A DNA stretch of 64,000 nucleotides from an uncultured Flavobacteriales bacterium (GTDB lineage: Bacteria; Bacteroidota; Bacteroidia; Flavobacteriales_D; Sanyastnellaceae): positions 1 through 64,000 of the forward strand of contig CALKGK010000045.1 in the NCBI GenBank assembly GCA_938085105.1, written 5' to 3'. The notes under the pieces were generated by a model. The model was not told where the DNA came from, made no database searches, and worked only from the letters and a program-made list of their open reading frames with translations. Shown here piece after piece: positions 1-64,000 of the stretch; the first letter of the stretch is position 1; every line of letters begins with the position of its first letter. The position numbers were made by a program, and so were the translations under genes.

Positions 1-41
1 CCTAGTGACTTACGTCTCCCACTTCGATTCTTCTTTAAATC

Positions 42-63
42 ATTGACCGGTTTACGTCGCAAG
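42..63 (-). repeat. 22-bp core repeat, left array copy 1
   Basis: On the minus strand it begins CTTGCGACGTAAACC and ends GTCAAT. It differs from the right-array consensus at two positions and is followed by GATTT, as in the copies at 144-165 and 15671-15692. Confidence 0.85.
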
Positions 64-100
64 ATTGAATTGCGTTTGATTCGGATGGTCCCTAAAAGTG

Positions 101-123
101 GTCTATAGTTTTAGGTCTCCAAG
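101..123 (-). repeat. Secondary motif (B) between core repeats
   Basis: This 23-bp stretch matches 202-224 at 16 of 23 positions, and its 3' half matches 8-22. Its end, GGTCTCCAAG, resembles the end of the core, GGTCGCAAG, so the B motif may be a diverged core. Distances between core and B ends alternate 60 and 42 bp, which sum to 102. Confidence 0.6.
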
Positions 124-143
124 CCTCGATTCATCTCAAAATC

Positions 144-165
144 ATTGACCGGCTTAGGTCGCAAG
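144..165 (-). repeat. 22-bp core repeat, left array copy 2
   Basis: Starts exactly 102 bp from the previous copy. On the minus strand it begins CTTGCGACCTAAGCC, the same C-for-G variant as the copy inside the IS1595-like gene at 14521-14542. Confidence 0.85.
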
Positions 166-266
166 TTTCCGATTTACTTCGAAAATAACTAGAACAAATA
201 GGTCGATATACTTTGGTCGCCAAAACTGCCGTCTTCCAATATTATCTCTCCCAAAAACAAATCCTA

Positions 267-1580
267 TCACCAAGACGGTATGCGCTCTTCCCATTGAAGA
301 TTCCCGAAGGCATCAAAAATTTGCACAATACATACGCGCTGCTCATTGTCTCCTTCAAAACGAAGACAGGCATAATTCTGAGTTCCGACAACAGTTCCTG
401 GAACACGGTACTTATTCGGCTCCTTACTGTGATCGTAAGCACTGGAGGTCAATGGAGATGCGGTCAAATCATAAACTTGATTGTCTCGACCTAAATCCAT
501 CCGACTCAATTCAGTATGATGACGGTCGCCCGACAAAAAGATCACCCCTCGAATGTTCTCCTCCTTTAATCGTTTCAGCACATATTTTCGCTCTTTTGCA
601 TAAAGCGCATGATTCTCATATTCAGCAAAATTGCTCAGAAATTGTCCACCCGTTGCAATAATTTTGAATGGAGATTTACTGAATTTCAAGGCTTCAATGA
701 GCCAGTCGATTTGCTCCTCACCCCAAATACACGTTTCCTTTGCTTTGTTGGAATGGCTGCTTCGGAAATACCGGTTGTCCAAAAGAAAGAAATCAATGTC
801 CGCATATTGAAACTGAGTAGTAATTCCACCTTCTAAATCAGGCAAACCAAATGATGGATTTCCCCAAAACAATTGAAATGCCTCCAAAGTCCAGTCTTTA
901 TGGATGTAGGATCCATTGGAGTCGTTCGGACCAAAATCATGGTCGTCCCAAATGGCGTAGTGTGGACAAACTCTTAGAAATTCTTGAATCTCCGGAATGC
1001 TTCTGGTATGTGTGTATCGATGATGAATACTTGAACGTGATCCAAAGTCAGGCTCGCGAAGGTAAATGTTGTCTCCGAGCCATAACATGAGGTCCGGCTT
1101 GGCGGTAGCCATGACTTTGAAAATGTCCGGACTCTTGCCATAAGGCTTTCCAGGACGATCCCACGCCAACTCATTGATGAAATTACACGATCCCGTCATC
1201 AAAGTAAAATCGGGGGGATGGTTGCCGTATTTTGCTGAATACTTCCACTTATCTTGGGTAGTGAAGGTGTAAGGTCCCATCATTCCACCTTCATCCAACT
1301 GAATAAAATATTCATATTCTGTTCCCCAGTTCAAATTGGTAAGTTCAAACTTGAGGGTAAAAGCACTTTCTTGTTCTGATGTTTGAAAAGGCGTTTTTTG
1401 GAAGCCCATTTCATCACTCATCGAACGATATGAAATTGCAACTTCAGCTTCTTCGACGGTTTGAACCCAAATCAGCGCTTCTCGCATGCCTATGTGACCG
1501 TGCATGGGACCGGATTGAATTTGTGCAAGGAGAGCGAACTGTGATAGGAGGAGGAGTGCGGTGACTAAGGTGCTTTTCAT
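267..1580 (-). CDS. PhoD-like alkaline phosphatase family metallophosphoesterase
   Basis: A 437-residue secreted enzyme expected to hydrolyse phosphate mono- or diesters outside the cytoplasm. A hydrophobic signal peptide covers residues 1-20 (MKSTLVTALLLLSQFALLAQ). An N-terminal fibronectin-like region of about 90 residues precedes the catalytic metallophosphatase domain. Metal-binding motifs of the PhoD superfamily are visible: LWLGDNIYLRE, WDDHDFGPND and LSGDRHH. The length fits the Bacteroidota members of the family, which lack the longer N-terminus of Bacillus PhoD. No T9SS sorting domain is present. The gene stands alone between the left repeat array and a small gene. Substrate and phosphate regulation cannot be read from the sequence. 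Confidence 0.85.
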   Translation of the reverse strand: MKSTLVTALLLLSQFALLAQIQSGPMHGHIGMREALIWVQTVEEAEVAISYRSMSDEMGFQKTPFQTSEQESAFTLKFELTNLNWGTEYEYFIQLDEGGMMGPYTFTTQDKWKYSAKYGNHPPDFTLMTGSCNFINELAWDRPGKPYGKSPDIFKVMATAKPDLMLWLGDNIYLREPDFGSRSSIHHRYTHTRSIPEIQEFLRVCPHYAIWDDHDFGPNDSNGSYIHKDWTLEAFQLFWGNPSFGLPDLEGGITTQFQYADIDFFLLDNRYFRSSHSNKAKETCIWGEEQIDWLIEALKFSKSPFKIIATGGQFLSNFAEYENHALYAKERKYVLKRLKEENIRGVIFLSGDRHHTELSRMDLGRDNQVYDLTASPLTSSAYDHSKEPNKYRVPGTVVGTQNYACLRFEGDNEQRVCIVQIFDAFGNLQWEERIPSW

Positions 1581-1660
1581 TCGATGCTGTTAAAGTTGCA
1601 ATCTACTGAAAAGAGACAAGCGGATTGAGGGCAGGTACTTGAATTAAGAATTCGATAAAA

Positions 1661-1690
1661 CAAAAAGGGTACACCTCAATCGATGTACCC
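1661..1690 (-). terminator. Rho-independent terminator after the 72-residue gene
   Basis: Stem GGGTACA (1667-1673) pairs with TGTACCC (1684-1690) around a 10-base loop. On the minus strand it is followed by five T (A tract 1662-1666). It lies 24 bp past the stop of the gene at 1714-1932 and separates it from the PhoD-like gene. Confidence 0.65.
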
Positions 1691-1713
1691 GCAATGCTTT
1701 TATGCCGTGAACT

Positions 1714-1932
1714 TTATAGAAAGTCCATGCGGTCAATTTCCTTTTCTCTCGACTCCAGTTTGATCACATATGTCATGTCTTTCCATTGAAGACGAATGGC
1801 TGTCCAAATTTCGTTGCGCGTAGGCATTTCAAATTCGAATGTTTTGTGATCATATCCGTCTGGATAGGTCTTGCTAATGGCTTCTGAAAGCTCACTGCTG
1901 ATCTTGTCGTAAGAAACGATTAAATTTTTCAT
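1714..1932 (-). CDS. Conserved-looking small protein of unknown function
   Basis: A 72-residue, charged, soluble protein starting MKNLIVSYDKIS. I do not recognise a named domain. Support for it being real is an ATG start, normal neighbours on the same strand, a terminator directly downstream and a composition typical of a folded cytoplasmic protein. There is no signal peptide and no membrane segment. It follows the HYR-like gene by 56 bp and might be cotranscribed with it. Small proteins with this kind of N-terminus and a central FEFEMPTRNEIW-like stretch occur in Bacteroidota, but no function can be assigned. Confidence 0.65.
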   Translation of the reverse strand: MKNLIVSYDKISSELSEAISKTYPDGYDHKTFEFEMPTRNEIWTAIRLQWKDMTYVIKLESREKEIDRMDFL

Positions 1933-1988
1933 CGGGCAAAAAGGGGGTGTTTGATTACTCTTACCTCATTCTGCACCAGAAGGTTACA

Positions 1989-2498
1989 TTACGACTTGTG
2001 GAAACGAATGATTTGCTCAGTCGTTGTGGTATTTCCACATTTGTCTTTGGCGGTCCACACGCGTTTCAATTGGTGTTTCTCCATCACTTCTTCGAGGGTG
2101 ATTTTTACTTCTTTCCCGCTATTATCCTCAGCACTCATGTCATCCATCTCAGGGATCTCTTCCTTTGACGCTACTTCTAAATCTTTTGGAGATGCGGTGA
2201 ATTCAGGTCCATCGGTATCTACTAGAAGACAAAATTGTTCCGCATTTGCCACATTCCCACATTCATCTTTGAAGGTGTAAGTAATCACAAGGTTTCCAAG
2301 ACATCCACCACTAAAGATGGCTTCTGTTTTGCTCATTTCAACTTCACCACATTCAGAACTCGCTTCAGGAGCTTTAATTTGGTCCAAGTCATTAACATTG
2401 ATTTTGATTTCTTTGTCGTAAGAGCCGACGGTGATTTGTGACTGACCAATGAATGGCAGTGCAAACAATACTATTAGGCTGAGGCATTGAATTTTCAT
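1989..2498 (-). CDS. Secreted HYR-like domain protein
   Basis: A 169-residue exported protein with signal peptide (residues 1-20, ending GQSQ). The mature part resembles two hyalin-repeat (HYR) type Ig-like folds: each half contains a DECGN or DKCGN signature followed by a short strand, at about residues 76-82 and 151-157, and four paired cysteines occur in the first half. HYR domains in Bacteroidota usually sit in large adhesins; a stand-alone two-domain protein is less usual. No T9SS C-terminal domain is visible, so it may stay in the periplasm. A -7 box lies 24 bp upstream. The function is unknown; cell-surface interaction is a guess from the fold. Confidence 0.6.
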   Translation of the reverse strand: MKIQCLSLIVLFALPFIGQSQITVGSYDKEIKINVNDLDQIKAPEASSECGEVEMSKTEAIFSGGCLGNLVITYTFKDECGNVANAEQFCLLVDTDGPEFTASPKDLEVASKEEIPEMDDMSAEDNSGKEVKITLEEVMEKHQLKRVWTAKDKCGNTTTTEQIIRFHKS

Positions 2499-2521
2499 GT
2501 TTTTCGTTTTTCAGTATATAG

Positions 2522-2529
2522 CAAAGGTA
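2522..2529 (-). promoter_or_regulatory. Bacteroidota -7 box (TACCTTTG) upstream of HYR-like gene
   Basis: The minus strand reads TACCTTTG, a full match to TAnnTTTG, ending 23 bp before the ATG. No clear TTG -33 element is seen at the expected distance, so confidence is limited. Confidence 0.4.
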
Positions 2530-2570
2530 ATGCCGCCTTCTTCAGTAAGCATCACGAAAAAATCATGCTT

Positions 2571-5009
2571 TTATTTCCAAAGATGGAGACCAATGTTGAT
2601 GTAAAATGTTCTAGGGGCGGATGGGATGATGCCCGGTCCCGGATATCCGGTGGCTCTTCTCGTGAAATAACTCGCATTCAAGGCATTGTTGCTTCCTCCC
2701 TCAATGAAGCATCGATTAAAATCAATGCGTGCTGATAGGTCATGAACCCAATAAGCAGGTATTTCTCCTACCACGCCGTTCGGATCGCGTCTAAATCCTG
2801 CATTGCTGGCGTCGGTGAACTGCTCAGAGATGAAGGAGAACTGATAGTTCAAACTGTATTTCTTGTAGCGAACACTAGTACCCGTTTTGATGTTCCATTC
2901 CGGTACGAATTCGAGCTGGTTTCCGGCAATCACCAAATCACTGTTTCGGTCGTATTCAGCTCGGATCCAAGCGATGTTTGCAAAAGCGTCCCACTCAAAG
3001 GAATCTGTTTTTTTTACAATGAAGGGGTGAAGGGCAATTTTAGAAAAGAACTCCAAACCAAAGATTTTTGCGTCACCAAGGTTTTGTCGTACTTGGAAGG
3101 TTTCCGGACCAATGACACTGTTGACTTCGATCACTTCTAATTGATTTCCGATTTTTTCCTGATAGGAGAGATGAAAGGCTGAAACATCCACAAACCAATG
3201 TTCACTTCCTCCACGCCAACCAAGGTCAAGGTTGTAGCCCCGCTCATCTTGAATGTCTTCTGCAACGAGCTGACGAGGGTTTTCAATGCGAACATCAGAA
3301 AAGTTGATTCCTCGGTAATTCTGACTGAAATTGGCATAAAGCTCCTTTCGTTCCTTGCCTTTATAACTCAAGCCCAATCCCATGAGGAAAAAACCACGAC
3401 CCAAACGGTCTTCCTCTTGTATGATTCTAGGGTAGGTAGGGAGAATGTTTCCTGCACCGTCACGGATGATCAGCGCATATTGTCCTTCAGAGGCGGTGAG
3501 AAGATGCTCGTAGCGAAGTCCAGGAGTTAGACTGATGTTTTTATTGAGTTGAATGAGTGCCTCGGTAAAAAAGGCGATGTTTTCGTTGTCGAACCGGTAG
3601 TCGCTTCCCTGTTGAACATCGCTTTGGATGTAGTTGAAATTGGGACCAGAGCCGTCGTCTGCTAAGGCTTGCTGACTCCGATTATTCCCATTAAAAATGC
3701 GCGCTCCAGCAAGAATGGTTTGAGGCAATTCCAACCATTCGAAACGATGTTTCATTCGCATTTCTGCTCCATAATTCTCAAAGGTTCCGCGAATAAGGTC
3801 ACGCTCTTCTCCAGGGTCGGTTCTTGAAATCAAGCCTAAAAATCCAAGAGCTTCTCTTTTTGCAATTAAGCCAAAAGGAATAAGGGAAAAACGAGTTCTA
3901 AAGTTCGGCTCCCATTCGATTTTGGCTGAAAAGAGATTCCAATTCACTTGAAACCAATTTCGATCGCGAAGGGAAACACTGGGATCGATTTGAAATTGAG
4001 TGTCGGTGAGTCCACCAGGCTGCTGAGAAAGGTAATCCATATGGGTGATTTCTCCGCTCAAATTCCATTTCTCATGGGCTTGATAACTCAATTGGAAAAA
4101 GCCTGTTTTCGAGTCAAAGGCACTGTTCTCCCGCCATCCATCTCCTCGTTTGTACTGAAAGAAGCCATTGTATTTCCATCGACCCAAAGTTCCTCCCACA
4201 GCATTAAAAGTGCTGAAGGTATTGAAACTGGAAAAACTCTGTTCAGAAATAATACCCAACTTCTTAAGACTGGCTTTACGCAATCTGAAATCTACCATCC
4301 CGCCAAATTGAGGTCCAAATTGTAACGCAGCTGCTCCTCGAATGAGAGCTACTTTTTCAACGGCTTGAAGGGGAGGAGTGTAGTAACTTTCAGGATAGCC
4401 ATGAGGATCTGCAGAGATGTCATAACCGTTCTGTCGGGTGTTGAAGTTCGATGTTCGATTGGGGTTGAGTCCCCGACCTCCAATGCCCAACTGCAGCCCT
4501 CCATCATCACTCTCCCAAATGTTGAGTCCAGGAACTTCAGCGAAGACTTGTCTGGCGTTGTTCAATGCGAGGTTGGATGATCTTTTCTGAGGGATGACCA
4601 AGGCGGTCTTTTTGGCGGCGTAAAGGGTGAGGTCTTCTAGTGCATTAAAGCGCTCAATTAGCGCTTCTTGATCTCCAAAAACGATGATTTCATTGAAGAT
4701 GAGCGGACGAAGACGGTAGCTCTTTTTCAATGTTTTTCCGATTTCCTTTTCTAGCTTGAAGTACAATTTTTCATAGCCGAGCGAGGAAAGGCTTGCCGAA
4801 TATTGGCCCGGAGGAAGTTGTCCAGATATCATTCCTGCTGAATTGCTTTGAAAAACCAAGGTGTCGTTCAAAACTAAGAGCACATTGGGCAATGGAGCTC
4901 CATCATTTTCATCTTGAACCTTCAACTCGAGTTCATTCTGTGCAAAACACACCTGTGCAAGCGCGATGAAAATCACCAATAAAAAGACCTGTTTTTTACT
5001 CCCAATCAT
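2571..5009 (-). CDS. TonB-dependent receptor, FecA/iron-type
   Basis: An 812-residue outer-membrane receptor that takes up a ligand, probably a ferric complex, using TonB energy. After the signal peptide (1-23) comes a carboxypeptidase-regulatory-like domain (about 25-105), then the plug (about 125-235, with LALNNARQVFAEVPGLNIWE and GRGLNPNRT) and a beta barrel with conserved receptor blocks such as GLRYEHLL and YANFSQNYR. The barrel ends in HLWK, with an aromatic residue near the C-terminus as usual. It is the last gene of the minus-strand run DUF4856-imelysin-HTTM-receptor and overlaps the HTTM gene by 14 bp, which implies coupled translation. The imelysin neighbour supports iron as substrate, but this is inference. 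Confidence 0.88.
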   Translation of the reverse strand: MIGSKKQVFLLVIFIALAQVCFAQNELELKVQDENDGAPLPNVLLVLNDTLVFQSNSAGMISGQLPPGQYSASLSSLGYEKLYFKLEKEIGKTLKKSYRLRPLIFNEIIVFGDQEALIERFNALEDLTLYAAKKTALVIPQKRSSNLALNNARQVFAEVPGLNIWESDDGGLQLGIGGRGLNPNRTSNFNTRQNGYDISADPHGYPESYYTPPLQAVEKVALIRGAAALQFGPQFGGMVDFRLRKASLKKLGIISEQSFSSFNTFSTFNAVGGTLGRWKYNGFFQYKRGDGWRENSAFDSKTGFFQLSYQAHEKWNLSGEITHMDYLSQQPGGLTDTQFQIDPSVSLRDRNWFQVNWNLFSAKIEWEPNFRTRFSLIPFGLIAKREALGFLGLISRTDPGEERDLIRGTFENYGAEMRMKHRFEWLELPQTILAGARIFNGNNRSQQALADDGSGPNFNYIQSDVQQGSDYRFDNENIAFFTEALIQLNKNISLTPGLRYEHLLTASEGQYALIIRDGAGNILPTYPRIIQEEDRLGRGFFLMGLGLSYKGKERKELYANFSQNYRGINFSDVRIENPRQLVAEDIQDERGYNLDLGWRGGSEHWFVDVSAFHLSYQEKIGNQLEVIEVNSVIGPETFQVRQNLGDAKIFGLEFFSKIALHPFIVKKTDSFEWDAFANIAWIRAEYDRNSDLVIAGNQLEFVPEWNIKTGTSVRYKKYSLNYQFSFISEQFTDASNAGFRRDPNGVVGEIPAYWVHDLSARIDFNRCFIEGGSNNALNASYFTRRATGYPGPGIIPSAPRTFYINIGLHLWK

Positions 5010-6312
5010 GCACCCAAGACCTATCGAAATAGGGATTTTTTAAGGAGAGCAAATCTACGTCTCTTTTCACAAAAGGTCGACTTCCAGATCCGTTTAATGT
5101 TACGTAAGATTCTGCATAAACAGCAACGGAATCCAAACCTTGCTCTCGGTAGATTTCTTCGATGAGCAAAGCGGTTTTGTAAATCATGTCCGGTTGAGTG
5201 CTCATCTGTTTTTCCTGAAGAGGTGTTAAAAAGGACTGATGATCAACAATGCTTTTGCGATTCGTTCTGAGGTCTTTCACAGTGTAAGTAATACTGCCGG
5301 CCTTTTCCATCAGCATCACCCTCCAAGAGAAACGGTATCCCTGCTCTTTCCAAAATAGATTGGACGGAAATGCAGCAAAACGGAAGGGGAGAATGAGCTG
5401 AATGAAGCAATACACAGCAAGGGCATATCCGATGAACTTTGTTTTTCTGAGTGATGCTGATATCGCTTGTTGATTTTTGATTCGCCATAATTTCAAATGC
5501 CAAGTTGGACTAAAGAAGATCAAGGTTAAACCAATCATCACCCAAGGAAATACACCGATTTGAAACAAGCACCAGGTGAGGATGTGAAACACCAAAACGG
5601 CGATGTAAGCCCAAGGCCGACTTTTTTTCCACCACAAAAGAAAGGGGATGAAAAGGTCATAAAGGAGTCCGCACCAAGAAAAGACAAAAGGAACCCAAGA
5701 CCATTGAAAGACTTGACCGATGATTGGCATGTTCGCCCGTGCTGGAAGCCAAATGGACATCGGCATGGCACGGAACATCCAATCCGGATTGATTTTTGCG
5801 ACTCCAGCGAAGAAGTAAACCACCGCCAATTGAAACTGAAAAATGAAGACCGTCCATCGCGAAACAGTACTTTTTCGAAGGCCTTCATTTCGAAGGACAT
5901 CAACAGAGTAGGCTCCGTTTGCCGGAACAAAAATCATCCAAAAAGCAACCAGACTCACAAAATAATAGTGGTTGAGATAGGTGGTAATATCAATGAGTTC
6001 AACATAAGTGAAAAGCAAAAAGTAGAGCGTAGAACTTAAACGATAAAATGCCCCAATCATGATGTTGAAGGCGGCAATTCCCATCAGCGCAAAAACGATG
6101 TACATTCCTTTTCCTGGCAGCGCTTGTATGAAATCCAAACCAAAAAAGGGGAAGTGTACTTTGGGCTGAATGTACAATTCTTCAATCCAGTTCATGGACC
6201 AAAACCGCAGTACTCCAAAGAGCATTAAAGCGCCAAAAATCACCCGGAAGGTGACTAATGGCGCAATGGAAATGGGCGTAAATAAAAATCGATTGATCTT
6301 TGCTTTGAGCAT
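4996..6312 (-). CDS. HTTM domain (vitamin K gamma-carboxylase-like) membrane protein
   Basis: A 438-residue multi-pass inner-membrane protein. About eight hydrophobic segments cover residues 10-330, followed by a soluble C-terminal part of about 110 residues. The segment VYFFAGVAKINPDWMF and the later GYRFSWRVMLMEKAG block are typical of the HTTM / vitamin K-dependent gamma-carboxylase-like family. Bacterial members have no established reaction. It starts 32 bp after the imelysin-like gene and overlaps the receptor gene by 14 bp, so it belongs to this uptake operon. A role in processing or supporting the uptake system can be proposed only from context. Confidence 0.8.
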   Translation of the reverse strand: MLKAKINRFLFTPISIAPLVTFRVIFGALMLFGVLRFWSMNWIEELYIQPKVHFPFFGLDFIQALPGKGMYIVFALMGIAAFNIMIGAFYRLSSTLYFLLFTYVELIDITTYLNHYYFVSLVAFWMIFVPANGAYSVDVLRNEGLRKSTVSRWTVFIFQFQLAVVYFFAGVAKINPDWMFRAMPMSIWLPARANMPIIGQVFQWSWVPFVFSWCGLLYDLFIPFLLWWKKSRPWAYIAVLVFHILTWCLFQIGVFPWVMIGLTLIFFSPTWHLKLWRIKNQQAISASLRKTKFIGYALAVYCFIQLILPFRFAAFPSNLFWKEQGYRFSWRVMLMEKAGSITYTVKDLRTNRKSIVDHQSFLTPLQEKQMSTQPDMIYKTALLIEEIYREQGLDSVAVYAESYVTLNGSGSRPFVKRDVDLLSLKNPYFDRSWVHDWE

Positions 6313-6344
6313 GATGGCTTTGAAGAACCGGTCTTCAAGTGTTT

Positions 6345-7424
6345 TTAATCTCCGTCGTTATCACTAAAGGTAATGCTGATTCCAAGCGAGGAGGGCATGT
6401 CTGCTTTCAAAAGGGCCACGTTACTTTGAAGTTGATTGTAAACTTGTTCCAATTCTTCAGGAGCACTTTCAATGTACATTCTCAAATTGCGAGGCAATTC
6501 GCTAATGGCCGATTCTGATACGGATAAACGATCGTTGATTTCCACTTCTAATGGGATTTGTTCAGCTCCGTATTTTGCATCAACCTCACGAAGCGCATCT
6601 GCCAAGCCCATTGCATTGAGTTCTGGAGAATCGAAACCGTTGAATGTTTGTCTCAAGGCCTTGATTTGTTCTAGAGCAAGGGTAGAGCTATAACCACCGT
6701 ATCTCGCTTCAACGTGGTCGGGCAAAGGAATGCCCAGAGTTAAGAGTCCGAGCGGTAGTGCCACTTTTTCTCGCTTGAGTTCTTCATAGCAGATGACGTA
6801 GTGATTAACTAAAAGACTCATTCCACTCCCGGCCGCGGCTCCTGTATTTGCCTTGAATTCGTTAGCGTAAGCGCTGTTCCATTCTTGACGAGCGCTTTGT
6901 GCCTTGGTGTGAATGTGTCCGGCACATTGAACGATGCGGTCGAGCAAAGTAGCTGAAGCGGGTGATTCGGTCATTTCGGACAATGCACCGTTGCGGTGAA
7001 GCAGGTAATCCAAGGCTGCAAATCCCAATTCATCAGGGTTTATACCATTCGCTGATCCATTGTCGATCTGATCTTTGATTGCGGTGGTGTCGGCTGGAAA
7101 GGTGTTGACTTCATTCAGGTTCAAGGTTTCTGCCGGACCAAAATTATACATGCAGATCCATTGATATGCTTTACGTGTTTCTTCCAATTCAATGCGCGCT
7201 TGCTCTAAAGTTGAAGCATTGGGTGCAGTTCTCAGGGCTTCTGTGGCTTGTTTCAATAACTCACTCTGATCTTCGAATGAGGCGTATTGACTTGGAATAA
7301 TGAGCGAAAAATTGCTCAAAACCGATTGGAAGCTGGTATCGCTTGGTGATTCGAGTTCCTCAGGCTTTTTGCAGGAGCTAGCGACCAATACGATCAAGAA
7401 GAGAAATCCAAGTTTTTTCAGCAT
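6345..7424 (-). CDS. Imelysin family lipoprotein (M75-like), degenerate GxHxxE motif
   Basis: A 359-residue lipoprotein: the lipobox VASSC puts the lipidated cysteine at residue 18. The mature alpha-helical protein matches the imelysin/EfeO-like family, with the KAYQWICMYNFGPAE block at 86-99 and a second repeat later. The signature GxHxxE of active imelysins appears here as GFAALD (134-139), so the usual His is Ala and the Glu is Asp. A separate HVEAR stretch near 238 could offer metal ligands. Imelysins are linked to iron uptake. The gene ends next to the HTTM gene and starts 3 bp after the DUF4856 gene, so the operon is tight. It is better read as a binding protein than as a peptidase. Confidence 0.82.
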   Translation of the reverse strand: MLKKLGFLFLIVLVASSCKKPEELESPSDTSFQSVLSNFSLIIPSQYASFEDQSELLKQATEALRTAPNASTLEQARIELEETRKAYQWICMYNFGPAETLNLNEVNTFPADTTAIKDQIDNGSANGINPDELGFAALDYLLHRNGALSEMTESPASATLLDRIVQCAGHIHTKAQSARQEWNSAYANEFKANTGAAAGSGMSLLVNHYVICYEELKREKVALPLGLLTLGIPLPDHVEARYGGYSSTLALEQIKALRQTFNGFDSPELNAMGLADALREVDAKYGAEQIPLEVEINDRLSVSESAISELPRNLRMYIESAPEELEQVYNQLQSNVALLKADMPSSLGISITFSDNDGD

Positions 7425-7427
7425 GAT

Positions 7428-8576
7428 TTATAGGTTTGCAAGTTCAACCAAAGTGATTTCTGTGTTGTTGAGCATGAACTCAAGGCACGCATCGATGTCT
7501 TCTTCAGTGGTTTCATAGAAGTTGTTTCCGAGAAGGTTTCTACCATCTTCCAGTTCTTCTACACTCCATTGGTAGCCTTGATTGTGTAATAAGTTCCCCA
7601 TGAAGGCGTAAGCTTCACTCAACACGTGATTCTTGATGGCAGGGTCATCCATATTCTCTTTGGCCACTTTTAAGTAGTGAATAACCGTACCAGCAATCAC
7701 TCGGTGCCACTTCAACTTGATGTCGTCAATCGGAGAAAAGGTATCTTGATTTAGACTCGTATTTTGGGTGATGGCAGTTCTTGCTGAAAGGAAGTCGTCA
7801 AAAATCGTGTTGGTGGCCAAAGCGGCATCCCTACCTTCACAGTACTTCCCGTGAAAACGTGCTTCACCTGAGGTGTTTGGAAAGTTGATTGGAATGCCGA
7901 AGTAACCAAATGCTTCGTCAAACTTGTGTTCCATTTCGCGGTAATTCTTCCCATCAATAAGCGCCGAATTATCATACACTTCATCCAATACTCCTTGGAG
8001 ATAGGTGTCGCATGCTTGGTAATAAAACACATCACCAATGAGTCCTTTTTCAATCAATTGAATGTGTTCAAAACCGAATTCGTCAAAAAGGTAAGCCTTG
8101 CTTGGATCGTTGATGCTCACAACAACCCCCGCAGTTCCGTTTTCACCAGCTGTGGTGCTTTGAGATGCAGCTTCGAGCTGGTCCATGTACTGTTCATAAA
8201 GCGCCACGTTGGGTAGGAAACATTTGTTTTTCAATTCTTTTCCTGGAACTTTGGCAGCGTCCGTAAAGAAGTCGCTTCCTGCTCCATCAGCATTGCTGAA
8301 CATTTCCTTTAACTGGGCAGCACTAACACTCACACCGGAAGTGTTCCCTGTTTTCATGTAGTTGGTGAGTTCGTCCAGTTGATTGAGTCGAGCAGTTTGT
8401 CCTGAAAAAGAAACTGAGCTAGCTCCATTTCTCTCAAAGCAATAATCGCCGGACTCGCAAACGTCTCCAGCGCTTGGGGTTTCGATCAAATCGTCTTCTT
8501 CTTGATCTTTTTTACAAGAGGAAATAAAAACGGCTAATGCCAATAGGAGGAGGAAAGGTATATTGTGACTTCGCAT
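7428..8576 (-). CDS. DUF4856 domain lipoprotein
   Basis: A 382-residue lipoprotein with lipobox ISSC (cysteine at residue 21) followed by an acidic linker. The mature part matches the DUF4856 family: a helical protein with a conserved LTNYMKTGN block near 95 and an acidic end (EEDIDACLEFM). It is the first gene of the four-gene operon running leftward, with a promoter and a palindrome directly upstream. DUF4856 proteins commonly accompany imelysin and TonB receptors in Flavobacteriia, so a periplasmic or surface iron-acquisition role is likely but not shown. Confidence 0.8.
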   Translation of the reverse strand: MRSHNIPFLLLLALAVFISSCKKDQEEDDLIETPSAGDVCESGDYCFERNGASSVSFSGQTARLNQLDELTNYMKTGNTSGVSVSAAQLKEMFSNADGAGSDFFTDAAKVPGKELKNKCFLPNVALYEQYMDQLEAASQSTTAGENGTAGVVVSINDPSKAYLFDEFGFEHIQLIEKGLIGDVFYYQACDTYLQGVLDEVYDNSALIDGKNYREMEHKFDEAFGYFGIPINFPNTSGEARFHGKYCEGRDAALATNTIFDDFLSARTAITQNTSLNQDTFSPIDDIKLKWHRVIAGTVIHYLKVAKENMDDPAIKNHVLSEAYAFMGNLLHNQGYQWSVEELEDGRNLLGNNFYETTEEDIDACLEFMLNNTEITLVELANL

Positions 8577-8581
8577 CTTTG

Positions 8582-8598
8582 TTTAGAATTAATCTTAA
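8582..8598. promoter_or_regulatory. Imperfect palindrome, candidate operator of the uptake operon
   Basis: TTTAGAATTAATCTTAA is an inverted repeat matching its reverse complement at 12 of 17 positions. It sits 6-22 bp before the DUF4856 ATG, just downstream of the -7 box, overlapping the expected transcription start. A repressor bound here would block transcription. The AT-rich, TTAGA/TCTAA-type arms suit an iron regulator of the Fur or DtxR class, but the regulator is inferred from gene content only. Confidence 0.4.
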
Positions 8599-8606
8599 TA
8601 ATGATG

Positions 8607-8637
8607 CAAATCTAGGCTCGAGGAAGAGGAGTGGCAA
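8607..8637 (-). promoter_or_regulatory. Promoter of the DUF4856-imelysin-HTTM-receptor operon
   Basis: The minus strand carries TTG (8635-8637), a 20-bp spacer, then TAGATTTG (8607-8614). This matches the Bacteroidota pattern TTG-N19-21-TAnnTTTG. The start of transcription is expected near 8600, giving a leader of about 25 bases. Confidence 0.6.
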
Positions 8638-8716
8638 TACCTAAAAAGTGGTATAATCGATTTTGATGATGCTTGGAAGATCTATCGGGTTGATAGTGAG
8701 TAGTTTCGCTTGGAGT

Positions 8717-9766
8717 CTAATTTTTGAAACTTACTTTGAGTTTGACTGGTTGATGATCAGAGTACTTGAACTGAAGGTCTTGTGTCTTGACTTCCAACAC
8801 TTTTAGATTCGGTGAAATCAAATAATGGTCAATCACAGAAGTGTAAGATTCATCGGGATTATAGGGTGTCGTGAGTTTTCGATTGGTGGGAACAGATGGA
8901 TCTGCAACCCATTGCCAATTGGTATCAATTTGATTGTTTTTCAAGATGTACTCGTTGTACGCGTTCGCCGCTGATTTTGGCGTGTAGTTAGGAGGACACT
9001 GGTTCCAATCTCCTCCAATGATGACATAATTTCCCGATTCATATTCCTTTCTCGCATCTTCCATCAACAATTCCACCTCTTTAGCCACCAAGGTTCCCGA
9101 AGTATCATAAGCACTGCAATGTGTGTTGTAGATCACCATTTGTGCACCATTCTCCAAAGGCATGCGTTCTTTCAAGTAGCACCGATCCAGAAAGAAGATA
9201 CGCGTTGGCCAGCTGAATTGACTCGGAAACCCAATTCTTTGATGATCTTCAGTTTGAAACCTTGAGAAACTGGCCAATCCACTCACTACTCCACCCATGG
9301 GCTCGAAAAGGGGCATTGGTACAAAATCGACATTGTAGTTAATGGCAAATGAATGTCCGTAATCGGGAAGGACCTCTTCAAAGGCTTTTACATGATTATT
9401 GTAATGACTTCTTTTAGCGGACGAATCGACTTCTTGAAGTAAAAAAACATCAACGTCGGACTGAGCTTGAAGATGGTTTTGAATGCCTTTGAGATTTTTA
9501 GCCACGATTTCTTCTTTTTGAATTACCGTTTTTCCGCCATCATAGAAAAAGTCCGTTTCTTCTCCCAAGCCTGTAAATCCGATATTCCAAATGAGTACTG
9601 TCAGGCTATCATCCTTGAATGTAGGAAGTGATTTTTTTCCCTTCTGACGCAGTGCGATCTCCTTTTCGGGTTCGAAATCATTGATGGTGCCATAAATCAG
9701 TACACCGGCAACATAGAGTCCGCCCAAAAGCGCAATGAACGCTAAGAATTTGAGTGCTTTTTTCAT
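8717..9766 (-). CDS. Endonuclease/exonuclease/phosphatase (EEP) superfamily protein
   Basis: A 349-residue protein with a single N-terminal membrane anchor or signal (about residues 1-22) and an EEP catalytic domain. Motifs visible in order: WNIGFTGLG, LLQEVDSS, IIGGDWNQCP, SVIDHYLISP and the final YSDHQPVK, which supply the Asp/His/Asn/Glu metal and catalytic residues. The substrate could be nucleic acid, a phosphoinositide-like ester or a sphingolipid; the sequence does not decide. The start was placed at MKKALKF, because an upstream in-frame start would extend into the preceding gene and lacks a signal peptide. It begins 2 bp after the alpha/beta hydrolase gene, so the two are probably cotranscribed. 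Confidence 0.8.
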   Translation of the reverse strand: MKKALKFLAFIALLGGLYVAGVLIYGTINDFEPEKEIALRQKGKKSLPTFKDDSLTVLIWNIGFTGLGEETDFFYDGGKTVIQKEEIVAKNLKGIQNHLQAQSDVDVFLLQEVDSSAKRSHYNNHVKAFEEVLPDYGHSFAINYNVDFVPMPLFEPMGGVVSGLASFSRFQTEDHQRIGFPSQFSWPTRIFFLDRCYLKERMPLENGAQMVIYNTHCSAYDTSGTLVAKEVELLMEDARKEYESGNYVIIGGDWNQCPPNYTPKSAANAYNEYILKNNQIDTNWQWVADPSVPTNRKLTTPYNPDESYTSVIDHYLISPNLKVLEVKTQDLQFKYSDHQPVKLKVSFKN

Positions 9767-9768
9767 TG

Positions 9769-10683
9769 TTAGGAGTTCTTCTGTTTGAGCGACCATTCGA
9801 TTACATCGGCCATCACCTCGTCTCTATTTATTTCATTCAAAAGTTCGTGCCTTGCTTGTTCATAGATCAGACGCTTCGAATGGGTCTGTCCGGACAGCAC
9901 ATGATCCATTGTTTTCACCACATTTTTCTTGAAACCAACCACAGGATCCATCTCACCCGCCATCATCAATACAGGCAAGTCTTGATTTAAGCGATGAGCT
10001 TCCTTGTGTGCTCTCTCTAAACCACAAAGTAGATCATAGAAGAAACGATGTGTAAAAAGCTCTCCACAATTCGGATCCTTGATGTATTTGTCGACCTCTT
10101 TTTCATCCCTGCTCAACCAATCGAAGGCAGTTCGGTTTGGTTTAAATGCTTTGTTGAAATCACCAAAAGTGAGCGCATTCATCAATACACTTCCTTTTTT
10201 TGGGCCGAATAAAGCCCCAAGACTGAAAGAAAGCGCCTTGCCAATGGGCAGAAGTGCACCGGGGTGATGTGCAAGAGCGGACAATACTAACCCATCGCAC
10301 TCATTCTTCAAGTCAATTGCCGCGCAGGTTGCAAGAATAGCTCCCATACTGTGTCCGAGAAGGTATGTTTTGGCCGTTGGAAATTCCTTGCGGAGGGCCA
10401 GATGAGTTTCACAAACATCCTTTGTAGCTCTGTCCCAACCGTTCTTTTCAGCAAAGAAACCACGCAGCCCATTGACCTCAGACGTTTTTCCATGACCGCG
10501 ATGATCGTTGACAACAACGCTAATACCTGCCTTATTACATGCCGCTGCAAAACGGGAATATCGTTGACCGTGTTCAGCCATGCCATGACAAACATGAATG
10601 AGCAGATCAGCTCCTTTGCAAATGGAAGCGTGAGCAACGACGGTATGTCCGTCAGACACCTTAAATTCCCGTATTTTCATCAT
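9769..10683 (-). CDS. Alpha/beta hydrolase, monoacylglycerol lipase-like
   Basis: A cytoplasmic serine hydrolase of about 304 residues. The oxyanion-hole region reads HVCHGMAEHGQRY, the nucleophile elbow GHSMG, the acid MAGEMDPVVG and the catalytic histidine ARHELLNE. This order and the HGMAEH signature match the monoacylglycerol lipase / lysophospholipase (serine aminopeptidase S33) group. Two adjacent ATGs (ending at 10683 and 10680) are possible starts; the conserved domain begins directly after them. It is divergent from the methyltransferase gene at 10739 and is followed by the EEP gene in the same transcript. Confidence 0.82.
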   Translation of the reverse strand: MMKIREFKVSDGHTVVAHASICKGADLLIHVCHGMAEHGQRYSRFAAACNKAGISVVVNDHRGHGKTSEVNGLRGFFAEKNGWDRATKDVCETHLALRKEFPTAKTYLLGHSMGAILATCAAIDLKNECDGLVLSALAHHPGALLPIGKALSFSLGALFGPKKGSVLMNALTFGDFNKAFKPNRTAFDWLSRDEKEVDKYIKDPNCGELFTHRFFYDLLCGLERAHKEAHRLNQDLPVLMMAGEMDPVVGFKKNVVKTMDHVLSGQTHSKRLIYEQARHELLNEINRDEVMADVIEWSLKQKNS

Positions 10684-10738
10684 GCTGTGAAGATAGGAAG
10701 ATTGGCCCATTATTGAGATATTTTCTTACTTTCGACCG

Positions 10739-11611
10739 ATGGCAAAAAATCGTTACCAAGCCTGTGTTTTATGTGGAGAAGAGAAGCTTGTTCGGCTTCC
10801 GAAATACTCCAAAGATCATCTTGTAAAGTGCAAGAACTGTTCAATGGTTTTTTCTGAGGTGATTCCGTCTACAGAAGAACTTAATACGTTTTACAGTCAA
10901 TATGGTGCTTCGGGAACTCCTTATTTTTCACCAATCACGGCCAAACGTTATCGAGAACTGCTGGATGAGTTTGAAGAGCATACAGGAAAAGGACGCATTC
11001 ACGATGCGGGGTGTGGCTTTGGTTTCTTTTTAGCTACCGCTGTTGCTGAAGGCTGGGAAGCAAGCGGGTCTGAACTGTCCGAACGCGCAGTGAAATCTTG
11101 TCTTGAAAACGGACTTAAAGTCACGCAAGGAGAAAACATCGAAGGCGAGGATTACGATGTGATCACTAGCTTTGAAGTGATTGAACATCTCAGACATCCC
11201 CAAGATTACCTGAAAATGATCTCGGAGTCACTTAAGTCTGGTGGGTTGGTCTATATAACTACTCCCAACTTTAATGGGGTGAGTCGATTTCTATTGGGGG
11301 CGAACTATAACGTCATCAACTTTCCTGAGCACCTCTGTTATTATACACGTAAAACGCTTAATCGCATGTTGCGGGAACAAGGTTTTCGCAAGGTTTGGAT
11401 CAAAACGGACGGCATCAGTATTGGACGAATTACCACAAGCATAGGGGCAAGTAGTGAAGAACTCATCCGAGAAGCATCTCCCGATGAGAAGTTACGTCAA
11501 GCTCTTGAATCTGGAAAGTTCTTGGGGACGCTTAAGGTTTTGGTCAATAAGGTGTTGAGCATTTTGGGGATCGGTGTTTCTTTGAAAGCTTTGTACCGAA
11601 AAGAGTTCTAG
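10739..11611 (+). CDS. Class I SAM-dependent methyltransferase with N-terminal zinc ribbon
   Basis: A 290-residue protein. The N-terminus has a CxxC...CxxC zinc ribbon (C9, C12, C31, C34) typical of sugar- or lipid-modifying methyltransferases. The Rossmann domain contains the SAM-binding loop HDAGCGFGFFL (about residues 87-97) and the acidic motif ITSFEVIEHL. The C-terminal part resembles methyltransferases acting on saccharides or lipid precursors, but the substrate is unknown. A near-match -7 box, TACTTTCG, sits at 10727-10734, only 4 bp before ATG, so the mRNA may be leaderless. The 3' end overlaps the convergent PhzF gene by 4 bp. Confidence 0.78.
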   Translation: MAKNRYQACVLCGEEKLVRLPKYSKDHLVKCKNCSMVFSEVIPSTEELNTFYSQYGASGTPYFSPITAKRYRELLDEFEEHTGKGRIHDAGCGFGFFLATAVAEGWEASGSELSERAVKSCLENGLKVTQGENIEGEDYDVITSFEVIEHLRHPQDYLKMISESLKSGGLVYITTPNFNGVSRFLLGANYNVINFPEHLCYYTRKTLNRMLREQGFRKVWIKTDGISIGRITTSIGASSEELIREASPDEKLRQALESGKFLGTLKVLVNKVLSILGIGVSLKALYRKEF

Positions 11612-12393
11612 TCCAAATAGTACTCACCAATCAAATAAGTTCTTGCCTTTCCTGTAAGTTCAACACGGTTCCCTGCAACCTTACACTCAATTTGTCCGCC
11701 TCTCTTGCTCAACTGCTGAGCTTTGAGTTTTTTCTTTCCAAGTTTCTCTGACCAATAGCGCGCAAGTGTTGTGTGGGCAGAACCGGTAACAGGATCTTCA
11801 TTAATGCCCGACTGAGGAGCGAAGAATCTCGAAACAAAATCAGATTCGTTTCCAGGTGCGGTTACAATCACACCACGGACATCCAACCTTTTTAATCGGT
11901 GAAAGTCTGGAGTGATGTTCAGTACATCTTCCTTGCTGCTGTAAACGCACAAGAGATCGTATTTTCCTCGATAAATTTCAAGAGGTTCCAAGCCTACGCT
12001 GTACGCAAGCTCGTGGGTATCATCTTTATAATCAAAGAGTTCGTCAGCAGGAAAAGACATCGAGATGTGGTCTTCATTTCTTTTCACAAGCAATTCACCA
12101 CTATTCGAGAAGAAGCGAATTTCATCTTGAGAATAATCCAAATGGTTCCACAAAACATGAGCCGTCGCAAGTGTAGCGTGTCCGCACAAATCCACTTCTG
12201 TAGTAGGAGTGAACCATCTCAAGCGATAGCCGTCGTGCTCCCTCATGAAAAATGCTGTTTCAGACAAGTTGTTTTCTCGAGCGATGTGCTGCAAGATGCT
12301 ATCGTCTGGCCAAGTATTTAGTGGACATACCGCAGCAGGGTTTCCTTTGAAAAGGTCTGTAGTGAAAGCGTCAACTTGGAATAACTGTGGCAT
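11608..12393 (-). CDS. PhzF family isomerase
   Basis: A 261-residue cytoplasmic protein of the PhzF/diaminopimelate-epimerase-like fold. The start FQVDAFTTDLFKGNPAAVCP, the NLSETAFF block with the conserved catalytic Glu, the DLCGHATLATAHVL block and the later NEDPVTGSAH loop define the family. Most members outside phenazine clusters have unknown isomerase substrates, and there are no phenazine genes here. The length is normal. It converges with the methyltransferase gene, sharing 4 bp. Confidence 0.87.
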   Translation of the reverse strand: MPQLFQVDAFTTDLFKGNPAAVCPLNTWPDDSILQHIARENNLSETAFFMREHDGYRLRWFTPTTEVDLCGHATLATAHVLWNHLDYSQDEIRFFSNSGELLVKRNEDHISMSFPADELFDYKDDTHELAYSVGLEPLEIYRGKYDLLCVYSSKEDVLNITPDFHRLKRLDVRGVIVTAPGNESDFVSRFFAPQSGINEDPVTGSAHTTLARYWSEKLGKKKLKAQQLSKRGGQIECKVAGNRVELTGKARTYLIGEYYLD

Positions 12394-12462
12394 AAGAGAA
12401 ATTCTTTTTTTGCGAAATTACAATCTTTTGAACGCTCGAGAGTAGTCCAAAGCGCTTAAAAA

Positions 12463-13386
12463 TTACTTTTTCTTCCAGCGAAATTGTGCCCACAGCTGCT
12501 GTTGTTCTTTTGTCAAAAAGCTCCAGCAAAGTATTCTACTTTTTTTCTGACCATGTTTCATCTCAATAACACGCTCTTGAACACTGCCTATGGATTTGAG
12601 GTGATTGGACAATTCTTGAAGATGTTCTTTTCGAGAAACCAATGAAGTGAACCAAAGGACCTGGTGCTTGAAGCCTTCGCTTTCTTGCATGTAGTTTTTG
12701 ATGAAGCTGACCTCTCCACCGGGAGTCCACAACTCGCTGTCCGTTCCCCTGAAGTTGCTCTCTTCCTTGCTCAAACCCATTTTATCTCTTCGGGTTTGAT
12801 TGGCCTCTGCGGCGGCTTTCTTGCTTCGGAAAAAGGGAGGGTTACAAATCGTAAGGTCCAGTTTTTCTTCTTGGCGAATGATGTTCGTCAAAACACAATG
12901 ACTCTTCTTTTGATGAATCAGTTTAATCTCATGGTTCATCTTTGCTCCCTGTGCTTTGAGAATGTTTTTAGCGTTGGTGAGTGCATCGAGTGAAGTTTCG
13001 CTAGCTAGAACAGACCACTTGTAAATGGAGTGAGCAAGGATGGGATAAACGAGTCCGGCACCTGTTCCGACATCCAGCATTGCTACTTGTTGACCAGAGG
13101 GAATTCGTTTATTGTTGCTTTCGCTCAGCAAATCTGCCACATGATGAATGTAATCTTCTCTACCTGGAATCGGAGGAATGAGATGTTCAGAAGGCATCTT
13201 CCAATAAGTCCAATTCGACCTTAAAAGAAGTAGGGCTTTGTTGAGTTCATACACCCCTTGTGCATCGGAGAAATCGATGCTTTGCTTTTTTGACTTGGCA
13301 TGGATTACAAAAGGGGATAAGTCAGGATTGAGCTTGATGAGCTCTGGAAAAGGGTAATCGTTCTTGAAGAAGTTTCTGTTGTGCAT
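12463..13386 (-). CDS. rlmF: 23S rRNA (adenine(1618)-N6)-methyltransferase
   Basis: A 307-residue enzyme that methylates A1618 of 23S rRNA with SAM. The family N-terminus (YPFPELIKLNPDLSPFV) is clear, then the SAM site MLDVGTGAGLVYPI and the N6-adenine catalytic motif NPPF (in TICNPPFFRS). The family-typical FTSLVSRKEHL block follows near the C-terminus. It stands alone between the convergent pair and a terminator. The assignment is firm. Confidence 0.92.
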   Translation of the reverse strand: MHNRNFFKNDYPFPELIKLNPDLSPFVIHAKSKKQSIDFSDAQGVYELNKALLLLRSNWTYWKMPSEHLIPPIPGREDYIHHVADLLSESNNKRIPSGQQVAMLDVGTGAGLVYPILAHSIYKWSVLASETSLDALTNAKNILKAQGAKMNHEIKLIHQKKSHCVLTNIIRQEEKLDLTICNPPFFRSKKAAAEANQTRRDKMGLSKEESNFRGTDSELWTPGGEVSFIKNYMQESEGFKHQVLWFTSLVSRKEHLQELSNHLKSIGSVQERVIEMKHGQKKSRILCWSFLTKEQQQLWAQFRWKKK

Positions 13387-13422
13387 CTCGGCAAAGCTAT
13401 TAAATCAAAACTCCATGTAAAC

Positions 13423-13455
13423 AAAACGGAACCACAAATTCATGGGTTCCGTTTT
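13423..13455. terminator. Bidirectional hairpin terminator
   Basis: AAAACGGAACC (13423-13433) pairs with GGTTCCGTTTT (13445-13455), an 11-bp stem with an 11-base loop. It lies between the end of the T9SS gene at 13531 and the start of rlmF and most probably terminates the T9SS gene on the minus strand. Confidence 0.7.
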
Positions 13456-13530
13456 AATCTATCGCTTTCGTCAATCTTCAAAAAAACAAAAAACGATAAT
13501 CATCTTGAGCGATGATTGAATTTACGACGA

Positions 13531-14457
13531 TTACTCAATCATCAGAGGAGCAAGGTGGGTTTTTCCTTCGGCGATGATTTGAATAAAGTACATTCCTGGA
13601 GAAAGACCATCAGTATCCAGGATGTGTTCTTTGCCAGATATATCTTTCAGTTCCATCACAGATTGGCCAGCGGAATTTGTGATTTGTACCATCTGGAGTT
13701 CACTATCGGATTGTATTTTCAATTGGTCTGAAGCAGGATTGGGAAAGCAACGAACGTTCAAAGCAGCTTCATTGTCAATTCCAGTGGATGCTTCAGAAGT
13801 CATCGTGATGTCGTCCACATAATACAAACCGGTATTCTCACTTGGTCCCCATGCGAAGAAATTGAGCGCTTCGAACTCTTGGAGTCCGGGCAATCCATTG
13901 GCATTGTTCAAGGACCATTGGAAAGAGAGCTCGTCCTGATCATTTAGCCTTAGTGTACTTAAGTCGTTTGAAAGGTCGATGATCACTTGGATATCATTCC
14001 ATTCCCCAGGGTTATATGTTGCTCCACCGCCTTCGGTAGCGCCAACAGTCCAAGTCATATTTCCATTCGCGAAATAGACATCCACCGCCCATTCATAAAC
14101 GGCAGTGGTATAGTTCCAATCGTGTAGTAAATTAAAATAGCCTTCCTCATTTTCGGGGATGAGTATCTTAAAATCAATTGTTATGAGGTCCTGACTGTAT
14201 TCACCTGTGCTTAAGACGATATCCGTTCCGTTAGCGAAGTCCAATTTGAGTGAGTTGGTGCCACTAGAGGCATAGTCATCGGAAATAGGAGCGTCACTGG
14301 ATAAGTCGGCAGAAGTCCAAGTAAAGAAACTATCGTTGGAAGCCGCAATTTGATCGCCCACTTGATAGTCATCAAAGTTTTCGGTAAAAAGGACATCTTG
14401 GGACAGCACGGTGTAATTGAGCGCGATGGCGCTCAGGAAGAGTATAGTTTTTTTCAT
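13531..14457 (-). CDS. T9SS type A sorting domain protein with concanavalin A-like region
   Basis: A 308-residue secreted protein with signal peptide 1-19 (ending VLSQ). Residues about 22-215 form a beta-rich region starting FTENFDDYQVGD, resembling concanavalin A / LamG-like lectin or carbohydrate-binding folds found in Bacteroidota. The last about 75 residues are a T9SS type A sorting domain (FPNPASDQLKI ... GMYFIQI). It would therefore cross the outer membrane through the type IX system. The ligand is unknown. It ends at a hairpin terminator and starts 42 bp from the end of the IS1595-like gene, in the same direction. Confidence 0.82.
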   Translation of the reverse strand: MKKTILFLSAIALNYTVLSQDVLFTENFDDYQVGDQIAASNDSFFTWTSADLSSDAPISDDYASSGTNSLKLDFANGTDIVLSTGEYSQDLITIDFKILIPENEEGYFNLLHDWNYTTAVYEWAVDVYFANGNMTWTVGATEGGGATYNPGEWNDIQVIIDLSNDLSTLRLNDQDELSFQWSLNNANGLPGLQEFEALNFFAWGPSENTGLYYVDDITMTSEASTGIDNEAALNVRCFPNPASDQLKIQSDSELQMVQITNSAGQSVMELKDISGKEHILDTDGLSPGMYFIQIIAEGKTHLAPLMIE

Positions 14458-14499
14458 ATTGATAAAGGTTTCGTTGAGCTTAAGATAGGGATATTTATT

Positions 14500-15378
14500 T
14501 TAAGCGGCTAAAGTGAGAGCATTGAACGGCTTAGGTCGCAAGAATATTCGATATGGTAGCCAGGGTAAGTGAATCATGGCTTTCAAACAATTCAAAAAGG
14601 CAAAGGACCCGAATACCTTGTTCATCTTTCTGTAATTGAACTCAACACAGTAGTAATATAGATGCTTGGACGAGATGATTTTGTGCGTAGATTGAATCCA
14701 ATCAACCAAATCAAAGCGATAATGAATAACATCTTCTGATGTTTTCATTCCCAAGTGGATGCGGTTCTTCCAATTGTCTTGAGCCCGTGCATTATTTCTT
14801 AAAATTTGTATGCGTTCTGCTTCACTATGGAAGGGTGGAACCCGATGAAAAAAAGTCACTTGAGAGGAAAATGGGAACGTGTGATACTTGTAGGTCGTCA
14901 ATTTAACATGGGCTTCCAAAGACAGGCCGACGGTTGGAGTTTTTAATAGAGGTTTAGACAAATGGGAGAGGAGTTTACCCCCAGGCGTAGTTCTAAAGCT
15001 TCGATTTTCAAACTTGGACATGGCGTGCTGTACTTTGCGTTTGAAGAACCAGCTTGTTTCTTGAGTAATCCCATAATCTCGAGATAGGCGATGCGAAGAA
15101 GCGCTTTCATAATTGATGGTTAGCCGGTGTGTGATTTGAAAAGCTTTCATCAAAGGGAATTTGATTTTATGAAACAGTGTTCTTGCGGTTGCTGATTCAT
15201 CATAACCGCATCGGGTACATCTTTTATGGTGCCATTTTTTACCTGAACAGTATTTTTTGTGATTACATTTTCTGCATCTAAACCCTTTTCCCCATTTGGT
15301 ATCCATCAAGAACAGATAGCACTCGTTTTCGGTGATGAAAAAGTCAGAAAACCCTTGTGTTTGTTTGTACGCAGTCAT
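14500..15378 (-). CDS. IS1595-like transposase-derived protein lacking a DDE centre
   Basis: A 292-residue protein related to IS1595/ISXO2-type transposases. Residues 32-60 are the zinc ribbon (C35, C38, C54, C57), followed by the family block SATARTLFHKIKFPL and a helix-turn-helix-like stretch (ASSHRLSRDYGITQETSWFF, 93-112). The C-terminal helix block STHKIISSKHLYYY...FNYRKM (230-252) matches the family's end. The middle, where IS1595 enzymes carry DE...D...E catalytic residues (VDExxxGG and beyond), holds none of these motifs (about 125-215). The DNA-binding parts are kept and the catalytic centre is lost or unrecognisable. Residues 279-286 (FLRPKPFN) are encoded by a copy of the 22-bp repeat. 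Length is near normal and no frameshift is seen, so it looks maintained rather than decaying. Confidence 0.75.
   Translation of the reverse strand: MTAYKQTQGFSDFFITENECYLFLMDTKWGKGFRCRKCNHKKYCSGKKWHHKRCTRCGYDESATARTLFHKIKFPLMKAFQITHRLTINYESASSHRLSRDYGITQETSWFFKRKVQHAMSKFENRSFRTTPGGKLLSHLSKPLLKTPTVGLSLEAHVKLTTYKYHTFPFSSQVTFFHRVPPFHSEAERIQILRNNARAQDNWKNRIHLGMKTSEDVIHYRFDLVDWIQSTHKIISSKHLYYYCVEFNYRKMNKVFGSFAFLNCLKAMIHLPWLPYRIFLRPKPFNALTLAA
14521..14542 (-). repeat. 22-bp core repeat inside the 3' end of the IS1595-like gene
   Basis: On the minus strand it begins CTTGCGACCTAAGCC and ends TTCAAT, 21 of 22 identical to the three right-array copies but in opposite orientation to them. With the copy at 15569-15590 it forms an inverted pair bounding 1,070 bp that holds the whole upstream part of the gene. 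The flanks (GTGAGAGC and TGCTGGTA) show no target-site duplication. Confidence 0.9.
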
Positions 15379-15424
15379 ATGAAGAACTTTCTGGTAAGTT
15401 AGTATATCTAGCTCTTTTTCAGTT

Positions 15425-15458
15425 GTTCATCCACAAACCCAAAGTGTTCATCTACAAA
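15425..15458. repeat. Direct repeat pair upstream of the IS1595-like gene
   Basis: GTTCATCCACAAA (15425-15437) and GTTCATCTACAAA (15446-15458) match at 12 of 13 positions and start 21 bp apart, two helical turns. They lie 47-80 bp before the ATG of the minus-strand gene, a position suitable for a regulator site. Confidence 0.5.
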
Positions 15459-15568
15459 TTCATTTGGTAAGAAACCTTAGACTGTTGAGTTTATCTGGAA
15501 GTGCTTTTTAGCCTTTTGACTCCCATAAATTAGATCCATCTTTTTAGCGTTTAGTTCAAGATCATCAG

Positions 15569-15590
15569 CTTGCGACGTAAGCCGTTCAAT
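15569..15590 (+). repeat. 22-bp core repeat, right array copy 1
   Basis: Begins CTTGCGACGTAAGCC and ends TTCAAT. It is the copy nearest to the IS1595-like gene and inverted relative to the copy at 14521-14542. Confidence 0.9.
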
Positions 15591-15670
15591 TGCTGGTAAA
15601 AAAATTGTGCTGCGCTCATGACGCTTTTCAGAGGCTCATATCAATCTCTTCGAATTGATAATAAAAGATT

Positions 15671-15692
15671 CTTGCGACGTAAGCCGTTCAAT
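15671..15692 (+). repeat. 22-bp core repeat, right array copy 2
   Basis: Identical to copies 1 and 3. It is followed by GATTTT, as are the left-array copies, so the conserved unit may extend to about 27 bp in some copies. Confidence 0.9.
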
Positions 15693-15772
15693 GATTTTCT
15701 TTGGCACCACAGAAATATAGCTACACACAAAAAACTCCCCAAATCCCCAAAACCACTGTCCAAAAAATCAAT

Positions 15773-15794
15773 CTTGCGACGTAAGCCGTTCAAT
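15773..15794 (+). repeat. 22-bp core repeat, right array copy 3
   Basis: Identical to copies 1 and 2. It directly abuts the A tract of the metalloprotease terminator at 15795, with no intervening base, so insertion or expansion of the array stopped exactly at the neighbouring transcription unit. Confidence 0.9.
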
Positions 15795-15824
15795 AAAAAA
15801 AGGGCTCCACAACGGGAGCCCTTT
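15795..15824 (-). terminator. Rho-independent terminator of the metalloprotease gene
   Basis: GGGCTCC (15802-15808) pairs with GGAGCCC (15815-15821), extended by AAA/TTT pairs. On the minus strand seven T follow (A tract 15795-15801). It lies 26 bp beyond the stop at 15850. Confidence 0.8.
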
Positions 15825-15849
15825 CCAATAATTCCTAAACAAACCCCAA

Positions 15850-18426
15850 TCACTTCCCAAGCAAATCCATCTCCTCTGCTTGATCAATCAATTGCTTAAT
15901 ATATGCTCTATGAGCTTTCGTCTGCGTATCTCCAGCCGAACTGTTCATCATTTTATCAATTCTTCTCAATTCATACCAGGCCATACTCTGTGCTGCATAA
16001 ATGTGCTTGCTCTTCGGCTTCACCATGGAAATGAGTCGATTAACGTACATTACTTGTAGGTTCTGACGTGTAATGCTCACACTGCTGTTCAAATCCGACT
16101 TAAAGATGCTGTTACTCAAATCTTGCATCATTTCATCTAATTCGTAAGTATTGCCATAATTCTGACTATTTACAATTCGTTGTGTCGTGTTAGGATGCAA
16201 TAAATGACTCAAGCAATTGCTCTGAATCCTCATGTAGCGTTCTTGTAACTTTGGATCATCTGTGTTCACAAAATGATTAAATCCTCGGCGCTGCGGGAGT
16301 AAGTAGTTGAATAGTTCTTCCGGAGCTTGAAGGGCGCTTGGAGAGAATACAAAACGATCCAATGCTTCCATGGCTTTCTTCTGATCCGCTTCGCTTACTG
16401 GTTCCAATGGCTGATTCTCAGTATCTCCTTTCATGGAACGATCGTATCGAACTCCACCTATTTGTCGGGTCATAATAGCGGCTTGTGTTGCCTTTTCACC
16501 GGTAAGGATGAGGAATGCTTGACGCAATTCATGATAATCTTCACCATCTGACGTGTAATTGTCCATCAACTTTGGCATCAAGGCATCTACAAATTCGCAG
16601 CGCTCAATCCCATAAGCAACGGGGTCGTTGGAAAGATCGTAAATGTTCACGTCAGGGTTCATTCCTTTCCCAGCACCACGCATGTCATCAGCATCATTAC
16701 CGAAGGCAAGGATGGGGTCAGATGAACGAGAGAGGATGCTTTCCAATCGTTTTTCTTCGGCTACGGGGTCGCTCAATGACTCCGAATAACCATATTCAAT
16801 CACCCATTTGTCATAAGGTCCTGGGGCGGTGTCGTAGTAAAGACTTTGTTCTTCAGGGTTTTGTTGGAAGTTGATGGCAGGATATTCCATGACGGAATTG
16901 CATAGACCATTTTTGGCAACGTACTCGGGATCTTTGATTTGCTCCATACTGAGCATGGTCGACCCGTGCATGTTGTGCATCATTCCTAAGGTGTGTCCTA
17001 CTTCGTGCAATGCCAATCGATACAGGGTTTGCTTTACGAAATCTTTCTCAGCGGCTTTATCCATGTTCATGGCACGCATGGCTGATCTTCCAAACAAAAG
17101 GTTGTGCTGCATTCCAACACCTATGTCACAACGGTGCATGTCGGCAATGATGTCCTCTTTGCTGAGTTCACTTTCACCTCCTTGCAATCCAACACTAGCA
17201 AATACTTGCTCTCTGAATAGTCTTCTAGAAATGCTGCTGAACTCCAACATGATGTCTGCGCCTAATATTTCGCCGGTTCTTGGGTTAACAAAACTTGGTC
17301 CGTACCCACCAAAAGGAGGCATGGGTGAAGAGGTCCATCGCAAAACGTTGTAACGAATGTCGCCTGCATCCCATTCCGCATCGTCAGGTTGTATCTTCAC
17401 AACAACTGCATTTTTAAATCCAGCTAACTCAAAGGCTTCGTTCCAGCGTTCAACGCCTTCTTTGATGATGGGCCTGAATTCCTCAGGTGTGGTGTTCTCA
17501 ATCCACCAAGTAATTGGTGTAACGGGCTCTGAAAGGGCTGCTCCAGGATTCTTTTTCACCAAATTCCATCGGTGAATCATGTCGCGGTAGGGGGTAGACT
17601 CAAAGCTGGTCATGTCGTCCACTTGCGTCATGAAAAAACCAATGCGCGGATCATCCCTTCTCGGCTTGTAGTCGTTTTGTGGCATGGCCAAGATGCTGTG
17701 TCTGTAGGTCACCGAGATGTTTCTCACGTCGGTCACAGCAGCACTTCCGCCACGTCGAGGCGAAGGATTATCGTAGACATATTGTACCGAGATTTCAGTA
17801 TTTTCAGGGTAGTTGTTAACGAGCTTTACTTTGGACTTCGACCCGTTCAATCCTCCCAATAAACTGGGAAAACGTGGGTTGCTCGGCGGTTTTACCATTT
17901 GAAATTTCTCGCTCAAAAAGAGGGCGTCACCACTGATGATGTACAAGCTGTCATTGTGAGCTTCAATTTTTTCAGATGCGAGAATAGGAGTGTTGATGTT
18001 CGCATTCTTTGCTTTGCTCAAAGCATTGTTCTCATCGTAATAATAAGAGGTGTTCTCTGCCAACACTTCAATGTTTTCGTAATGTTTGTGAAAACGGATG
18101 ATTTTCGATCCTCGATAAGACCCTCTGAAGAATCCGGCATCCAATACTCCGTCTTCTACTTGAGAAAAGTAGATGTACTCTTGCTCCAGTTGTTCTGCGC
18201 TCAAGGCGAGAAAACTTTTGCCTGTTAGGGTGTCTTGATATATTTTGAACAGACCATCATATACTTTACAATTCTTCGTCAGCTCTTTGATGTCTTTGTC
18301 CTTGTCCGGAGCAGCGGCTTCGTTCTTGCCTTTTCGCTTTTTCTTTTTCGATCTCTGTGCGTCTGCCGGAACGGCAATCAGGAGTGCAGCAAAGAGTACT
18401 GCACCAACGGTCATTAATTTTCTCAT
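15850..18426 (-). CDS. Zinc-dependent metalloprotease, DUF5117/DUF5118 type
   Basis: An 858-residue secreted or periplasmic protease. The start was set at MRKLMTVG, which begins a clear signal peptide (ending ADAQ); an upstream in-frame ATG adds 14 polar residues. A basic linker and the DUF5118-like N-terminal part precede the DUF5117 domain. The metzincin zinc motif HEVGHTLGMMH gives three His ligands and the catalytic Glu, and a NSVMEYP stretch downstream fits the Met-turn. The C-terminal third is helical. Size and domain order match the large zinc proteases common in Bacteroidota, with unknown substrates. It is monocistronic, ending at a strong terminator. Confidence 0.88.
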   Translation of the reverse strand: MRKLMTVGAVLFAALLIAVPADAQRSKKKKRKGKNEAAAPDKDKDIKELTKNCKVYDGLFKIYQDTLTGKSFLALSAEQLEQEYIYFSQVEDGVLDAGFFRGSYRGSKIIRFHKHYENIEVLAENTSYYYDENNALSKAKNANINTPILASEKIEAHNDSLYIISGDALFLSEKFQMVKPPSNPRFPSLLGGLNGSKSKVKLVNNYPENTEISVQYVYDNPSPRRGGSAAVTDVRNISVTYRHSILAMPQNDYKPRRDDPRIGFFMTQVDDMTSFESTPYRDMIHRWNLVKKNPGAALSEPVTPITWWIENTTPEEFRPIIKEGVERWNEAFELAGFKNAVVVKIQPDDAEWDAGDIRYNVLRWTSSPMPPFGGYGPSFVNPRTGEILGADIMLEFSSISRRLFREQVFASVGLQGGESELSKEDIIADMHRCDIGVGMQHNLLFGRSAMRAMNMDKAAEKDFVKQTLYRLALHEVGHTLGMMHNMHGSTMLSMEQIKDPEYVAKNGLCNSVMEYPAINFQQNPEEQSLYYDTAPGPYDKWVIEYGYSESLSDPVAEEKRLESILSRSSDPILAFGNDADDMRGAGKGMNPDVNIYDLSNDPVAYGIERCEFVDALMPKLMDNYTSDGEDYHELRQAFLILTGEKATQAAIMTRQIGGVRYDRSMKGDTENQPLEPVSEADQKKAMEALDRFVFSPSALQAPEELFNYLLPQRRGFNHFVNTDDPKLQERYMRIQSNCLSHLLHPNTTQRIVNSQNYGNTYELDEMMQDLSNSIFKSDLNSSVSITRQNLQVMYVNRLISMVKPKSKHIYAAQSMAWYELRRIDKMMNSSAGDTQTKAHRAYIKQLIDQAEEMDLLGK

Positions 18427-18737
18427 GGGCTTTTGATTGTGGTTGGGAAGGTAGTTGAATTTTATCAATTGACCTGAGAATTGGGGACTCTCAGGGCATG
18501 GGATTCCTTAAAAAAGTTTAAATCCTTGTTCATTTATTCTTGCATATTCTTTGAGCGCTTCGCTTGTTTCCTACTTCTCTCTGCTTGGTTTCTGAGGGAG
18601 CTTTCGTTCATTTATTGACCAAAGGCAAAGCTCTATATTCTTCTTGCGATGTAAACGAATTGTAAAGCTATGTTTAACGTCTCTCCATGCTTTCAACTTT
18701 GTGTTTCTTTGCACTTCAATAGCTAATAGCAGTAAAG
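18427..18737. other. Intergenic region between divergent metalloprotease and ppa genes
   Basis: No gene is supported in these 311 bp. An AT-rich stretch near 18455-18475 may belong to the protease promoter, and TTTCTTTG at 18704-18711 is a 7-of-8 match to the -7 box for ppa. At 18643 the sequence CTTGCGATGTAAAC matches the first 14 bases of the 22-bp repeat at 12 positions. Weak repeat-like words also occur about 60 and 102 bp before it (CTTGG at 18584, CTTGC at 18539), in the phase of the left array. This could be a decayed array or chance. Confidence 0.35.
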
Positions 18738-19349
18738 ATGAAGCTTCATAAGGCCCACCCGTGGCACGGGATTTCAAAAAAGAGTAAGGCTCACCAAGGT
18801 GCAATTCATGCGTTCATTGAGATTGTTCCTACAGATACGGTGAAGTACGAGGTGGACAAAGATTCAGGATACTTGACGATCGACCGTCCACAAAAATTTT
18901 CCAATATTATTCCGGCACTCTACGGTTTCGTTCCCCAAACGTACTGTGGGGAGGGAACTGCCAAGTTTTGCATGGAGCAAAGCGGACTCCAAAATATTGT
19001 CGGAGATGAAGATCCCTTGGATATCTGTGTGCTCACAGAAAGGGATGTGATGCACGGGGATTTGTTGGTGCACGCAATTCCAATCGGCGGTTTTCGAATG
19101 ATTGATGGGGGAGAGGCCGATGATAAAATCATTGCTGTTTTGGCCAACGACGAGGTCTACACATGGAAAGATATTACCGAAGTGCCGGAGGCGATCATCC
19201 AACGTTTGAAGCATTACTTTCTAACGTACAAGCAGAAGCCCGGACAAACAGGACAAGAATGCCAAATTACGGCGACCTATAATGCTGAAGAAGCAAAAAA
19301 GGTGGTCGAGTTGAGCCATAAAGACTATCTCGCCACCTTTTCAAAATGA
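18738..19349 (+). CDS. ppa: Inorganic pyrophosphatase (soluble family I)
   Basis: A 203-residue cytoplasmic enzyme that hydrolyses pyrophosphate to phosphate. The family I signature DEDPLD (about residues 93-98) provides the metal-binding aspartates, preceded by YGFVPQTYCG and followed by PIGGFRMIDGGEADDKIIAV, which carries further conserved acidic residues. Length and order match bacterial/eukaryote-like family I enzymes of Bacteroidota. It is divergent from the metalloprotease and converges with the desaturase gene (14 bp between stops). Confidence 0.93.
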   Translation: MKLHKAHPWHGISKKSKAHQGAIHAFIEIVPTDTVKYEVDKDSGYLTIDRPQKFSNIIPALYGFVPQTYCGEGTAKFCMEQSGLQNIVGDEDPLDICVLTERDVMHGDLLVHAIPIGGFRMIDGGEADDKIIAVLANDEVYTWKDITEVPEAIIQRLKHYFLTYKQKPGQTGQECQITATYNAEEAKKVVELSHKDYLATFSK

Positions 19350-19363
19350 GTTAGTTGTGATGA

Positions 19364-20470
19364 TTATGCGATCACATCTTGTTGACCGAGCATCTTCAAC
19401 ATGCGCCCGTGGTAAATGAGGGCTTCTCTGAAGGTTTTTTTACTGTGGTAAGGAATACCATATTCTTTCGCAGTTGCTTCTACAATAGGAGCAATTTTAG
19501 AGTAGTGTACGTGACAAATGTTTGGGAACAAGTGGTGCTCTACTTGAAAATTCAATCCACCCACTAACCAAGAGAAGATCCGCTTTTTCGGGGCAAAGTT
19601 CTGGGTGGTCATGAGCTGGTGAATGGCCCAGTTGTTATCAATTGTTCCGTTTTGATCAGGCAAAGGATACGTTGATTCCGGCATCACGTGTGCCGGTTGA
19701 AAGATCATGGCAAGGATCAATCCCGCAATGAGGTTCATCACAATCACTCCCAAAGCTACTACCCACCAAGATACAGGCAAAATCACCATCGGGAGAATAA
19801 CTACCGCTCCCCAATAAATCACTTTCGAAATGGTCAATTCAATCATAACTCTTCGAAAGCTTTTCTGAGCTGCTGGTTCAGCAAGTCCCATGGTGTGGTA
19901 ACGCTTCAATTGCTTGAAATCTTTTACGAGCAACCAAGAGATGGTCATCAAACTGTACAAAGCCCAAGCGTAAATGTGCTGGTACTTGTGGTGCTTTAAT
20001 CTCGGTTGGTGAGGCGAAAAACGCATTACTGCTCCTGGATTGATGTCTTCATCCAAACCATCAACGTTGGTATAGCTGTGGTGAAGCATGTTGTGCTGAA
20101 TTTTCCAATTCAATGCATTTCCACCTACGTAGTTCAGAAGCAAACCCATGTATTTGTTCACTTTTTGATTCTTTGAGTATGCACCGTGGTTGGCGTCGTG
20201 CATGATGCACAGGCCAATTCCGCTCATCCCGAAGCCCATCAAGACGTACATCAAAATGACCATCCATGGACTCTCAATAACTCCTGATAACATGAGCACA
20301 AAAGGCACAGTGAATAGGGCGACCATGTAAATGGACTTGATCACCATGTTCGCATCTGCTTCTTTAGACTTGTTGTTATCTTTGAAATATGCCTTCACTC
20401 GGCTGCGAAGGGCTTTTAAGAATTCTTTTTCGACGGTGTTGTCGAATTTTGCCGCTTGAAAATTACTCAT
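19364..20470 (-). CDS. Membrane fatty acid desaturase
   Basis: A 368-residue integral-membrane di-iron desaturase that introduces double bonds into acyl chains. The three histidine boxes are present: HDANHG, HNMLHH and QVEHHLFP (in NFQVEHHLFPNICH). Hydrophobic pairs lie between them. The QVEHH form of the third box is typical of front-end / linoleoyl-CoA-type desaturases. The start at MSNFQAAK was preferred because the 12-residue upstream extension is polar and lies in the likely leader. A promoter is recognisable upstream. A cold- or membrane-fluidity role is expected from the family. Confidence 0.88.
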   Translation of the reverse strand: MSNFQAAKFDNTVEKEFLKALRSRVKAYFKDNNKSKEADANMVIKSIYMVALFTVPFVLMLSGVIESPWMVILMYVLMGFGMSGIGLCIMHDANHGAYSKNQKVNKYMGLLLNYVGGNALNWKIQHNMLHHSYTNVDGLDEDINPGAVMRFSPHQPRLKHHKYQHIYAWALYSLMTISWLLVKDFKQLKRYHTMGLAEPAAQKSFRRVMIELTISKVIYWGAVVILPMVILPVSWWVVALGVIVMNLIAGLILAMIFQPAHVMPESTYPLPDQNGTIDNNWAIHQLMTTQNFAPKKRIFSWLVGGLNFQVEHHLFPNICHVHYSKIAPIVEATAKEYGIPYHSKKTFREALIYHGRMLKMLGQQDVIA

Positions 20471-20526
20471 ATGTTTTTTTAAGATCGTGTGTCTTTTTTG
20501 CATCAACCGCTGTTCAGGTCGATAGA

Positions 20527-20556
20527 CAAATATCGGGGAATATCGTGCTACTTCAA
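20527..20556 (-). promoter_or_regulatory. Candidate promoter of the desaturase gene
   Basis: The minus strand has TTG (20554-20556), 19 bp, then GATATTTG (20527-20534), 7 of 8 against TAnnTTTG. The predicted leader is about 50 bases. Confidence 0.4.
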
Positions 20557-20685
20557 AACAAATCAGGACTTCATTTAGTCCATGAGCGATGAACGGGAAT
20601 GAGCCGTAGCCATTGCGGTATGAGTGTTTTTCCTCAGGTTGATGTTAGCAAAAAAAACACAATTTTTGGCCCAACCCTATGATTA

Positions 20686-20841
20686 TCAGCGCTGAAAAAC
20701 CACCTTGTAAAAGAGAAAACCGATCACAATGAGCCCGCCGACAAGAACCAAAGCACTGTCCGTCAGAAAATAAGTCAAGGCGAGCAAGGGGAACGAAATA
20801 ATCCCAATGATGTGTGCGTATCCCTGTTTTTTCTTTCCCAA
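20686..20841 (-). CDS. Small two-helix membrane protein, TTG start, coupled to ybaB
   Basis: A 51-residue protein not obvious from ATG starts. It begins TTG directly after the ybaB stop (TAATTG), reads MGKKKQGYAHIIG and then two hydrophobic segments (about 11-26 and 30-47) separated by the turn LTDS, ending FQR before TGA. The basic N-terminus and hydrophobic helices give a sensible topology with both ends inside. The junction suggests translation by re-initiation after YbaB. No family is recognised. Support is the uninterrupted frame, composition and position; no homology is claimed. Confidence 0.55.
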   Translation of the reverse strand: MGKKKQGYAHIIGIISFPLLALTYFLTDSALVLVGGLIVIGFLFYKVVFQR

Positions 20842-21129
20842 TTAAAGTCCTGGAATGAGCCCTTTTGCACTCGAGGCCATTTCAGCTTCGTTCACTTTAT
20901 CGGCTTTTTCTAAGGTTTTGTTGAAGGCAGTGAGCAAGAGGTCCTGCAGGTCTTCCTTGTCCTCCATCATTGATTCTGGGATCTGAAGGTCAATCAACTT
21001 TCGATTTCCATTCATCCTTACTTTGATTCCTTCCACTTCGCTTTCTACGCTGATATTATCGAGCTTTGCTTTGCTCTCAGCTACACTTTGCTGCATTTTC
21101 TGCAACTTCTCCATCATGTCTCCAAACAT
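20842..21129 (-). CDS. YbaB/EbfC family nucleoid-associated protein
   Basis: A 95-residue DNA-binding protein of the YbaB/EbfC family, which forms dimers that bind and condense DNA. It starts MFGDMMEKLQKMQQ, contains the amphipathic helix then the VRMNGNRKLIDLQIPES strand region and a C-terminal helix. The start at 21129 is the family start; an upstream in-frame extension of 17 residues lies within the promoter. A -7 box lies 14 bp upstream. The divergent GT87-like gene begins 51 bp away, so the two probably share the control region. Confidence 0.85.
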   Translation of the reverse strand: MFGDMMEKLQKMQQSVAESKAKLDNISVESEVEGIKVRMNGNRKLIDLQIPESMMEDKEDLQDLLLTAFNKTLEKADKVNEAEMASSAKGLIPGL

Positions 21130-21143
21130 CTTTTCTTTTTTTA

Positions 21144-21151
21144 CAAAGGTA
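21144..21151 (-). promoter_or_regulatory. -7 box (TACCTTTG) upstream of ybaB
   Basis: A full match to TAnnTTTG on the minus strand ending 14 bp before the chosen ATG. It falls inside the longer reading frame that starts at 21180, which argues for the shorter start at 21129. Confidence 0.45.
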
Positions 21152-21179
21152 AAATTAACGTGATTTGCACCTGATAGCA

Positions 21180-22382
21180 ATGAAGAAAAATTCTAAAAAT
21201 ATCCAGACCTTCTATTGGATTGGGGCGTTGCTCTTGCTGCTCTACATGGCACTGAACATTATCAATGGTCGGTTCCAGATGTACGATTTGTGGGTGTACT
21301 ACGATGCTTTGGAACATATGAAGTCAGGGGAGACTCCCTACGGTGAGGCCTTTGGTTTGTCAAGCGGTTTCTACAAATATTCGCCCATTGCGGCATACTT
21401 GTTCTATCCTTTTTCGCTTGTAGGCTGGACGTTCACAAGGGTGGTGTACTTCTTGGCAATTGGGGCGAGCATGCTGTTTTTTCTACCCCTAATCCTGCGC
21501 CACACTCAAGCTTTTCTGAGCGGTATAAATCATCGATTGCTCTATCCTTTGCTGGCCCTGCTTTTGCTTTTGGGCGGACACTTTGCCAGAGAACTCCTGC
21601 TCGGAAATGTGAACTGGTTGCTTTTCATCGGTCTGCTCGTGGTTCATCGTTTTCGAAATGATAAGCCAATGATTTCAGGACTTGTAATGGGACTCCTCCT
21701 CGCATTCAAACCTCATTTTGTTTTTCTCCTCCCTTGGCTGGTGCTTCGAAAGGAGTGGACAATTCTTTTGCATACGGGCTTGTCCTTTGTTGCGCTGTTG
21801 TTTCTGCCGGCGCTCTTTTTAGGCTGGGACGAAAACCTGCATTTACTTTCAGAATGGGTGAGTACCATGCAAATGCACAATACGGCTTTGCACGAGAGTC
21901 CAAACACGATTTATTACTACATCGATCATTTAACCCTAGATGCTTTTGAAGGGGAGATGATTGTGTTTGGAAGTCTTTTTGTCACGGCAATGGCCATTTT
22001 TTTCTGGTTGATGTTTCACTATCGCCAAGAAAAGAGTTCGCCTGAAAAGAAGGAAACGTTCATGAGCTTGGAATTTTTCGGAATTGCAGCCCTCATTCCC
22101 AACCTCGTGCACACGGATACGGAGCATTTCTTATGGTCGACAGGAATTTTAGCACTCACAACCCTTCTGGCGTTTCAAGAGGGCAAAAAGGTGTTGCTGA
22201 TCGTGATGGCTTTGGCGCTCGTTCCCTTCGCATTAAATACTCCCGATCTTTGGGGCAGGGATGGGGTCGATTTTCTGAACCGAACGGGGAGCTTGGGCTT
22301 GGCCAACTTAGCACTGGTGATCTCCAGTATTTTGGTGATGGAGCGCTTTGTTGCTTCAAGGCTCAGGACCGTGACTTCTTGA
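21180..22382 (+). CDS. GT87/DUF2029-like multi-pass membrane glycosyltransferase
   Basis: A 400-residue integral-membrane protein with about ten hydrophobic segments. It has the N-terminal loop after the first helix (YDLWVYYDALEHMKSGETPY) with an acidic pair, then YSPIAAYLFYPFS, a pattern typical of GT87/DUF2029 (GT-C fold) polyprenyl-phosphate-sugar transferases. The start at MKKNSKN was preferred to an upstream alternative (21165). The donor and acceptor are unknown. Its 3' end overlaps the convergent DjlA-like gene by 20 bp. Confidence 0.7.
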   Translation: MKKNSKNIQTFYWIGALLLLLYMALNIINGRFQMYDLWVYYDALEHMKSGETPYGEAFGLSSGFYKYSPIAAYLFYPFSLVGWTFTRVVYFLAIGASMLFFLPLILRHTQAFLSGINHRLLYPLLALLLLLGGHFARELLLGNVNWLLFIGLLVVHRFRNDKPMISGLVMGLLLAFKPHFVFLLPWLVLRKEWTILLHTGLSFVALLFLPALFLGWDENLHLLSEWVSTMQMHNTALHESPNTIYYYIDHLTLDAFEGEMIVFGSLFVTAMAIFFWLMFHYRQEKSSPEKKETFMSLEFFGIAALIPNLVHTDTEHFLWSTGILALTTLLAFQEGKKVLLIVMALALVPFALNTPDLWGRDGVDFLNRTGSLGLANLALVISSILVMERFVASRLRTVTS

Positions 22383-23118
22383 TTTTCTCATAAGCGTCCT
22401 GAACGGCGACAAATTTCTTTTCAGCCGCGGCTTTGTGCTCTTCGCCAAGGTGGCTCACTTTGTCAGGATGGTATTTCACTGCCATTTTGCGATAGGCTTT
22501 TTTCAGCTCATCATCACTGGCACTTTTCGGAATTTCCAAAACGGCATAGGCCGATTCAAGATTGTTGGATTCAAGGTGAAGCAGACTTTCTACGTCGATG
22601 CTTCGAACTCCCAAATGCTGAGCTATTTGAAAGAGCATGTTTCGTTCGCTGCTGTCGATGTCGCCATCGGCTTTTGCAATGCCTGCCAAGTACTGAACCA
22701 ATAACAATCGTCCGCTGTGATCCATGAAATAGCGGATCTGATCGCAAACAGGGCGTACATCGATGTCTTGCTCAAGCACTTTCTTGAGGGTCTGAAGGTA
22801 TTCCTTACTTTGCTCTTCCTGAAACTGCTTCCCGAAAAAGGACTTTACATAGGCCAGTTCACTCTTCAATACTTTCCCATCGGCTTTCATCATGGCTGCG
22901 GTGAGCACGATTAATGATGCTGCAAAATCCCCGCTTCCGGTGTTGGGACGCTGTGTGCGCTGGTAACGCTGACGATAATCGCTCCGAGGGGTATCCACAC
23001 TCATATCGCCCTTGAAGACTTCTTCAAAAACATGACCCAAAGCCATGCCTATGATTCCGCCTACTGGACCCATAAATGCCCATCCCGCAATTCCTCCTAA
23101 AATTTTACCAAAAGCCAT
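22363..23118 (-). CDS. DjlA-like protein: TerB domain plus C-terminal J domain
   Basis: A 251-residue co-chaperone-like protein. The N-terminus (GKILGGIAGWAFMGPVGGIIG) is a glycine-rich membrane-spanning or dipping segment as in DjlA. Residues about 60-165 form a TerB-like helical domain (ADGKVLKSELAYV and KADGDIDSSE). Residues about 185-251 are a J domain with the HPD motif (KYHPDKVSH), so it can stimulate DnaK ATPase. An ATG six bases upstream is also possible. It lies 65 bp downstream of the TPM gene and may be the tail of the htpG operon. Confidence 0.85.
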   Translation of the reverse strand: MAFGKILGGIAGWAFMGPVGGIIGMALGHVFEEVFKGDMSVDTPRSDYRQRYQRTQRPNTGSGDFAASLIVLTAAMMKADGKVLKSELAYVKSFFGKQFQEEQSKEYLQTLKKVLEQDIDVRPVCDQIRYFMDHSGRLLLVQYLAGIAKADGDIDSSERNMLFQIAQHLGVRSIDVESLLHLESNNLESAYAVLEIPKSASDDELKKAYRKMAVKYHPDKVSHLGEEHKAAAEKKFVAVQDAYEKIKKSRS

Positions 23119-23183
23119 TTTCACTTGTATTAATGTTCACTCTTCGTCCTTCTTTGCTCGGTGTTCTTCCTATTATTCCAATC

Positions 23184-24038
23184 TTACCAACTTCCGCCAG
23201 CGCCGCCACCGCCAAAGCCACCGCCACCAAATCCTCCGAAGCCACCTCCGCCGCCAAAGCCGCCACCGCCACCGAAGCCGCCTCCAAAAGGACCACGACC
23301 ATTGTTAAAGTCGTCATACCGTCCGGTGTGTTGTCCACTTTGGTTCAATAAGAGCAGCACTGCGGCCCAATAGCCCATTTCATTGATCTGTGAATAACGA
23401 TGCGCACGGTAAGCAAACCTGCCAAATCCACTCACGAACATGAACCCAAAGACGAACAGTACTCCCCACGGAAAGGTTTTTTTCCTTTTGGTGTTTTTGC
23501 TCTTTTTGCTTTGAGCTGTTCCTGTGGGATAACGGTACTCTCCTAAGGCCAAATCCATGAGTCGGGTAGTGGCTGCTTCAATTCCTTTGGGATAGTTGTT
23601 TTCACGAAACGCGGGCAAAAGTTGCTCTTCCACAATGCGCTTGGCATAGATGTCAGGTATCGCTCCCTCCAGTCCATCACCAACGGCGATGAAGGTTTTC
23701 CGAACGTCGGTTCCAACCACCAACACCATTCCGTTGTCCAAACTATCGGTTCCAACGCCCATGTTTTCTCCAGCCAACGTGGCGTAATGCCAAGGTTCAT
23801 CCCCACAGAAATTCGGATGGGTAATCACTACAAGAGCATTTGAGGAGGTCACGGCGAAGTTGGATAACTTCAGGTTGAGTGCTTTTTCCTGAGTTTCACT
23901 CAATACGTCTGCAATGTCGTAAACAAAGGTGCCTTGCACCGGGTCTGGGATGCACAACTTTTTGTTTTCGCTCATCTGACATGCGTTCAGGAAAAGCAAT
24001 ACGGCTGCGGAAAAGAAGAGGAGTAGGGGCTTATTCAT
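23184..24038 (-). CDS. TPM domain lipoprotein with glycine-rich tail (YgcG-like)
   Basis: A 284-residue protein with lipobox LNAC (cysteine at residue 20). The TPM (Psb32-like phosphatase/assembly) domain spans about 35-170 and begins VYDIADVLSETQEKALN. A membrane segment WGVLFVFGFMFVSGFG lies at about 193-208. The last about 35 residues are almost only Gly and Phe and end AGGSW. This architecture matches YgcG-type proteins that accompany LemA. It shares one base with the upstream TPM gene, so translation is coupled. The role is probably envelope protein quality control, inferred from family and operon. Confidence 0.85.
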   Translation of the reverse strand: MNKPLLLFFSAAVLLFLNACQMSENKKLCIPDPVQGTFVYDIADVLSETQEKALNLKLSNFAVTSSNALVVITHPNFCGDEPWHYATLAGENMGVGTDSLDNGMVLVVGTDVRKTFIAVGDGLEGAIPDIYAKRIVEEQLLPAFRENNYPKGIEAATTRLMDLALGEYRYPTGTAQSKKSKNTKRKKTFPWGVLFVFGFMFVSGFGRFAYRAHRYSQINEMGYWAAVLLLLNQSGQHTGRYDDFNNGRGPFGGGFGGGGGFGGGGGFGGFGGGGFGGGGAGGSW

Positions 24039-24490
24039 TACCTTTTTCCAAATGAGATGTTGTTTGGCAATTCATTTTCATCGTCGGATTGATAGGGGAA
24101 GTGAACTTTGAGCTGTTCACCGGCGCTCAAAACGGCTTGCACGATGGCGTCAACGTATCGTCCTGCAGCACAGGCCTGAATCATTTCGCTCTTGATCCGA
24201 TTCCAAAAATCCTCTGGTACTTTGGCATTAATTCCCGCATCACCCAAGATGGCGAGCTTTTTGTCTTGCAAGGCGAGATAAATGAGCACTCCATTGCGGG
24301 CTTCGGTTTGGTGCATTTCCAATTCCTCAAAAAGAAAAGCTGCTCGATCAAGAACAGCTTCTTTACAACGGTTATCGATGTGGACTCTTATTTCTCCCGA
24401 TGTTTGGAGCTCGGCTTGAGCAATGGCCTGTTCAACAAGCAATTCCTCAGCCGATCCAAACACATCATACATGTCTAAGCCTTTGGCCAT
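24038..24490 (-). CDS. TPM domain protein, short cytoplasmic form
   Basis: A 150-residue TPM domain protein without signal peptide. It contains AELQTSGEIRVHID near the start and IYLALQDKKLAILGDAGIN in the middle, as in the second TPM protein of lemA operons. It overlaps LemA and the next TPM gene by one base each, so the three are translated as a unit. The biochemical function in bacteria is unproven. Confidence 0.85.
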   Translation of the reverse strand: MAKGLDMYDVFGSAEELLVEQAIAQAELQTSGEIRVHIDNRCKEAVLDRAAFLFEELEMHQTEARNGVLIYLALQDKKLAILGDAGINAKVPEDFWNRIKSEMIQACAAGRYVDAIVQAVLSAGEQLKVHFPYQSDDENELPNNISFGKR

Positions 24491-25068
24491 TATTTAAAAT
24501 TTACTTTGGGCGCTGTTTCTGCCCCATCCGAAGAAGAAAATACTTCTTTCTTCTCAAAGCCCATCATGCCGGCCACAAGGTTTCCAGGGAACCTTCTTAC
24601 TTTCTTGTTGTAGGTTGTGGTGGCTTCATTGTATCGCTCTCGAGCAATGGCAATGCGGTTTTCAGTGCCTTCCAATTGTGCCTGCAACTCCAGGAAGTTC
24701 TTGTTGGCTTTCAAATCAGGGTATTGTTCTGAATAGCCCAACATTCCTCGCATGGCTACTCCCAGACGGTTCTGCGCGGCCTGAAATTGCTCCACTCCGT
24801 TTTCATCCACACTTTTCATGGCTCCAAAGGCGGCGGCACGAGCTTGGGTGACTTCCACAAGGGTCGATTTCTCAAAGTCGGCATAGCCTTTTACGGTTTC
24901 CACCAAATTGTCGATCAAATCGAAGCGTCGTTGATATTCGGTTTCAACGTTTCCCCAAGCTTGAGCTACGTTCTCATCGGCGTTCACAAAGCCGTTGTAA
25001 CTGCCTCCTGCAATGAGCGCCAATAGGAGCACAATGCCTAAAGGGATAATAATTCCTAGTCGTTTCAT
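24490..25068 (-). CDS. LemA family protein
   Basis: A 192-residue protein anchored by one N-terminal membrane helix (about 5-22), followed by a coiled three-helix domain. The family blocks NVETEYQRRFDLIDNLVETV and the later YNEATTTYNKKVRRFPGNL are clear. LemA proteins are anchored with a short N-terminus and act at the envelope by unknown means. It starts 4 bp after the htpG stop and is followed by two TPM genes with one-base overlaps. Confidence 0.9.
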   Translation of the reverse strand: MKRLGIIIPLGIVLLLALIAGGSYNGFVNADENVAQAWGNVETEYQRRFDLIDNLVETVKGYADFEKSTLVEVTQARAAAFGAMKSVDENGVEQFQAAQNRLGVAMRGMLGYSEQYPDLKANKNFLELQAQLEGTENRIAIARERYNEATTTYNKKVRRFPGNLVAGMMGFEKKEVFSSSDGAETAPKVNFK

Positions 25069-25072
25069 GTTT

Positions 25073-26968
25073 TTAATTTATGAGTTCTATGCTCCTTTTT
25101 ACAAAAGAGGTGAGCGCTTCTCCTTTCAACAGGCCTTGCGACAAACGGGCGAGGTCTGTGGCTTGCTTGATCATGTTTTTCTTTTTCTCAAGGTCCGATT
25201 CCTCCACAATTTTCTCCACCAAAGCATGGTTGGCGTTGATGGTCATTTCATAGGTGTCGGGCATTTCTCCAAACATCTGCATTCCACCACCACCGGCTTG
25301 CTGCTGCTCTTTCATTCGTCGCATGAATTCAGATTGTGTGATCACTACTGGGTTTTCACTCGGACTCATGCTCGCAAACTTCACTTGATAGTTCTTGTTG
25401 TTCAAGACTTCTTCAATCACGGGCTGAAGGGTTTCTTCTTGCTCTTTGCTGAGTTTGGATGGAAGGGCATCTTCTTTTTCAATGAGGCGATCTGCTACGT
25501 CAGCATCCACTCGCTTAAATTGAACTTCGCTGTCTTTTCCTTCCAATTTGGTCATCAAGTGAGATACCAATGGTCCGTCCAAATGAAGCACTTCATAAGC
25601 GCGTTCTTCCATTTGCTCAATGTAGGCGTGATGTGCTTCTGCATCAGGGGTGTAAAGCACGACAATCTTCCCGTTTTTATCGGTCTGATTCACCTTGATC
25701 TTTTCCTTAAGCTCATCAAATGTAAAGTACTCACCCTTAGTGGTTTTATATAGTGCGAACTTGGCTCTGTCATAGAACTTCTCATCGGTCAGCATTCCAT
25801 ACTCTGCAAAGACTTTCAAATCGTCCCACTTTTCTTCAAAATCGCTTCTGTTTTCTTTGAACATTCCGTTCAATTTGTCAGATACCTTTTTGCTGATGTG
25901 AGCAGATATTTTCTTCACATTCCCGTCTTCTTGAAGGTAGCTTCTCGATACGTTCAAGGGGATGTCTGGCGAGTCAATTACCCCGTGCAATAGGGTGAGG
26001 AACTCGGGTACGATGTTTTCAACGTTGTCGGTAATGAAGACTTGGTTCGAATACAAATGGATGCGGTTCTTCTGCATGTCCATTTGCTTCTTCAATCGAG
26101 GGAAGTAAAGCACTCCCGTGAGGTTGAAGGGGAAATCCACGTTCAGGTGGATGTGGAACATGGGGTCTTCGAAGTTCATGGGGTAGAGCTCGCGGTAGAA
26201 GTCTTTGTAGTCTTCTTCTTTGAGGTCTACGGGCTTTTTCATCCACGCAGGGTTGGGGTTGTTGATGATGTTGGGAACTTCAATGCTCTCTTTCTTGATT
26301 TCTCCCTTTTCATCCAATTCACCTTCTGGTGAGTCAATTTGCTCTGTGCGTGTTCCGTATTGAATGGATACAGGCATGAACTTGCAATACTTGTTCAAGA
26401 TGCCCGATACCCTTTGGTCTTCCAAAAATTCTTCCGAATCTTCTGCGATGTGAAGCACGATGTCGGTTCCCAAAGTGTCTTTTTCAATGGTCTCCATGCT
26501 GTAGTTCGGACTCCCGTCGCATTCCCAGCGCACGGCTTCGCTTCCTTCACGGTGCGATTTGGTGAAGATTTCTACTTTCTCTGCTACCATAAAGGCAGAG
26601 TAGAACCCGAGTCCGAAATGACCAATAATGGCTTGGCTTCCTTCAGCGTCTTTGTACTTTTCTACAAACTCTTCCGCTCCCGAAAAAGCGATTTGATTGA
26701 TATATTTTTCAAGCTCTTCACCCGTCATCCCGATTCCATTATCGCGAACAGTGAGTGTTTTGGCTTCTTTGTTTAAGATGACTTCAACTTTAAGGTCTTC
26801 CGTGGTTGATTGCAATTCACCCAATCCATTGAGGGTTTTTACCTTTTGTGTTGCATCGACGGCATTGGACACCAATTCTCTTAAAAAGATTTCATGGTCT
26901 GAATAGAGAAACTTTTTGATGATCGGAAAGATGTTTTCCGTTTGTACGTTGATACTTCCTTGTTGCAT
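25073..26968 (-). CDS. htpG: Molecular chaperone HtpG (Hsp90 family)
   Basis: A 631-residue cytoplasmic ATP-dependent chaperone. The N-terminal ATPase domain shows FLRELVSNAVDATQK, VRDNGIGMTGEEL and GHFGLGFYSAFMV, covering the GHKL nucleotide site. The middle domain (WMKKPVDLKEEDY) and the dimerisation domain (NANHALVEKIV) follow. The start at MQQGSINV fits the family; ten further upstream residues are in the leader. It is the first gene of htpG-lemA-TPM-TPM, an unusual joining of a cytosolic chaperone to envelope genes. I could not find a clear heat-shock operator. Confidence 0.95.
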   Translation of the reverse strand: MQQGSINVQTENIFPIIKKFLYSDHEIFLRELVSNAVDATQKVKTLNGLGELQSTTEDLKVEVILNKEAKTLTVRDNGIGMTGEELEKYINQIAFSGAEEFVEKYKDAEGSQAIIGHFGLGFYSAFMVAEKVEIFTKSHREGSEAVRWECDGSPNYSMETIEKDTLGTDIVLHIAEDSEEFLEDQRVSGILNKYCKFMPVSIQYGTRTEQIDSPEGELDEKGEIKKESIEVPNIINNPNPAWMKKPVDLKEEDYKDFYRELYPMNFEDPMFHIHLNVDFPFNLTGVLYFPRLKKQMDMQKNRIHLYSNQVFITDNVENIVPEFLTLLHGVIDSPDIPLNVSRSYLQEDGNVKKISAHISKKVSDKLNGMFKENRSDFEEKWDDLKVFAEYGMLTDEKFYDRAKFALYKTTKGEYFTFDELKEKIKVNQTDKNGKIVVLYTPDAEAHHAYIEQMEERAYEVLHLDGPLVSHLMTKLEGKDSEVQFKRVDADVADRLIEKEDALPSKLSKEQEETLQPVIEEVLNNKNYQVKFASMSPSENPVVITQSEFMRRMKEQQQAGGGGMQMFGEMPDTYEMTINANHALVEKIVEESDLEKKKNMIKQATDLARLSQGLLKGEALTSFVKRSIELIN

Positions 26969-27048
26969 TGTTTTGTTTTTTAAAGACGTGTTCAGCAAAG
27001 CAAAGGGCGTACCATTGGGCGTGAACTGACACTTTGGCTTTCCGCAAG

Positions 27049-27072
27049 AAAAAAAAGCGCCAAAACAGCGCT
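27049..27072 (-). terminator. Terminator after the TIGR00725-type gene
   Basis: AGCGC (27056-27060) pairs with GCGCT (27068-27072) around seven bases; on the minus strand eight T follow. The stem is short but placed 32 bp after the stop at 27104 and before htpG. Confidence 0.6.
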
Positions 27073-27103
27073 AAATTTGATCGTTGGGTGCAATTATTAC
27101 TGA

Positions 27104-27598
27104 CTAAATGTACTTTCTCAGCAGGTTTTCCAAACTTTCCATGTCGGATGCGCCTTCAATTTTATAATTCCAACGATGGTCAATGGCGGTTCCAATGAGT
27201 TGATCTCCCCAACCACCGCCTCCTTGAATGACAATGATGGGCTTTCGATAACACCAAGCATAGGCGATTTCACTGAGAGTTCCCGAGGCCCCTCCAACAC
27301 AAACCACAACGTCTGCAGCGAGAACGTTCATACTGTTTCGGGCATATCCAATGCCGCTTGGAATCACAATGCTATTGTATTCGTTGCTCGATTCGAAATC
27401 TTCCCCGGGCAAAAGTCCAATGCTGATTCCGCCTGCTTCAGAACACCCCTTCGCCACGGCTTCCATGAGTCCGGTTCGTCCGCCAGAGATCACACAGGCT
27501 CCCAAATGAGCAATGAGTCTTCCCACTTGAACGCCCAATTCATACTGTGCTTCGCTGGCGTCATAATTACCGATAACCGTGACTTGTTTTTTCCTCAT
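27104..27598 (-). CDS. LOG-like Rossmann-fold protein (TIGR00725 type)
   Basis: A 164-residue cytoplasmic nucleotide-binding protein of the LOG/lysine-decarboxylase-like superfamily. It shows the phosphate-binding GGRTGLMEAVAKG, the VCVGGASGTLSEIAYAW helix corresponding to the PGGxGTxxE motif, and a second GGGGWGD loop. The start at MRKKQVTVIG opens the first beta strand. Members of this subgroup have no firmly known substrate; related LOG proteins release cytokinin bases from nucleotide monophosphates. A second LOG protein of another subgroup lies at 33220. Confidence 0.82.
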   Translation of the reverse strand: MRKKQVTVIGNYDASEAQYELGVQVGRLIAHLGACVISGGRTGLMEAVAKGCSEAGGISIGLLPGEDFESSNEYNSIVIPSGIGYARNSMNVLAADVVVCVGGASGTLSEIAYAWCYRKPIIVIQGGGGWGDQLIGTAIDHRWNYKIEGASDMESLENLLRKYI

Positions 27599-27727
27599 GA
27601 AGGCAAATGTAAGGAATGAAGAGGTACTTAGGATTGGCATCTTCATTGCTATTTGAATCGCCTTTTATGTCCTTCCCTTTTCTTTTCGGCGTTTCGCGTT
27701 GTACCTTTCTACTTCGAAACCTCTACC

Positions 27728-30700
27728 ATGAAAAGAACGCTACTCCTTGCCAGTCTTTTGGCTTGCACTTCCTTGTTTTCCTTCGCTCAAGATGCAGACC
27801 TCCAAATTCCACCCGATTGGAGCACCTTAATGCAAAATCCCAACACGAATTTCGATTCCTTGTGCACTGCATTTGATGCCTATTGGGAAGGAAGAGAAAT
27901 TACTCCGGGTTGCGGTTATAAGCCTTTCAAGCGCTGGGAACATTTGATGAAGTCGAGAGTGAAGGCTGATGGAACGGTGCCCAACGGTAGAGATGTCCAA
28001 AAGGCATTCAAAAGCATTCCAAAAAACAAGTCGCTTGGCGGAAACTGGCAGCAACTGGGCCCCATTTTGGACGAGGTAACCACCCGAGACAATATTCGGG
28101 GTGTTGGTCGAATGAATTATGTGGCTTTTCATCCCAATGATCCAAACATCGTTTTCGCAGGTGCACCTGCAGGTGGCTTGTGGCGTTCGTTTGATGGGGG
28201 AAACAATTGGACGAGCAATACCGACGATTTGCCCACTTTGGGAGTGAGCTCGATTGCCTTCAACCCACAGAATCCAGACATTGTTTATTGCGGAACGGGC
28301 GACCGAGATGCGGCCGATTCGCCAGGTATGGGGGTGATGAAGTCTGAAGATGGTGGAGAAACGTGGACCTTCATGAACGAGGGGATTGAAACGCTGACGG
28401 TGGGAGATTTGGTGGTCGATCCGATCAATCCAAACATCGTCATTGCTGCTACTTCTTCGGGTATTTTTCGCTCCGAAGATGGCGCTGCATCGTGGTCGCA
28501 AGAGAGCACCAATACCATGAATTACAAAGAGATTGAATTCCAACCGGGCAATTCTGAGGTGGTCTATGCTACAGGAAACGGTCGGTTTTTTAGAAGCAAC
28601 AACAACGGTGAAAGCTGGCAATACATTACCGATGGGATCGTTCAAGGAAACCGTATGGTGATTGCCGTTACTCCAGCCAATCCACAGCTGGTGTATGTTC
28701 TGAGCGCAAATACTACCGAATTTCGAGCGCTTTATCGTTCTACAGATGGTGGTGAATCGTTTGAAGAGATGTCCGATTCCCCTAATATTTTAAGCTGGTC
28801 GGCTGATGGGAGTCAGTCTGGTGGACAAGCTTGGTACGACCTCTGCATGGTGGCCGATCCATTCATCGAAGACCGCCTTTATGTGGGAGGGATCCGAATG
28901 AAGCAGTCCAATGACGGTGGTGCAACGTGGATCGATATTCAAACCAACTTCCTGCACGTGGATCAGCACTGGCTCGAGTTCTCACCACACACCCATGAGC
29001 TCTTCCTCGCCAATGATGGTGGAATGTATCGCTATGAAGAGAATGCAGAGTGGGTGGACATTACCGATGGGATCGTAACATCACAAATTTATAAGCTCGG
29101 ACAAAGCCCCTTCAACCCGAATAAAACCCTTTGCGGATTTCAAGACAATGGAACAAGTCAGTTCACTGGAAGCGTTTGGCAAAGAGTGGGAGGAGGAGAT
29201 GGTTTTGAGTGCATTTATGATGAAGTGGACCAGAACGTGAGGTACACTTCCTTGTATTATGGAAGGGTGTACCGAACTTCGGAGGAGTATGAAAATCAGC
29301 AGATATGCGGACAAGATGTGCTGGGCATTACCGAAGAAGGCGCGTGGTCGAGTCCGTTTCTGATCTCCCGCTATAACGACAATCATATGTTTTCCGGACT
29401 TAAAAATGTTTGGCGAACGATGAACATCAAGCACCCTGAAAGAGACAGCGTGGCTTGGGAGCGCATTTCATTCGACCTTGGAAACGACAACCTCAGCAAC
29501 TTGAACAATTTGGAACAATCCCGAGCCAATGAAAACATGCTGTGGTGCTCAAAAGGATCGCGCAGAATGTACCTCACGCTCAATGCGATGGCTCCTGTAG
29601 ATTCAGTGGAATGGATCGATCTTTCCAACAACTTGCCGTGGTTGAGTTTCCCTGTTTCAACCATCGAAACCCACCCCACCGATAGCGCTACGGTGTACAT
29701 CGGCTTTAATAATGTGGTGTACAAAAGCATCGATCGAGGGATTTCTTGGGAAGAGATGGGCGAGGGGTTGCCCAATTCACCGGTGAACGATATCCTTTAT
29801 CAATTGGGAAGCAACGAGGGACTCTACGTGGCAACCGATCTTGGGGTGTTTTATAAAGATGCCGATATGGAGAGTTTCATCAACTTCAGCAACGGCTTGG
29901 CCATTGGTGCACGCGCAACGGAACTCGATATTTACTACGGAGAAAGCATTGCAGATTCCCGATTGAAGGTGAGTACTTACGGACGCGGTTTGTGGGAGTC
30001 GGATCTCTTCGATGAGTCAACCTTTGAGTTTCCTTCAACGGCGAGCTTGAACTTTCAAGGCGATGAATATGAGGTCTATGCGCCATTTGAGATGGAGGTG
30101 GCCTTTTACAAGAACTTACAAAATGTTCCTGTGAGCGGTTTGGAATTGGCTGATCTTACCAGCACCAACGCTACACTTTCCAATTTGCAGGGCGGACCCA
30201 TTGTCTATTCCTTCGATGTATCTCCCGAAGAATTGGGTCCCATTGAGATTTTTGTTCCAGACGGTGTAGTGTTGGATGAGTTTGATATCAGCAATTATGA
30301 GTCGGACACGCTCCGAATTCTTTTCACAGAAGCACCAGAACCCTTTGGTCCGTTTGGGCCTGGAGGTGTTGGATCCTTGGAGGAGATGTCTTCTTGGCTC
30401 GATGCGAGTTTTGGAACGAACAACGGCTTGAACGAAGCCGTTTCCAACGATGGTGATAAAGTGATGATTTGGAATGATCGTTTGGGTGCAAGCGACGGAG
30501 CTGTGCAGATGGACGAAAGCATTGCTCCAACCTTAAGGGTAGGAGAAGAGAGCATGAATGGTATGCCGGTGCTTGAGTTCAACGGAGCGGGTGAGTTTAT
30601 TCGGATTGAAGGGGTGAAAGCAGCAAATTCGCCAAGCATTTTTAGTGTAGCCAGAGGAACGGATGTTCAATGGAACGAACACGGCTGGATTGCTTCTTCA

Positions 30701-31804
30701 CGCGGAAACAACGGTTTTGTGCTCCACCCATGGAAAGATGCTTCTCAGTATTCTTCTGTGATGATTGACAATGAAGGGAATTACGCTAGCGGACCCCAAC
30801 AGTACATCGGCGATGCAGGAGAAACGCATTTGTTTGGTGTGATTTACGACTACTCAGAATTTGGTCAGAAATTCTTCACCCTTTACGACGATCAAGCCTT
30901 CCCATGGGCGGGAGCCAATATCGGTCCGCGAGACGGAGAGGCCATCATCGATGTTAACATCGGTTGGGACTTCGACGAGCGCTTTGGTGAAGGACAAGTA
31001 GCCGAGCACTTCATGTACAATAAGAGAATTCGAACAAGTCAGCGCCGCATCATCGCTTCTTACCTCGGAGCGAAGTATGGCAGAGATTTCGGACCCTTCA
31101 AGCGTTATTCGCTGTTTGATTATCCATACGACGTGGCGGGAATCGGCAAAGAGAGTGAATACGACTATCATAACGACGCTCAAGGCACGGGAATTCTGCG
31201 GGTCAATGAAGCTGCAAGTCTTGACAATGGCGATTACTTCATGTGGGGTTCAGACAACGCTGATCTGGCCTTCGTGGAGAACATGTTCCCATTGGAAAGC
31301 AATCGATTGGCTAGAACATGGGGATACGATGAAACCGGAGATTGTGGCTTTGTGAAGTTGACCTTCGACCTTTCGGGCATTGAAAACATCCCTTCAGGAT
31401 TAGGAATGATTGTAGAAACCTCACCCTTCTTCTTCGTTGGAGGAGAACCCACCTTCACGCCTTTGGTGGATGAAGGAAACGGCATCTACACCGTTGATTA
31501 CGACTTCTGGAATTCCGGAGTATTCACCCTAGGAGCATCACCCATCTTAAGCACTCCAAGCATAACGGAAATGGAATGGAACATCTATCCCAACCCAAGT
31601 GAGGGCATGATCAACATTGAAGTTCCTTTATGGCCTTCAACACTTCAACTTGTGATGAGAGATGCACTTGGCCGAACGGTGATGAGCTTTCCTTTAAACG
31701 ACACAAAGGCCGTTCTGAATACCGAAGGAATGAGCGCTGGGGTGTATACCGTTCAGTTATCTTCTAAAGATGGAGTGGTGATGAAGAAGGTGATGGTGCG
31801 TTAA
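27728..31804 (+). CDS. Large T9SS-exported protein with BNR/sortilin-like propeller repeats
   Basis: A 1358-residue secreted protein. The start at MKRTLLLASLL begins the signal peptide (ending FSFAQ); a frame open upstream has no good start. Residues about 100-760 hold repeated BNR/VPS10-like units with SxDGGxxW signatures (SFDGGNNWT, SEDGGETWT, SNDGGATWI, SIDRGISWE), forming one or two beta propellers. A concanavalin A-like module (about 905-1110, SWLDASFGTNNG) follows. The C-terminus is a T9SS type A sorting domain (IYPNPSEGMINIE ... GVYTVQL). Binding or glycosidase-like activity cannot be told apart. A 7-of-8 -7 box lies at 27702-27709. The gene ends before a bidirectional terminator. Confidence 0.85.
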   Translation: MKRTLLLASLLACTSLFSFAQDADLQIPPDWSTLMQNPNTNFDSLCTAFDAYWEGREITPGCGYKPFKRWEHLMKSRVKADGTVPNGRDVQKAFKSIPKNKSLGGNWQQLGPILDEVTTRDNIRGVGRMNYVAFHPNDPNIVFAGAPAGGLWRSFDGGNNWTSNTDDLPTLGVSSIAFNPQNPDIVYCGTGDRDAADSPGMGVMKSEDGGETWTFMNEGIETLTVGDLVVDPINPNIVIAATSSGIFRSEDGAASWSQESTNTMNYKEIEFQPGNSEVVYATGNGRFFRSNNNGESWQYITDGIVQGNRMVIAVTPANPQLVYVLSANTTEFRALYRSTDGGESFEEMSDSPNILSWSADGSQSGGQAWYDLCMVADPFIEDRLYVGGIRMKQSNDGGATWIDIQTNFLHVDQHWLEFSPHTHELFLANDGGMYRYEENAEWVDITDGIVTSQIYKLGQSPFNPNKTLCGFQDNGTSQFTGSVWQRVGGGDGFECIYDEVDQNVRYTSLYYGRVYRTSEEYENQQICGQDVLGITEEGAWSSPFLISRYNDNHMFSGLKNVWRTMNIKHPERDSVAWERISFDLGNDNLSNLNNLEQSRANENMLWCSKGSRRMYLTLNAMAPVDSVEWIDLSNNLPWLSFPVSTIETHPTDSATVYIGFNNVVYKSIDRGISWEEMGEGLPNSPVNDILYQLGSNEGLYVATDLGVFYKDADMESFINFSNGLAIGARATELDIYYGESIADSRLKVSTYGRGLWESDLFDESTFEFPSTASLNFQGDEYEVYAPFEMEVAFYKNLQNVPVSGLELADLTSTNATLSNLQGGPIVYSFDVSPEELGPIEIFVPDGVVLDEFDISNYESDTLRILFTEAPEPFGPFGPGGVGSLEEMSSWLDASFGTNNGLNEAVSNDGDKVMIWNDRLGASDGAVQMDESIAPTLRVGEESMNGMPVLEFNGAGEFIRIEGVKAANSPSIFSVARGTDVQWNEHGWIASSRGNNGFVLHPWKDASQYSSVMIDNEGNYASGPQQYIGDAGETHLFGVIYDYSEFGQKFFTLYDDQAFPWAGANIGPRDGEAIIDVNIGWDFDERFGEGQVAEHFMYNKRIRTSQRRIIASYLGAKYGRDFGPFKRYSLFDYPYDVAGIGKESEYDYHNDAQGTGILRVNEAASLDNGDYFMWGSDNADLAFVENMFPLESNRLARTWGYDETGDCGFVKLTFDLSGIENIPSGLGMIVETSPFFFVGGEPTFTPLVDEGNGIYTVDYDFWNSGVFTLGASPILSTPSITEMEWNIYPNPSEGMINIEVPLWPSTLQLVMRDALGRTVMSFPLNDTKAVLNTEGMSAGVYTVQLSSKDGVVMKKVMVR

Positions 31805-32045
31805 GCCCCTAGAAGATTAATCAACGCAAATTCTTAGCTCATGGATGTAGGAAAGAGAATTATGGACCCCATAATCAGGGCAGACATTGCTATAACTTGA
31901 GTTAGATTCTCTTGTCCATCACTCTGGAAACAAGCTGAGGTGGCTTTCTTAATGTCACTCAAGCAACAATTCTAGTTTCCCAAAGATTCAGCACTTCAAA
32001 AGAATTCGCAAGTACACAATGAAGTACCCCATTTAAACTCAACAA
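31805..32045. other. Intergenic spacer without recognisable gene
   Basis: 241 bp between the stop of the large T9SS gene and the terminator hairpin. No plausible reading frame, repeat or structured RNA signal was seen. Confidence 0.5.
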
Positions 32046-32079
32046 AAAAAGGCGCTCCCCATCCAGAAAGCGCCTTTTT
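32046..32079. terminator. Bidirectional terminator between convergent genes
   Basis: AAAAAGGCGCT (32046-32056) pairs with AGCGCCTTTTT (32069-32079), an 11-bp stem with A and T tracts on both sides. It serves the T9SS gene at 32098 (18 bp from its stop) and probably the large gene on the other strand. Confidence 0.8.
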
Positions 32080-32097
32080 CAATGTCTTGTATAAACA

Positions 32098-33072
32098 TCA
32101 ATTCTTCACAAAACGAAGGGTCTTGTGTTGATTGTTCTGACTAAAATGCACCAAGTAAATCCCAGGAGCATAATCTTCAATGTTTTTGATGGTGTTTCCA
32201 GAGGTGGTGAAACGCTCGATGAGCTGACCAGTGATCCCTCTGATTTCGACCGTGCTGATTGCATCATTGGGTGCGAGCAACTGAATCTCTTCGTTGTTGC
32301 TCTGGTACAAACGAAAATCCACTTCAGCATTTGCCTGTGTTTCGTCAACATTCACTTGCATGTTTGAAAAGCGGTAAACCTGACCGTTCGAAGGGTCCAT
32401 GTTCAATCCAATGACGTCATAAAAATCAGGGGTAACAGCTTCCATGCTTGGATTCATTGCTTCACCGCTCAAAAAATAACCGGCATCCCAACTGTTTTGG
32501 TTGAAAGAGGCATTGAAAAACATTCCTCCGGTGATGATCTCATCATGAACCAAATCGACGTCTTTGATGCTGTTCGGACCAAAGCGAAATTCGATGTCGT
32601 TGCTTCCTTCATAAATCCACAACTGAAAAGATATGCGGTTGGTTGAAGTCCCAAAGGCGTCGTATTCGTTGTAAAACCCACAGTTGTGCCATTCCAATTT
32701 GAAGATCTGACTTCCCGGTTCTCCAACAGTTTGGTGGGAGATGTTGGAGATGCTTTCTTCACTCTCATAACCGGCGTCGATAACGTCAGACAGGTAGGGG
32801 ATGAGTACGTTGGCAGTGGTTTGTCCGTTAGGTACAATCAAAGTAGCACCGAGACCGTCAAAATTGATTTGAAAGGTCGAGACGTCATAGTAAGTCCACT
32901 CAAAACCAATGGGAACAGTGTATTCCGGATCGTCCCAAATTTGTCCATTGTTCAAGCTGGTGCTGTTTTCAAGTGGGGTATAGGTATCACTGAAACTCGT
33001 GAACGTGTAGGGTAGTTGAGCTACGGTCAATAGACTAAAAAATACGCTCATTAAAAGTAAAATGTGTTTCAT
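32098..33072 (-). CDS. T9SS type A sorting domain protein of unknown function
   Basis: A 324-residue secreted protein with signal peptide 1-18 (ending LTVAQ). The central beta-rich part (about 25-235) resembles proteins with FNTDGLGATLIVP-like and QLWIYEGSNDIEFRFG blocks that are common among Bacteroidota exported proteins and suggest a jelly-roll fold. The last about 70 residues (from LYQSNNEEIQLLAP) are a T9SS type A sorting domain ending FVKN. No enzyme motif is visible. It stands alone between two terminators. Confidence 0.78.
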   Translation of the reverse strand: MKHILLLMSVFFSLLTVAQLPYTFTSFSDTYTPLENSTSLNNGQIWDDPEYTVPIGFEWTYYDVSTFQINFDGLGATLIVPNGQTTANVLIPYLSDVIDAGYESEESISNISHQTVGEPGSQIFKLEWHNCGFYNEYDAFGTSTNRISFQLWIYEGSNDIEFRFGPNSIKDVDLVHDEIITGGMFFNASFNQNSWDAGYFLSGEAMNPSMEAVTPDFYDVIGLNMDPSNGQVYRFSNMQVNVDETQANAEVDFRLYQSNNEEIQLLAPNDAISTVEIRGITGQLIERFTTSGNTIKNIEDYAPGIYLVHFSQNNQHKTLRFVKN

Positions 33073-33164
33073 GGATCTAGTGTTTAGTGGTTCAATTTTT
33101 CAAGTGTCGTAATAAAAGGTCGTATAAACCCTGTCAAAAGTTACATGAATCTTGGTCAACACAA

Positions 33165-33194
33165 AAAAAGAGCTGTCTTGAAGCAGCTCTTTTT
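33165..33194 (-). terminator. Terminator of the NhaC-uvrA-LOG unit
   Basis: AAAAAGAGCTG (33165-33175) pairs with CAGCTCTTTTT (33184-33194) with an 8-base loop; T-rich on both strands. It lies 25 bp after the LOG gene stop at 33220. Confidence 0.75.
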
Positions 33195-33219
33195 AGATTT
33201 TTTGGATTTTGAATCCGAC

Positions 33220-33912
33220 TTAGAAGTTCGGACGCAAGAGGTACTGGTTGTAGAATTTATCAATCTCTGCAACAGCTTCTTCGGCGGTGTCCACCATGGC
33301 GAAAAGGTCCAAATCTTTTGGTGAGATGTTGCCCTCCGCTTCAAGAAGTGTCGTTTTGATCCAATCCATGAGTCCAGCCCAGAAGCTTTTTCCAACCAAT
33401 ACAATGGGGAAACGACCAATTTTATGGGTTTGAATAAGGGTGATGGATTCAAAGAGCTCATCCAAGGTGCCAAATCCTCCTGGCATGACGATGAATCCTT
33501 GTGAATATTTTACGAACATCACCTTGCGCACAAAGAAGTAATCAAAATCAATGCTCTTATCTCGGTCAATCCAAGGGTTGTTGTTTTGCTCAAATGGAAG
33601 TTCGATGTTCAAACCAACAGATACCCCACCATTCTCGTGCGCTCCTTTATTTCCGGCTTCCATGATCCCTGGACCACCGCCAGTAATCACACCATATCCT
33701 TTGTTGGAAAGCCGACCAGCGATGTCAACGGCCATTTCGTAGTACTTGGTGCCGGGTTTGGTTCTGGCAGACCCGAAGATGGATACACTGGGTCCAATGC
33801 GCTGCATTTTTTCGTAACCTTCTACGAATTCACTCATGATCTTGAACACGGCCCAAGAGTCGTTGGATTTGATCTCGTTCCAAGACCTTTGTTTAAAATT
33901 ATCGTCGCTCAT
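33220..33912 (-). CDS. LOG family protein (TIGR00730 type)
   Basis: A 230-residue cytoplasmic protein of the LOG superfamily. The motif GGGPGIMEAGNKGA binds the phosphate and PGGFGTLDELFE is the superfamily signature with catalytic Glu. The N-terminal 40 residues include an extra helix (WAVFKIMSEFVEGYEKMQRI) typical of the longer TIGR00730 subgroup. The expected reaction is release of base from nucleoside monophosphates. It starts 26 bp after uvrA and ends at a terminator, so it is the last gene of the transcript. Confidence 0.85.
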   Translation of the reverse strand: MSDDNFKQRSWNEIKSNDSWAVFKIMSEFVEGYEKMQRIGPSVSIFGSARTKPGTKYYEMAVDIAGRLSNKGYGVITGGGPGIMEAGNKGAHENGGVSVGLNIELPFEQNNNPWIDRDKSIDFDYFFVRKVMFVKYSQGFIVMPGGFGTLDELFESITLIQTHKIGRFPIVLVGKSFWAGLMDWIKTTLLEAEGNISPKDLDLFAMVDTAEEAVAEIDKFYNQYLLRPNF

Positions 33913-33938
33913 CCTTATCTAATTTTCTTGCTTTAAGT

Positions 33939-36791
33939 TCATTTCTTTTCTTGAAGTTCCTGCTGGAGGAATCTTCCGGTTTCGCTCTTTTCGGATTTAG
34001 CGATTTCTTCCGGACTCCCTTCCGCAACGATGTAGCCGCCTTTCCGACCACCTTCAGGTCCTAAATCTACGATATGATCTGCAACTTTGATCATGTCCAT
34101 ATTATGTTCGATCACCAAAACCGTATTTCCTTGATCCACAAGTCGGTTCAACACATTAATCAACATTTGAATGTCTTGAAAATGAAGTCCAGTAGTGGGT
34201 TCATCCAAAATATAAAAGGTGTTTCCCGTGCTCTTTTTGGCCAGTTCTGCGGCGAGTTTCACCCGTTGTGCTTCACCTCCAGAGAGGGTGGTGCTTTGCT
34301 GACCGAGGGTGATGTACCCCAAACCGACGTCCTGCAAGGTTTGTGAGATGCGATGGATTTTCGGGATGTTCTGAAAGAAGTCCACAGCTTCGTCAATGGT
34401 CATGTCCAAGATGTCGGCAATGCTCTTTCCACGGTAGCGAACTTCCAGTGTTTCTCGGTTGTAGCGTTTTCCAAGACAGGTTTCGCATTCCACGTGAACA
34501 TCGGGCATGAAATTCATCTCAATCACCCGTATTCCGGCTCCTTTGCAGGTCTCACATCGTCCGCCCACAACATTAAAACTAAACCTACCAGGCTTGTAGC
34601 CGCGAATGAGGGCTTCGGGGAGTTTAGTGAAGAGGTTTCGGATGTCGCTAAATACGCCGGTGTACGTTGCAGGATTGGAGCGGGGCGTTCTTCCAATGGG
34701 CGATTGATCGATTTCAATCACTTTGTCCAAATGCTCAAGTCCTTTTACTTGCTTGTATGGCAATGGTTTCTTGGTGGGCTCGTAAAAATGTCCGTGAAGA
34801 ATGGGGTAGAGGGTGCGGGTGATGAGGCTTGATTTTCCAGATCCCGATACGCCGGTAACACAAAGGAAGGTGCCGAGTGGAAGTTTCAAGTTGACGTTTT
34901 GAAGGTTGTGTCCGCTCGCCCCCAATAGCTGCAGTTTCTTGCGGTTTCCTTTTCTTCGTTTTTCGGGAATGGCAATGCTTACTTCTCCGTTCAAATATTG
35001 AGCGGTGATGCTTTTTCCTTCCAAATGCTGTTTGGGGTTTCCTTCGGCTACAATGTGTCCGCCGTGGATTCCCGCTCCCGGACCAACGTCAATGAGGTGG
35101 TCGCTCACCAGCATCATGTCTTTGTCGTGCTCCACCACAATCACGGAATTTCCCGCATCCCTCAATTGTTTGAGACTGTTGATGAGGCGCTCGTTATCCC
35201 TTTGATGCAAACCAATGCTGGGCTCGTCCAGGATGTACAATACGCCCACGAGTTTTGATCCAATTTGTGTGGCCAAACGAATTCGTTGCGCTTCTCCTCC
35301 AGAGAGGGTACGGCTGCTTCGATTGAGGCTGAGATAGTCCAAACCAACGTCCAAGAGGAATTGGAGCCGACTCCGAATTTCTTTCAAGGGTTCGTGGGCG
35401 ATGATGGCTTGTTGCTCAGAAAAGCTTTGATCCACAGTTTTGAACCATTCGTGCAGCTCCAAGATGTCCATTCCGGCCAAATCGCCAATGTTTTTATTCC
35501 CGAGTTTAAAATAGAGTGCCTGCTTCTTCAACCGCGCTCCTCCGCAAGAGGTACACGGAATTTTGTTCATGAAGTTTTGTGCCCATCGCTTCAATCCGGG
35601 GTTGGAAGATTCTCCTGCAATTTTTTCAACGTGGGCGATGATGCCTTCAAACTTCACGTTGTAACTCTTTGCTCCCGTGTTGGAGGGGATGTTGAGCATT
35701 TTATCCGAACCGTAAAGCAGTTCGTTGATGATGGCTTCGTCAATGTCTTCAATGGGGGTTTTGAGGTCGTAACCATAGTCCGCCAAGAGGACTTCAACTT
35801 GGGTCAGTACCCATTTGTTTTTCAAGCTGGCCAATGGCGCGATGCCCCCTTTTTTGATGCTGAGTTTGGTGTCGGGAATGATTTTGTTCACGTCAATTTC
35901 AGCTACTTCACCCAGTCCGTTGCAGTTCGGACATGCTCCATAAGGAGAGTTGAAGGAGAAGAGGTTGGGTTCAGGTTCGGGGTAGGAGATGCCGGTGGTC
36001 GGACACATCAAGTAGCGCGAAAAGTGGCGCACATTGTTTTCCTCTAAGGGCTGAACCATCATCATTCCTTTTCCGATGGTCAATGCGGCTTGTACCGACT
36101 TCAGCAAGCGCATTTTGTCTTTTCCGTCCACGATGACCCGGTCAACCACGGCCTCGATGTCGTGAATCTTGTACCGATCAACGCGAAAACCGGGAGTCAA
36201 TTCCACTACTTCTCCGTCCACACGAGCGCGCACAAATCCTTGTTTCATCACGCGTTCAAAGAGTTCGCGATAATGTCCTTTCCGACCTTTGATCAAGGGC
36301 GCTAAAAGAAGGAGTTTTTGTCCGGGATATTCCGACAAAATGAGATCGACAATCTGCTCATCGGTATAACGCACCATCTTCTCGTTGGTGTTGTAGCTAT
36401 ATGCATCGCCTGCACGTGCGAAGATGAGTCGTAAAAAGTCATACACCTCAGTGATGGTTCCTACGGTCGATCGTGGATTTTTAGAGATGGTTTTCTGTTC
36501 GATGCTGATGACGGGACTGAGTCCGGTTATGCGATCCACATCGGGGCGTTCCATTCCGCCTAGAAATTGCCGTGCATAGGCAGAGAAGGTTTCGATGTAC
36601 CTTCGTTGACCTTCGGCATAAATGGTGTCAAAAGCCAGGGAAGACTTGCCACTACCACTGAGTCCGGTAATCACAACCAATTGATTTCTTGGGATATCAA
36701 CGTCAATGTCTTTCAGGTTGTTCTCTCGAGCACCTGTTATGCTTATGATTTCCTCGTCTTGAGTATTCAGGGGGTTGGCATTCATGTTCAT
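33939..36791 (-). CDS. uvrA: Excinuclease ABC subunit A
   Basis: About 950 residues; the damage-sensing ATPase of nucleotide excision repair, acting with UvrB and UvrC. Two ABC modules are present, with Walker A motifs GLSGSGKSSLA and GVSGSGKSSL and two LSGGEAQR signatures. Zinc fingers appear as CPNCNG...CTSCGG and CETCKG...CETCLG. Starts are ambiguous: a TTG at 36830 overlaps the nhaC stop, while ATGs at 36791 and 36785 lie nearer the family N-terminus (ISITGARENNLK); a GGAG lies six bases before the second ATG. It follows nhaC closely and precedes the LOG gene. Confidence 0.95.
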   Translation of the reverse strand: MNMNANPLNTQDEEIISITGARENNLKDIDVDIPRNQLVVITGLSGSGKSSLAFDTIYAEGQRRYIETFSAYARQFLGGMERPDVDRITGLSPVISIEQKTISKNPRSTVGTITEVYDFLRLIFARAGDAYSYNTNEKMVRYTDEQIVDLILSEYPGQKLLLLAPLIKGRKGHYRELFERVMKQGFVRARVDGEVVELTPGFRVDRYKIHDIEAVVDRVIVDGKDKMRLLKSVQAALTIGKGMMMVQPLEENNVRHFSRYLMCPTTGISYPEPEPNLFSFNSPYGACPNCNGLGEVAEIDVNKIIPDTKLSIKKGGIAPLASLKNKWVLTQVEVLLADYGYDLKTPIEDIDEAIINELLYGSDKMLNIPSNTGAKSYNVKFEGIIAHVEKIAGESSNPGLKRWAQNFMNKIPCTSCGGARLKKQALYFKLGNKNIGDLAGMDILELHEWFKTVDQSFSEQQAIIAHEPLKEIRSRLQFLLDVGLDYLSLNRSSRTLSGGEAQRIRLATQIGSKLVGVLYILDEPSIGLHQRDNERLINSLKQLRDAGNSVIVVEHDKDMMLVSDHLIDVGPGAGIHGGHIVAEGNPKQHLEGKSITAQYLNGEVSIAIPEKRRKGNRKKLQLLGASGHNLQNVNLKLPLGTFLCVTGVSGSGKSSLITRTLYPILHGHFYEPTKKPLPYKQVKGLEHLDKVIEIDQSPIGRTPRSNPATYTGVFSDIRNLFTKLPEALIRGYKPGRFSFNVVGGRCETCKGAGIRVIEMNFMPDVHVECETCLGKRYNRETLEVRYRGKSIADILDMTIDEAVDFFQNIPKIHRISQTLQDVGLGYITLGQQSTTLSGGEAQRVKLAAELAKKSTGNTFYILDEPTTGLHFQDIQMLINVLNRLVDQGNTVLVIEHNMDMIKVADHIVDLGPEGGRKGGYIVAEGSPEEIAKSEKSETGRFLQQELQEKK

Positions 36792-36826
36792 CTCCAATAA
36801 AACCGATGAGTCTGCGGCTTGTTTTA

Positions 36827-38293
36827 TCAATCTTCAATTTCTCCTTCTGAACCCACAAGTGGAATGGTCGGGGTCATTTTCCAGCCCATCAATCCAAACA
36901 AGATAGTCATGAAAAAAGAGACGTAATTGAACACACAAAAAGGGGCAAAGAGGGCTACACTTACGCCCAAAACACCGCTTTGTGCTACTCCACAGGTGTT
37001 CCACGGGATCAGCACGGAGGTAACGGTTCCACTGTCTTCCAATACTCGGGAAAGATTTTCAGGTGCGAGGTCGCGATCTTTGTAGGCCTGACTAAACATT
37101 TTCCCCGGCACCACAATGGCCAGGTATTGATCAGAGGCCAAGATGTTGAAGACTAAACAAGATCCTGCGGTGGACAAAACCAAGGTAAAAGTCGAGTTCA
37201 CCAAGCGTAAAATCATTTTGGTGATGGCTTGAAGCATTCCCGTGGCTTGCATGATTCCTCCAAAAGTAAGAGCACACAAGATGAGCCAAACAGTGTTGAG
37301 CATGCCGTGCATTCCGCCGGTACTCAAGAGGTCGTTCACTTGCGGATTGCCCGTTTCAATGGCGATGTCCAGGGCCATACTTTGGGTCACTGCAAAAAAG
37401 GCGGCTTCGGCATAGTTGGCGGTGTCTCCGGCGATGGATTGTACTACAGGACCTTGAAAGAGAATGGCAAAGAGTCCGCCCAACAAACTTCCAATAAAGA
37501 GTGCGGGAATCGCGGGTACTTTTCGCGCAATCATCACAATCACTGCAACGGGTACCAAAAAGAGGTACCACGAGATGTTGAATTTACTGGTAATGAGGTT
37601 TTGCATGTCGCCAATCTGGTTACCGAGTTCAGCATTGCTCTCTTGCGATAGTCCAGCAATCAAGAAGACGATCAATGCAATGATGAAGGAAGGAGTGGTG
37701 GTCCATGCCATGTGTTTGATGTGGGTGATGAGATCGGTTCCGGCAACTGCTGGGGCGAGGTTGGTAGTGTCGGACAAGGGCGACATCTTATCTCCAAAAT
37801 ACGCTCCACTGATCACTGCTCCTGCAATCCAACCTTCATAAATGCCCAAGGTTTGACCAATTCCAAGAAGGGCAATTCCCACGGTTGCTACGGTACCCCA
37901 AGAGCTTCCTGTGGCGATGGAAACCACGGCACAAATGATGGCGGCGGCGACCAAGAAGAAGGAGGGGTTGAGCACCATCAATCCGTAATGAATCATGGCA
38001 GGAACTACTCCAGAGAGCAACCAAGTTCCCGCGAGTGCACCTATGAGCAAAAGGATGATGATGGCTCCTGTGGCCGTGGTGATGCTCTCGATGATCCCGT
38101 CGTAGATGTGCTTCCACTTGGTTTTATTCAATACTCCAATTGCTGCGGCAATGGTTCCTGCGATCAGAAGTGCAATTTGATTCGGACCGTAAGAAGAGTC
38201 GTCGGCAAAAAACAAAACATTGAAATACAGTAGGGCTACAAGGACGGCAATGGGGATCAGTGCCAAAAAGAACAGTCGCGTTGAAGAATTCAT
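36827..38293 (-). CDS. nhaC: Na+/H+ antiporter, NhaC family
   Basis: A 488-residue inner-membrane antiporter with about eleven hydrophobic segments. The family stretches GSSWGTVATVGIALLG and GDKMSPLSDTTNLAPAVAG, which carry conserved ion-site residues, and the C-terminal VLIPWNTCGVAQSGVLGV are present. It exchanges Na+ for protons, fitting a marine cell. It lies 63 bp after ybbR and overlaps the possible TTG start of uvrA. Confidence 0.9.
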   Translation of the reverse strand: MNSSTRLFFLALIPIAVLVALLYFNVLFFADDSSYGPNQIALLIAGTIAAAIGVLNKTKWKHIYDGIIESITTATGAIIILLLIGALAGTWLLSGVVPAMIHYGLMVLNPSFFLVAAAIICAVVSIATGSSWGTVATVGIALLGIGQTLGIYEGWIAGAVISGAYFGDKMSPLSDTTNLAPAVAGTDLITHIKHMAWTTTPSFIIALIVFLIAGLSQESNAELGNQIGDMQNLITSKFNISWYLFLVPVAVIVMIARKVPAIPALFIGSLLGGLFAILFQGPVVQSIAGDTANYAEAAFFAVTQSMALDIAIETGNPQVNDLLSTGGMHGMLNTVWLILCALTFGGIMQATGMLQAITKMILRLVNSTFTLVLSTAGSCLVFNILASDQYLAIVVPGKMFSQAYKDRDLAPENLSRVLEDSGTVTSVLIPWNTCGVAQSGVLGVSVALFAPFCVFNYVSFFMTILFGLMGWKMTPTIPLVGSEGEIED

Positions 38294-38356
38294 TCAAGAA
38301 AATTTGGTGGCCTAAAGATAACGGGTTGAAAAGGAATGGACGAATACTTGAGCGCC

Positions 38357-39310
38357 TTATTCTGTGATTAAGAAGGCCATTTCTGAGGGATGGATGAGAT
38401 ATTCCACGTTTTTGGGCAATTCTTCCAGTCCGTCGAGCCGAATCGTGCCCAAATTGCTTTCGCCAATGGGTTCAATCACGGCCCGTATTTTTGAGGTGTT
38501 GACGCGTTTCAATTCTGCACGGGTTCCGAAAAAAGAAACGGTGCAAATTCCATCCACAAGAAGTTCCCCTTTTCCGATTGGACGGTCAAACTGTGGCTGC
38601 AATTCAATGCTCCGTTTTTCAATTTGAGCTGTTTTAGCTTTTATGCGGACTTGTTCCAAGGTGCTTGAAATGCCTTGGGGAAGATTGATGTCGACGATTT
38701 GAATGAGGGTGTCCTTCAGTTCAAACGGAACGGTTTCGATGGCTTTGAGCGCTCGAATCAGTCGTTCATCCCCTTCAACGGCAATGCTGTCCGGCTGCAT
38801 GATGATGCCTTCCAAAATCAATCCGGGAGGAAGTAGGGTTTGAACATTGGCCCGCAGCGGAATTTTATTGCTGAGCTTTTTGGTGATGGGGACGAAGATG
38901 GTGTCTGGCGAGATGCGAACCACACTTTGTCCTTCCGAGAGGTGAGGGGTGATGAGAGAGATGAGTCTGCGCGATGGAATGCTGATTTCTTCTCCACTGC
39001 AAGGGAAGGAATTCAAAAGGAGGGGAATGACTTTCTCATCGCGTTCAATCCACTTTGAGAAAACGCTGATTCCCTTGGCTTTGATTTGAATTTCAAAGGG
39101 GATTTCTTCTTCCGAGCGCAATTCACAGTATTCTGGAAGTTCGCTGGGCAGGAAGCGGTAGTGAAGGGTGAATTCCCCTTCAGTGGACAAGCTGCTCAAA
39201 AGCCAAATGAGCGCTGAGATCCCAATGCACGCCAAAAGCACCTTCCAATCCAAAGCAGCACTGCGTTTGGAGAGTTGATCGAACCATGCTTTTGGCGTGT
39301 TGGAGTTCAT
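38357..39310 (-). CDS. YbbR-like domain protein
   Basis: A 317-residue protein with one N-terminal membrane helix (about 23-42, VLLACIGISALIWLLSSL) and an extracytoplasmic part made of YbbR-like beta domains (for example LRANVQTLLPPGLILEGIIMQ truncated to PPGLILEG, and PDSIAVEGDE). The family in Firmicutes regulates the diadenylate cyclase CdaA; no cyclase gene is seen here. The start codon directly follows the yajC stop. The position beside yajC, DUF1573 and nusB is the usual one in Bacteroidota. Confidence 0.8.
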   Translation of the reverse strand: MNSNTPKAWFDQLSKRSAALDWKVLLACIGISALIWLLSSLSTEGEFTLHYRFLPSELPEYCELRSEEEIPFEIQIKAKGISVFSKWIERDEKVIPLLLNSFPCSGEEISIPSRRLISLITPHLSEGQSVVRISPDTIFVPITKKLSNKIPLRANVQTLLPPGLILEGIIMQPDSIAVEGDERLIRALKAIETVPFELKDTLIQIVDINLPQGISSTLEQVRIKAKTAQIEKRSIELQPQFDRPIGKGELLVDGICTVSFFGTRAELKRVNTSKIRAVIEPIGESNLGTIRLDGLEELPKNVEYLIHPSEMAFLITE

Positions 39311-39649
39311 TTATTTCTGTGCAGCAGCAATGTCTTGCTCAGAGCTTTGGTGGTTCGACGAGATGGCCGATTTCTCGATGCGCAATTTCCCGTTGTCTAC
39401 CTGTACCAAAACGTTGGTGTCTGTAATTTCCAATACTTTTCCATGAATTCCTCCAATGGTAACGATGCTGTCTCCTTTAGAAAGGCTTTCACGGAATTTT
39501 TTGGCTTCTTTCTGACGTTTCATTTGCGGACGAATCATGAAGAAGTACATGATCACGAACATTCCTCCGATGAGGATCAAAAATTGGTAAGGATTTCCTT
39601 CTTGTCCGGCAGGCGCTGCTGCTTGGAGTGTGATAAATAATGTGTTCAT
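39311..39649 (-). CDS. yajC: Preprotein translocase subunit YajC
   Basis: A 112-residue inner-membrane protein associated with SecDF. One hydrophobic helix (about 22-42) ends in the family motif FFMIRPQMKRQKE, followed by the small cytoplasmic domain with GDSIVTIGGIHGKV. The N-terminus is short and hydrophobic. It sits between DUF1573 and ybbR in the conserved order. Confidence 0.93.
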   Translation of the reverse strand: MNTLFITLQAAAPAGQEGNPYQFLILIGGMFVIMYFFMIRPQMKRQKEAKKFRESLSKGDSIVTIGGIHGKVLEITDTNVLVQVDNGKLRIEKSAISSNHQSSEQDIAAAQK

Positions 39650-39702
39650 TGGTTTGAGTGCTTGATGTATTTAAATGTTTTTGTTGATCGGTTAATGTCG
39701 GG

Positions 39703-40167
39703 CTATTCCTTCATCAATTGAGGTGCTTCAAGCACTTCTCCTTTCAAAAACAAGAGGCTCTTGGAAGGGGAGGTGTTGGCTACCACAGCGATGTTCTTGT
39801 TGGTCATTCCCACACGTTGATGGCTGTCGAATTCCACGATGATGGTCCCCGTAGCGCCAGGAGCGAGTGGGGTTTTGGGCCAGTTTTTCGGCACGGTGCA
39901 TCCGCAAGAAGGTTCAACAGCGGTCAACACCAAGGGGGCGTCGCCGGTATTTTTAAAGTCAAAACTGTATTCTACGATTTCTCCTTCGAAGATTTTACCA
40001 AATTCGTAGGTGGTATTTTCAAAGGTGATTTCAGGCAATGCTCGGTCGGCGTTCGAATCGGAACTGCTTGGGAAATGAAGCATGTCGGTGCTCACTTCTT
40101 CCGCTGGTTCGGAGCACGAGCTCATGGCCAAAACAAATAAACTTAGAATAAAGAGTTGCTTTTTCAT
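39703..40167 (-). CDS. DUF1573 lipoprotein
   Basis: A 154-residue lipoprotein with lipobox AMSSC. The mature domain is DUF1573, an Ig-like (ASPM-SPD-2-Hydin type) fold with FGKIFEGEIVEYSFDFKNTG and the hallmark VEPSCGCTVP. The start at MKKQLFIL begins the signal peptide; a longer frame would overlap the nusB end. The protein should reside in the periplasm or outer membrane. The function is unknown despite wide distribution. Confidence 0.87.
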   Translation of the reverse strand: MKKQLFILSLFVLAMSSCSEPAEEVSTDMLHFPSSSDSNADRALPEITFENTTYEFGKIFEGEIVEYSFDFKNTGDAPLVLTAVEPSCGCTVPKNWPKTPLAPGATGTIIVEFDSHQRVGMTNKNIAVVANTSPSKSLLFLKGEVLEAPQLMKE

Positions 40168-40174
40168 GATGGTC

Positions 40175-41119
40175 TTATTCAATGAGTCCACGTCCGGTTT
40201 TCTCCACCAATCCGTCTTCTTTCAATTTGGCGAAAGATTGATCGAGTACACCGTTGATGAATCCGTTGGATTTGGGGGTGCTGTAGTATTTCGATAATTC
40301 GATGTATTCGTTCATGCTCACTTTTGCAGGAATACTTGGAAAAGAACGCACTTCGGCCATGGCCATTTTCATCAAGATGGTGTCCATCAATGCAATTCGC
40401 TCAATTTCCCAATTTTTGGTGTACTCGCTAATGATGCTCTCATTTTCTTCAGCCAAAGATAAAGAACGGCGATAAAGGGTCTTTACAAAGTCTTCTTCAT
40501 CATCGTCTCCTTTCCACAAGGGAAGTAGTTCAACGTCGTCGTCATTTTCCTTGATGGATTTGATGGTTTTGATGGTCATGCTGGAGATCAAGTCGAGGTC
40601 ATCGTTCCAGAATACACTCTTCTCTTCAAAATAGTCGTGAAGCAACTCAAAGTTGATCATGTGTCTTTTGAAGAAGCGTAGGAGGAAGTCGCGGTCATGG
40701 GCAAATCCACGCTCTTCAGATTCCATGTACTCCTTATAGTCCTCGGTTTCCATGAGCATTTTGAACTCTTTCTTCACGAGGTCGCGGTTGTCCGACCATG
40801 TTACGCCAAGGTCTTCTGCTTTTTTGCGAAGGGCCTTGCTGTTGGCGAGGATTCTGAGCGGACGATTGGTGACGAATTTGGTGTTGGGATGGAGATCTTC
40901 CTTACTGGGCAATTGTTTGTTTTTTCCCGCTTCGATACGGTCAATTGCTGCTCCTTGCATTTCCACAATCAAAGTGAGGAGGTAGATGTACATTTCTTCC
41001 ATCTTATCGATGGAAAAGAAAAGTGCTTTTTCTGCTTTTCCAGCATCTCCTTCGCCTTCTTGGTAAAAGGCATAAAGGGTTTGTAGTACTTTGATTCGTA
41101 GGTGTCTTCTATTGAGCAT
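40175..41119 (-). CDS. nusB: Transcription antitermination factor NusB, long form
   Basis: A 314-residue NusB, about twice the length of E. coli NusB. The first residues MLNRRHLRIKVLQTLYAFY and the C-terminal half (NWEIERIALMDTILMKMAM and PAKVSMNEYIELSKYYS) are the NusB fold, separated by a charged insert of about 150 residues. Long NusB proteins like this are normal in Bacteroidota. It binds boxA RNA with NusE in rRNA transcription. It is followed by DUF1573 and preceded by leucine dehydrogenase at 30 bp. Confidence 0.9.
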   Translation of the reverse strand: MLNRRHLRIKVLQTLYAFYQEGEGDAGKAEKALFFSIDKMEEMYIYLLTLIVEMQGAAIDRIEAGKNKQLPSKEDLHPNTKFVTNRPLRILANSKALRKKAEDLGVTWSDNRDLVKKEFKMLMETEDYKEYMESEERGFAHDRDFLLRFFKRHMINFELLHDYFEEKSVFWNDDLDLISSMTIKTIKSIKENDDDVELLPLWKGDDDEEDFVKTLYRRSLSLAEENESIISEYTKNWEIERIALMDTILMKMAMAEVRSFPSIPAKVSMNEYIELSKYYSTPKSNGFINGVLDQSFAKLKEDGLVEKTGRGLIE

Positions 41120-41149
41120 GCTGTGCCGTTTAAAAATGAGGTGTGGTTT

Positions 41150-42256
41150 CTAAAATTTTTGATTGATTCGTCCGATAGAGGCAATGCGCGCTTCGGCCAT
41201 TTGATTGGCGGCGAGGTAGCTTGGGATTTTCTCTGCGTTCGATTTTTTCAAGATGTTCAATGTGGTGTCATAGATCATGCTTGCCTGACTCATTGCTGCG
41301 TCTTTGTGGTAGCCAATCACTTCCCAATAACAATTGATGATTCCACCTGCGTTCACAAGATAGTCAGGAGCGTAAACGATTCCTTTCTTCATCACTTCAA
41401 TGCCGTGCTTTTCTTCGTTGGCGAGTTGATTGTTGGCTGCACCAGCAATAACGGCACATTTCAATCGCTTGAGGGTGTCGTCGTTCACGGTAGCTCCAAG
41501 TGCGCACGGTGCGTAGATGTCCATGTCGATGTCGTAAATCTCATCAGGTGCACAAGCTTGTACTCCGTAACGGTTCACAATTTCGTTCACTCGGTCTTCA
41601 AAGATGTCAGTAATGGTCACTACTGCGCCTTCTTTCACCAAATAATCTACCAAGGTTTCACCCACACTTCCAACGCCTTGAACGGCAATTTTCTTTCCTC
41701 CAAGATCGTCAGATCCAAACTGCTCTTTGGCTGCGGCTTTCATTCCCATATAAACCCCATAGGCGGTAACAGGGGATGGATCTCCAGACCCACCGAGGTA
41801 AGTTGGTTTTCCAGCTACGTGCTTGGTTTCCATGGCCACCCATTCAATGTCTTTGGTTGAAATGCCCACGTCTTCAGCGGTAATGTATTTTCCGCCAAGG
41901 CTATCAACGAATCGTCCAAACCTGCGAAAAAGGGCTTCAGATTTATCGGTTCGGCTGTTTCCAATGATCACGGCTTTTCCTCCACCGAGATTCAAACCGG
42001 CCAAGGCACTTTTGTAGGTCATCCCGCGAGATAAACGCAAAACATCGGTCAGCGCCTCACCTTCGTTGGCATATTGCCACATGCGTGTGCCCCCCAAACT
42101 GGGTCCAAGGGTGGTATCATGAATTGCGATGATGGCGCGAAGCCCGGTTGCTTTGTCTTGACAGAACAATACTTGTTCGTGATCGTAGGCCGCCATGTCT
42201 GAGATGACAGCTGGAGAGGAGGTCATTTCTGCTCTCGATTGAGTTACGTCGATCAT
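41150..42256 (-). CDS. Leucine/valine-type amino acid dehydrogenase
   Basis: A 368-residue Glu/Leu/Phe/Val dehydrogenase that deaminates branched-chain amino acids with NAD. The substrate domain has the catalytic-lysine segment LGGGKAVIIGN and the conserved THE ITAEDVG strand region; the NAD domain has VQGVGSVGETLV. Length and the absence of a glutamate-specific N-terminus favour leucine dehydrogenase over GDH. A -7 box is found 46 bp upstream. It may also feed transcription into nusB. Confidence 0.88.
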   Translation of the reverse strand: MIDVTQSRAEMTSSPAVISDMAAYDHEQVLFCQDKATGLRAIIAIHDTTLGPSLGGTRMWQYANEGEALTDVLRLSRGMTYKSALAGLNLGGGKAVIIGNSRTDKSEALFRRFGRFVDSLGGKYITAEDVGISTKDIEWVAMETKHVAGKPTYLGGSGDPSPVTAYGVYMGMKAAAKEQFGSDDLGGKKIAVQGVGSVGETLVDYLVKEGAVVTITDIFEDRVNEIVNRYGVQACAPDEIYDIDMDIYAPCALGATVNDDTLKRLKCAVIAGAANNQLANEEKHGIEVMKKGIVYAPDYLVNAGGIINCYWEVIGYHKDAAMSQASMIYDTTLNILKKSNAEKIPSYLAANQMAEARIASIGRINQKF

Positions 42257-42302
42257 TTCCTTTGAAGATTCAATTAAACCACGTCCACGTCAGACGGGTG
42301 CG

Positions 42303-42310
42303 CAAAATTA
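42303..42310 (-). promoter_or_regulatory. -7 box (TAATTTTG) upstream of leucine dehydrogenase
   Basis: A full TAnnTTTG match on the minus strand between the prfC stop (42347) and the ATG at 42256. No TTG element at the usual distance. Confidence 0.4.
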
Positions 42311-42346
42311 AACTTTTTTCCCTTCTTCGAAGAGTATTTGTGGTCC

Positions 42347-43972
42347 TTAAGCAGACTCTTTTTTTGTTTTAAACTCACTTGTAAAATGGAATTCCAATTC
42401 AGGGAAGTTCTGTTGTTCCATTTGCAAGAGGAATTGACTAGGAGCGAGGTATACGTCGTTCCCGTCTTTGTCAATCACCATGTCGTTGACTTTTAATCGC
42501 TTGAACTCGGCCAACTTTTCTATGTTCTCGGTCGCTTTCGGGTCCAAATCGCTTTTTAGGGTGATCCAACACGCTTTGAAATAGTTTTTGGATTCAAACC
42601 TACATTTGGCTCCATATTCGTGTTCGAGTCGGTAATTGATCACTTCAAACTGAAGTTCACCCACCGTTCCGATGATCTTTCGATTTCCGTTTTCTCTTAC
42701 AAACAATTGGGCAACTCCTTCATCGGTCAACTGCTGTACTCCTTTGTCCAATTGCTTGGATTTCATTGGGTCGAGGTTAACGAGTTCTTTAAATATTTCA
42801 GGCGAGAAGCTCGGTATTCCTTGGAAGGTGAGCTGTTCTCCTTCAGTTAGCGTATCCCCAATCTTAAAATTCCCGGTGTCATACAAGCCAATCACGTCCC
42901 CAGGAAAGGCTTCTTCAACCACACTTTTATCTTGGGCCAAGAAGGTGGCGGGATTCGCAAACTTGAGCTTCTTCTCCAATCGAACGTGATTGAAAAATTT
43001 ATTTCGCTCAAACTTCCCTGAACATACGCGCAAAAAGGCAATCCGATCCCGGTGTTTCGGGTCAATGTTGGCGTGAATTTTAAATACGAAGCCGGTAAAT
43101 TTAGATTCCGTGGGCTCCACCATGCGAACGTTGGTTGGTCGGCTTCTCGGCGTTGGAGCAATTTCAACGAAGGAGTCCAAAAGCTCTTGAACGCCAAAAT
43201 TATTTACGGCACTTCCGAAAAATACAGGGGCAATTTCACCACTCATGTAAGTTTTCGGATCAAAATCTTCATACACCCCTTCAATGAGTTCAACGTCTTC
43301 TCTAAGTTGAGCGGCATGCTCACCAATGAGTTCGTCCAATTTGGGGTCACTCAGATCTTTAATTTGTACGACGTCCTTGGCAATGGTGGTTTTGCTTGGG
43401 TCGAAAAGGTTCAGGCTTTTGTCATACAGATTATACACTCCTTTAAAGGTGTGTCCAATACTGATGGGCCAAGAAAGCGGACGTACTTTGATGTCGAGCT
43501 TGGTTTCCAATTCATCCAAAAGGTCAAAAGGATCTTGTCCTTCGAGGTCCATTTTGTTGATGAAAACAATCACGGGCGTATCGCGCATGCGGCACACTTC
43601 CATCAATCGTTCGGTTTGTGCCTCAACGCCTTTCACACAGTCAATCACAAGCACAACACTGTCCACAGCAGTGAGGGTACGGTAGGTGTCTTCAGCAAAA
43701 TCGCGGTGACCAGGTGTATCCAAAAGGTTGATGAGCTTATCGCGATAGTGGAAGGCCATCACCGAAGTAGCTACCGAGATTCCACGTTGGCGTTCAATTT
43801 CCATAAAATCGGAAGCTGCGGTTTTGGTGATCTTGTTGGATTTCACAGCTCCCGCAGTTTGAATGGCTCCACCAAAAAGCAAAAACTTTTCCGTTAAGGT
43901 TGTTTTTCCGGCATCAGGGTGGGAGATGATGGCAAAGGTTTTTCGGTGCTGGATTTCTTCCTGTAGACTCAT
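42347..43972 (-). CDS. prfC: Peptide chain release factor 3
   Basis: A 541-residue GTPase that recycles RF1/RF2 from the ribosome. G motifs: [10 protein letters not shown] (G1), DTPGHRDF (G3), NKMD (G4). The RF3-specific C-terminal domains are present, for example [17 protein letters not shown]. The start is the family start ([20 protein letters not shown]). It has its own -7 box and diverges from the sugar dehydrogenase gene. Confidence 0.95.
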
Positions 43973-43990
43973 GGGCGTGAATTAAGGGGG

Positions 43991-43998
43991 CAAAAATA
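43991..43998 (-). promoter_or_regulatory. -7 box (TATTTTTG) upstream of prfC
   Basis: A full TAnnTTTG match 18 bp before the prfC ATG. No -33 TTG at the expected spacing. Confidence 0.4.
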
Positions 43999-44056
43999 CG
44001 AAACTCAGCGGCTAATCCTTAGTTTTCGTAACTTGCTTATCCTTAAATCTCCTGCT

Positions 44057-45589
44057 ATGAATTCAAAAATCACCTTCCTTTTTTTATTGGCTTCTGTCCT
44101 GTCTCTTCCAACTTGGTCGCAATCACCTTCTCCACTGGAGCTGGATTTGAATTTGTTTTCAAGCGGATACAGTTCTCCCGTAGGGCTTTATCACGCTGGC
44201 GATTCGCGTCTTTTTGTGATCGAACAAGCGACGGGGAGAATCAAGGTGATGGATGATGCGGGAACGGAATTGGGGACTTTCCTCAATGTGAGCTCGCTCA
44301 TCAGTACTGGTGGGGAACGCGGACTCCTCGGGCTTGCTTTTCACCCCAATTACAGCTCAAATGGCCGCTTTTTCATCAATTACACCAACAATCAAGGAAG
44401 CACGGTTGTGGCAGAGTACGGGGTGAGCGGAAACCCAAATGTGGCGAACCCAACGGCGGTGGAAACCATCATCACCATTCCGCAAGATTTTGGAAATCAC
44501 AATGGCGGACACATTGCCTTTGGTCCGGATGGATACCTGTACATCGGCATGGGAGATGGTGGAAGTGGGGGTGACCCCAACAACCGTGCTCAGAATCCGC
44601 AATCGTTGCTGGGGAAAATGCTTCGGTTGGACGTTGATTCTGCAGCGCCCTATGCGATTCCTAGCGACAATCCATTCGTGGGAGATGCGAGCACTCTCGA
44701 CGAAATTTGGTCCATCGGAATGCGCAATCCTTGGAAGTTTTCTTTCGACCAAGAAACGGGCGATTTGTGGATTGGAGATGTGGGACAAAACATCAAAGAG
44801 GAAGTAAATGTGGAGCCGGCAGGAAGCGCTGGAGGATTGAATTACGGTTGGCGATGCTTTGAGGGCTTTTCTTCTTTCAATGGCACGGGCTGCAATGGAA
44901 CGTATGAAGATCCTGTAGCTGATTTTAGTCACAACGCTCCGTATAACTTTTGTTCCATCACAGGTGGTTATGTTTATCGGGGTGATGAATTTCCGAACAT
45001 GATTGGGAAATACTTTTTCACCGATTATTGCGCGGGGAGCATCTACACTTTGGAAAATGTGAATGAAACTTGGGAAGATGAAGTGGTGAACTCCGAACTC
45101 GGTTTTGGAAACGTTGCCTTTGGAGAAGGGGTGAATGGCGACCTTTATGTGGTCACCATCAGTGGCAATATTTATAAGTTGGAAGACGCGAATGGCGATT
45201 TCAACCCCAGCATCAGTGTGGATGCTTTTGGAAACTTGGCGGCCTCCGAAGGCGAGGTTTTTTATTGGTTTTTGGATGGAGTGCTCATCGATGGATTGAA
45301 CACCCAATTCATCCAGGCCACTCAATCGGGAAGCTATTCAGCCATTGTGGAGAATAGCGAAGGATATGCTTTGCCAACAAACAGCATCGATTGGCTGGTT
45401 TTGAGCGGAGTTCCAGGATGCACCTATGACAATGCAGACAATTATTCGGCGGAGGCCATGGTGGATGATGGTTCGTGTACTTGGACTTTCGGAAACAATA
45501 CTTGTCCGAGCGACCTCAATGGCGATGGTTCCGTGAATGCGGCTGATTTATTGAGCTTTTTGGAGAACTTTGGTACCGTTTGTGATTAA
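44057..45589 (+). CDS. Sugar dehydrogenase (glucose/sorbosone type) with dockerin-like tail
   Basis: A 510-residue secreted protein with signal peptide (MNSKITFLFLLASVLSLP...SQ). Residues about 20-345 form the six-bladed propeller of PQQ-dependent glucose/sorbosone dehydrogenases: GERGLLGLAFHPNY, NHNGGHIAFGPDGYLYIGMG and WSIGMRNPWKFSFD. A short Ig-like part follows. The last about 30 residues read DLNGDGSVNAADLLSFL, a dockerin/EF-hand-like calcium loop, instead of a typical T9SS sorting domain. A CTYDNADNYSAEA module precedes it, a known Bacteroidota surface repeat. The start at 44057 was chosen for the signal peptide. It leads a plus-strand run of secreted proteins. Confidence 0.85.
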   Translation: MNSKITFLFLLASVLSLPTWSQSPSPLELDLNLFSSGYSSPVGLYHAGDSRLFVIEQATGRIKVMDDAGTELGTFLNVSSLISTGGERGLLGLAFHPNYSSNGRFFINYTNNQGSTVVAEYGVSGNPNVANPTAVETIITIPQDFGNHNGGHIAFGPDGYLYIGMGDGGSGGDPNNRAQNPQSLLGKMLRLDVDSAAPYAIPSDNPFVGDASTLDEIWSIGMRNPWKFSFDQETGDLWIGDVGQNIKEEVNVEPAGSAGGLNYGWRCFEGFSSFNGTGCNGTYEDPVADFSHNAPYNFCSITGGYVYRGDEFPNMIGKYFFTDYCAGSIYTLENVNETWEDEVVNSELGFGNVAFGEGVNGDLYVVTISGNIYKLEDANGDFNPSISVDAFGNLAASEGEVFYWFLDGVLIDGLNTQFIQATQSGSYSAIVENSEGYALPTNSIDWLVLSGVPGCTYDNADNYSAEAMVDDGSCTWTFGNNTCPSDLNGDGSVNAADLLSFLENFGTVCD

Positions 45590-45610
45590 GATCAAGCTTA
45601 AATTCACAAG

Positions 45611-46429
45611 ATGAAATTATTCAAGATATCTGCCACGCTAGGTTGTTTAACAATCTGTGCTTTTTTCGCTGCTTGCGGACTAAAAAAAGAGAGTTCATCC
45701 ACCCAAGAAGTGAGCACATCAAGTCAAGTTGAGCAAGAAGTTCAAACAAGGGCTTTTCCGGACAGCATCGCTACTCCTTTCCATGTTTTAAAGTTGTCCG
45801 AAGGCTTTGCCGTGGTCGATCCCGCAGGGGGAATTTTGATCAAGGACCTCCTTTTTGCGAAAAAACTGAACGCAGCACTGCAGTTGTTGAGTGAAGAAGG
45901 GGAAATAGTATACTATGATTTTGAAGGAAAACGACTCGAAGAGCACCGTGGTTTTTTAGGTGTGTGTGGTACCGTTCCACATTATACCTTGAGCATTCTG
46001 GAAAACGAGGCTGCCTATGTTGTTCAGGAAATCGAAACCTTTTATACTCCGATTGAAGAACAAAAGAATGAGCCCATTAACACCATTTGGAAAGCGAGTA
46101 CAGACAGCATTTGTTTCCTCAACAAGCGCCGGGAATTTCAGTTTACTAGCAACTTTGGCATTTTTAGCGATTTGAGTCCGAATCCCAGAACGATTGTCTA
46201 TTACAAAGATGGCAAACTCAAGTTCTCAGAAAGTGCGCAACGCTACGACGATTTTTGGTTGGATGCTGAGGTACTGTATGTCCGCAATGGAAAGGCAATC
46301 GGCATTCACCCCATCTTAGAACCACAGTTTTCGCGCATCGAAAAGTTTGAAGGGGCACTGGCCAAGGTTGTGCTTATGAATGGCAAGGAGGCCTTCATCG
46401 ATACCGAAGGAAACATCTATCCGCTTTAA
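45611..46429 (+). CDS. Lipoprotein of unknown function with WG-repeat-like units
   Basis: A 272-residue lipoprotein, lipobox FAAC with lipidated cysteine at residue 22, then a Ser/Thr/Glu-rich linker. The rest is beta-rich, with weakly repeated EGFAVVDPAGG, GKAIGIHPILEPQFSRIEKFEGALAKV-like units (quoted pieces EGALAKVVLMNGKEAFIDT) that resemble WG repeats. No enzyme motif is visible. It lies 21 bp after the sugar dehydrogenase gene and 30 bp before the next, so it is probably cotranscribed. Confidence 0.6.
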   Translation: MKLFKISATLGCLTICAFFAACGLKKESSSTQEVSTSSQVEQEVQTRAFPDSIATPFHVLKLSEGFAVVDPAGGILIKDLLFAKKLNAALQLLSEEGEIVYYDFEGKRLEEHRGFLGVCGTVPHYTLSILENEAAYVVQEIETFYTPIEEQKNEPINTIWKASTDSICFLNKRREFQFTSNFGIFSDLSPNPRTIVYYKDGKLKFSESAQRYDDFWLDAEVLYVRNGKAIGIHPILEPQFSRIEKFEGALAKVVLMNGKEAFIDTEGNIYPL

Positions 46430-46459
46430 ATTTATTCTCCAGACCTCAAACAAGCTTGC

Positions 46460-46999
46460 ATGCAAATTTTATTTCTCTCCGTCCTTTTTACCACACTGCT
46501 CATTTCCTTGTGCCTTTTTGTGGCGTTCATCCATCTTGAAGGACAAAATGGAAAGGGGAGTGAATTATTACACTTGGTCTTTTTCCCTTACACCGGTTGG
46601 GGGTCTTGGGTTTATGAAAGGTGCCAGAAGTCGGGGTTAAAAGATTTATTTCCAAAAGATTATTACGTCTATAAACACATGGGTTTGCTGAATATCGCTC
46701 TCAGTTTGGGAGGCTTAGTTGCTGTTTTTTTGATGTGGTCTGAAAGCTTCAACTACGTTGGAGAAGGAATGGAATGGGCTGAAGAAACGGACAACGCGTC
46801 GATGGTCGGCGTAGGATTGTTGGGAGACATTCTCATCGGTGTTGGAAGTCTGATTTATGGAGGTATTCTGTTGGTTTTGTGGTTTATCGCTTCTTTGGTG
46901 ATCATTGCTCTCCCGTTCTTCCTGGCGAGATCCAGCAAGCGAGCACATCTTTTTCATCAACTCAAAAAGGAAAATGAGCAGCTCAAATCAGGAACTTAG
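46460..46999 (+). CDS. Small multi-pass membrane protein, unknown
   Basis: A 179-residue membrane protein with helices at about 3-24, 76-93 and a long hydrophobic stretch 120-157 that may span twice. The C-terminus is a charged cytoplasmic tail (SSKRAHLFHQLKKENEQLK). A loop between the first helices has YTGWGSWVYERCQKS. I recognise no family. It starts 30 bp after the lipoprotein gene. A function related to the neighbouring secreted proteins is possible but not shown. Confidence 0.6.
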   Translation: MQILFLSVLFTTLLISLCLFVAFIHLEGQNGKGSELLHLVFFPYTGWGSWVYERCQKSGLKDLFPKDYYVYKHMGLLNIALSLGGLVAVFLMWSESFNYVGEGMEWAEETDNASMVGVGLLGDILIGVGSLIYGGILLVLWFIASLVIIALPFFLARSSKRAHLFHQLKKENEQLKSGT

Positions 47000-47064
47000 T
47001 AGTCTCAATCGTGGATGAGAAGCGAAGATTTTATACCTTGAAGCCCTTAACGACAACGCAAACA

Positions 47065-47886
47065 ATGAAACATCTTCAAAGTAAAATTTCATGCCTTTTC
47101 TTGGCCTTTTCTCTCTTGTTTTTCTTGAATTCCTGCAATCTCATCGGCGCCCAAAAGGCAGGTGAATTGAACAATAAAGGTCTGCAAGCTATGGACAATG
47201 GTGAACTCGATCTGGCCATCGATTATTTCTCAGAGGCCTTGGATCAAAGAATTATCGATAAATCAGTGAAGGCCACTTGTCTTCGAAACCTAGCCATTGC
47301 TTGGGAAGAGTTTGGGAATGCGGATTCATCACGCTATTACTCCCTCGCTGCAGCTGAAATGATTGGTGAGGATACGTACGAGTATGATGTCTACATGGCC
47401 GATGTAAGCATGATTGATGGAGATATCCCTGCGGCCATCCGACGTTTAGAGAACGCAAAAGTTAAAGGCGGCGAAAACATGGAGGTTTGCAATCTCTTGG
47501 GTTTGATTTATTTGGGCGAATATGGAACGGATTACATCGATTACGAACAGGCGGCATACTACAATCGTAAAGCCTATGAGCAGGGCGAAAGCAGAGCTAC
47601 GAGTTATTTGCTGGCTTTGTCAGAATACTATTTGGACAACAACGATGTAGCCCTTGAAATTTTCAAAGAGATGCAGGTGAAGTATCCTTCCTTTATCGAT
47701 GCTCAGTACTTCGAAGGGGTGATTTACCTCGAAAATGGAGAGTTTGAAAAAGGAGTAAGCGTTCTGGAAGATTTGAAAACAAAGGACGCTAGCTATGTTG
47801 AGATTGTGGATCAAAACATTGCTGAGTTCGACCCTGAAAACTTTCAGGAAGATGACTTGAGCTTAGAAATGGAAGTAGAAGAATAG
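47065..47886 (+). CDS. TPR-repeat lipoprotein
   Basis: A 273-residue lipoprotein (lipobox LNSC, cysteine near residue 24) built of tetratricopeptide-like repeats: GLQAMDNGELDLAIDYFSEA, then further helix pairs such as YEQAAYYNRKAYEQG and YFEGVIYLENGEFEKGV. The tail is highly acidic. TPR lipoproteins act as scaffolds. An upstream start at 47011 is possible, but the signal peptide begins at 47065. It sits in the plus-strand run; the partner is unknown. Confidence 0.72.
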   Translation: MKHLQSKISCLFLAFSLLFFLNSCNLIGAQKAGELNNKGLQAMDNGELDLAIDYFSEALDQRIIDKSVKATCLRNLAIAWEEFGNADSSRYYSLAAAEMIGEDTYEYDVYMADVSMIDGDIPAAIRRLENAKVKGGENMEVCNLLGLIYLGEYGTDYIDYEQAAYYNRKAYEQGESRATSYLLALSEYYLDNNDVALEIFKEMQVKYPSFIDAQYFEGVIYLENGEFEKGVSVLEDLKTKDASYVEIVDQNIAEFDPENFQEDDLSLEMEVEE

Positions 47887-47900
47887 TAGACGAAAACACC

Positions 47901-48254
47901 ATGTTAGTACAAGCCCTTGCTAAAGCCTTGTTGGATGAGTTCAGCAAAACCGAAATTGCCTATACTGATTACTTGGAGGGCGGACATACCTATCGATTTG
48001 CCTGTGTTCTTTGGCTCTCCAATGAACGCATTGTCCATCTTATTAATACCTATTCTCACATGTTTGATGAGGAGCAGCAAGACAATATGAAGGCCATCAC
48101 AGCACACCTTGTGGTTTGGCAAGACTGCTGGCGAAAATTGGATGCAACTGCCGATTTTAAAAAGAACGATCGTTTCGTTTTTCAAAATGACCACCGTTTT
48201 CCAAGAGAGCAGGCCAATAAATTCATTGATTACTTAAAGCAACAGTGCTCATGA
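47901..48254 (+). CDS. Hypothetical cytoplasmic protein overlapping the formyltransferase
   Basis: A 117-residue soluble protein beginning MLVQALAKALLDEF. It has a mixed alpha/beta composition with two aromatic-rich stretches (HTYRFACVLWLSN and HLVVWQDCWRKLD). No signal peptide or known domain. Its stop overlaps the start of the formyltransferase gene as ATGA, so the two are translated together and may act in one process. No function is assigned. Confidence 0.65.
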   Translation: MLVQALAKALLDEFSKTEIAYTDYLEGGHTYRFACVLWLSNERIVHLINTYSHMFDEEQQDNMKAITAHLVVWQDCWRKLDATADFKKNDRFVFQNDHRFPREQANKFIDYLKQQCS

Positions 48255-48907
48255 AGGTGCTTTTTATCGGTAAACTCAAAGATCCCCACTCCGAAGAGGC
48301 GGCGCAATTCCTGAGCTCCTTTGACCTCGATCTTGAGGTGGTTTGGAGCAGCAGGGGTGAAGCATATCCGGAGCATTTACGCTCGTGGTCTGGAGATTTG
48401 GTATTGTCTTATTTGTCGCAATGGATCATTCCCGCAAGCACGCTGAATGGAGCGAAATTTGCCGCTTTGAATTGGCATCCAGGTACGCCAGAATACCCCG
48501 GAATTGGCTGTACGAACTTTGCTGTTTACGAGGGAGCTTCAACTTTTGGTATGACGTGTCACCACATGAACCCGAAAGTAGATACAGGCAGTATTGTGGA
48601 GGTAAGGCGTTTTGAGGTAGAAGCTGAGGATGATGTTTTCAGCATGACTCAAAAATGCTACGTCAAAATCCTGGAGAGTTTCAAATCAGTGCTCACCCAA
48701 ATCATCAAGGAGAAGGCTTTGCCAAAATCCGACGAGCATTGGACGAGAAGACCCTTCCGAAGAACGGAGCTCGACGCACTGTGTGTTCTCGACCTCGACA
48801 TGGACGAGGCAGAAATGAAAAGAAGAATCAAAGCAACCAAGTACGACAAACACTGGGCTTTTATTGAAATCAATGGAATCAAGTTTGTCCCAACTCCTGA
48901 AGCATGA
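48251..48907 (+). CDS. Formyltransferase-family enzyme, unknown substrate
   Basis: A 218-residue protein of the formyl-transferase fold, as in GART and methionyl-tRNA formyltransferase, that uses formyl-tetrahydrofolate. Catalytic residues are in place: N74 and H76 in ALNWHPGTPEYPG and D111 in KVDTGSIV. The usual C-terminal tRNA-binding domain of Fmt is missing, and the C-terminus is short and charged. It is therefore likely to act on an amino sugar or other small amine. The start at 48251 was chosen from the ATGA overlap. The gene also overlaps the next one by four bases. Confidence 0.75.
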   Translation: MKVLFIGKLKDPHSEEAAQFLSSFDLDLEVVWSSRGEAYPEHLRSWSGDLVLSYLSQWIIPASTLNGAKFAALNWHPGTPEYPGIGCTNFAVYEGASTFGMTCHHMNPKVDTGSIVEVRRFEVEAEDDVFSMTQKCYVKILESFKSVLTQIIKEKALPKSDEHWTRRPFRRTELDALCVLDLDMDEAEMKRRIKATKYDKHWAFIEINGIKFVPTPEA

Positions 48908-49560
48908 AAAAACTAAAATCCATCTTATTTGTGAGCTTTTTGTTCCTCACGCCACAATTCATCTTGGCTCAAAAGTCGGTAAAGAAGGTGGCTAAAACTT
49001 CGTGCAAGTGCATGGAAGAGCAAAAGGGCAATACTGAATTGATGCAGAAATGCCTCGTAGATGCTCTGGTGGCCAACATGGGAAGTTTGTCCAAGGATTT
49101 TGGTTTAAAAAGCATTGAAGAATTGGGCAACGAAGAGATGGCCATGAAAGTTTCAGAGGAGATGTTCAAACGCTGCCCTACAGAATTGATGATCATGAGC
49201 GGTATGCCCTACTATGAAAAGGACAAAGATTTCGATTGTGAATCCGTCAAGAACGGCAAATATTATTACCTCGAGGCGAATGAGCATGATGTGGAAGACA
49301 CCATTTTTGTGAGTATTGATGGGAAGAAATACATGGAAAGCATGGAGGGTGGAAAGTACTTCTCGGAGTGTGAAGTCGATTGGAATTCAAAATGCACAAT
49401 GGAGCTCACTTCAGTGGAGACCAACCATCCAGTGAAGATGGAGTTTTCTGTTCCCGGACAAAAATTCAACTACGATCTCATCCAAATTCGAGAAGAGTAT
49501 GTGGTATTTGGTGTGATGGTGGATGGTTTCTACGCTTACATCGTCTATTATAAAATGTAA
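48904..49560 (+). CDS. Secreted protein of unknown function, Cys-containing N-domain
   Basis: A 218-residue exported protein with signal peptide 1-22 (ending ILAQ). Residues about 30-100 form a helical domain with cysteines (SCKCMEEQ, QKCLVD, KRCPTE) of a type found in small Bacteroidota exported proteins. The second half is beta-rich with FVSIDGKKYMESMEGGKY. No enzyme signature. Translation is coupled to the formyltransferase by an ATGA overlap, which is odd for a cytosolic enzyme and an exported protein. Confidence 0.65.
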   Translation: MKKLKSILFVSFLFLTPQFILAQKSVKKVAKTSCKCMEEQKGNTELMQKCLVDALVANMGSLSKDFGLKSIEELGNEEMAMKVSEEMFKRCPTELMIMSGMPYYEKDKDFDCESVKNGKYYYLEANEHDVEDTIFVSIDGKKYMESMEGGKYFSECEVDWNSKCTMELTSVETNHPVKMEFSVPGQKFNYDLIQIREEYVVFGVMVDGFYAYIVYYKM

Positions 49561-49586
49561 TTCAAGCCCAATAATACCTTTTCAAT

Positions 49587-52500
49587 ATGCGTCATTCCAT
49601 TTCAGCGCTTCTTTTGTCAGTTGTTCTATTGTCCGCATGCACAGACCAGATCGAAGAGGAGAAGAATGTAGCGGAAGATAGATCAAGCCCTAGTGCATCC
49701 TTTCGTCTGCTGGAGCAAGATCAGACGGGAATTACTTTCGAAAATGCCATCACTGAAAGCAACGAAGAAAACATCATTTTGTATGATTATCTCTACAATG
49801 GTGGGGGATTGGGCGTAGGAGATTTTAATCGAGACGGACTCCAAGATGTTTATTTCGCCGGAAATCAGGTGAACGATGAGCTGTACTTCAATGAAGGTGA
49901 TTTGCGTTTTTCCATTCAAAATGAGCGTGTTGAGGCGAAAATGGAAGGTACGTGGACTTCAGGCGTGGCTGTGGTCGACATCAATGGCGATGGTTGGGAT
50001 GATATTTACCTCAGCAGAACGGGACCGGGAAACGACCTCGAGCGAAGAAGAAATGTGCTCCTCATCAACAAGGAAGGCAAACGTTTTGTAGATGAGGCGA
50101 AGAAGTATGGTCTTGACCACACCGGTCACACCACCCAGAGTGTCTTTTTTGATTACGATCGCGATGGGGATTTGGACGTGTATCTGATGACTCACCCAGG
50201 GAATTTTGCCCACAGCTTAGACCTCACGAAGCTCCAAGAGTTGATCGAATCTGGAGCATTGGAAAGCGATGTGCTTTTGAGAAACGACAAGGGCTCTTTT
50301 GTTGATGTTAGTAAGGAAGCGGGCTTGATTGAAGACCATGCTTTTGGATTGGGTATTGTTTGTGAGGATTTTAACCAAGATTCGTGGCCCGATTTGTATG
50401 TGTCCAATGACTTTGATGAGGGAGACTTCCTTTACATCAACAATCGAAATGGCGGTTTTGAATTGGCGGGAGACCGCTTACTGAAGCACACTTCCAACTT
50501 CGGGATGGGCTGTGATGCGGCCGATTTTAACAACGATGCTTGGCCCGATATCATTACGGTGGACATGGCTTTTGAAGATCACGAACGCTCCAAAAGAAAC
50601 ATGGCCAGCATGAATCCACGCAAATTTGAAGTGAGGAAAAAACTCGGTTGGCACCACCAATACATGCAAAACTGCTTGCATTTGAATCGGGATGGGAAGG
50701 TGTTTTCTGAAATTGCCCAAATGAGCGGTGTAGCGAAATCCGATTGGAGTTGGAGTGCCCTCTTTTGCGACTTCAACAACGATGCCCAAAAAGACCTCTT
50801 CATCAGCAATGGCTACAAAAGAGATACTCGCGATCAAGATTTGAGAAGGAAGATTGCCGCTTTGCAAGAGAAAGATGAAATTCCAAGCATTCAAGACGTC
50901 CTTTCGGTTTTTCCCAGCACTTTAATCGCTAACAAACTCTTCATGAATCAAGGAAACCTGCTCTTCTCCGATGATGGAGATGAGCTGGGCTTGAACAAAG
51001 CCATGCACAGCCACGGAGCGGCGTATGCAGATTTTGACAATGATGGAGATTTGGACCTTGTGGTGAACAATGTGGATTCCAAAGCAGTGGTTTTTGAGAA
51101 TCAGCTTCAACCGTCAAAACAATGGATTCAACTGGATTTGAGCGATCCTTCCATGAACGGAGCCAAATGTTTTGTTTATGAGGGGGAAGAGATGCAAGTT
51201 CAGCGTTTGGAACGGGTTCGTGGTTATGCTTCATCGGTGAGCTCGGTGCTGCACTTCGGTTTGTCCCGACAACAAAACCCCGATTCGGTGCTCATTGAAT
51301 TGATCAACGGTGAATGTTACGCTTTGGATGGTTTGGAAAGGGGAGAAAAAACAGAAGTTGAGCTTTCTTCAGCCCGAAAAACAAAAAGGATCTCTCCTTC
51401 TACAAAGCCCTTATTTGTGGAGCATTCGGCACGCGAGATCCTTCCTTACCGCCACCAAGAAAATCCTTTTTCAGACTTTGAAATTGAAACACTGCTTCCC
51501 CACAAACTCTCAACTGAAGGTCCGTTCATGGCCGAAGGTGATTTGAACAACGACGGTTTGATGGATTTGTGGATTGGCGGGTCTGCCGGACAAAGTGGTA
51601 GCGTTTATGTGCAAACCCCAGACGGAAGGTTCCGTGGATTTTTGCCCGAAGCTTTGAAAGCAGATGCTCGTCACGAAGATGCGGGTGCAACTTGGTTTGA
51701 TGCCGATGGAGATGGTGATTTGGACTTGTACGTGGTAAGTGGAGGAAATGAATACGGTGTAGGGAGTGATTTTTATCAAGATCGACTGTACCTCAACAAT
51801 GGAATGGGCTTGCTCACGAGGTCAGACAAGGTTCCTAGCTTCAGCAGTAGTGGGAGCAAGGTGCTTGCTTTGGACGTGGATGACGATGGAGATCAGGACT
51901 TGTTGGTTTTGGGCAGACTGGTTCCTCACCATTATCCAAGGAGTCCGCAAACCTACCTCTTGATCAATCAAGGAGAACAGTTCATTGTGGATCAAAGACA
52001 AACGGGTTTCCTTGCTACTTTGGGAATGCTCACCGATGCGAAAGTGGTCGACCTTGAGAAAAACGGCGAGCTTGTGATCATAGCTGTGGGGGAGTGGACC
52101 GGTATTCACGTGCTCAATATCGAAAACGGTGTATTGCAAAAAGACGAATCATACATTTTTGAAGGCGTAAATAATGGGTGGTGGAATTGCATTGAATGGG
52201 CAGATGTTGATGCTGACGGCGATCTCGACTTGCTCACTGGAAATCTTGGTTTGAACAATAAATTTCATCCCAGGGAGAATGCGCCGCTCCATGTTTTTGC
52301 CAGTGATTTTGACGGAAATGGAAGCAACGATATCGTTTTGGCCAAAAACAAAGGCGAAGACCTATTGCCCGTTCGAGGAAGGGAATGCAGTTCGCAACAG
52401 ATGCCCTTCATCGCCCAGAAATTTGACACCTACGAGTCTTTCGCCAAAGCCAAATTGAGCGATGTGTTCTCACCCCAAGCCTTGAAAGAGGCTTTGCACT

Positions 52501-52877
52501 TGCAAATGAACTTGGCTGAAAGCGGAGTTTGGATCAAAGAAGGAAAGCGTTTTCGTTTTGAAGCTTTTCCGGTCGAAGCACAGATGTCGCCCATCAAAGC
52601 CATAAAGTGCCAGGACGTGAACAAAGATGGGTTTTTGGACATCGTCTTCCTTGGAAATCAATTCAACACCGAAGTGGAAACCGTGCGCTACGATGCCGGA
52701 ATTGGTGGCGTTTTATTGGGCGACGCCAGCGGGAAGTTTCAATTCATGCCTCAAGATCAAAGCGGATTCTTCGTTCCTGGAGATGCGAAAGACTTGCTTC
52801 ATCTATCGTGGAAAAATGGAAAACATCTTTGGGTTGGGACCGTGAATAGTGGCGTGGTAAAGCTCTTTGAAGAATAA
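49587..52877 (+). CDS. FG-GAP/VCBS repeat lipoprotein with ASPIC/UnbV domain
   Basis: A 1096-residue lipoprotein (lipobox LLSAC, cysteine near residue 18). It contains many FG-GAP/VCBS repeats, each with a calcium-binding DxNxDG loop: DFNRDGLQDVY, DINGDGWDDIY, DYDRDGDLDVY, DFDNDGDLDLV, DADGDGDLDLY and DVDDDGDQDLL, forming two seven-bladed propellers. An ASPIC/UnbV module (RVRGYASSVSSVLHFGLS) lies at about 545-575 between them. This CRTAC1-like architecture is common in Bacteroidota, where the proteins are surface exposed; the ligand is unknown. It ends the plus-strand run, 7 bp from the convergent EamA gene. Confidence 0.87.
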   Translation: MRHSISALLLSVVLLSACTDQIEEEKNVAEDRSSPSASFRLLEQDQTGITFENAITESNEENIILYDYLYNGGGLGVGDFNRDGLQDVYFAGNQVNDELYFNEGDLRFSIQNERVEAKMEGTWTSGVAVVDINGDGWDDIYLSRTGPGNDLERRRNVLLINKEGKRFVDEAKKYGLDHTGHTTQSVFFDYDRDGDLDVYLMTHPGNFAHSLDLTKLQELIESGALESDVLLRNDKGSFVDVSKEAGLIEDHAFGLGIVCEDFNQDSWPDLYVSNDFDEGDFLYINNRNGGFELAGDRLLKHTSNFGMGCDAADFNNDAWPDIITVDMAFEDHERSKRNMASMNPRKFEVRKKLGWHHQYMQNCLHLNRDGKVFSEIAQMSGVAKSDWSWSALFCDFNNDAQKDLFISNGYKRDTRDQDLRRKIAALQEKDEIPSIQDVLSVFPSTLIANKLFMNQGNLLFSDDGDELGLNKAMHSHGAAYADFDNDGDLDLVVNNVDSKAVVFENQLQPSKQWIQLDLSDPSMNGAKCFVYEGEEMQVQRLERVRGYASSVSSVLHFGLSRQQNPDSVLIELINGECYALDGLERGEKTEVELSSARKTKRISPSTKPLFVEHSAREILPYRHQENPFSDFEIETLLPHKLSTEGPFMAEGDLNNDGLMDLWIGGSAGQSGSVYVQTPDGRFRGFLPEALKADARHEDAGATWFDADGDGDLDLYVVSGGNEYGVGSDFYQDRLYLNNGMGLLTRSDKVPSFSSSGSKVLALDVDDDGDQDLLVLGRLVPHHYPRSPQTYLLINQGEQFIVDQRQTGFLATLGMLTDAKVVDLEKNGELVIIAVGEWTGIHVLNIENGVLQKDESYIFEGVNNGWWNCIEWADVDADGDLDLLTGNLGLNNKFHPRENAPLHVFASDFDGNGSNDIVLAKNKGEDLLPVRGRECSSQQMPFIAQKFDTYESFAKAKLSDVFSPQALKEALHLQMNLAESGVWIKEGKRFRFEAFPVEAQMSPIKAIKCQDVNKDGFLDIVFLGNQFNTEVETVRYDAGIGGVLLGDASGKFQFMPQDQSGFFVPGDAKDLLHLSWKNGKHLWVGTVNSGVVKLFEE

Positions 52878-52884
52878 TTGAGGG

Positions 52885-53757
52885 CTATAAGGAAACCAGA
52901 CAAATGGCCACAATGGCCAGAACGATACCCACGATTTTTTTCTTGGTGAATTTCTCTCTAAAGAGTATAGCAGCGAGCAGCGCACTCAACATGATGATGC
53001 CTAAATTATTGATGGGAATGATGGCACTGCGCTCCATCAATCGAGCATCAAAGGTGTTGACCAAGAAAAAGATACTCGCAAAATTCACCAAGCCGAGGGC
53101 AATTCCTCCTAAAATGGTGGCTCCATTGATCCTGATCTTGGTTTTGCCCAAAGCTGCGCCTGTAGTCAAGAACAGAATGCCCAAAATGCCGCTGGTGAAG
53201 AAAGGAGCAGAGGTGAATAGGTATTGCTGGTTGCGTTGACTGAGTTGACCATCAGAGAAGTGTCCGATCACCAAATCAATGATCCCACTGCCCACGAATA
53301 TGATGAGCGGGAACAACAGGAACTTGGCTTGGAATTGATCTTTTTTACTTCGCTCAGAAATCATAAGTACACTAGCCAAAGCCAATACGACTCCCGCCAC
53401 TTTAAGTCGAGAAGCGCTGTCGCTGGGATCGGTAATCATGAACCAAGCAATGGGAATCACCATTGACATTTTTGTCGCCATGGAACTTACTGCCACTCCC
53501 ATTTTCTGAGCAGTGTACGCCATGAGGTAGAACAAGGTAATGAACAATGCCCCTACCATGAGACCGCCTTGCAACCAAGGCTCCGCCAATTGATCTTTGA
53601 TATGAAAGTCTTCAGAGAGCATTAGAATTCCGCAAGTGCAGGCCACCAGATAGTTTATGATGATGGCAGGGAAGGTGTCCACATTCCATTTGGGGAAAGA
53701 GCGGAAGAGCAGAAAAATCCCGGTGCTCGAAAGAATACTGAGTAAGAGGTAAATCAT
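52885..53757 (-). CDS. EamA/DMT superfamily transporter
   Basis: A 290-residue inner-membrane protein with ten predicted helices in two repeats, the EamA layout. It begins with a hydrophobic helix ([18 protein letters not shown]) and ends in a short charged stretch plus helix (FTKKKIVGIVLAIVAICLV). Family members export metabolites; the substrate is not deducible. It overlaps ribD by four bases (ATGA), so it is the last gene of ffh-folD-ribD-EamA. Riboflavin export is one possibility by context only. Confidence 0.82.
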   Translation of the reverse strand: MIYLLLSILSSTGIFLLFRSFPKWNVDTFPAIIINYLVACTCGILMLSEDFHIKDQLAEPWLQGGLMVGALFITLFYLMAYTAQKMGVAVSSMATKMSMVIPIAWFMITDPSDSASRLKVAGVVLALASVLMISERSKKDQFQAKFLLFPLIIFVGSGIIDLVIGHFSDGQLSQRNQQYLFTSAPFFTSGILGILFLTTGAALGKTKIRINGATILGGIALGLVNFASIFFLVNTFDARLMERSAIIPINNLGIIMLSALLAAILFREKFTKKKIVGIVLAIVAICLVSL

Positions 53758-54812
53758 GAGTTGTGGATGATCATGACACGGTTGTCACCGTAAAAATAGT
53801 GGTCTTTGAGCACACCTTGCGGCGGTGTAACACGAACTCCGGCGCTTCCGAAGTATTTCGGTCCTTCCAACAAACGGGTTTCATCCCAAAGGTTGGCGTT
53901 GATGAAATTCTGAAGTGTTTTAGCACCGCCTTCAATCATCAGAGAAATAACGTTGCGCTCGTAGAGATCGTCCAGCATTTCTTGACGCAAGTTTTCAAAA
54001 GGCAGCTTCACCCATTCGATGTGGTCTTCATGTCCATCCTTCACGGTATTGTAAACCAGCGTATTTGCCTCTGAGTTAAAGATTTTCGCGTTTTTATCCA
54101 CCTTCAAACTACGGTCAATAAGCACCCGAAGTGGGTTTCTTCCAGCACTTTCGCGCACCGTCAGAGAAGGGTCGTCAATCAAGGCTGTTCCCGTTCCAAT
54201 TAAAATCGCTTGCAGTTCTGCTCTCCAAGAATGGGTGAGTTGTTTGCATTCTGGAGTGGTGATCCAATGCACACCTTTTTCGTTATTGACCCGACGGATA
54301 TCGATGTACCCATCCAAACTTTGCGCCCATTTCAAAACGATGTATGGACGTTGTTTTTGATGATAGGTGAAGAAAGCACGGTTGAGATGCGCTCCTTCCT
54401 CTTCCAAAACACCTGAAATGACTTCAATCCCTGCTGCTTCTAGAAGGGCAATGCCTTTTCCAGCAACTTTTTCGTGCGGATCTAGATTGGCAATCACTAC
54501 TTTTTTCGCCCCGGAAGCAACCAAGAGTTCGGCGCAAGGGGGTGTTTTGCCATGATGTGCGCAAGGTTCCAAACTCACATAAACCGTGCATTGGGAGAGC
54601 TCGATGTCTGAAGGAAGATGCTTGATGGCGTTGACTTCAGCGTGCGGACCACCATAAGCTTGGTGATAGCCTTCGCTCACAATTTTCTGGTGTTCGTCAA
54701 CAATCACACAGCCGACCAAAGGATTGGGTGCGACGTTGCCTTGTGCTTTCGAGGCAAGTTCAAAACAGCGACGAATGAATCGCTCGTGGATGGAATCAGT
54801 TTCGTTTATCAC
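53754..54812 (-). CDS. ribD: Bifunctional riboflavin biosynthesis deaminase/reductase RibD
   Basis: A 352-residue enzyme catalysing the deaminase and reductase steps of riboflavin synthesis. The deaminase domain has the zinc site HAEVNAI and [11 protein letters not shown]; the reductase domain begins [16 protein letters not shown] and continues with [12 protein letters not shown]. Length is normal. It overlaps folD by 17 bp at its start and EamA at its end, so all are coupled. No FMN riboswitch is seen, as expected inside an operon. Confidence 0.93.
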
Positions 54813-55674
54813 CTGCAGCTTGTAAGGTGTTTTTCAGCAATGACGCGATGGTCATGGGACCAACACCGCCCGGCACAGGAGTGATGAAACTGCACTTCTC
54901 TGAAACAGAGGCAAAGTCAACATCACCAGCAATGCGATAGCCACGTTCTTTGGACGCATCTGGAACACGTGTAATGCCCACATCAATCACCACAGCGCCT
55001 TCTTTTACCATGTCGCCCGTCACAAATTCAGCTTTTCCGAGCGCAACCACGAGAATATCTGCATTCTTCACAATGCTTTCAAGATTTTGAGTCCGACTGT
55101 GGGTCAAAGTCACCGTACAATTTCCCGGTTCATTGTTTTGGCTCAGTAAAATACTCATGGGCGAACCAACGATGTGGCTTCTTCCGATCACCACGCAGTT
55201 TTTACCTGAAGTAGGTACTTCATAACGCTCCAAAAGCTGCATGATTCCGTAAGGTGTTGCCGGCAAGTAGCAAGGGAGGCCAAGAGCCATGCGACCTACA
55301 TTCTCTGGATGAAAACCGTCCACATCCTTTGAAGGATCGATGGCGAGAAGCACCTCTTGTTCGTCAATGTGCTTTGGCAAAGGAAGTTGAACGATAAATC
55401 CATCAATGTCATCATCTTCGTTGAGTTCTTGCACAATTTGGAGTAATTCTTCCTGACTCGTAGAACTGGGCTTTCGGATGAGGCTGGAAACAAATCCAAT
55501 GCGTTCACAAGCTTTCACTTTACTCGAAACATAGGTTTGACTAGCACCATCTTCTCCAATCAGCACTGCTGCCAAGTGGGGAGTTTTGAGGCCACGCTCT
55601 CTGCGTGCATTCACCTCTGCTGCAATTTCTTCTTTAATGGCCTTTGACGTGGCTTTTCCGTCGAGTAAAATCAT
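54796..55674 (-). CDS. folD: Methylenetetrahydrofolate dehydrogenase/cyclohydrolase FolD
   Basis: A 292-residue bifunctional enzyme of one-carbon metabolism. Motifs: the catalytic-lysine segment [27 protein letters not shown] of the cofactor domain, and [15 protein letters not shown] at the C-terminus. It starts 17 bp after ffh and overlaps ribD. Confidence 0.95.
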
Positions 55675-55690
55675 CCTTGTGTTTTGCTGG

Positions 55691-57031
55691 TTATCTCATC
55701 CCTTTCATGCCCTTCATGCTGCGAGCCATGGAAGCCATCTTGTTCTTGTCGGTCATCACACGCATCATCTTACGTGTATCTTCAAACTGCTTGATGAGTT
55801 TGTTCACATCCTGAACGCTTCTTCCAGCACCAGCTGCGATTCGTTTTCTTCTGCTTCCGTCAATGATGGTATGGTCTTGACGCTCAGCTGGAGTCATCGA
55901 ATGAATGATGGCCTCTACGTGCTTGAATGCGTCGTCGTCAATTTCAACATCGCGCAATGCTTTCCCCATTCCAGGAATCATTCCGAGGAGGTCTTTCACA
56001 TTACCCATTTTCTTGATCTGGTTCAGTTGATCAAGGAAATCGTTGAAGTCGAAGGTGTTCTTTTGAATTTTCTTCTGAAGCTTTCTGGCAGATTCTTCAT
56101 CGTACTGCTCTTGAGCGCGTTCAACCAAAGAAACAACGTCACCCATTCCAAGGATTCGGTCGGCCATACGGTTGGGGTGGAAGACGTCAATTGCGTCCAT
56201 TTTCTCACCGGTACCCACAAATTTGATGGGCTTATTCACCACCGATTTGATGGACAATGCCGCACCACCACGGGTATCACCGTCAAGTTTGGTCAGAACA
56301 ACTCCATCAAAATCGAGTCGCTCATTGAAGGTCTTTGCTGTATTCACCGCATCTTGCCCCGTCATGGCATCCACCACAAATAAGGTCTCACTTGGCTCAA
56401 TGGCTTTTTTCACGGCTTCGATCTCTGTCATCATCTGCTCATCGATGGCCAAACGACCGGCTGTATCGACGATCACCACGTTAAATCCATTGGATTTCGC
56501 ATGGGCGATGGCTGCTTGAGAGATGGAAACAGGATCTTTATTGTCTTTGTCTGAATAAACCTCAACTCCGATGTTCTCACCTAGTACGTGCAATTGGTCA
56601 ATCGCTGCCGGACGATAGATGTCACAAGCTACCAAAAGTGGTTTTTTCCCTTTTTTGGTTTTCAGGTGATTTGCCAATTTACCCGAGAAGGTCGTTTTAC
56701 CAGAACCTTGGAGTCCGGACATCAAAATCACCGCAGGATTTCCTTTCAATTGAATGTCTTCGGTTTCTCCACCCATGAGCTTCGTGAGCTCTTCTTGGGT
56801 GATTTTAACCATCAATTGTCCAGGCTTAACGGCCGTTAAAACCTCTCTACCTAAGGCTTCTTGCTTCACTTTATTGGTGAATTCCTTCGCCGTTTTAAAG
56901 TTCACATCGGCATCCAAAAGCGCCCTACGAACCTCTTTAAGTGTTTCAGCAACATTGATTTCTGTGATCTGGCCTTGACCCTTCAACACTTTAAAAGCGC
57001 GGTCAAACTTGTCCTGTAAATTTTCAAACAT
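55691..57031 (-). CDS. ffh: Signal recognition particle protein Ffh
   Basis: A 446-residue GTPase that binds signal peptides and SRP RNA. The N domain ([13 protein letters not shown]) is followed by the G domain: [22 protein letters not shown] and [10 protein letters not shown]. The M domain carries MIPGMG and the RNA-binding [13 protein letters not shown]. The tail is short, with no long Met-rich extension. The start at 57031 is the family start; an upstream frame to 57073 overlaps the promoter. It heads the ffh-folD-ribD-EamA run. Confidence 0.95.
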
Positions 57032-57070
57032 GCGTTTACTCGATTGTAATTTCTCGGTTATTGAGGACCA

Positions 57071-57078
57071 CAAAGATA
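57071..57078 (-). promoter_or_regulatory. -7 box (TATCTTTG) upstream of ffh
   Basis: A full TAnnTTTG match on the minus strand, 39 bp before the ATG. It argues for the start at 57031 rather than 57073. Confidence 0.45.
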
Positions 57079-57103
57079 AAAAACACGAGGGAGGAATGGA
57101 GCT

Positions 57104-58459
57104 TTATTTTGTGGCTACACTGGAAAGGGGTTCGGAAGCAATAAATCGCAGGCGAAAGTCTTCCAATTCTTCGAGGATTTCTTCCCGCGTTTGAATCATG
57201 TGCAATACTTCTTTTTTCTGCTCTTGTAGCTGAATACGGAGCTTTCGTCTGAGTAAAAAACGCGAAACGAGTCCGCTAATTTTCAAGCTAATCAAACCGA
57301 AAAAATAGCATACAAAAGGAAAGGAAATGGACCAATACCCGAGTGGCGTTTTCAGTCCTAAAAAAACTGCAGCTCCAATGTACCACAACAAAAAGCACAG
57401 TGCCCCGATGGACATGGCCAAACTCCCCAAAAAGGAATCGCGAATACGAAGCCCGATGACAATTGTTCGAGCGAGGAAATAGGGCAGGGCATTCAAGACA
57501 ATACCAATGAGATAAATTGGAGCGAGAAGGAGCAGCAAAAGCGCCGAATAGGGTGGGTTTCCGATGCGCAACTCTTTCATGCTCATCTCACTGATTCCTA
57601 GTTTTTTCAAACCTTGAGTGTAGGCATCTACTTTTGATTTGAACTGCTCAATTTCTTGGGGAGATTCTTGGTCAAAATGATCCAAGGCAGCAATGATGTT
57701 TTTTTGAAGGTCATGATTTCCCTGAAGATCATCTTTTTCAAGCTCAAGGAGGTCTTGTAATTCTGGCTGGTAGATGTCTTCAACTTGCTCTAAAAAATGG
57801 TCGTAATGCTCTTTTTCAATATGCAGGAGGGTGGAACGCAATTCATGGGTCACTTTCTCGGTCAAATCTCGAACGGCTTCCCGCTCATCTTCCATCTTCA
57901 AATAATCTTCAATGTCGATGGGGTCGCCAATTTGGACATAGAGGTCGCTTCTGAACTCGTGTGGATCACTGTAGTTGAGTCCGACCGGCACAATTCTCAC
58001 GGGCGGCATATCAGGATGAGCTTTGCTCGCACCAATGGCCATTCGGGCAACTCCGGTTTTTAAAGACCTCAATCGTCGTTCGGTGATGCTGTTTCCTTCT
58101 GGGAAGATGAGGAGTGATTTTTCCTCACCCAAATGAGCGTAACACTGCTCAAACATTTCTTTGTTTTTATGGGTTTCGCCAGGCATGGTGTTCGGACGAA
58201 AAACGGGAATCATGTGGAGTTGATTCTGAAAAAACTTGCCTTTCAAGCCTTTACCCACGTATTCTCCTGCAGCGATGAAGTGCAGTTCGCGATGAACGGC
58301 CAAACCAACGGCCAAAGGATCCATAAAGGCAGAAGGGTGGTTGGCTACAAAAATGAGAGCACCTTTTTGAGGTATCTTGTTTTGACCAACGATGTGCTGC
58401 CTACGAAAATAAGCGTTCAGGCTTAAGCGAAAAATGAAGCGTAGTATGCGGTAAATCAT
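57104..58459 (-). CDS. Glycerol-3-phosphate acyltransferase-like (PlsC family) membrane protein
   Basis: A 451-residue protein. Residues about 15-200 are a PlsC acyltransferase domain with the HX4D motif NHPSAFMD and the downstream FPEGNSI block. The C-terminal half has three to four membrane helices (about 280-400) and a basic coiled tail. The fusion is longer than typical bacterial PlsC (about 250 residues) and resembles the Bacteroidota form. It likely acylates a glycerophospholipid precursor or related lipid. The start at MIYRILRF was chosen because the domain begins there. Confidence 0.82.
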   Translation of the reverse strand: MIYRILRFIFRLSLNAYFRRQHIVGQNKIPQKGALIFVANHPSAFMDPLAVGLAVHRELHFIAAGEYVGKGLKGKFFQNQLHMIPVFRPNTMPGETHKNKEMFEQCYAHLGEEKSLLIFPEGNSITERRLRSLKTGVARMAIGASKAHPDMPPVRIVPVGLNYSDPHEFRSDLYVQIGDPIDIEDYLKMEDEREAVRDLTEKVTHELRSTLLHIEKEHYDHFLEQVEDIYQPELQDLLELEKDDLQGNHDLQKNIIAALDHFDQESPQEIEQFKSKVDAYTQGLKKLGISEMSMKELRIGNPPYSALLLLLLAPIYLIGIVLNALPYFLARTIVIGLRIRDSFLGSLAMSIGALCFLLWYIGAAVFLGLKTPLGYWSISFPFVCYFFGLISLKISGLVSRFLLRRKLRIQLQEQKKEVLHMIQTREEILEELEDFRLRFIASEPLSSVATK

Positions 58460-58534
58460 TTGTTTTCTGTTTGATGACCAAATGTAGAGAAGCACATCTT
58501 ACTTCAGTTTTTGCATCTTAAAAACGGACGTATG

Positions 58535-59479
58535 TTAATAGGCGGTGTACAAGCTTTGAATCATGCTCGATTGTGATCGGACATTGCTGCTGGTAGAAGC
58601 TGCTTTGGTGATGTTTACCTCGAACATGCTTCCGTCGGTGCTCAGGTTGGTAAAGGCCTCATCTTGAACTCCGCTCAAGGTGGTTACAGACTCGGCTTGA
58701 ACACTGCTTATTTGTTTTGAAGCAATGGTCACCTCCGCACTTCTTGATTTTTCAGCGTTGATTTCAATTTCTTCCAAGGGCACTCCTTCAGCTTGGTCGG
58801 CCATGCTTTCCACTGCGAGATCGTCGGTTTCGAGCAAGGGTTTTGCGTCTTCTTCTTTTTCTATAACACCTTCATATTGTGGGTTTTGATGTTCATTATT
58901 TAAATCAAGGCTTTCATCGCTTTGAGGTGGTGTGATGGAAGCTTGGTCTTCGACAATAAAGGCTTCGGGCTCCACTTGTTCTGAACTTCTCCTTGAATTT
59001 TCTTCTTCCCGAAAAGGACTTTCAATTTCTGTGTTCTTGCGTTCCTTTGGAAACTCTAATCGATCGGTTTTGTCTTCATTGAGCATGGCCATACGTGCCG
59101 GAGAAGGGTCTTGAAATAGGAAAATCAAGGCAAAAACTACGGAAGCAAGTACGGCAAGAGACAAGCCAATTGCACTTTGCCTGTTCGCGAAGAGAGGCAG
59201 GAAATAGCCGTTCAACCATACCTTGAAACCAGATGTTTGCTTTTCTTCTGCAAAAAGCTTCATCAAACGCTCTTTGCTCTCTGGTCGGGCAGAAATATAC
59301 TCATCGTCGTTCACCTCTTGCACCTTCAGTAAGGTTGCTCTCATGCTGGTATATTCCTCTTCGGAAGAGATGTATTGCAGCACAAACGATTTTTCTTCAG
59401 GGTAGAGTTCGTGAAAACGCTTATGCAAAAGCAAAGACTCTAGGTCTTCAGGGTCGTATTTAAAATCGAATGGACTCAT
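58535..59479 (-). CDS. Putative anti-sigma factor, single-pass membrane protein
   Basis: A 314-residue protein with a cytoplasmic N-terminal part (1-100), one membrane helix at 102-123 (SAIGLSLAVLASVVFALIF) and a long low-complexity extracytoplasmic part rich in Glu, Ser and Thr. No homology to a named anti-sigma family is visible. The assignment comes from topology and from an ATGA overlap with the ECF sigma gene directly upstream. The periplasmic region lacks obvious sensor folds. Confidence 0.65.
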   Translation of the reverse strand: MSPFDFKYDPEDLESLLLHKRFHELYPEEKSFVLQYISSEEEYTSMRATLLKVQEVNDDEYISARPESKERLMKLFAEEKQTSGFKVWLNGYFLPLFANRQSAIGLSLAVLASVVFALIFLFQDPSPARMAMLNEDKTDRLEFPKERKNTEIESPFREEENSRRSSEQVEPEAFIVEDQASITPPQSDESLDLNNEHQNPQYEGVIEKEEDAKPLLETDDLAVESMADQAEGVPLEEIEINAEKSRSAEVTIASKQISSVQAESVTTLSGVQDEAFTNLSTDGSMFEVNITKAASTSSNVRSQSSMIQSLYTAY

Positions 59480-60096
59480 TGCTGTAAGATTTGAATGATG
59501 GTAATAAATAAAATGATCAAGCTTCCTTCAAATGCTTTTAACTCTTGATTGAGGTGTTTTAAGGTATAGAAGAGTCGTGACTTGATCGTGCCTTCGCTGC
59601 AATCGAACACTTGAGCAATTTCTTTGATGCTCATGTCTTGATGGTAGCGCATTTCAAAGGTGCTTCTTTTGCTCTCGTCCAATGCCGCTAAGGCATCCGA
59701 AAGGGCAAGTTCAAAGGCTTCCTTATCCAATGATTGGGTGCTGTTTTCTTGCTCAAAATGCTGGTTGGTGTGTCGCAGTTCTTCGGCAGCCCGCGCTCGA
59801 ACTTCATGACTTCGGTATTCGTTCTTGCACATGTTGTTAGCTATGCTAAAAAGATAGGTCTGGACACTTTTCCCTTTCTGATAAAGTTCCGGTTTGCTGA
59901 TGATTTTGGTGAAGAGCTCTTGCATAAAATCTTCTGCTTTCTCCCGGTCTTTTCGAAGCATGCGGTAGAAATAGTTCACCAATCTATCGGCATAGCGGTC
60001 ATACAACTCACTGAAAGCAGCTGAATTCTTATCAGCCACCTCAATCATGAGCTCCTCGTCAGAATACTTTTTATATGATGAACGAAAAAGCTTCAA
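59476..60096 (-). CDS. ECF-family RNA polymerase sigma factor with hydrophobic tail
   Basis: A 206-residue sigma-70 factor of the ECF type. Region 2 spans about 25-95 (LYDRYADRLVNYFYRML, EDFMQELFTKII) and region 4 about 130-185 (SIKEIAQVFDCSEGTIKSRL), the latter being the -35-binding helix-turn-helix. Beyond the usual end it has an extra hydrophobic tail, GSLIILFITIIQILQQ (191-206). It starts 1 bp after the upstream secreted-protein gene and overlaps the putative anti-sigma gene by four bases, so expression of the three is coupled. Confidence 0.88.
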   Translation of the reverse strand: MKLFRSSYKKYSDEELMIEVADKNSAAFSELYDRYADRLVNYFYRMLRKDREKAEDFMQELFTKIISKPELYQKGKSVQTYLFSIANNMCKNEYRSHEVRARAAEELRHTNQHFEQENSTQSLDKEAFELALSDALAALDESKRSTFEMRYHQDMSIKEIAQVFDCSEGTIKSRLFYTLKHLNQELKAFEGSLIILFITIIQILQQ

Positions 60097-60097
60097 A

Positions 60098-61135
60098 TCA
60101 ATCTAGGTTTTGGTTCACAAGTTGAGTCAGACCAAACTGTTGAGCCAAACTTTGGATTTGTACATCCAAGTTTTGGTAGCTTGAATTTCCCGAGTTCTTT
60201 AGGTAATTTCTCAAGGTGATCAGTGGGAAGAGGTAGTTTCTGTTGATGGCTGCATTGTTTGAGAGCTGTTTCAAACTGAAGCGATTCACATGGCCTTCCA
60301 ACAAGCTCAAATTCTGAAAGTCTTTCTCCTCGCTAAAACGGAAGCACAAGCCAACCACAAAGAGGTTTTTACCCATAAGCTCGATGCTATTCTTGCTATT
60401 GGTAAGGGCAAGGTGGGAGGGAAGGGCGCTTTGTTTGAGCAGGTTTTCTACTTGAACGCTTCGGGGTTTGCCAACAATTTTTTTCGGGTCTATACTCAAG
60501 GTTTGGGCGGTTTGAAGAGCATAGTCTTCGTTCACCAAGAGGTCCAAAAGCACTGCTTTTACATCTTTCCTCATGGAACGCACTTGCTGCAAATACCAAA
60601 TGGGATGAGCATCTTCCTCAGCGTTCAAGATCAGGAGTCCGGAAGGAGCTACGGAGCGCAAAACGTTTTCAGCATATTCCAATTCAGCCGCATTGAAGGC
60701 CCCCAAATCAAAGGATTTTTGGAGATGTTCTTTTATTTTAGAGGCTTCATTTCCAATCATTGCCCGATTTACTACCTGTTCTCGAACGAGCAGATTCTCT
60801 GGGTAAGCAGCTAAGGCGCTTTCGATGGCATTCTCATCAGAGTAGTTGGATAGGATGAACTTGGCATAGTGTGCAGCACCTCCTTCGGGAACCGCCGCTG
60901 AAATGTCTTCCTCCACCGATTTCAACATCGATTGCTCAATAGTTCCGAGCTCCTTTTCTTTTGCCTTTTCAAGATCGCTACGTTCCTCTTCGAAAAGATA
61001 CAACCAGGCCTCATCGTTTTGAGGATGTATTGCTACTTCCTCAGCCCAGGAGCTACTGGGAGCATTGGTTGTTTGGGAGATGGACTGCGCACAAATACCC
61101 AAGAAAATTAGAAATAGACAAAGTGGCTTTTTCAT
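60098..61135 (-). CDS. Secreted protein of unknown function upstream of ECF sigma
   Basis: A 345-residue protein with signal peptide 1-20 (LCLFLIFLGICAQSISQ). The mature protein is mostly helical with TPR-like pairs in the first half (for example ENAIESALAAYPENLLVREQ) and a globular second half. No catalytic motif is evident. It is the first gene of the sigma/anti-sigma transcript, which suggests it is either sensed by or made with the regulatory pair. No family is recognised. Confidence 0.6.
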   Translation of the reverse strand: MKKPLCLFLIFLGICAQSISQTTNAPSSSWAEEVAIHPQNDEAWLYLFEEERSDLEKAKEKELGTIEQSMLKSVEEDISAAVPEGGAAHYAKFILSNYSDENAIESALAAYPENLLVREQVVNRAMIGNEASKIKEHLQKSFDLGAFNAAELEYAENVLRSVAPSGLLILNAEEDAHPIWYLQQVRSMRKDVKAVLLDLLVNEDYALQTAQTLSIDPKKIVGKPRSVQVENLLKQSALPSHLALTNSKNSIELMGKNLFVVGLCFRFSEEKDFQNLSLLEGHVNRFSLKQLSNNAAINRNYLFPLITLRNYLKNSGNSSYQNLDVQIQSLAQQFGLTQLVNQNLD

Positions 61136-61369
61136 GCCTTGAATTTAATGGTTTTAAAGCTGTACACCCCAAGTTCTCATCGGTTCATTTCAAAAGCAAA
61201 ATAATCTTCTGCCTTGAAGTAACCGCAAAGATGTTGTATTCACCACAGAATGAGACAGAATGCGTCGTCTTCATTGTTTTCTAATCCTCCGAGAAGGGAG
61301 CTTGTGCCCTTGATCTCTTCAACGAAAAAAACAGCTTCCTACAATAGGTTCAGAGCCGACAATGCTTCG

Positions 61370-61377
61370 TATCTTTG
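61370..61377 (+). promoter_or_regulatory. -7 box (TATCTTTG) directly before DUF493 gene
   Basis: A full TAnnTTTG match ending 4 bp before the ATG at 61382. Transcription would start at or next to the start codon, giving a leaderless mRNA. Confidence 0.45.
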
Positions 61378-61381
61378 CGCT

Positions 61382-61657
61382 ATGGATGAAAAAGAACGCT
61401 TAGAAAAGCTAAGAAAACAGTTGGATGAATACCATACTTGGCCTTCGGTTTTCATGTTCAAGTTTGTAGTTCCTACAGACGAAGAGAAAGTACAGCGCTT
61501 GCATGCTATTTTTGGAGAAAGCGCAGAATACAGAAAGCGATTGTCTAAAAATGGAAATTACACCAGCGTTACAATTCGTGAAATGGTGTTAAATGCAGAT
61601 CAAGTTTTTGAACGTTACATGGCTGCTTCTAAAATTGAAGGAGTAATTTCGTTGTAG
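61382..61657 (+). CDS. DUF493 (YbeD-like) family protein
   Basis: A 91-residue cytoplasmic protein with a ferredoxin-like fold. The blocks WPSVFMFKFVVP and NYTSVTIREMVLNADQVFERY mark the DUF493 family. The start at MDEKERLEK was chosen because the 44 residues encoded upstream in frame are unlike the family and include the promoter box. The function is unknown. The next gene follows after 2 bp. Confidence 0.85.
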   Translation: MDEKERLEKLRKQLDEYHTWPSVFMFKFVVPTDEEKVQRLHAIFGESAEYRKRLSKNGNYTSVTIREMVLNADQVFERYMAASKIEGVISL

Positions 61658-61659
61658 AT

Positions 61660-62037
61660 ATGAAGTTTGACTTAGAAACGCTCAAGAATACCTTGATGGT
61701 CAGTTTAATACTGATCCTCGCTTTTGTCCTTCTCAAGCGCATGATGGCGTTTTTGAGAAGAGGCGAATTGAATGAATCCTACGCTAAGCTGATTGGGGAG
61801 GGCTATACTTTTCTCGATGGTGTTCTAACGATTCAAGCCTACCTTCCAGAACCCGATCAAATCCTCATCAAAGTGGAAGATGAGCAGGGCCAGCCAGTAA
61901 AAGAATGGTCGGACCGCTGCGATAAGGCAGGGGAGCAGGTTTTTGAAATCGATTTGAGTTCAAGCAACATCCAAGGTCGCTGCTCCTTCGTTTTTAAATC
62001 GAAAAATCAAGAAACCACTCGTTTTTTTACGGTGTAA
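61660..62037 (+). CDS. Small single-pass membrane protein, unknown
   Basis: A 125-residue protein with an N-terminal helix (about 8-28, TLMVSLILILAFVLLKRMM) and a beta-rich extracytoplasmic or cytoplasmic part (LTIQAYLPEPDQILIKVED). I do not recognise the family. It begins 2 bp after the DUF493 stop, so the two are cotranscribed. The fold of the second part could be Ig-like. Confidence 0.65.
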   Translation: MKFDLETLKNTLMVSLILILAFVLLKRMMAFLRRGELNESYAKLIGEGYTFLDGVLTIQAYLPEPDQILIKVEDEQGQPVKEWSDRCDKAGEQVFEIDLSSSNIQGRCSFVFKSKNQETTRFFTV

Positions 62038-62067
62038 GTATTGAATTGAGTTGAATTTGGAACGGAG

Positions 62068-62949
62068 TTATCTGCCAGGATAGGGCACGTAAGAATCATC
62101 TCCAGGAACCATTTTCATCTCCTTATTGATCCATTGTTCTTTTGCCTTCTCAATCAAGGCAAGGTCAGAAGCAACAAAGTTCCAGTCGATTCGGCGTTCT
62201 TCCGTGAACGGGTTCCCTCCGAAAAGCAAGAGGTGTGCATCTGGACTCACTTCAACGCTGCAATCGTCAGTATTTTTGCTGTAAAGAAGATTTCCCGCAC
62301 CAATCTCTTCACCACACGCTTTCACGCTTCCCTTCACCACACACCAACCAATTTCACCGGAAAGCTTTCCTTTGGTTTTGATGGTTCTCAGCGCTTTGGT
62401 CTTGATTTCAAGCATAAAGCATTCAAGTCCCCCAGTGGGAACCGGACTTTTCCTTCCAAAAGCTTCACCAACAATCAAACGATATTCGATCTGATCTTCC
62501 TCCCAAAAGGGAAGGGTTTCTTTGGGGGAGTGATGAAAGAAAGCCGGTGCTTGTTCTTGTTCTTTTGAAGAAGCCAACCAGATTTGAAAACCATGAACCG
62601 TATGTTCCACGTTGGATTCCCGAAAGTCAGCAGGGGTTCTTTCTGTGTGCACCACGCCGTTCCCTGCGCTCATCCAATTCACATCGCCAGGAGTGATGCG
62701 TTGAACCGTTCCGAGGCTATCGCGATGTTCGATTTCACCTTCAAAAAGGTAGGTGAGGGTTGAAAGACCAATGTGCGGATGGTTCCCAATGTCCATAAAC
62801 CGTCCGTTACCCAATTGAGAAGGTCCCATATGGTCAATGAAGATGAAAGGACCAATCATTCGTTTCTTGCGAAAGGGAAGGAGTCGGCCCACCAAGAAAT
62901 CGCCAATATCGCGAGCTCTTTCTTCAATGATGAGGGTTTTGTTGGACAT
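62068..62949 (-). CDS. Pirin family protein (bicupin)
   Basis: A 293-residue cytoplasmic pirin. The N-terminal cupin has GPFIFIDHMGP and metal ligands in HPHIGLSTLTYLFEGEIEHRDS, and the C-terminal cupin carries VEVSPDAHLLLFGG. Pirins can act as quercetin dioxygenases or as redox sensors. The start was taken at MSNKTLIIEE; an eight-residue extension reaches into argS. It begins 1 bp after argS stops. Confidence 0.85.
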   Translation of the reverse strand: MSNKTLIIEERARDIGDFLVGRLLPFRKKRMIGPFIFIDHMGPSQLGNGRFMDIGNHPHIGLSTLTYLFEGEIEHRDSLGTVQRITPGDVNWMSAGNGVVHTERTPADFRESNVEHTVHGFQIWLASSKEQEQAPAFFHHSPKETLPFWEEDQIEYRLIVGEAFGRKSPVPTGGLECFMLEIKTKALRTIKTKGKLSGEIGWCVVKGSVKACGEEIGAGNLLYSKNTDDCSVEVSPDAHLLLFGGNPFTEERRIDWNFVASDLALIEKAKEQWINKEMKMVPGDDSYVPYPGR

Positions 62950-62950
62950 T

Positions 62951-64000
62951 TTACATTCTTTCTGGCATCTCAATTCCGAGGAGGTTCATGCCTGTTTTGA
63001 TCACATCTCCCGTTTTGCTCGCCAATGCCAGGCGAAGGTTTTTCAGATCGGCATTTTCTTCATTCATGATCGGGGAATGCTGGTAAAAGCTACTAAATTC
63101 TTTCGCCAGTTCAAAACAGAACCCTGCAATCTGAGAAGGATCATAGTTCTTTGCAGCTTCTTCCAAAACTTCCGGGAAAGTATAGATCTTCTTCACCAAG
63201 TTCTTTTCAGCTCCAGAGAGTTCATCCAGTTTAAATTCAGGAAGAATTTGTCCTTCAAACTTGCGCAAGAGTGCACGTGTTCGCACATAGTTGAATTGGA
63301 TGAACGGACCAGTATTTCCGAGGAAATCGATGGACTCCTTCGGGTCAAACATCATGCTCTTCTTTGGGTCGACCTTCAGCAAGAAGTACTTCAGAGCACC
63401 ATAGCCCACCATTTTGAACGTCGCTTTCTGTTCTTCCATGCTCAAGCCGGCCATTTTGCCTTGTTCATTGGCAATCTCTTCAGCAGCGCCGGCCATTTCG
63501 GCCAACAGATCATCAGCATCAACCACTGTTCCCTCTCTTGATTTCATTTTCCCTTCAGGAAGTTCCACCATACCGTAGCTCAAGTGGTAGTTCAATTGGG
63601 CATTTTCAAAGCCTAATTTTTCGAGGATCATGAACAAGACCTTGAAGTGATATTCTTGTTCGTTTCCAACCGTATATACTTGGAATTTCAATCCAGGATT
63701 GTCTTCGAAACGAAGGATGGCCGTACCAATGTCTTGGGTCATGTAAACCGCAGTTCCGTCTTTTCGAAGTACTAGTTTTTCATCCAAGCCATCTTCGCGC
63801 AAATCGCACCAAACGGAATTGTCTTCTCTTTTGTAGAATACTCCTTTGTCCAAACCGGTTTCCACCACCTCTTTGCCTTTGAGGTAGGTATTGGATTCAT
63901 AGTAGAGTTGGTCGAAGCTTACCCCCATCTCTCGGTAGGTTTCCTCAAACCCTTGGTAAACCCAAGCATTCATCTTCTCCCACAAGGCATAAACTTCGGC
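62951..64000 (-). CDS. argS: Arginine--tRNA ligase, C-terminal part (truncated by window end)
   Basis: The last 349 residues of ArgS, which charges tRNA-Arg. The visible part includes the catalytic-domain region with VYTVGNEQEYHFKVLF, the KMKSREG form of the KMSKS loop (GKMKSREGTVVDADDLL) and the anticodon-binding DALR domain with FIQFNYVRTRALLRK and the final GMNLLGIEMPERM. The open frame continues past 64000, so the N-terminus lies outside. It is followed by pirin with one base between. Confidence 0.95.
   Translation of the reverse strand, partial: AEVYALWEKMNAWVYQGFEETYREMGVSFDQLYYESNTYLKGKEVVETGLDKGVFYKREDNSVWCDLREDGLDEKLVLRKDGTAVYMTQDIGTAILRFEDNPGLKFQVYTVGNEQEYHFKVLFMILEKLGFENAQLNYHLSYGMVELPEGKMKSREGTVVDADDLLAEMAGAAEEIANEQGKMAGLSMEEQKATFKMVGYGALKYFLLKVDPKKSMMFDPKESIDFLGNTGPFIQFNYVRTRALLRKFEGQILPEFKLDELSGAEKNLVKKIYTFPEVLEEAAKNYDPSQIAGFCFELAKEFSSFYQHSPIMNEENADLKNLRLALASKTGDVIKTGMNLLGIEMPERM

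Follow-up and report, generated by a model that had tools for sequence, protein, structure and literature searches.

The closest described relatives of the system considered here are the RAYT genes, which derive from transposases and are flanked by two inverted repeats, the same repeats being dispersed in intergenic mosaic clusters, with several gene and repeat classes per genome forming co-evolving RAYT-REP pairs (PMC2817692, PMC8266576). A third of RAYTs adjoin a BIME. MITEs, BOX and RUP elements are non-autonomous repeats descended from the ends of insertion sequences, BOX being mosaic; to our knowledge they are either relics or dependent on an active transposase in trans, and we know of no dedicated dead protein family kept with them, nor of a partner protein for the STAR elements of staphylococci. 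STAR loci differ between species (PMC3532100). Searches of the open literature that combined IS1595 with domestication, with catalysis-dead proteins or with repeat arrays (subscription journals lay mostly outside their scope) returned no description of the present system. The original note likewise knew of none of this kind, although RAYT-REP is a described and conceptually close relative.

The locus lies in a window of 64,000 nucleotides, the whole stretch of DNA that was analysed, from an uncultured Flavobacteriales bacterium (G000), and was compared with a second species of the same genus (G001, public MAG JAQWFN01, Flavobacteriales). The following features of the window are relevant (repeat classes are defined below):

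1 to 22, minus strand: class B-type repeat (GAGACGTAAGTC...) at the contig edge
42 to 62, minus strand: class A repeat of the left array
101 to 123, minus strand: divergent repeat TTGGAGACCTAAAACTATAGAC of the left array
144 to 164, minus strand: class A repeat of the left array
14500 to 15378, minus strand: gene of protein A (P0001), 292 amino acids, IS1595-derived, with zinc ribbon, HTH and C-terminal helices, DDE residues missing
14521 to 14541, minus strand: terminal repeat of class A, inside the ORF at the 3' end of gene A, one base different
15427 to 15458, minus strand: double motif TTTGTAGATGA-N10-TTTGTGGATGA, period 21 bp, some 50 bp upstream of the gene A start codon
15570 to 15590, plus strand: class A repeat, right bracket on the 5' side of gene A and first of three array copies
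15672 to 15692, plus strand: class A repeat, second array copy, 102 bp on
15774 to 15794, plus strand: class A repeat, third array copy, 102 bp on, adjoining the terminator-like hairpin of a convergent gene

The class A repeat measures 21 bp (TTGCGAC[C/G]TAAGCCG[G/T]TCAAT), and gene A is flanked by two inverted copies of it (14521-14541 and 15570-15590), an arrangement found both in the terminal inverted repeats (TIRs) that bracket IS1595 elements and in the genome-dispersed repeats that flank RAYT genes. The right-hand copies at 15570, 15672 and 15774 are identical, with spacings of exactly 102 and 102 bp and unrelated spacers; the bracket and the regular spacing first described are hence present, while the repeat is 21 rather than 22 bp long and the right-hand copies are three in all, not a bracket followed by three. 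Recurrence of repeat and spacing at 1-165 was likewise as first described: two class A copies with variant bases start at 42 and 144 on the opposite strand, again at a spacing of 102 bp, and repeats of other classes lie between them. This left array has a counterpart at the same position in G001 (C102:1-250). Allowing three mismatches or fewer, the class A 21-mer occurs at 23 sites in the genome and at none for the reversed control, which, with the core-pattern counts given below (59 vs. 1), argues that the repeats are not due to chance. Target-site duplication is absent, as the 8 bp outside the ends (before 14521; after 15590, 15692 and 15794) do not match.

Protein A, whose orthologue occupies the syntenic position on G001 contig C102, contains the IS1595 zinc ribbon above the Pfam cut-off (Zn_ribbon_IS1595, PF12760, E 1e-5), gives a weak C-terminal match to DDE_Tnp_IS1595 and falls below the cut-off of the NCBIfam IS1595 model. 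Pfam and the alignment together place in this ORF the IS1595-type zinc ribbon, the HTH and the C-terminal part that had been read from the sequence. The lack of DDE residues noticed in protein A extends to the whole clade to which it belongs: VxVDE (first Asp), TDxW (second Asp) and the region of the third residue are missing from all nine full-length members of the two species and present in intact relatives, while the zinc ligands, the HTH and a C-terminal THxHISxKHLxYYxxEFxFR motif are kept. In the AlphaFold model of P0001, residues 7-120 have pLDDT above 90 and the C-terminal part is confident, residues 141-210 reach only 33-42, and no PDB fold is matched at E <= 1e-3. As a control, the intact relative L050, modeled from the same 17 sequences with the intact member first, showed confident RNase H strands (about 80-89) and matched two transposases (ISCth4, Mos1) at E <= 1e-3, integrase and Metnase falling narrowly short of that threshold; since alignment depth was equal, the difference from P0001 lies in the sequence. 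The middle is also the least conserved part of the protein (22-31% between orthologues), and its low pLDDT could come in part from divergence in a shallow alignment. No solved structure of a relative was found. Fold prediction, which had been proposed as a check, thus recovered the RNase H core in L050 and not in P0001, and neither the DDE triad (in alignment or models of the clade) nor the target duplication of an ordinary insertion sequence was found.

In the N-terminal domain, divergence by codon position amounts to 0.61 at third positions vs. 0.33 and 0.24 at first and second positions (P 8e-20), the excess being smaller in the C-terminal part (P 1e-5) and weak in the middle (P 0.001). To judge by this pattern, the proteins are under purifying selection in the two species and are not relics. 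They also evolve fast, with orthologue identities of about 41-50% vs. mostly 55-95% for neighboring genes.

Gene A is one of five related IS1595-derived genes in G000 (B on contig C37, C on C36, D on C44 and E on C35), all of which are full-length in G001. In G000 gene E is truncated, only its C-terminal part being left, fused in frame to an unrelated ORF (L040 2719-3546, C35) that may encode an acyltransferase, so at least one member is dispensable there. In the tree, A-E form a single clade (100/100) in which the A, B and D proteins of one species group with their counterparts in the other; loss of catalysis and duplication therefore predate the species split. The repeats adjoining each gene belong to one class, for A-D the same class as at the syntenic gene of the other species. 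The stop codon coincides with the TAA of the repeat core (as in GCG ACG TAA) in genes B, D and E of either species and, for gene A, in G001; at the 3' end of class C genes no repeat can be recognised. Because the stop codon of intact IS1595 relatives from other Bacteroidota likewise falls within or at a similar TIR (e.g., GCGACTTAACTTGG, TAAGCCGTTAAACC, TAACCCGTTAATCC), repeats and proteins evidently descend from an IS1595 element, of which the repeats are the terminal inverted repeats.

Other IS1595-like proteins without visible DDE residues occur in Pollutibacter soli (L161, L162), Ferruginibacter (L165) and two of the genomes searched (L058/L067/L076 in G006 and G025); the dead proteins of Pollutibacter and Ferruginibacter belong to a lineage of their own (99/96), and loss of catalysis in IS1595-derived genes seems to be recurrent in Bacteroidota. 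The idea that dead IS1595 genes give rise to arrays as a rule was considered and rejected, as those of Pollutibacter and of G006/G025 are accompanied by end pairs alone. In G050, from another family of the order, a dispersed element (L137-L140), probably a MITE, has an end that closely resembles class C (GCGACTTAAATGGATAACCCTA). No intact transposase of this kind was found in G000, plasmids held only distant IS1595 relatives, and a phage origin was rejected, with no relatives among phage records or viral contigs.

Four classes of array stand beside the five paralogous genes, so that the system is older and wider than first noted. All classes have a core like G[C/A]GAC[C/G/T]TAA in common (A, TTGCGACGTAAGCCGGTCAAT; B, TTGGGCGACGTAAGTCAATAGC; C, TTGGCGACGTAAATGGATAGC; D, ending in TAAGCCGATAGC), and the core pattern occurs at 59 sites in G000 (reversed control 1) and 64 in G001 (control 0), these counts being lower bounds because the pattern misses mixed D/C arrays at the ends of contigs as well as those class D arrays that contain GGGCTACTTAAGCCGATAGC. 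Both genomes are drafts whose contigs often end in arrays, and all repeat and array counts given here are lower bounds. With about 60 strict copies per genome the sites are dispersed, as had been supposed. In 112 other genomes of the family the same pattern has 0-2 sites each, and among the genomes searched either protein or arrays were present only in the two species of this genus; the two therefore co-occur, and no genome with arrays and without the protein was found among those searched. Since the carriers are two draft genomes of one genus, this co-occurrence counts as a single phylogenetic event.

The arrays are intergenic and head-to-tail, hold 1-9 copies, often alternate between two classes (A and B, or D and C) and break off abruptly at a repeat. 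Over all arrays the inter-repeat spacings cluster near multiples of about 11.2 bp (35, 46, 57, 68, 79, 102, 113, 124, 136). Helical phasing at 10.5 bp was rejected, the best period being about 11.15 bp (R 0.66 vs. 0.37 at 10.5, p <= 5e-4); we do not build on this period, because the arrays have a common ancestry and the spacings can be explained as sums of about 34 and 45. A replication-polarity signal of the KOPS or Chi type was also rejected, as array orientation compared with third-position GC skew gave no consistent sign and hence no preference for replication direction, and so was an RNA element, the repeats having no stable fold and no Rfam match; with fold z-scores of -0.4 to +1.9 they are not hairpin-forming palindromes. 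On G000 contig C44, at 45.29-45.68 kb (L245 15291-15680), a gene-less element consists of an inverted pair of class D ends spanning 156 bp, after which come two further direct copies at about 115-118 bp, i.e., the plan of a gene locus without its gene.

By their flanking genes, ten arrays as well as the five genes could be placed at corresponding sites in the two species, with the same array orientation relative to neighbors in every flank that could be matched (the lone mismatch is a gene common to two neighboring array windows). Repeat sequence, number and period differ between the species: class C ends in GGATAGC in G000 and GGATAAG in G001, and class A has GGTCAAT in G000 and GGTTATC in G001. 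Class A repeats are 0.87-0.91 identical between loci within a species vs. 0.755 between orthologous arrays (permutation p 0.002), class C repeats 0.88-0.89 vs. 0.82 (p 0.0002), and the same comparison gave p 0.024 for class B; class C spacers are likewise homogenised within each species. As loci within a species are more alike than orthologous arrays, the repeats bear the mark of concerted evolution. Two arrays lie at rearrangement breakpoints: the left flank of the gene A array is joined in G001 to the right flank of the C9 array, its own right flank beginning a contig, and the flanks of the C12 array are on different G001 contigs, one of them joined to another gene. Whole gain or loss was seen for a class B array on G000 C37 absent from G001 C82 and for a G001 C95 array absent from G000 C47, and arrays present in one species only imply that not every array is indispensable.

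Upstream of eight of the nine full-length clade genes lies a motif of the form TTTGTGNATGA-N10-TTTGTGNATGA (21-bp period, <=3 mismatches), followed in four cases at exactly 25 nt by TAnnTTTG, presumably the -7-like promoter element of Bacteroidota. The double motif has 34 sites in G000 and 29 in G001 (controls 1 and 2) and several times precedes orthologous genes of both species. It was also observed upstream of the orthologues L200/L201, of a GldL-like protein (L185/L188) and of an XRE-type HTH gene (L202); in the search for the motif's regulator, scans of four other proteins downstream of it yielded only the GldL-like domain and the XRE-type HTH. Given the conservation of the motif and its presence before other orthologous genes, the clade genes seem to be wired through it into a small host regulon common to the two species.

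With a probability of roughly 0.62, we read the system as a domesticated, catalysis-dead, multi-class analogue of RAYT-REP, whose proteins bind arrays homogenised by recombination. An IS1595-family insertion sequence was domesticated in the ancestor of the genus; its transposase lost the DDE site and RNase H core, kept the end-binding zinc-ribbon/HTH and C-terminal helical domain and was duplicated into genes A-E before the species split, as shown by alignment, tree, models and codon-position divergence. The former transposon ends bracketing each gene would most likely be bound by its own protein, and ends amplified outside the genes have given rise to the intergenic, head-to-tail and often mixed-class arrays. 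These arrays are long-lived at the same chromosomal sites and homogenised within species, the homogenisation most likely being due to inter-array recombination rather than to transposition. As multivalent platforms to which the dead proteins attach, they would most likely have an architectural or regulatory role in the chromosome, while a host regulator acting through the 21-bp-phased double motif seems to control the genes. The domesticated DNA-binding system with dispersed sites that was originally proposed is thus supported in part, by the clade-wide DDE loss, the co-occurrence and the spread of sites, whereas the binding and the cellular role are something that we infer.

It is also conceivable, if unlikely, that these are functionless selfish relics, i.e., decaying IS1595 copies, solo ends or MITEs that tandem slippage turned into arrays. 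The repeats are transposon ends, the element on C44 combines inverted ends and extra copies without a gene, MITE-like elements with related ends occur in G050 and G025, some arrays exist in one species only and gene E is broken in G000, all of which suits decay. Nonetheless, nine full-length ORFs that have stayed intact at about 41-50% identity and whose codon positions bear signs of selection, a conserved upstream motif and ten arrays that have kept site and orientation despite sequence divergence speak against a simple relic, and decay also fits poorly with the absence of target duplications and of an intact transposase of this kind in G000. Less probable still is a RAYT-like activity, in which the repeats continue to be spread or copied in trans by the proteins, perhaps aided by a host nuclease or by replication. 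The inverted repeats flanking the genes, the extra copies beside them, the dispersed mosaic arrays, their gain and loss between species and the homogenisation within species would all be expected of it; yet catalytic positions and RNase H core are missing, the repeats neither are palindromic nor fold, and about half of the array sites are common to both species and not scattered. The lost active site and the shared sites thus speak against a copying enzyme, and the early suggestion of a protein moving or copying repeats is improbable as direct catalysis, even though arrays are still gained, lost and homogenised. Quite unlikely, too, is that the dead proteins occupy IS1595-type ends and so block or titrate invading transposons, the arrays being by-products or decoys: such an inhibitor would account for classes that match end types of other Bacteroidota IS1595 elements and MITEs, for the fast evolution of the proteins and for the lack of an active IS1595 of this kind in G000, but it leaves the fixed array sites and the homogenisation unexplained, and no related active element to be repressed was found. 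Beyond the domesticated RAYT-REP analogue, a more tentative proposal, possible though less likely than not, is that each fixed array class co-evolves with a dedicated, fast-evolving catalysis-dead transposase in the manner of eukaryotic satellites and their binders, organising or marking the chromosome. Fixed sites, concerted change and paired fast-evolving proteins make the question of why dispersed bacterial repeats are kept directly testable.

As for known systems, the likeness to STAR elements lies in intergenic direct repeats with spacers, STARs too expanding and contracting; here, unlike STAR, many sites are common to both species and each class has a candidate protein. With MITEs, BOX and RUP the repeats share descent from the ends of insertion sequences, and the arrays do not have the MITE plan of two inverted ends without a gene, being head-to-tail single ends; the class D element on C44 is the one MITE-like case observed. 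IS1595 insertion sequences agree in zinc ribbon, HTH, C-terminal motif and TIR sequence, and differ in that here DDE residues, a predicted RNase H core and target duplications are absent and the TIRs are multiplied in arrays. RAYT-REP, with BIMEs and REPINs, comes nearest, through flanking inverted repeats, dispersed intergenic mosaic clusters and several gene and repeat classes. RAYTs, however, are HUH tyrosine transposases that keep their catalytic residues, whereas the clade A-E consists of DDE-type IS1595 derivatives without them, Pfam, NCBIfam and the alignment pointing to IS1595 and not to an HUH/Y1 transposase; and RAYT repeats are palindromic hairpins, whereas those described here are non-palindromic and stand in head-to-tail arrays, many at orthologous sites. 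With the wrong protein superfamily, no catalysis and no palindromes, the system is not a member of RAYT-REP. It would be a second, independent case beside it, from a DDE family and with catalysis lost altogether, so that upkeep and function of the arrays must rest on DNA binding plus host recombination.
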